Both the position numbers and the translations under genes were made by a program. A stretch of 13,409 bases of DNA from contig WOZB01000023.1 in assembly GCA_011620445.1 (NCBI GenBank), positions 1-13,409 on the forward strand. Reading direction: 5' to 3'. Source of the DNA: Anaerolineaceae bacterium (GTDB taxonomy: Bacteria > Chloroflexota > Anaerolineae > Anaerolineales > Anaerolineaceae). How positions within the stretch are numbered: the stretch's first letter is position 1; each line of letters opens with the position of its first letter. The notes under the pieces were generated by a model. The model worked only from the letters and a program-made list of their open reading frames with translations. It was not told where the DNA came from and made no database searches. Shown in pieces: positions 1 to 13,409 of this stretch.

Positions 1-23
1 GCTCAGTCTAAGCCTTGGTGCCC

Positions 24-85
24 CCATATCGCTTGACTTTCAACACAGTTGCTACCATATCGCTTGACTTTCAACACAGTTGCTA
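24..85. repeat. Perfect two-copy tandem repeat, 31-base unit
   Basis: Bases 24-54 and 55-85 are identical 31-base units that abut without a spacer. Each unit carries TTGACTTTCAAC and a small inverted repeat CAAC-ACA-GTTG. The flanks (before 24 and after 85) do not continue the repeat, so there are exactly two copies here. The second copy places TTGACT (64-69) 17 bases upstream of TTTAAA (87-92), a weak plus-strand promoter-like pair that would read antisense into gatB. No function is known; it may be a recent duplication or a protein-binding iteron. Confidence 0.9.
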
Positions 86-89
86 CTTT

Positions 90-125
90 AAAGAAATAAA
101 AAGGACGAGCCTGAGGCTCGCCCTT
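90..125 (-). terminator. Rho-independent terminator of gatCAB
   Basis: Read on the minus strand just after the gatB stop, GGGCGAGCC and GGCTCGTCC (103-123) form a 9-bp stem with one G-U pair and a 3-base loop. Two further A-T pairs are possible at the base. The stem is followed by TTTTTATTTC. This is a textbook intrinsic terminator, only about 5 bases beyond the stop codon. In the plus direction the hairpin lacks a good U tract, so it is probably one-way. Confidence 0.9.
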
Positions 126-129
126 AACT

Positions 130-1563
130 TCACTTGAGAAGCTCCAATAAGATTTCCCTTGAGCGTTTGGGGTCGGCTTTGCCGCCCATCTTGCGCATCA
201 CCTGCCCAAGGAACCAACCGACCAGGCTCTCCTTGCCAGCCTTGAAAGCAGCTACTTCGCCCGGCGCCTCTGCCAGTACTTCTTCAATTTTCTGGCGCAG
301 CAAGCCCTCATCGCTCACCAATCCCAGACCTTCACTAGTTACAATCTCAGCAGCCTTTTTACCGCTAGTCTCAACTTTTTCTAGCAGCGTTTTGGCTGTA
401 GCAACGTTCACCTTACCCGCGTCCACTAACTTGATAATCTCTGCCAAATCCTGCGGGCGCAGTAGCAAGCCTGAAGCATCCTTGCCCTGGCTGTTCATCA
501 AGCGCATCAGGTCGTTCATTATCCAGTTCGAGACCGTCTTGGCTTCCCCGCCATAGGTCTTAACAGTTTCCTCAAAGTAATCCGAGAGGTTTCTTTCGCT
601 TGTCAAAATATCGGCATCATAGGCACTCAAGCGGTACTCTGAAACAAAACGCGCCTTGCGCGCCAAAGGCATCTCAGGCAAGGCTGTCAGGATGCCTTGA
701 ACTTCAGCTTCTGTCAGAATCACAGGCAGAAGGTCGGGTTCTCCGAAATAGCGGTAATCCGCCTCCGTTTCCTTGGAGCGCATCTTGCGCAATTTGCCGG
801 TGTCGGCATCCCAATCCAAGGTAAAGGATTCAATCTTTTTGCCGGCCTCCAAGGCCTCAATTTGTCTTTTAGCCTCAATATTGATTGCCTGTCGTACCGA
901 ATCGATGGAATTGACGTTCTTGATTTCGGTTTTCGTCCCCAACTTTTCGCTGCCTGCCAGACGCACGGAGACATTGGCATCGCAGCGCAGGTGCCCTTTT
1001 TCCATGTCGGCTTCAGACACGCCAATCCAGCGTAAAAGCTGGCGCAGTTGGGTCAGATATTGGGCGGCCTCATCCGCGGAACGCAGGTCCGGTTCAGTGA
1101 CCATTTCCACCAGGGGCACGCCGCAGCGATTATAGTCCAGTAAACGCATACCGGCTTCCAATTTGGTCTTGCCGGCATCTTCTTCAAGATGCAGACGGTT
1201 GATGCGCACATGGCGCGTTCCGCCATCGGCCAATTCAAGATCCACGTATCCGCCCTTGCCTATGGGTTCATAAAACTGGGTAATCTGGTAACCCTTAGGC
1301 AGGTCGGGGTAAAAGTAATTCTTACGGTCAAAAACCGAGCGCGGGTTGATCTCCGCGTGCATAGCGGCAGCTAAACGCGCACCTTTGAAGACCACTTCCC
1401 GGTTCAAAACCGGCAGGACACCCGGCAATCCGGCACAAACCGGGCAAATATTGGTGTTTGGCGCCTCATTCCAGGATGAAGCTTTGCAGGCACAGAAAAT
1501 CTTGGTTTTTGTGTTCAATTCAATGTGGGTTTCAAGCCCTATCACAATTTCGTAGTCGTTCAT
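130..1563 (-). CDS. gatB: Aspartyl/glutamyl-tRNA amidotransferase subunit B (GatB)
   Basis: GatB binds the misacylated Glu-tRNA(Gln) or Asp-tRNA(Asn), phosphorylates the side-chain carboxylate with ATP, and accepts ammonia channelled from GatA. The 477-residue length is normal for the family. The N-terminus has the family opening IGLETHIELNTKTKIFC. Cysteines 24, 26, 40 and 43 (C-x-C...C-x-x-C) form the zinc knot present in many but not all GatB proteins. Residues from about 70 to 290 carry the conserved cradle (DRKNYFYPDLPKGYQITQ, KTEIKNVNS). The C-terminal 150 residues form the helical and YqeY-like tail that contacts the tRNA. The ATG overlaps the gatA stop in ATGA, implying translational coupling. 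It is the last gene of the operon, with a terminator immediately after it. Nothing is broken or unusual. Confidence 0.98.
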   Translation of the reverse strand: MNDYEIVIGLETHIELNTKTKIFCACKASSWNEAPNTNICPVCAGLPGVLPVLNREVVFKGARLAAAMHAEINPRSVFDRKNYFYPDLPKGYQITQFYEPIGKGGYVDLELADGGTRHVRINRLHLEEDAGKTKLEAGMRLLDYNRCGVPLVEMVTEPDLRSADEAAQYLTQLRQLLRWIGVSEADMEKGHLRCDANVSVRLAGSEKLGTKTEIKNVNSIDSVRQAINIEAKRQIEALEAGKKIESFTLDWDADTGKLRKMRSKETEADYRYFGEPDLLPVILTEAEVQGILTALPEMPLARKARFVSEYRLSAYDADILTSERNLSDYFEETVKTYGGEAKTVSNWIMNDLMRLMNSQGKDASGLLLRPQDLAEIIKLVDAGKVNVATAKTLLEKVETSGKKAAEIVTSEGLGLVSDEGLLRQKIEEVLAEAPGEVAAFKAGKESLVGWFLGQVMRKMGGKADPKRSREILLELLK

Positions 1564-3164
1564 GCCTGCTCCTTTCCTTGCCCAAGCACAACCGGCCTTC
1601 TTGAGCGCCAGGCTGCCCCGGCTGTGGCCTGCTCGTAACCATGGGCGGCTCGCAAAGCCAGATCCTCACGGTACTCCGGAGCGATAAACTGGATCCCCAA
1701 GGGCAAACCCTTGGCATCAAAACCTGCAGGTGTTGTCACGGCAGGGATGCCAGCATGGTTGGCACAGACGTTCATTTGGTCGGAATACTGCATCAGCACG
1801 GTGTTGCCAAAGACCGCCTTGCGCTTGAACGCGGTTGTGGGGGTGGAAGGCGTCATCAGCAGGTCGAGAGCGTATTTGCCATTTTTATCGAAAGCCTGCA
1901 CAAAGTCATTGCGGATCATGCCGCGCACCTTGAGCGCTTTATGGTAATAGTGTGCCGAGTGCTGTGAGGCTGAGACGTACATGCCCATCAGGATGCGCAG
2001 CTTGGGCTGGTTGCCAAAACCTTCCGCGCGGGTTAGCCGGTAGAGTTCGTTTAGGTCCTTCACCGGCTTATCGGTGTGGTAACCATACTTGACCCCGTCA
2101 AAGCGGTGCAGGTTGCTGGCCGCTTCCACACGGGAAATTACAAAATAAGTCGGAATTCCAAAGCGGCTATTGGGCATGGGAATACCTTCCACAATCTCCA
2201 CACCGGCTTTGGCCAAGGCCTCCGCGGCATCCAGGGTGGCCTGGTTAACTTCCGCCTGCAATGGTTCGTAACTTACTTCCCCGGTTTCAAGGTCGGGGTA
2301 GGCAATGTGCGCGTAATCGGGGGAGAGGCCTATGCGCAGCCCGCGCAGGTCCTGTTCCAGCGCGCCCAGATAATTCGAAGGTTCAACAAGGGTAGTCGTG
2401 GCATCACGTGGGTCCAGGCCGGCTATCACCTGCAGCATCAAGGCGGCATCCCCGGCATTGTGGGCAATCGGGCCCGGGCAATCCAGCGAAGACCCAAAGG
2501 CAATCAAGCCGTAACGTGAAACCCTACCATAAGTTGGTTTAAGACCCACCACACCGCAAAAAGCGGAAGGCTGGCGGATGGAACCCCCGGTGTCGGTTCC
2601 GAGGGAGAGGGGCACTTCGTAGGCAGCCACAGATGCAGCTGAGCCCCCTGATGAGCCGCCCACTGCGCAGCTTGGGTCCCAGGGGTTGTAGGGGCAGGGT
2701 TGAAAAGCACTGGATTCATTCGACGAGCCAAAAGTGAACTCATCCAGGTTGACTTTACCAACGATCAGCGCCCCAGCAGCCTGCAGTTTGGCAACAGTCG
2801 TAGCCGTATAGGGCGGGTAAAAATTGGAAAGAATGCGCGAGGCAGCCGTGGTGCGTACGCCCTCGATGCAGAAAATGTCCTTAATGGATATCGGTACACC
2901 GGCCAGCAAACCTGGGTCTTCCCCCGCGCTCACCTTGCGGTCAACTTCCTCCGCTTGCTGGCGTGCCAGGGATTCTGTGACTTCGATGAAGGCATGCACC
3001 TTGTTTTCTTCTGCCTGGCTCAGGCTTACGCTATCCAGCACACCGGGCTGGCCATCAACGGCTCTGATGTGACTAAGGGTTTTCTCAAGCACTTCGCTGG
3101 CTTTGAGCTCGCCAGAGCGCACTTTTTGTGCGATTTCACGCGCGCTTAATTCGTAGAATTTCAT
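1560..3164 (-). CDS. gatA: Aspartyl/glutamyl-tRNA amidotransferase subunit A (GatA)
   Basis: GatA is the amidase-signature subunit. It hydrolyses glutamine and passes ammonia to GatB. The Ser-cisSer-Lys triad is visible: Lys95 in GVPISIKD, Ser171 in GGSSGGSAAS and the nucleophile Ser195 in GTDTGGSIRQPS. The block GLKPTYGRVSRYGLIAFGSSLDCPGP that follows is characteristic of GatA rather than of other amidases. At 534 residues it is about 50 longer than typical GatA (about 485). The extra length includes a stretch near residues 36-56 and an acidic insert around 283-300 (PDLETGEVSYEPLQ). The start has GGAGGTG five bases upstream on the minus strand and overlaps the gatC stop by four bases (ATGA). 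Assignment is secure; the significance of the inserts is unknown. Confidence 0.98.
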   Translation of the reverse strand: MKFYELSAREIAQKVRSGELKASEVLEKTLSHIRAVDGQPGVLDSVSLSQAEENKVHAFIEVTESLARQQAEEVDRKVSAGEDPGLLAGVPISIKDIFCIEGVRTTAASRILSNFYPPYTATTVAKLQAAGALIVGKVNLDEFTFGSSNESSAFQPCPYNPWDPSCAVGGSSGGSAASVAAYEVPLSLGTDTGGSIRQPSAFCGVVGLKPTYGRVSRYGLIAFGSSLDCPGPIAHNAGDAALMLQVIAGLDPRDATTTLVEPSNYLGALEQDLRGLRIGLSPDYAHIAYPDLETGEVSYEPLQAEVNQATLDAAEALAKAGVEIVEGIPMPNSRFGIPTYFVISRVEAASNLHRFDGVKYGYHTDKPVKDLNELYRLTRAEGFGNQPKLRILMGMYVSASQHSAHYYHKALKVRGMIRNDFVQAFDKNGKYALDLLMTPSTPTTAFKRKAVFGNTVLMQYSDQMNVCANHAGIPAVTTPAGFDAKGLPLGIQFIAPEYREDLALRAAHGYEQATAGAAWRSRRPVVLGQGKEQA

Positions 3165-3481
3165 GCCGCACCTCCGCCAAGTTTAGCCACATCCGGCACG
3201 GCAATCATGCCATCCTGCGTTTCAGGGGCCAAAGCCAGGATTTTTTCCGGGTTCGGGAAGGCTACCCATTCGTCTGGCCGCGGCTCTGCGCCAAGGCAAT
3301 CCAAACCATGCGGCTTTTCCTCAACATCCGGGTCAACCTGGATTTCGCTCAGCTCTTTAACGGCTGCGAGCTGGTGGTTAAGTTCTTCACGCAGGTATTC
3401 AGCCTCGCTTTCGTCAAGACCCAACGCTGCCAGGGCAACTAATCTATTAAACATCTCAGGAGTAATTTTTTCTGGTCCCAT
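3161..3481 (-). CDS. gatC: Aspartyl/glutamyl-tRNA amidotransferase subunit C (GatC)
   Basis: GatC is the small belt-like subunit that wraps and stabilises the GatA-GatB pair. At 106 residues it is slightly longer than the usual 95-100. It shows the family pattern of an N-terminal helical part (ITPEMFNRLVALAALGLDE), an Arg/Pro-Asp segment (EPRPDEW), then a Pro-rich tail ending in a VPDV motif (IAVPDVAKL). The ATG at 3481 is preferred over an in-frame GTG at 3487, because the Shine-Dalgarno AGAGG sits 5 bases before the ATG and would overlap the GTG. It is the first gene of gatC-gatA-gatB and overlaps gatA by four bases. Confidence 0.95.
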   Translation of the reverse strand: MGPEKITPEMFNRLVALAALGLDESEAEYLREELNHQLAAVKELSEIQVDPDVEEKPHGLDCLGAEPRPDEWVAFPNPEKILALAPETQDGMIAVPDVAKLGGGAA

Positions 3482-3505
3482 ACACACCTCTATTAACGTT
3501 CAGAT

Positions 3506-3511
3506 ATTATA
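3506..3511 (-). promoter_or_regulatory. Probable -10 box for gatCAB
   Basis: A perfect TATAAT on the minus strand lies about 25 bases before the gatC ATG. It would give a short leader of about 18 bases holding the Shine-Dalgarno. No good TTGACA match is found 16-18 bases upstream, so this is a -10-only call. Confidence 0.5.
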
Positions 3512-3565
3512 GCTTGGATAAAGCCCTATCGATCAGGAATACCCACGGAAAATCCATGCCGCCAT

Positions 3566-3571
3566 TATAAT
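3566..3571 (+). promoter_or_regulatory. Possible -10 box for the glycosyltransferase gene (leaderless?)
   Basis: A perfect TATAAT ends 7 bases before the A of the ATG at 3579, so a transcript starting at the usual distance would begin at or next to the start codon. No Shine-Dalgarno precedes the ATG (TCTTTGGT). The -35 position holds no recognisable hexamer and there is no extended TGn element, so the promoter call rests on one hexamer. Confidence 0.4.
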
Positions 3572-3578
3572 CTTTGGT

Positions 3579-5816
3579 ATGCCCCTAGACCCCGACCCAA
3601 GCGTGTGGGATTACATCAAGACCCTGCCTGAGAGGCGCAAGCTCCAGAAGCTAAAAGCGCTCGAGTCCGCTCAAGCTAATGCTGAGGCTTCCCCGGTCGA
3701 CCTGGAACTAAAAGAACCCGCTGGAAAGACACAGGCCGAGCCACCCATTAATGAAGCTCAGGCAGAAGCACATGACAAAAATATTTTGCCAGTCAACCTG
3801 TTAAAGTTGGGTGCAAACTGGCAAACATGGGCTTTTCTGGCTGGTATGCTGGTCTACTTGCTTACCCGCTTTATAAAAATCGACCAGTTCCCGATCTATT
3901 TCTTCTGTGACGAGGCCATCCAGACCATGTCTGCTTATGACCTGATCCGCAACGGCTTCAGGGATTCGGCTGGCAATTTTCTACCGGCTTATTTCCAGAA
4001 TGGCGGGCAATACAACCTGGGGCTTTCGGTCTATTGGCAGCTGGTTCCGGCACTCCTGGAACGTTCTGTAGCCATCACCCGCGGTTTTGCCGCACTGGTC
4101 ACCATTGCCTTCCCCATCAGCCTGGCATTCGCGCTGAAAGACATTTTCAAGTCAAAGCTTTGGTGGCTGGCTCCGCTGGTGGTTTCCGCAATTCCATCCT
4201 GGTTTCTGCACTCGCGCACAGCTTTTGAAACCTGCCTGGGTGCCTCCATGTTCGCTCTTTTCCTCTATTTCTATCTCAAATACAGACTGCAGAACCGCAA
4301 ATTCCTGTACTTGTCCTTAATTTTTGGCGCGCTTGCTTTTTACGCTTACACGCCCATGCAAATGGTGATGTTGGTCAGCGGCTTACTTCTGCTGGTCATT
4401 GATTTCCGCTACCATTGGCAGGATAAGGCCACTCTATTGAAAGGTGTACTATTGCTGGGGCTCCTGGCTGCTCCGGACCTTTGGTTTCGTCAAACGCACC
4501 AGGAAGCCATCAAACAGCACCTCAACTTGCTACATTCCTACCTACTGGAACCAAGCCTCAGCCTTGGGCAAAAATTCCTACACTTCATTGAGCGCTATCT
4601 ACGCGGGTTCGACCCCAGTTACTGGTTCCTCTACAACCAGCAGGATCTCACCCGCCACCTGATGCTTGGCTGGGGCCATATGCCCAGCCTCTTCTTCCCC
4701 TTCGTCGCCCTGGGGGTTTGGCAAGCCGTAAAGTACTGGAATAAGCCAGAAAATCGTGTCATCTTGGTTGCGTTTTTCGCCGCGCCCAGCGGAGCCGCCC
4801 TGGTGGAACCCAGTATTACCCGCCTGCTGATGATGATTGTGCCCTTTGCCTACCTCACCTGCCTCGGTTTAGCCTGGGTGATGGAATTTCTGCAAGCTAA
4901 ACTCCAGATCCAAAAACCAGTTTTATTGACTGCGGCGGCTTTGCTGGGTCTTTCAAGCGGATGGATGACCTTTGATGCCCTCCGTAACGGCCCCACCTGG
5001 TATCCGGATTACACACTTTACGGCATGCAGTGGGGCGGAAAGCAGGTTTTTGGCGAGATCAGGGATTATCTTGCTGTTGACCCCCAAGCCAAGATTATCA
5101 TCACCCCCTCATGGGCAAATAACACCGATGTCATTGGCCGCTTCTTCCTGGGCGATCCACTGCCTGTCCAGTTCAGCTCCATCAATTCCTTCCTTTCCAA
5201 CCTGCTGCCGATCGACGAGCAAACCCTTTTTGTGCTCACACCGGAAGAGGTGGATAACCTGCAAAAGAGCGGTAAATTTAAACCGCCGGTCATCCTGAAA
5301 ATTCTGGACTGGCCTGATGGCCGGCCTGGCTTTTACTTTCTTAAGCTCGATTACGTGGATAACGCCGCAGCTATTTTTGAGCAGGAAGCGATCGAGCTGC
5401 GCAAACCGATGACGGATATCGTGTCGCTCCTCGGGCAGCAAGTGCCGGTGGAATTCTCGCGCATCGACATGGCAGAGATAAGTTCTGCCTTCGATGGTGA
5501 CGAACGCTCTCTCACCCGCACTCTACAGGCTAACCCCTTTGTAATCAAGCTGGATTTTCCTGTGCCCGTAAAGATCAGCGAAGTCATTACCACGGTTGGT
5601 TCCCCGGCTACTCAAATCTCCGTGTCTATCACCAGACCTGATGGCAGTCAGGTGGAATACCAAGCCGCGGTGGAGCAGCTTTCCCAAAGTATCCGCCAGG
5701 TTCCAGTTGCATTTGGCAAGCCAGAAGAGGTCAGCACGCTTTCTATCAACATTTTGAGTATTGACGAACAGGAGCCCACCCACGTTCACGTGTGGGAAAT
5801 CAGTCTTAAGCAATAA
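3579..5816 (+). CDS. Multi-pass membrane glycosyltransferase, GT39/ArnT/PMT-like (GT-C fold)
   Basis: This 745-residue protein has three parts. Residues 1-75 are a charged, Ala/Glu/Lys-rich cytoplasmic-looking leader. Residues about 82-470 hold roughly ten hydrophobic segments. Residues about 480-745 are a long soluble, largely beta-predicted tail. After the first membrane segment comes FFCDEA with Asp111-Glu112, the position of the acidic pair in the first external loop that binds the lipid-phosphate sugar donor in GT-C enzymes of the GT39 type. The pattern ALLERSVAITRGFAALV also fits that fold. It probably transfers a sugar from polyprenyl phosphate to an extracytoplasmic acceptor (protein, lipid or polymer), but donor and acceptor cannot be read. 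The tail might be a carbohydrate-binding sandwich; no motif proves it. The nearest alternative is a related GT-C such as a dolichyl-phosphate-mannose mannosyltransferase. It runs divergently from gatCAB and is probably unrelated to the downstream operon. Confidence 0.75.
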   Translation: MPLDPDPSVWDYIKTLPERRKLQKLKALESAQANAEASPVDLELKEPAGKTQAEPPINEAQAEAHDKNILPVNLLKLGANWQTWAFLAGMLVYLLTRFIKIDQFPIYFFCDEAIQTMSAYDLIRNGFRDSAGNFLPAYFQNGGQYNLGLSVYWQLVPALLERSVAITRGFAALVTIAFPISLAFALKDIFKSKLWWLAPLVVSAIPSWFLHSRTAFETCLGASMFALFLYFYLKYRLQNRKFLYLSLIFGALAFYAYTPMQMVMLVSGLLLLVIDFRYHWQDKATLLKGVLLLGLLAAPDLWFRQTHQEAIKQHLNLLHSYLLEPSLSLGQKFLHFIERYLRGFDPSYWFLYNQQDLTRHLMLGWGHMPSLFFPFVALGVWQAVKYWNKPENRVILVAFFAAPSGAALVEPSITRLLMMIVPFAYLTCLGLAWVMEFLQAKLQIQKPVLLTAAALLGLSSGWMTFDALRNGPTWYPDYTLYGMQWGGKQVFGEIRDYLAVDPQAKIIITPSWANNTDVIGRFFLGDPLPVQFSSINSFLSNLLPIDEQTLFVLTPEEVDNLQKSGKFKPPVILKILDWPDGRPGFYFLKLDYVDNAAAIFEQEAIELRKPMTDIVSLLGQQVPVEFSRIDMAEISSAFDGDERSLTRTLQANPFVIKLDFPVPVKISEVITTVGSPATQISVSITRPDGSQVEYQAAVEQLSQSIRQVPVAFGKPEEVSTLSINILSIDEQEPTHVHVWEISLKQ

Positions 5817-5882
5817 ACAGCCCAAATTCACAGCGAGCACAGCGCGGTGATTCATTTATAAAATCCAGCTCGAAATATCGCC

Positions 5883-5923
5883 GAATTCTCTTGACCTCAA
5901 GGCTGATTCAACATAGAATTCAG
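5883..5923 (+). promoter_or_regulatory. Operator-like repeats over the promoter (candidate RpiR-family site)
   Basis: Two GAATTC palindromes start at 5883 and 5916, 33 bases (about three helical turns) apart. The first lies just before the -35 and the second overlaps the -10. The second also belongs to an imperfect inverted repeat, CTGATTC (5903-5909) with GAATTCAG (5916-5923). GCTGATT recurs at 5955-5961. An autoregulatory site for the adjacent regulator is plausible, but the symmetry is imperfect and six-base palindromes can occur by chance. Confidence 0.3.
5891..5919 (+). promoter_or_regulatory. Sigma70-type promoter of the nucleoside-salvage/ECF operon
   Basis: TTGACC (5891-5896) and TAGAAT (5914-5919) each match the consensus at five of six positions and are spaced by exactly 17 bases. 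Transcription would start near 5926, leaving a leader of about 65 bases before the regulator ATG at 5992. This is the best promoter in the window and the only clear one ahead of the seven-gene plus-strand run. Confidence 0.7.
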
Positions 5924-5991
5924 GCTGTAGTTAATTTACATTTATCGACAGTTCGCTGATTAAATCACATCATTTTCCGAGAGAAAAGATT

Positions 5992-6885
5992 ATGGATGAA
6001 TCTCAGCTGAATATCGGAAACGCCCTGGCGAGGTTACGCGGTTTTCTGCCATCCCTTTCCCCAGCTGAAAAAAAAGTAGGTGAATATTCCCTCGAAAAGC
6101 CAGACCAGGTTATTAAAATGACCCTGGATGAGATTGCAGCGCAGGTGGGGGTAAGCAATGCCACTGCCCTCCGTTTTTGCTACTCAATGGGTTATGAAAG
6201 CTGGCTGGCGTTCAAGTTTGCATTGGTTCAAAGCCTGCCCAACTCTCCCCGATTGGACGGCAACAACCTCAACAAAAAAGACAAAAATGGCGTTATTGCC
6301 CGCAAAGTGCTGCTAAGGTCCATGCAAGCGATCGATGATACCCTGTCAATCATCGAAGATGATCAGGTAGACCAAGCCATAATGCTTATCCGCAAAGCGC
6401 GCAGGATTCTCATTGTCAGTGCCGGTACATCCGCGCCAATTGCCCAGGAATTACACAACCGCTTCCTGCGCTTGGGCCTTGATTGCCATATGCAGACAGA
6501 CCCTTACCTTCAGGAAGTGCAGGTTGCACTCTTGGGTCCAAAAGACCTCTTGATTGTCATTTCCCAAACAGGAAATTCAAACGAGTCCAAACAAACCGCC
6601 GCTGAAGCCCAGGCGCAGCAAATACCGGTCCTATGCATCACCGGTAATACTTTTTCGCCCATCGCTCAATATGCCGATGTTGTACTGCTGGCAGTGACCC
6701 AGGAATCTACAACCGAGACCCTTTCTTCGAGGATTGCACTTTATGCCTTGGTGCATGCCCTCTATGTTTGCCTGGCGATGCGTTCCATGGATAAATCGAA
6801 GACCAGGGATAAAAATTCAAAAGTAGTCAAAATTAGAGCGGTCAATCAGTTAAAGGCAAGCGAAAAATCACTTCCGGAGGATTAA
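5992..6885 (+). CDS. RpiR/MurR-family transcriptional regulator (HTH + SIS)
   Basis: At 297 residues this matches the family's usual length. An N-terminal helix-turn-helix domain covers about residues 10-80, with the recognition region at 44-71 (TLDEIAAQVGVSNATALRF). A SIS sugar-phosphate-binding domain covers about 125-250, with the GTS loop at 145-147, the SQTGNSNE phosphate-binding stretch at 191-198 and SPIAQYADV at 222-230. Members bind a phosphorylated sugar and repress or activate the adjoining catabolic genes. The start is preceded only by a weak GAGAG Shine-Dalgarno. The stop overlaps the ATPase start by one base (TAATG). As first gene of a run encoding a nucleoside phosphorylase and a sugar-1-phosphate isomerase, its effector is plausibly a pentose phosphate from that route. 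The basic C-terminus (about 262-290) is unexplained. Confidence 0.93.
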   Translation: MDESQLNIGNALARLRGFLPSLSPAEKKVGEYSLEKPDQVIKMTLDEIAAQVGVSNATALRFCYSMGYESWLAFKFALVQSLPNSPRLDGNNLNKKDKNGVIARKVLLRSMQAIDDTLSIIEDDQVDQAIMLIRKARRILIVSAGTSAPIAQELHNRFLRLGLDCHMQTDPYLQEVQVALLGPKDLLIVISQTGNSNESKQTAAEAQAQQIPVLCITGNTFSPIAQYADVVLLAVTQESTTETLSSRIALYALVHALYVCLAMRSMDKSKTRDKNSKVVKIRAVNQLKASEKSLPED

Positions 6886-8585
6886 TGCCAGAACCCGTCA
6901 TTACAATCAAAGACTTACGTTTCAATTATCGTGGGGTAAAAAAACCCGCCCTCGACGGCATCAACCTGGATGTCAACAAAGGCGAGTTTCTGGTAATTAT
7001 GGGGCCCAGCGAAGCCGGCAAGAGCACACTGGCCTCAACCATCAATAGTCTCATTCCCAACTTCTTTAATGGCAAATTAAAAGGCGAGATCAACGTGATG
7101 GGCCGCGATACCCGCACCCAGAGCGTCGCCCAAATGTCCGAAATCGTGGGCATGGTTTTCCAGGATTTTGAAGCCGAGCTTTTCTCCACTAACGTGGAGC
7201 TTGAAGTGGCTTTCGGACCGGAAAACTTCGCTGAGGAATGGGATGAAATCAAGCGGCGCATCGATGAGAACCTGAATTACGTTGGTCTGGATGCCTTCCG
7301 CAGAAGGCCGCCTTCCACACTCTCGGGCGGTCAAAAACAAAAGCTGGCCATCGCCTCGGTATTGGCCCTCAAGCCTAAAATCCTGGTAATGGACGAGCCC
7401 ACCACCGATTTGGACCCAATCAGCAAGATGGGCGTCTTTGAAATCACCCACAGACTCTGCAAACGCGACGATCTGACCCTCATGATCATCGAACACGAAA
7501 CCGAAGAAGCCCTATTTGCCGATCGGGTAGCGTTCATCAAGGAAGGTAAAATCCTCAAAATCGGCCCGACCCGCGAAGTGCTAACCGATGTGGACACCAT
7601 GGAGAGCCTGGGGGTCATGCCTCTGGGCATTCCTAAATTCTTCAAACGCATGGGTGCCAGCGAACTGCCCTTGACCCCCGATGAAGGCGTGCGCGCCTTC
7701 CAATCCAGCGGCTGGAAAGTAAACCCGGATGCTTTTGAGAAAAAAGTGGCCGAAGAAAAGGCTGCCCTGGCCGCGCTTTCTGAACCACTCATCCAATGCA
7801 AAAATCTTGAGTATTCCTACAACAACACTGTTAAAGCGCTTAACGGTGTGAGCATGGACATCTTCAAAGGCGACATGGTAGCGATTGTCGGTCAAAATGG
7901 CAGTGGAAAGACCACCCTGGCCAAACATTTCAACGGTCTCTTCATGCCCAAATCCGGAGAAGTATCCGTAAACGGCATCCCAACAAAAGACCAGGGTGTT
8001 TTTAAATTAGGGCAGAAGGTGGGTTATGTGTTCCAGAACCCGGACCACCAAATTTTCTCAGAGACGGTATTTGAGGAAGTAGCCTTTAGCCCGCGCCTGC
8101 GCAAACTTTCAGAGGAGGAAGTCAAGGTCACCGTCACAGACGCACTTAAAGCCGTAGGCTTGGCCGGCTGTGAAGAGCTGGACCCCTTCTCACTCACCAA
8201 GAGCGGCCGCCAGCGCGTAGCAGTTGCCTCCATTTTAGCTGCCAAACCCGAAATCCTGATTCTGGATGAACCCACTACCGGCCTGGATTACGCGGAACAG
8301 CGCAGCATGATGAACATGGTTCGCCAGCTGAATGAGAATGGCAGCACCATCATCTTCATCACCCATCATATGTGGGTCGTGGCTGAATACGCCAAACGCG
8401 TTTTCGTCATGAAGGACGGGCAACTCTTCCTGCAGGGCACTACCCGCGAAGTATTCGCTCACGCAGATGAGCTGCAGACCGCTTCGCTGCGGCCGCCGCA
8501 TTTTGTTGAATTTAGCAATAAACTGGGGAACACCTTCCTCTATCCTGAAGAGATGCTTGAATGCATGGAAGGCAAGGAAAACTAA
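6885..8585 (+). CDS. ECF transporter ATPase, two fused nucleotide-binding domains (EcfA-EcfA')
   Basis: This 566-residue protein carries two ATPase domains in one chain and so replaces the separate EcfA and EcfA' subunits that power an ECF-type vitamin/nucleoside importer. Domain 1 (about 5-245) has Walker A GPSEAGKST (40-48), Q-loop Gln93, signature LSGGQ (146-150), Walker B with Asp170-Glu171 and H-loop His204. Domain 2 (about 302-525) has Walker A GQNGSGKTT (336-344), Gln384, Walker B with Asp461-Glu462 and H-loop His494 or His495. Its signature reads LTKSG (437-441) instead of LSGGQ. Both catalytic glutamates are present. GGAGG precedes the ATG by four bases. The stop overlaps the next start by one base (TAATG), as in the rpiR junction. 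The partners EcfT and an S-component lie downstream. Start and family are secure; the transported substrate is not shown by this gene. Confidence 0.93.
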   Translation: MPEPVITIKDLRFNYRGVKKPALDGINLDVNKGEFLVIMGPSEAGKSTLASTINSLIPNFFNGKLKGEINVMGRDTRTQSVAQMSEIVGMVFQDFEAELFSTNVELEVAFGPENFAEEWDEIKRRIDENLNYVGLDAFRRRPPSTLSGGQKQKLAIASVLALKPKILVMDEPTTDLDPISKMGVFEITHRLCKRDDLTLMIIEHETEEALFADRVAFIKEGKILKIGPTREVLTDVDTMESLGVMPLGIPKFFKRMGASELPLTPDEGVRAFQSSGWKVNPDAFEKKVAEEKAALAALSEPLIQCKNLEYSYNNTVKALNGVSMDIFKGDMVAIVGQNGSGKTTLAKHFNGLFMPKSGEVSVNGIPTKDQGVFKLGQKVGYVFQNPDHQIFSETVFEEVAFSPRLRKLSEEEVKVTVTDALKAVGLAGCEELDPFSLTKSGRQRVAVASILAAKPEILILDEPTTGLDYAEQRSMMNMVRQLNENGSTIIFITHHMWVVAEYAKRVFVMKDGQLFLQGTTREVFAHADELQTASLRPPHFVEFSNKLGNTFLYPEEMLECMEGKEN

Positions 8586-9367
8586 TGGATGCCGAACTTT
8601 ATCTCGATAACAATTCATTTATTCATCGCCTTGACCCCAGGACGAAGATCATTATTTTTCTGCTGAGTTTCGTGGCCATTTTACTTTTCCAAAACCCGCT
8701 TTGGATGCTTCCAGTTGCCGTCCTGATCTTCCTGGAATTGTATGTTTCGAAGGCATTTAAGAACATCTACCGCATTCGTGTGCTGCTGATTATCCTCAGC
8801 CTCTTCAGCCTGATCCTCTGGAATTTCTTCGCCAGGGGGCAGACGCACTGGTTCCTCTTCGTTTATAAAGAGTCTTTCTTCTACGCCGTTGCCAGGACGC
8901 TCCTGATGGTCCTGATGATTTCGGCCGGCGTTGTGCTGATCAGTACCACTCGCAATGAGGAACTTGTGCTGGGTTTGATTAAGCTTGGCGTGCCTTATCG
9001 GGTTGGTTTTGCCATCTCTACTGCCCTGCGTCTGGTACCCACCATCGCTTCCAGCACAGTCACCATCAGCCAGGCCCAGCGCAGCCGCGGTTTGGACCTG
9101 GATTCTGGTAACCTGATTGAACGCATCCGCAAGTTCCTGCCATTATTAGTTCCTGTCTTTATCTCCACCATTCGTAGCACCAATATTTTTGCGATGGCGC
9201 TTGAATCAAAAGGCTTTGGCGCGAGAGAACATCGCACCAACTACCTGCGCCTGAAGATGCAAAAATCCGACTATATAGTGTTAGGCTTTGTCATTGCCTT
9301 CGTGATTGCCTCGGTAACCCTCTCCATCATGGGATATGGCAAACTGACCGGTCTCAAGAATTTTTAG
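8585..9367 (+). CDS. ecfT: ECF transporter transmembrane energy-coupling subunit (EcfT)
   Basis: EcfT links the ATPases to the substrate-binding S-component in the membrane. The 260-residue product shows the family opening HRLDPRTK (14-21) and about five membrane segments (23-50, 65-82, 98-122, 137-155 and 231-250). A long cytoplasmic coupling region (160-225) carries the two short motifs that insert into the ATPases. These normally read Ala-Arg-Gly; here they are SRG (167-169, QRSRGLDLD) and SKG (208-210, ALESKGFGARE). I chose ATG 8585 over the in-frame ATG at 8561: AAGGA lies 6 bases before 8585, and the one-base TAATG overlap with the ATPase stop copies the upstream junction. The alternative adds eight residues (MHGRQGKL) that overlap the ATPase gene. 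Confidence 0.92.
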   Translation: MDAELYLDNNSFIHRLDPRTKIIIFLLSFVAILLFQNPLWMLPVAVLIFLELYVSKAFKNIYRIRVLLIILSLFSLILWNFFARGQTHWFLFVYKESFFYAVARTLLMVLMISAGVVLISTTRNEELVLGLIKLGVPYRVGFAISTALRLVPTIASSTVTISQAQRSRGLDLDSGNLIERIRKFLPLLVPVFISTIRSTNIFAMALESKGFGAREHRTNYLRLKMQKSDYIVLGFVIAFVIASVTLSIMGYGKLTGLKNF

Positions 9368-9374
9368 GAGCTGC

Positions 9375-10427
9375 ATGGACGCGAAAGAAATCAACCAAAT
9401 GCTGCCCTGGCTGCTGCGCCGCGAAAATGTGGCCGCCTACCTGGACGGCAAAGTTATCATCGGCGACCGTCGAAAATACCCCTTCGAAAAGGTCTTTGTC
9501 AGCTGCAATTCGGTTGAAGAAATTGCCAAAGCGATTGAAGAGATGGTCACCCAGGGCGGCGGCCCCTCCATCGCGGCCATGTACGGCCTGGTTCTGGCGG
9601 CCAGGCATTGCGCTGGTAAATCGGAGCGGACCCAGAAAGAAACGCTTGAAGCTGCCCGGCTCAGGCTTACCAAAACCCGCCCAACCAACACCTCGTTGGC
9701 CAGATTGCTCGAAAAAACCATGGTTCTGGCTGAAGAGTTTATCGACCAGGGCGCAAACCTTGAGAGCGAATTGCTTAATTGGATCGAAAATTACCGCGAT
9801 GAGAACTACGAACGCTACGGTAAGGTGGGTGAGTATGGAGCCAGCCTGATTGACGATGGCGACGGCGTGCTGACCATGTGCTTTGCTGAAACTTCATTCC
9901 TGCTGAGCCTGGCTCTGGCTAAACGCGCCGGAAAGCGTATTCACGTTTTCACCCCTGAAACCCGGCCGTACCTGCAAGGAGCACGCCTTACCGCGCCCAG
10001 CGTGCAGGAAATTGGCGTGCCGGTGCAAATCATCGGCGACAATATGCCAGCCTACGTGCTTTCCCAAGGCAAAATCCAAAAATACTTTACCGCTGCCGAC
10101 CTGGTGACCCTGGATGGCCATGTAGTCAACAAGATCGGCACCTTCCAAAACGCGATTGCCGCCCATTACCACGGGGTGCCTTATTTCGTTTACTCGGGTG
10201 GAGCCGATAATAAGAAACCCGACCGCGCTTCCATTGAAATTGAAGAACGCAATCCGGCTGAATTGAAAAACTGCCGCGGAATTCCCACTACCGATCAGTC
10301 CATCGATGCTTATTACCCGGCTTTTGACATCACTCCGCCCCATTTGGTCTCGGGTGTGGTCACACAATATGGTATCCTAAACCCGTATGACCTCAAACGT
10401 TACTTTGGAGAAAAGGGACTGGTATGA
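9375..10427 (+). CDS. MtnA/eIF2B-like sugar-1-phosphate isomerase (aldose-to-ketose), divergent
   Basis: The family converts 5-methylthioribose-1-phosphate (MtnA), 5-deoxyribose-1-phosphate or ribose-1,5-bisphosphate to the ketose phosphate. The 350 residues are a normal MtnA length. Conserved parts are RPT (102-104), TMC with Cys169 at the catalytic cysteine position, ETRPYLQGARLTA (196-207), DNMPAY (222-227), Asp242 at the catalytic aspartate, VNKIGT (251-256), IEERNP and YPAFDITP. Departures from typical MtnA are CFAE instead of CNAG, AADL instead of GADR, and QGGGPSIAAMYG (60-71) where RGAPAIG normally binds phosphate. It is likely active on a related phosphorylated pentose, but which one is open. 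AGGAG overlaps the ecfT stop, giving a 7-base gap, and the stop overlaps the phosphorylase start by 4 bases (ATGA). An aIF2B-type translation factor is less likely, given the context and the retained Cys/Asp. Confidence 0.8.
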   Translation: MDAKEINQMLPWLLRRENVAAYLDGKVIIGDRRKYPFEKVFVSCNSVEEIAKAIEEMVTQGGGPSIAAMYGLVLAARHCAGKSERTQKETLEAARLRLTKTRPTNTSLARLLEKTMVLAEEFIDQGANLESELLNWIENYRDENYERYGKVGEYGASLIDDGDGVLTMCFAETSFLLSLALAKRAGKRIHVFTPETRPYLQGARLTAPSVQEIGVPVQIIGDNMPAYVLSQGKIQKYFTAADLVTLDGHVVNKIGTFQNAIAAHYHGVPYFVYSGGADNKKPDRASIEIEERNPAELKNCRGIPTTDQSIDAYYPAFDITPPHLVSGVVTQYGILNPYDLKRYFGEKGLV

Positions 10428-11227
10428 GATCAGCAATTATTACTGGCACTGGCATTTATGAAATTGCAGGCTACAGTTTTCGGCCCGAAAGTATAGCAAC
10501 ACCTTACGGACCCGCCCAGGTTTTCCTGAGTGAAGATCCGCAGCTGGATCTGGTTTTTCTCGCCCGTCATGGGCTGCAGCATACTACCCCTCCCCACAAA
10601 ATCAACTACCGTGCCAACATCAAAGCCTTGCAAATGCTGGGTGTCAAGCAGGTTTTAGCGACCTACGCGGTTGGCTCCATCAATCCTGAAATTCCCCCCT
10701 TTAGTCTGGCATTGATTACTGATTTTTTGGACTTTACCAGCGGCCGGCCTCTTAGTTTTTTTGATGGCGGCGACAGCGGTCTGGCGCACACCAGCATGGA
10801 TCAGCCCTTATGCCCAAGTTTAGGGGCAAAAGTATTGGAATTGGCACCCGAGTTCAACCTCACCCTGCGCAAAGAATCGGTTTATGTAGCATCTAATGGG
10901 CCCCGATTTGAAACCCCGGCTGAGATCCGCGCCTACGGCAGGCTGGGCGGAGATGTGGTTGGCATGACCTGCGTGCCTGAAGTAGTGTTGGCTAAAGAAC
11001 TTGGCATTCATTTTGCGGCCGTAGCATTTTCAATTAATTGGGCTACAGGGATAGAGGAAACCATGACCATCGTTGAAGGAGACCGCGGCGACCTGAATAA
11101 CCGCCTGACGGACTTGTTCATTAAGACTTTAACAAGCGATATCCAATTCACCTGTCGTTGCAAAAGCGCGGCCATGATTTTTCACCCGCCTGTTGAGCGG
11201 GGAGAGACCGCCACGAAAGGAGGATAA
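10424..11227 (+). CDS. mtnP: MtnP/PNP-family nucleoside phosphorylase, probably inosine-type (methylthioinosine phosphorylase-like)
   Basis: Cleaves a purine nucleoside with phosphate to free base and (5-substituted) ribose-1-phosphate. Family motifs are the phosphate loop TGTG (7-10), FLARHG (45-50), PPHKINYRAN (56-65), SNGPRFETPAEI (157-168) and VGMTCVPEVVLAKE (179-192). The base-recognition residue is Asn205 (FSINWATG). Adenine-specific MTA phosphorylases have Asp pairs in this region, whereas 6-oxopurine enzymes (PNP, Pseudomonas methylthioinosine phosphorylase) have Asn. This points to hypoxanthine or guanine nucleosides and fits the deaminase gene downstream. The 267 residues are slightly long, with a C-terminal tail from about 240 (FTCRCKSAA...) that looks poorly conserved. 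ATGA overlap couples it to the isomerase. Confidence 0.88.
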   Translation: MRSAIITGTGIYEIAGYSFRPESIATPYGPAQVFLSEDPQLDLVFLARHGLQHTTPPHKINYRANIKALQMLGVKQVLATYAVGSINPEIPPFSLALITDFLDFTSGRPLSFFDGGDSGLAHTSMDQPLCPSLGAKVLELAPEFNLTLRKESVYVASNGPRFETPAEIRAYGRLGGDVVGMTCVPEVVLAKELGIHFAAVAFSINWATGIEETMTIVEGDRGDLNNRLTDLFIKTLTSDIQFTCRCKSAAMIFHPPVERGETATKGG

Positions 11228-11266
11228 GCGGGAAGAAGATTTCAATTTCTGGCCTGGTAATTTCTT

Positions 11267-11283
11267 TTGAAACTTATTTTCAA
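11267..11283 (+). repeat. Small inverted repeat upstream of the S-component gene
   Basis: TTGAAA (11267-11272) and TTTCAA (11278-11283) form a 6-bp inverted repeat with a 5-base centre in the 83-base gap before the S-component. It is AT-only apart from one G-C pair, so a stable hairpin is unlikely. It could be a weak operator or mere AT-rich symmetry. Confidence 0.25.
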
Positions 11284-11310
11284 CAATACTATTTATCAAG
11301 GAGTAATCAA

Positions 11311-12150
11311 ATGAAAGAAGTATTCAGCATGTGGAAGTACACCCGGATGATCATCCTGGTCGCGCTTTCTGCCGCCATTTATGCCGCCTTCCTGATCGTT
11401 TTCAAGGCTGGCATCCCGATCGTCCCTGGAATTACCGAAGTTCGCCCCGCTAACGTCTTCCCACCTGTCTTCAGCCTGCTCTTTGGGCCTGCTGGCGCCT
11501 GGGGCGCTGCCATTGGCAACTTCATTGGCGACCTCTTCGGCGGTACCCTTGGAATTGGTTCCATTTTTGGCTTCTTTGGTAACTTCTTCCTCGGTTTCAT
11601 CCCCTACAAACTGTTCGGTTCCGTCTTCGGTTTGGTTCCTGCGAACGATATGTCTCAGACCACCAATTCCGGCAAGAAACTGTTGGCCTTCGAAATCATC
11701 ACTCTGGTGGCTTCGGCGGCCTGCGCCATCATCATTGCCTGGTACCTCGACCTGACCAAGATTGTGCCCTTTGCCTTCCTCTCCATCACCATCACTCTGA
11801 ACAATTTTGCAGCCGGAGTGGTCCTAGGGCCCATCCTGCTCTCCCTGCTCTTCCCACGCGTAAAGCGCTGGGGCTTGATCTGGACTGACATCATGAAGAA
11901 AGAAGATGTTGCTCCTGGCTTCGGCAAGGGGCTCGGTGCCATCCTGATGATTGTCGGATCCCTGGGCGGTTTGATTGTCGGCGTTTTGGTGGCTACAGGT
12001 GTCTCCGGCCAGACCCTTTTGGGCTTTACTGGTGAACAGGGTCAGACAGCCGTTTGGTTGGCAGTCCTGCCCTTCCTGGCACTCATCATTATTGCCAGCT
12101 TGATGCTCTCCGGCCGCGAACAATTCGTTGAAGAAGTGGACGAAGATTAA
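11311..12150 (+). CDS. ECF transporter substrate-binding S-component, 279 residues, substrate unassigned
   Basis: The S-component binds the imported molecule in the membrane and docks on EcfT. The first segment (about 12-32) contains Ala18, Ala22 and Ala26, the AxxxAxxxA face that contacts EcfT. It is followed by EVRPANVFPPVFSLLFGPAGAW (43-64) and NFIGDLFGG (70-78), which resemble the ligand-pocket hairpin of S-components. Hydrophobic segments run about 12-32, 46-69, 80-105, 124-147, 152-182, 206-231 and 247-267, seven in all. Typical S-components have about 180-200 residues and six segments, so the C-terminal pair after the cytoplasmic loop at 183-205 looks extra. AAGGAG with a 7-base gap supports the ATG. 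It lacks the FRISE-type motif I associate with QueT, so I leave the ligand open; the neighbours suggest a nucleoside. Placement after the enzymes but in the same run as the A/T genes suggests a dedicated transporter. Confidence 0.82.
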   Translation: MKEVFSMWKYTRMIILVALSAAIYAAFLIVFKAGIPIVPGITEVRPANVFPPVFSLLFGPAGAWGAAIGNFIGDLFGGTLGIGSIFGFFGNFFLGFIPYKLFGSVFGLVPANDMSQTTNSGKKLLAFEIITLVASAACAIIIAWYLDLTKIVPFAFLSITITLNNFAAGVVLGPILLSLLFPRVKRWGLIWTDIMKKEDVAPGFGKGLGAILMIVGSLGGLIVGVLVATGVSGQTLLGFTGEQGQTAVWLAVLPFLALIIIASLMLSGREQFVEEVDED

Positions 12151-12175
12151 TTTCAGTCTGATTTATAATCTGAAG

Positions 12176-12205
12176 AGGTGAGGTCTAATCCTGATCTCAC
12201 CTTTT
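12176..12205 (+). terminator. Hairpin between the S-component and deaminase genes (terminator or processing site)
   Basis: AGGTGAGGT (12176-12184) pairs with ATCTCACCT (12194-12202) in a 9-bp stem with one G-U pair and a 9-base loop, followed by TTTTCCTT. The stem is moderate and the T run is interrupted, so it may be a weak terminator, an attenuator or an RNase-processing or stability element that lowers deaminase expression. AAGGAG for the next gene begins about 10 bases after it. Confidence 0.5.
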
Positions 12206-12222
12206 CCTTAAAAGGAGTCCGC

Positions 12223-13409
12223 ATGGAAGAACAGCTTGAGCGCCTTGATACCCTGATTACCGGTGCCACTCTTTTGACCATGGATTCACAACGCCGTTTG
12301 ATCGAAGACGGCGCATTGGGAATTCGCGGTGAAAAGATTGCCTGGGTGGGTGCCCGGGCAGAATTACCCGAGGTGGTTGAAGCCCGCGAAAGATTGGAGA
12401 TGCCCGGTAAGGTGCTGATGCCAGGCCTTATCAACACGCATGGCCACATCGCCATGACTCTCTTCCGCGGTTACGTGCACGACGTGGCGTTGGAGGCTTG
12501 GCTCGCAAAAATCTGGAAGGTGGAAGCCCAGACAGTCTCAGATGAAAACGTAGAAGCCGGTGTGAAACTGGCGCTGGTCGAGATGCTGCGTTCAGGAACT
12601 ACCGCTGCTGCTGACATGTACTTCCAATTCCCAACCGTCTGCCAGACGACCTCTGAAGCTGGTTTCCGCTTGTTCAACGGCCCCAGTTTTGCCATCATCC
12701 CAGGCTTCGAGGTAAAGAAAAACGTCTACTATGAAGCTGCACTCGAGATGCTGGACATAGTAAAAGGCTACCCGCTGGTGCACCCCTGTGTTCAGGCACA
12801 TGCCATCTACACTGCCAGCCTGGCCGTGCTGGAGGAAATTGAACGTATCAAGGCAGAAAGAGACCTCATATTCGTGACCCACGCGGCCGAATCCTTAGGT
12901 GAAATGCAGCAAGTTCGGGAGCTTTACCAAAAGACGCCCATCGAGGTACTCGATACGGTCGGGCTCTTGGATCGCAATACCCTTCTGGCGCATGCAGTAC
13001 ATTTGAATGACGCCGAATTGGATCTGCTGGCTGAGCGCGGCACCTCGGTTGCCCATTGTCCGCAATCCAATCTCAAACTTGCCTCGGGCATTGCCAGGGT
13101 GGCCGAAATGCTCAAACGCGGCGTCAATGTGTCTTTAGGTACCGATGGCACCGCCAGCAATAACGACCTGGACCTCTTCCACGAAGCCCAAACAGCCGCC
13201 CTGGTGCAGAAGGCCATAAGCAAAGACCCAACCGTCCTGCCGGCTGAAGAGGTGGTGGCTATGCTCACCATCAATGGCGCGCGTTCCTTTGGGCTCGAAG
13301 ATAAGCTCGGATCGCTGGAAGTGGGCAAACTCGCTGATCTGACCGTGCTGGATTTTGAGTCAGCAAATCTGACGCCTTGCTATGACATTTACGCTCACCT
13401 GGTGTATTC
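12223..13409 (+). CDS. mtaD: MTA/SAH (5'-modified adenosine) deaminase-like amidohydrolase, 3' truncated by the window
   Basis: Deaminates an adenosine-type nucleoside, releasing ammonia. 395 codons are visible, and comparison with family length suggests about 40-60 more beyond the window. The ATG has AAGGAG 5-6 bases upstream. Metal ligands are His73 and His75 (NTHGH), His220 and Asp308 (GTDGTASNND); Glu223 (THAAE) and His257 (LAHAVH) are the catalytic pair in the TM0936-type deaminases of this family. ASNNDLDLF and the Glu of IWKVE (Glu101, the ribose-contact position) are typical of MtaD rather than of cytosine or chlorohydrolase relatives. Unusual points are Gly between the two metal histidines (usually Thr), HDVA for DDLP after FRG, and QAHAIYT where PHxPYT is usual. 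The true substrate could therefore be methylthioadenosine, S-adenosylhomocysteine, 5'-deoxyadenosine or adenosine. It is the last visible gene, and any further enzyme would be outside the window. Confidence 0.85.
   Translation, partial: MEEQLERLDTLITGATLLTMDSQRRLIEDGALGIRGEKIAWVGARAELPEVVEARERLEMPGKVLMPGLINTHGHIAMTLFRGYVHDVALEAWLAKIWKVEAQTVSDENVEAGVKLALVEMLRSGTTAAADMYFQFPTVCQTTSEAGFRLFNGPSFAIIPGFEVKKNVYYEAALEMLDIVKGYPLVHPCVQAHAIYTASLAVLEEIERIKAERDLIFVTHAAESLGEMQQVRELYQKTPIEVLDTVGLLDRNTLLAHAVHLNDAELDLLAERGTSVAHCPQSNLKLASGIARVAEMLKRGVNVSLGTDGTASNNDLDLFHEAQTAALVQKAISKDPTVLPAEEVVAMLTINGARSFGLEDKLGSLEVGKLADLTVLDFESANLTPCYDIYAHLVY

Follow-up and report, generated by a model that had tools for sequence, protein, structure and literature searches.

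The window, meaning the whole stretch of DNA analyzed (13,409 nucleotides, C87:1-13409 of genome G000), carries seven colinear genes.

5992-6885, + strand: MurR/RpiR-type regulator with HTH_6 and SIS domains (PF01418, 51.5 bits, and PF01380, 77.2 bits, both above cut-off)
6885-8585, + strand: fused EcfA (ECF ATPase) with two ABC stretches matching PF00005 (TIGR04520, 470.3 bits against a cut-off of 315)
8561-9367, + strand: EcfT, CbiQ family (PF02361, 103.5 bits against a cut-off of 25)
9375-10427, + strand: MtnA-like putative sugar-1-phosphate isomerase of a divergent clade (family searches; motif residues)
10424-11227, + strand: MTIP/MTAP-type (MtnP-like) nucleoside phosphorylase (family searches; base-site Asn205)
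11311-12150, + strand: ECF S-component, QueT-related (PF06177, 64.1 bits against a curated threshold of 33.7)
12178-13407, + strand: MtaD/5'-deoxyadenosine-deaminase-like amidohydrolase, truncated by the contig end (family searches; HGH, HAAE, HAVHL, and GTD stretches)

The ORF coordinates and family searches bear out the first-pass annotation, which had described these seven genes as colinear; the genes are real and all on the + strand. From the regulator to the S-component gene, the successive junctions are a 1-base overlap, a 25-base overlap, a 7-base gap, a 4-base overlap, and an 83-base gap; an internal ATG at 8585 is an alternative start for EcfT that would shrink its overlap with EcfA to 1 base. 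The S-component and MtaD genes are separated by 27 bases, or by 72 if a possible ATG at 12223 is the MtaD start rather than 12178. The locus extract around the S-component stops at 13409 though more flank was due, and we therefore take the contig to end there and MtaD to be truncated.

The locus was compared with 42 related loci fetched by their match to the S-component. The order EcfA-EcfT-MtnA-MtnP-S was kept on a single strand in 25 of the 42, with MtaD also present in 21 of the 25. The full order ending in MtaD was found in 20 loci, and one further locus had the same order with the S-component gene interrupted by a stop; four loci lacked only MtaD, two of them owing to a contig end. The first-pass annotation had proposed co-occurrence of the S-component with the MtnA-like and MtnP-like genes in relatives as a check, and had held that an unconserved gene order, combined with enzymes acting on unrelated compounds, would count against its reading; the co-occurrence was found and the order persisted. 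Judged by this repetition among loci fetched with the S-component, the cassette layout is not due to chance. A relative of the regulator was present in 12 of the 42. One of the cassette carriers is Thermanaerothrix daxensis strain GNS-1 (L028). Nine loci (L031, L033, L036-L042), some of them short stretches, had no MtnA, MtnP, or MtaD around the S-component, which is thus not bound to the pathway everywhere; locus L043 was a weak match only.

Among the matches listed, no genome of the same genus (g1) other than G000 had a strong S-component match, and for this reason a misbinned contig was considered and rejected. For the GatA protein encoded in the window, the best relatives within the genus reached 69% identity; in the 15 genomes tested that carry the cassette and belong to other genera, identity did not exceed 64%. 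In the same-genus genome G310, gatBAC likewise lay beside the glycosyltransferase-like gene (L072; L100). On these two grounds the contig was treated as native to the genome, with a cassette that would be patchily held within the genus.

The set contains what is expected of an ECF transporter: EcfT, a pair of ABC ATPase domains, and an S-component with the S fold. Read against the general motifs of ABC and ECF ATPases, EcfA has the Walker A and Walker B motifs twice each, with LSGG in one half. The predicted structure of the S-component has the ECF S fold as its core plus two extra C-terminal helices in the model. A sugar phosphate is the probable ligand of the RpiR-type regulator.

The phosphorylase scored highest with the MTAP (208.4 bits) and MTIP (193.6 bits) models, above PNP models (at most 113.3 bits), and fell short of the MTIP equivalog cut-off (NF006599, 223). 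Asn205 occupies the position of Asp220 in human MTAP, and Asn was found there in all 33 phosphorylase rows, pointing to an enzyme of the 6-oxopurine type, which fits deamination as the first step. The truncated deaminase scored best with NF006549 (387.3 bits against 540) and reached 299.6 against 522 with the 5'-deoxyadenosine deaminase model.

The isomerase scored below the cut-offs of the canonical MtnA equivalog TIGR00512 (215.7 against 279) and of the ribose-1,5-bisphosphate (R15P) isomerase TIGR00511 (141.8 against 314.1), and above that of the broader NF004326 subfamily (288.3 against 271). The catalytic Cys169 and Asp222 are retained, as in 31 of 31 isomerase rows. The Arg of the RGAP/RGAG motif, which in the text available contacts the 1-phosphate in the Pyrococcus horikoshii R15P isomerase (PMC5789824), is replaced by Gln60, and Gln was found in 30 of the 31 rows. 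The loop after the catalytic Cys reads CFAET, its Glu being residue 172, as opposed to CHSKA in the R15P isomerase, and the Ser and Lys for the 5-phosphate are missing. The enzyme is not a canonical MtnA and belongs to a separate clade. With the 1-phosphate Arg lost, its substrate might be other than a sugar-1-phosphate.

A class II aldolase was near the cassette in 14 of the 42 loci. In G000 a class II aldolase, as expected for a DHAP shunt, lies on C193, unlinked to the cassette, and matches NF053831 with 172.3 bits against a cut-off of 300. In five related genomes, genes for ABC permeases precede the order PNP-MtaD-MtnA, and a BMP/PnrA-like binding protein, assigned by Pfam, accompanies them in the four of these cassettes where it was visible; an aldolase was beside two of the five, absent from two, and beyond the contig edge in one. 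DeoB was found in 6 of 16 S-positive genomes and in three of the five with ABC cassettes, many of the genomes being incomplete, and its absence is thus no rule. The sequences themselves show how the genes are ordered and conserved, which families and folds they encode, which residues occupy the catalytic and base sites, and that an aldolase is present.

On balance, we consider it likely that the cassette is an operon whose products import and degrade an adenine-type nucleoside; we infer the substrate, the direction, each reaction, and the ligand of the regulator. The S-component would bind the nucleoside outside the cell, with import powered by EcfT and the fused EcfA. MtaD would deaminate it to a 6-oxo (inosine-type) nucleoside, which the MTIP-type enzyme would cleave to hypoxanthine and ribose-1-phosphate or its 5-deoxy or 5-methylthio analogue. 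The divergent MtnA-like enzyme would convert the sugar-1-phosphate to a ketose-1-phosphate, which the class II aldolase, unlinked here and close by in many relatives, would split into DHAP and a C2 aldehyde, and the RpiR-type regulator would respond to a sugar phosphate. The first-pass annotation had arrived at import followed by deamination, phosphorolysis, and isomerization. The comparison strengthens that sequence through the gene order, the S fold, and a 6-oxopurine-type phosphorylase beside a deaminase, and also through relatives in which genes for a PNP, a deaminase, and an isomerase follow an ABC importer of the BMP/PnrA type. The first pass had overlooked that an aldolase would act next and that the isomerase is divergent.

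As for the 5'-group of the substrate, an ordinary hydroxyl (adenosine or inosine) seems nearly an even prospect, a 5'-deoxy or methylthio group is quite possible, and some other group is improbable. A stricter alternative, that only 5'-deoxy or 5'-methylthio nucleosides (MTA, 5'-deoxyadenosine) are used, in an import-fed DHAP shunt via inosine-type intermediates, is in our view unlikely. It has in its favor the ranking of phosphorylase scores and the apparent lack of the His with which PNPs contact the nucleoside 5'-OH. This His was absent, in a gappy part of the alignment, from seven Anaerolineae cassette rows aligned with PNPs. In the same gappy alignment, rows L034, L035, and L101 had a His near the position; among PNP rows it was present in L127, L128, L135, and L137 and absent from L126, L130, L134, and L138 (eight PNPs were family-scanned). 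A methionine-gamma-lyase-like gene also adjoined a cassette gene in five of the 42 loci, in Chloroflexota and Bacillota. Against it, the cassette MtnA clade and its altered motifs are common to enzymes adjoining inosine/guanosine-type PNPs. Moreover, 13 of 15 S-positive genomes with a lower-scoring PF01008 hit near the S-component have a second PF01008 protein of at least 208 bits elsewhere (motifs inspected for G346 and G424), which would make ordinary MTA salvage redundant in those genomes. On the 5'-modified substrate suggested in the first pass the indications are divided: the phosphorylase type, together with the His missing in the gappy alignment, may point toward it, and the isomerase clade away from it.

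A precedent for such a shunt is the E. coli mtnK-mtnA-ald2-permease cluster with MtnR, which in the accessible parts of PMC12632272 and PMC10986504 likewise uses an isomerase and a class II aldolase to convert the 5'-deoxynucleoside sugar to DHAP and an aldehyde, and has a putative permease gene linked. There a nucleosidase and a kinase yield the sugar-1-phosphate, whereas the cassette has a deaminase and a phosphorylase, an ECF importer, an RpiR-type rather than DeoR-type regulator, and a divergent-clade isomerase.

We regard as very doubtful a role in queuosine or 7-deazaguanine salvage, in which a QueT-type S-component imports queuosine or a base, the phosphorylase frees the base, and the isomerase clears ribose-1-phosphate. 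QueT is named for queuosine-precursor transport, the S-component passes the Pfam QueT threshold, G000 carries TGT, and one Clostridioides difficile QrtT is reported, in the portion of PMC11130926 seen, to carry preQ1, q, and Q. However, six core QueT rows, none experimentally characterized, separated from the 38 others in the tree with 100/100 support on long branches, and the cassette S-component did not group with them. It also has TEVRPAN in place of the Q[FV]R[VI][SA]E common to the five core rows printed, and differs further in its extra helices and nucleoside-enzyme neighbors. The first pass had named clustering with a known vitamin transporter of different substrate as grounds for abandoning its reading; the Pfam match bears on that condition, though the tree sets the S-component apart from core QueT. 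No queuosine genes were among the flanking ORFs family-scanned, which cover part of the flanks, no riboswitch scored at the gathering level either in the window or in the loci of 20 relatives, and the deaminase would have no obvious role.

A futalosine-type route, with an aminodeoxyfutalosine deaminase and a phosphorylase in menaquinone biosynthesis, is highly improbable: the methylthioinosine step resembles futalosine chemistry (PMC6302742, in part) and the deaminase matches PRK08418, but with 118 bits, far under the cut-off of 320 and its own NF006549 score, and an importer and a sugar-1-phosphate isomerase are ill-suited to biosynthesis.

Returning to nucleoside catabolism, we tentatively propose that enzymes of the divergent MtnA clade isomerize ribose-1-phosphate (R1P), giving Anaerolineae a direct route from purine nucleosides through R1P and ribulose-1-phosphate (Ru1P) to DHAP and glycolaldehyde that needs no phosphopentomutase, kinase, or bisphosphate. 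It would be served by two interchangeable importers, ABC/BMP and ECF, the latter carrying a nucleoside as a source of carbon and not a vitamin. The abstracts seen describe ECF transporters as micronutrient and vitamin importers; an ECF transporter inside a catabolic nucleoside operon would widen that role, define a branch of MtnA, and hint at what a QueT-related clade, which occurs in several phyla, transports. The cassette could also explain nucleoside use by Anaerolineae lacking DeoB, perhaps from dead cells.

The chemistry has precedents, and the dedicated ECF importer and the divergent isomerase look new; we found no report that pairs these enzymes with an ECF importer for nucleosides, judged by titles and abstract beginnings, most subscription papers being outside reach. 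The Pseudomonas aeruginosa methylthioinosine pathway (MTA deaminase and MTIP, 3ozb), as far as seen in PMC6302742, likewise deaminates before phosphorolysis of the 6-oxo nucleoside. Its MTIP has the same base-site Asn as the cassette phosphorylase, which differs in scoring under the MTIP cut-off; in the literature searched, that pathway is described with neither an ECF importer nor an isomerase cassette of this kind. The haloarchaeal non-carboxylating pentose bisphosphate pathway, in the accessible part of PMC9700705, similarly takes nucleoside ribose to DHAP and glycolaldehyde via a FucA-like Ru1P aldolase. The match of the G000 aldolase to NF053831, under the cut-off, is a further point of resemblance. 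It employs an R1P kinase, an R15P isomerase, and a RuBP phosphatase, whereas the cassette isomerase would act without the kinase and phosphatase.

The cassette combines known components in an arrangement that is itself new, and one of its enzyme activities may be new as well. It lies on contig C87 of the Anaerolineaceae genome G000 (1.92 Mb, 299 contigs, 91% complete), where seven plus-strand genes are colinear and separated by small gaps or overlaps, as the first-pass annotation had described; the MtaD-like gene is incomplete in the window and runs into the contig end. Upstream are gatCAB, on the minus strand, and then one further gene, whose product was read as a membrane glycosyltransferase.

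3579-5816, 745-residue membrane protein, 5′ of the cassette

This protein had no match in Pfam or NCBIfam at E 0.001, and a relative adjoins gatC in one same-genus genome.

Conservation was assessed in 42 loci with a relative of the S-component, gene order being assigned by best phmmer match with only matches above 150 bits counted. The proposed co-occurrence of the S-component with MtnA and MtnP was borne out: the order EcfA-EcfT-MtnA-MtnP-S-MtaD was found at 20 loci, at one more (L013) with S split, and at four without MtaD. MtnA-MtnP-S(-MtaD) was seen on two short contigs and EcfA-EcfT-MtnP-S(-MtaD) at two loci; MtnA is displaced downstream in two from Thermanaerothrix (L028, L029). One clostridial locus, L035, reads EcfA-EcfT-S-MtaD-MtnP, with an MtnA below the 150-bit limit upstream of EcfA. 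Nine loci (L031, L033, L036-L042) have S without cassette enzymes in the stretch covered, and L043 is a marginal match. By gene, MtnA was present at 30 loci, MtnP at 32, MtaD at 26, and the regulator at 12. S exceeded 400 bits in 16/147 genomes of the family, spread over nine genera; PF06177 occurs in 24/298 genomes of the class, not always cassette-type. An in-frame stop breaks the S gene in L013 and in L078 and L141 (both G404, one TGA).

A nucleoside substrate is indicated most strongly by the persistence of the enzyme set across different importers. Among 16 stretches examined for other importers, mostly picked from PF01008 matches, five (L126, L130, L134, L137, L138) carry ABC permeases-PNP-MtaD-MtnA. 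Four of these stretches reach as far as the ABC ATPase and the binding protein; the L134 contig stops before them. All four binding proteins are PF02608, PnrA-like (the L138 gene scanned as L122). All five PNPs exceed the cut-off of TIGR01700, inosine/guanosine-specific (the scans for L137 and L138 used L120 and L118, respectively). An aldolase follows in L134 and L137, none lies beside the ABC cassettes of L130 and L138, and in L126 its position is past the contig edge. Five further stretches (L127, L128, L129, L135, L139) have MtaD-MtnA-aldolase, four with an opposite-strand PNP gene downstream (3/3 scanned pass TIGR01700). MtnA adjoins an aldolase in L136 and has no queried partner gene in L131 and L132; L133 is a weak match only. 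The remaining two stretches are L140, where a RuBisCO-like gene precedes MtnA, and L141, which holds the G404 ECF cassette.

The cassette phosphorylase (PF01048) has MTAP and MTIP as top models, below cut-off for both. Because Asn replaces human MTAP Asp220 in all 33 rows, as in PaMTIP, its sequence fits a 6-oxopurine nucleoside substrate, i.e. the deaminase product.

The isomerase (PF01008) retains Cys and Asp in 31/31 rows; in 30, Gln replaces the 1-phosphate Arg and CFAET follows the Cys, L035 alone having canonical motifs. Residue roles were taken from P. horikoshii R15P isomerase (PMC5789824). The cassette clade splits from canonical MtnA at 99/98 (23-row tree). Of the family's 16 S-positive genomes, 15 have a lower-scoring PF01008 match that adjoins S or lies within ~4 kb of it; 13 of these 15 also encode a second PF01008 protein of at least 208 bits, its motifs inspected in G346 and G424 only. 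In G000 and G404 the cassette copy is the sole one. Very divergent, MtnA-related PF01008 proteins lacking the catalytic Cys occur as tandem pairs in L113 (G346) and L116 (G355), and in L119/L140 (G387) a RuBisCO-like gene (PF00016; best model NF007095, 210.6 of 409) lies immediately 5′ of an MtnA from the cassette clade.

The first-pass annotation's nucleoside import and salvage cassette stands in outline and gene set, with the 5′-modification no more than a possibility and a putative aldolase step to be added. That ribose-1-phosphate is the isomerase substrate falls a little short of an even chance; the PNP-linked sister clade, the second MtnA, the polar CFAET loop, and the absence of DeoB from 10 of 16 S-positive genomes favor it (DeoB is above cut-off in the other six and in 3/5 ABC-cassette genomes). 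Import of a 5′-deoxy or methylthio nucleoside, to which the MTIP-type phosphorylase, its apparently absent His, and methionine-gamma-lyase-like neighbor genes (5/42 loci) point, is possible but somewhat doubtful. Those genes adjoin a cassette gene in L002, L006, L018, L034, and L035, from two phyla; their best model is TIGR01328, below cut-off in all four scanned.

A class II aldolase would catalyze the step after the isomerase. At 14/42 loci such a gene sits no more than 3.2 kb from one of the cassette genes (12 FucA-like, 2 RhaD-like; two FucA-like, including that of G000, and one RhaD-like were scanned by name). G000 has a single such enzyme, on contig C193. Its top-scoring model is L-fuculose-phosphate aldolase, at 253.5 bits against a cut-off of 264; the haloarchaeal Ru1P aldolase model comes next, at 172.3 against 300. 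PF00596 occurs in 15/16 S-positive genomes, the exception being G342 (66% complete), which has DeoB and no MtnA between EcfT and MtnP (L088).

The fused EcfA (6885-8585) has LSGGQ in its first ABC half and a degenerate signature, SLTKSGRQR, in its second, so its two ATP sites may be unequal; the second-half signature is LTK/MTK-type in 35/36 rows, with none shown for L040. Two parallel ECF clusters were seen: L101 (G368), with MtnP-like, EcfT, two EcfA, distant QueT-related S, and MtnA genes, and L102 (G340), with LacI, sugar isomerase, two EcfA, EcfT, PF12822 S, MtaD, and SDR genes.
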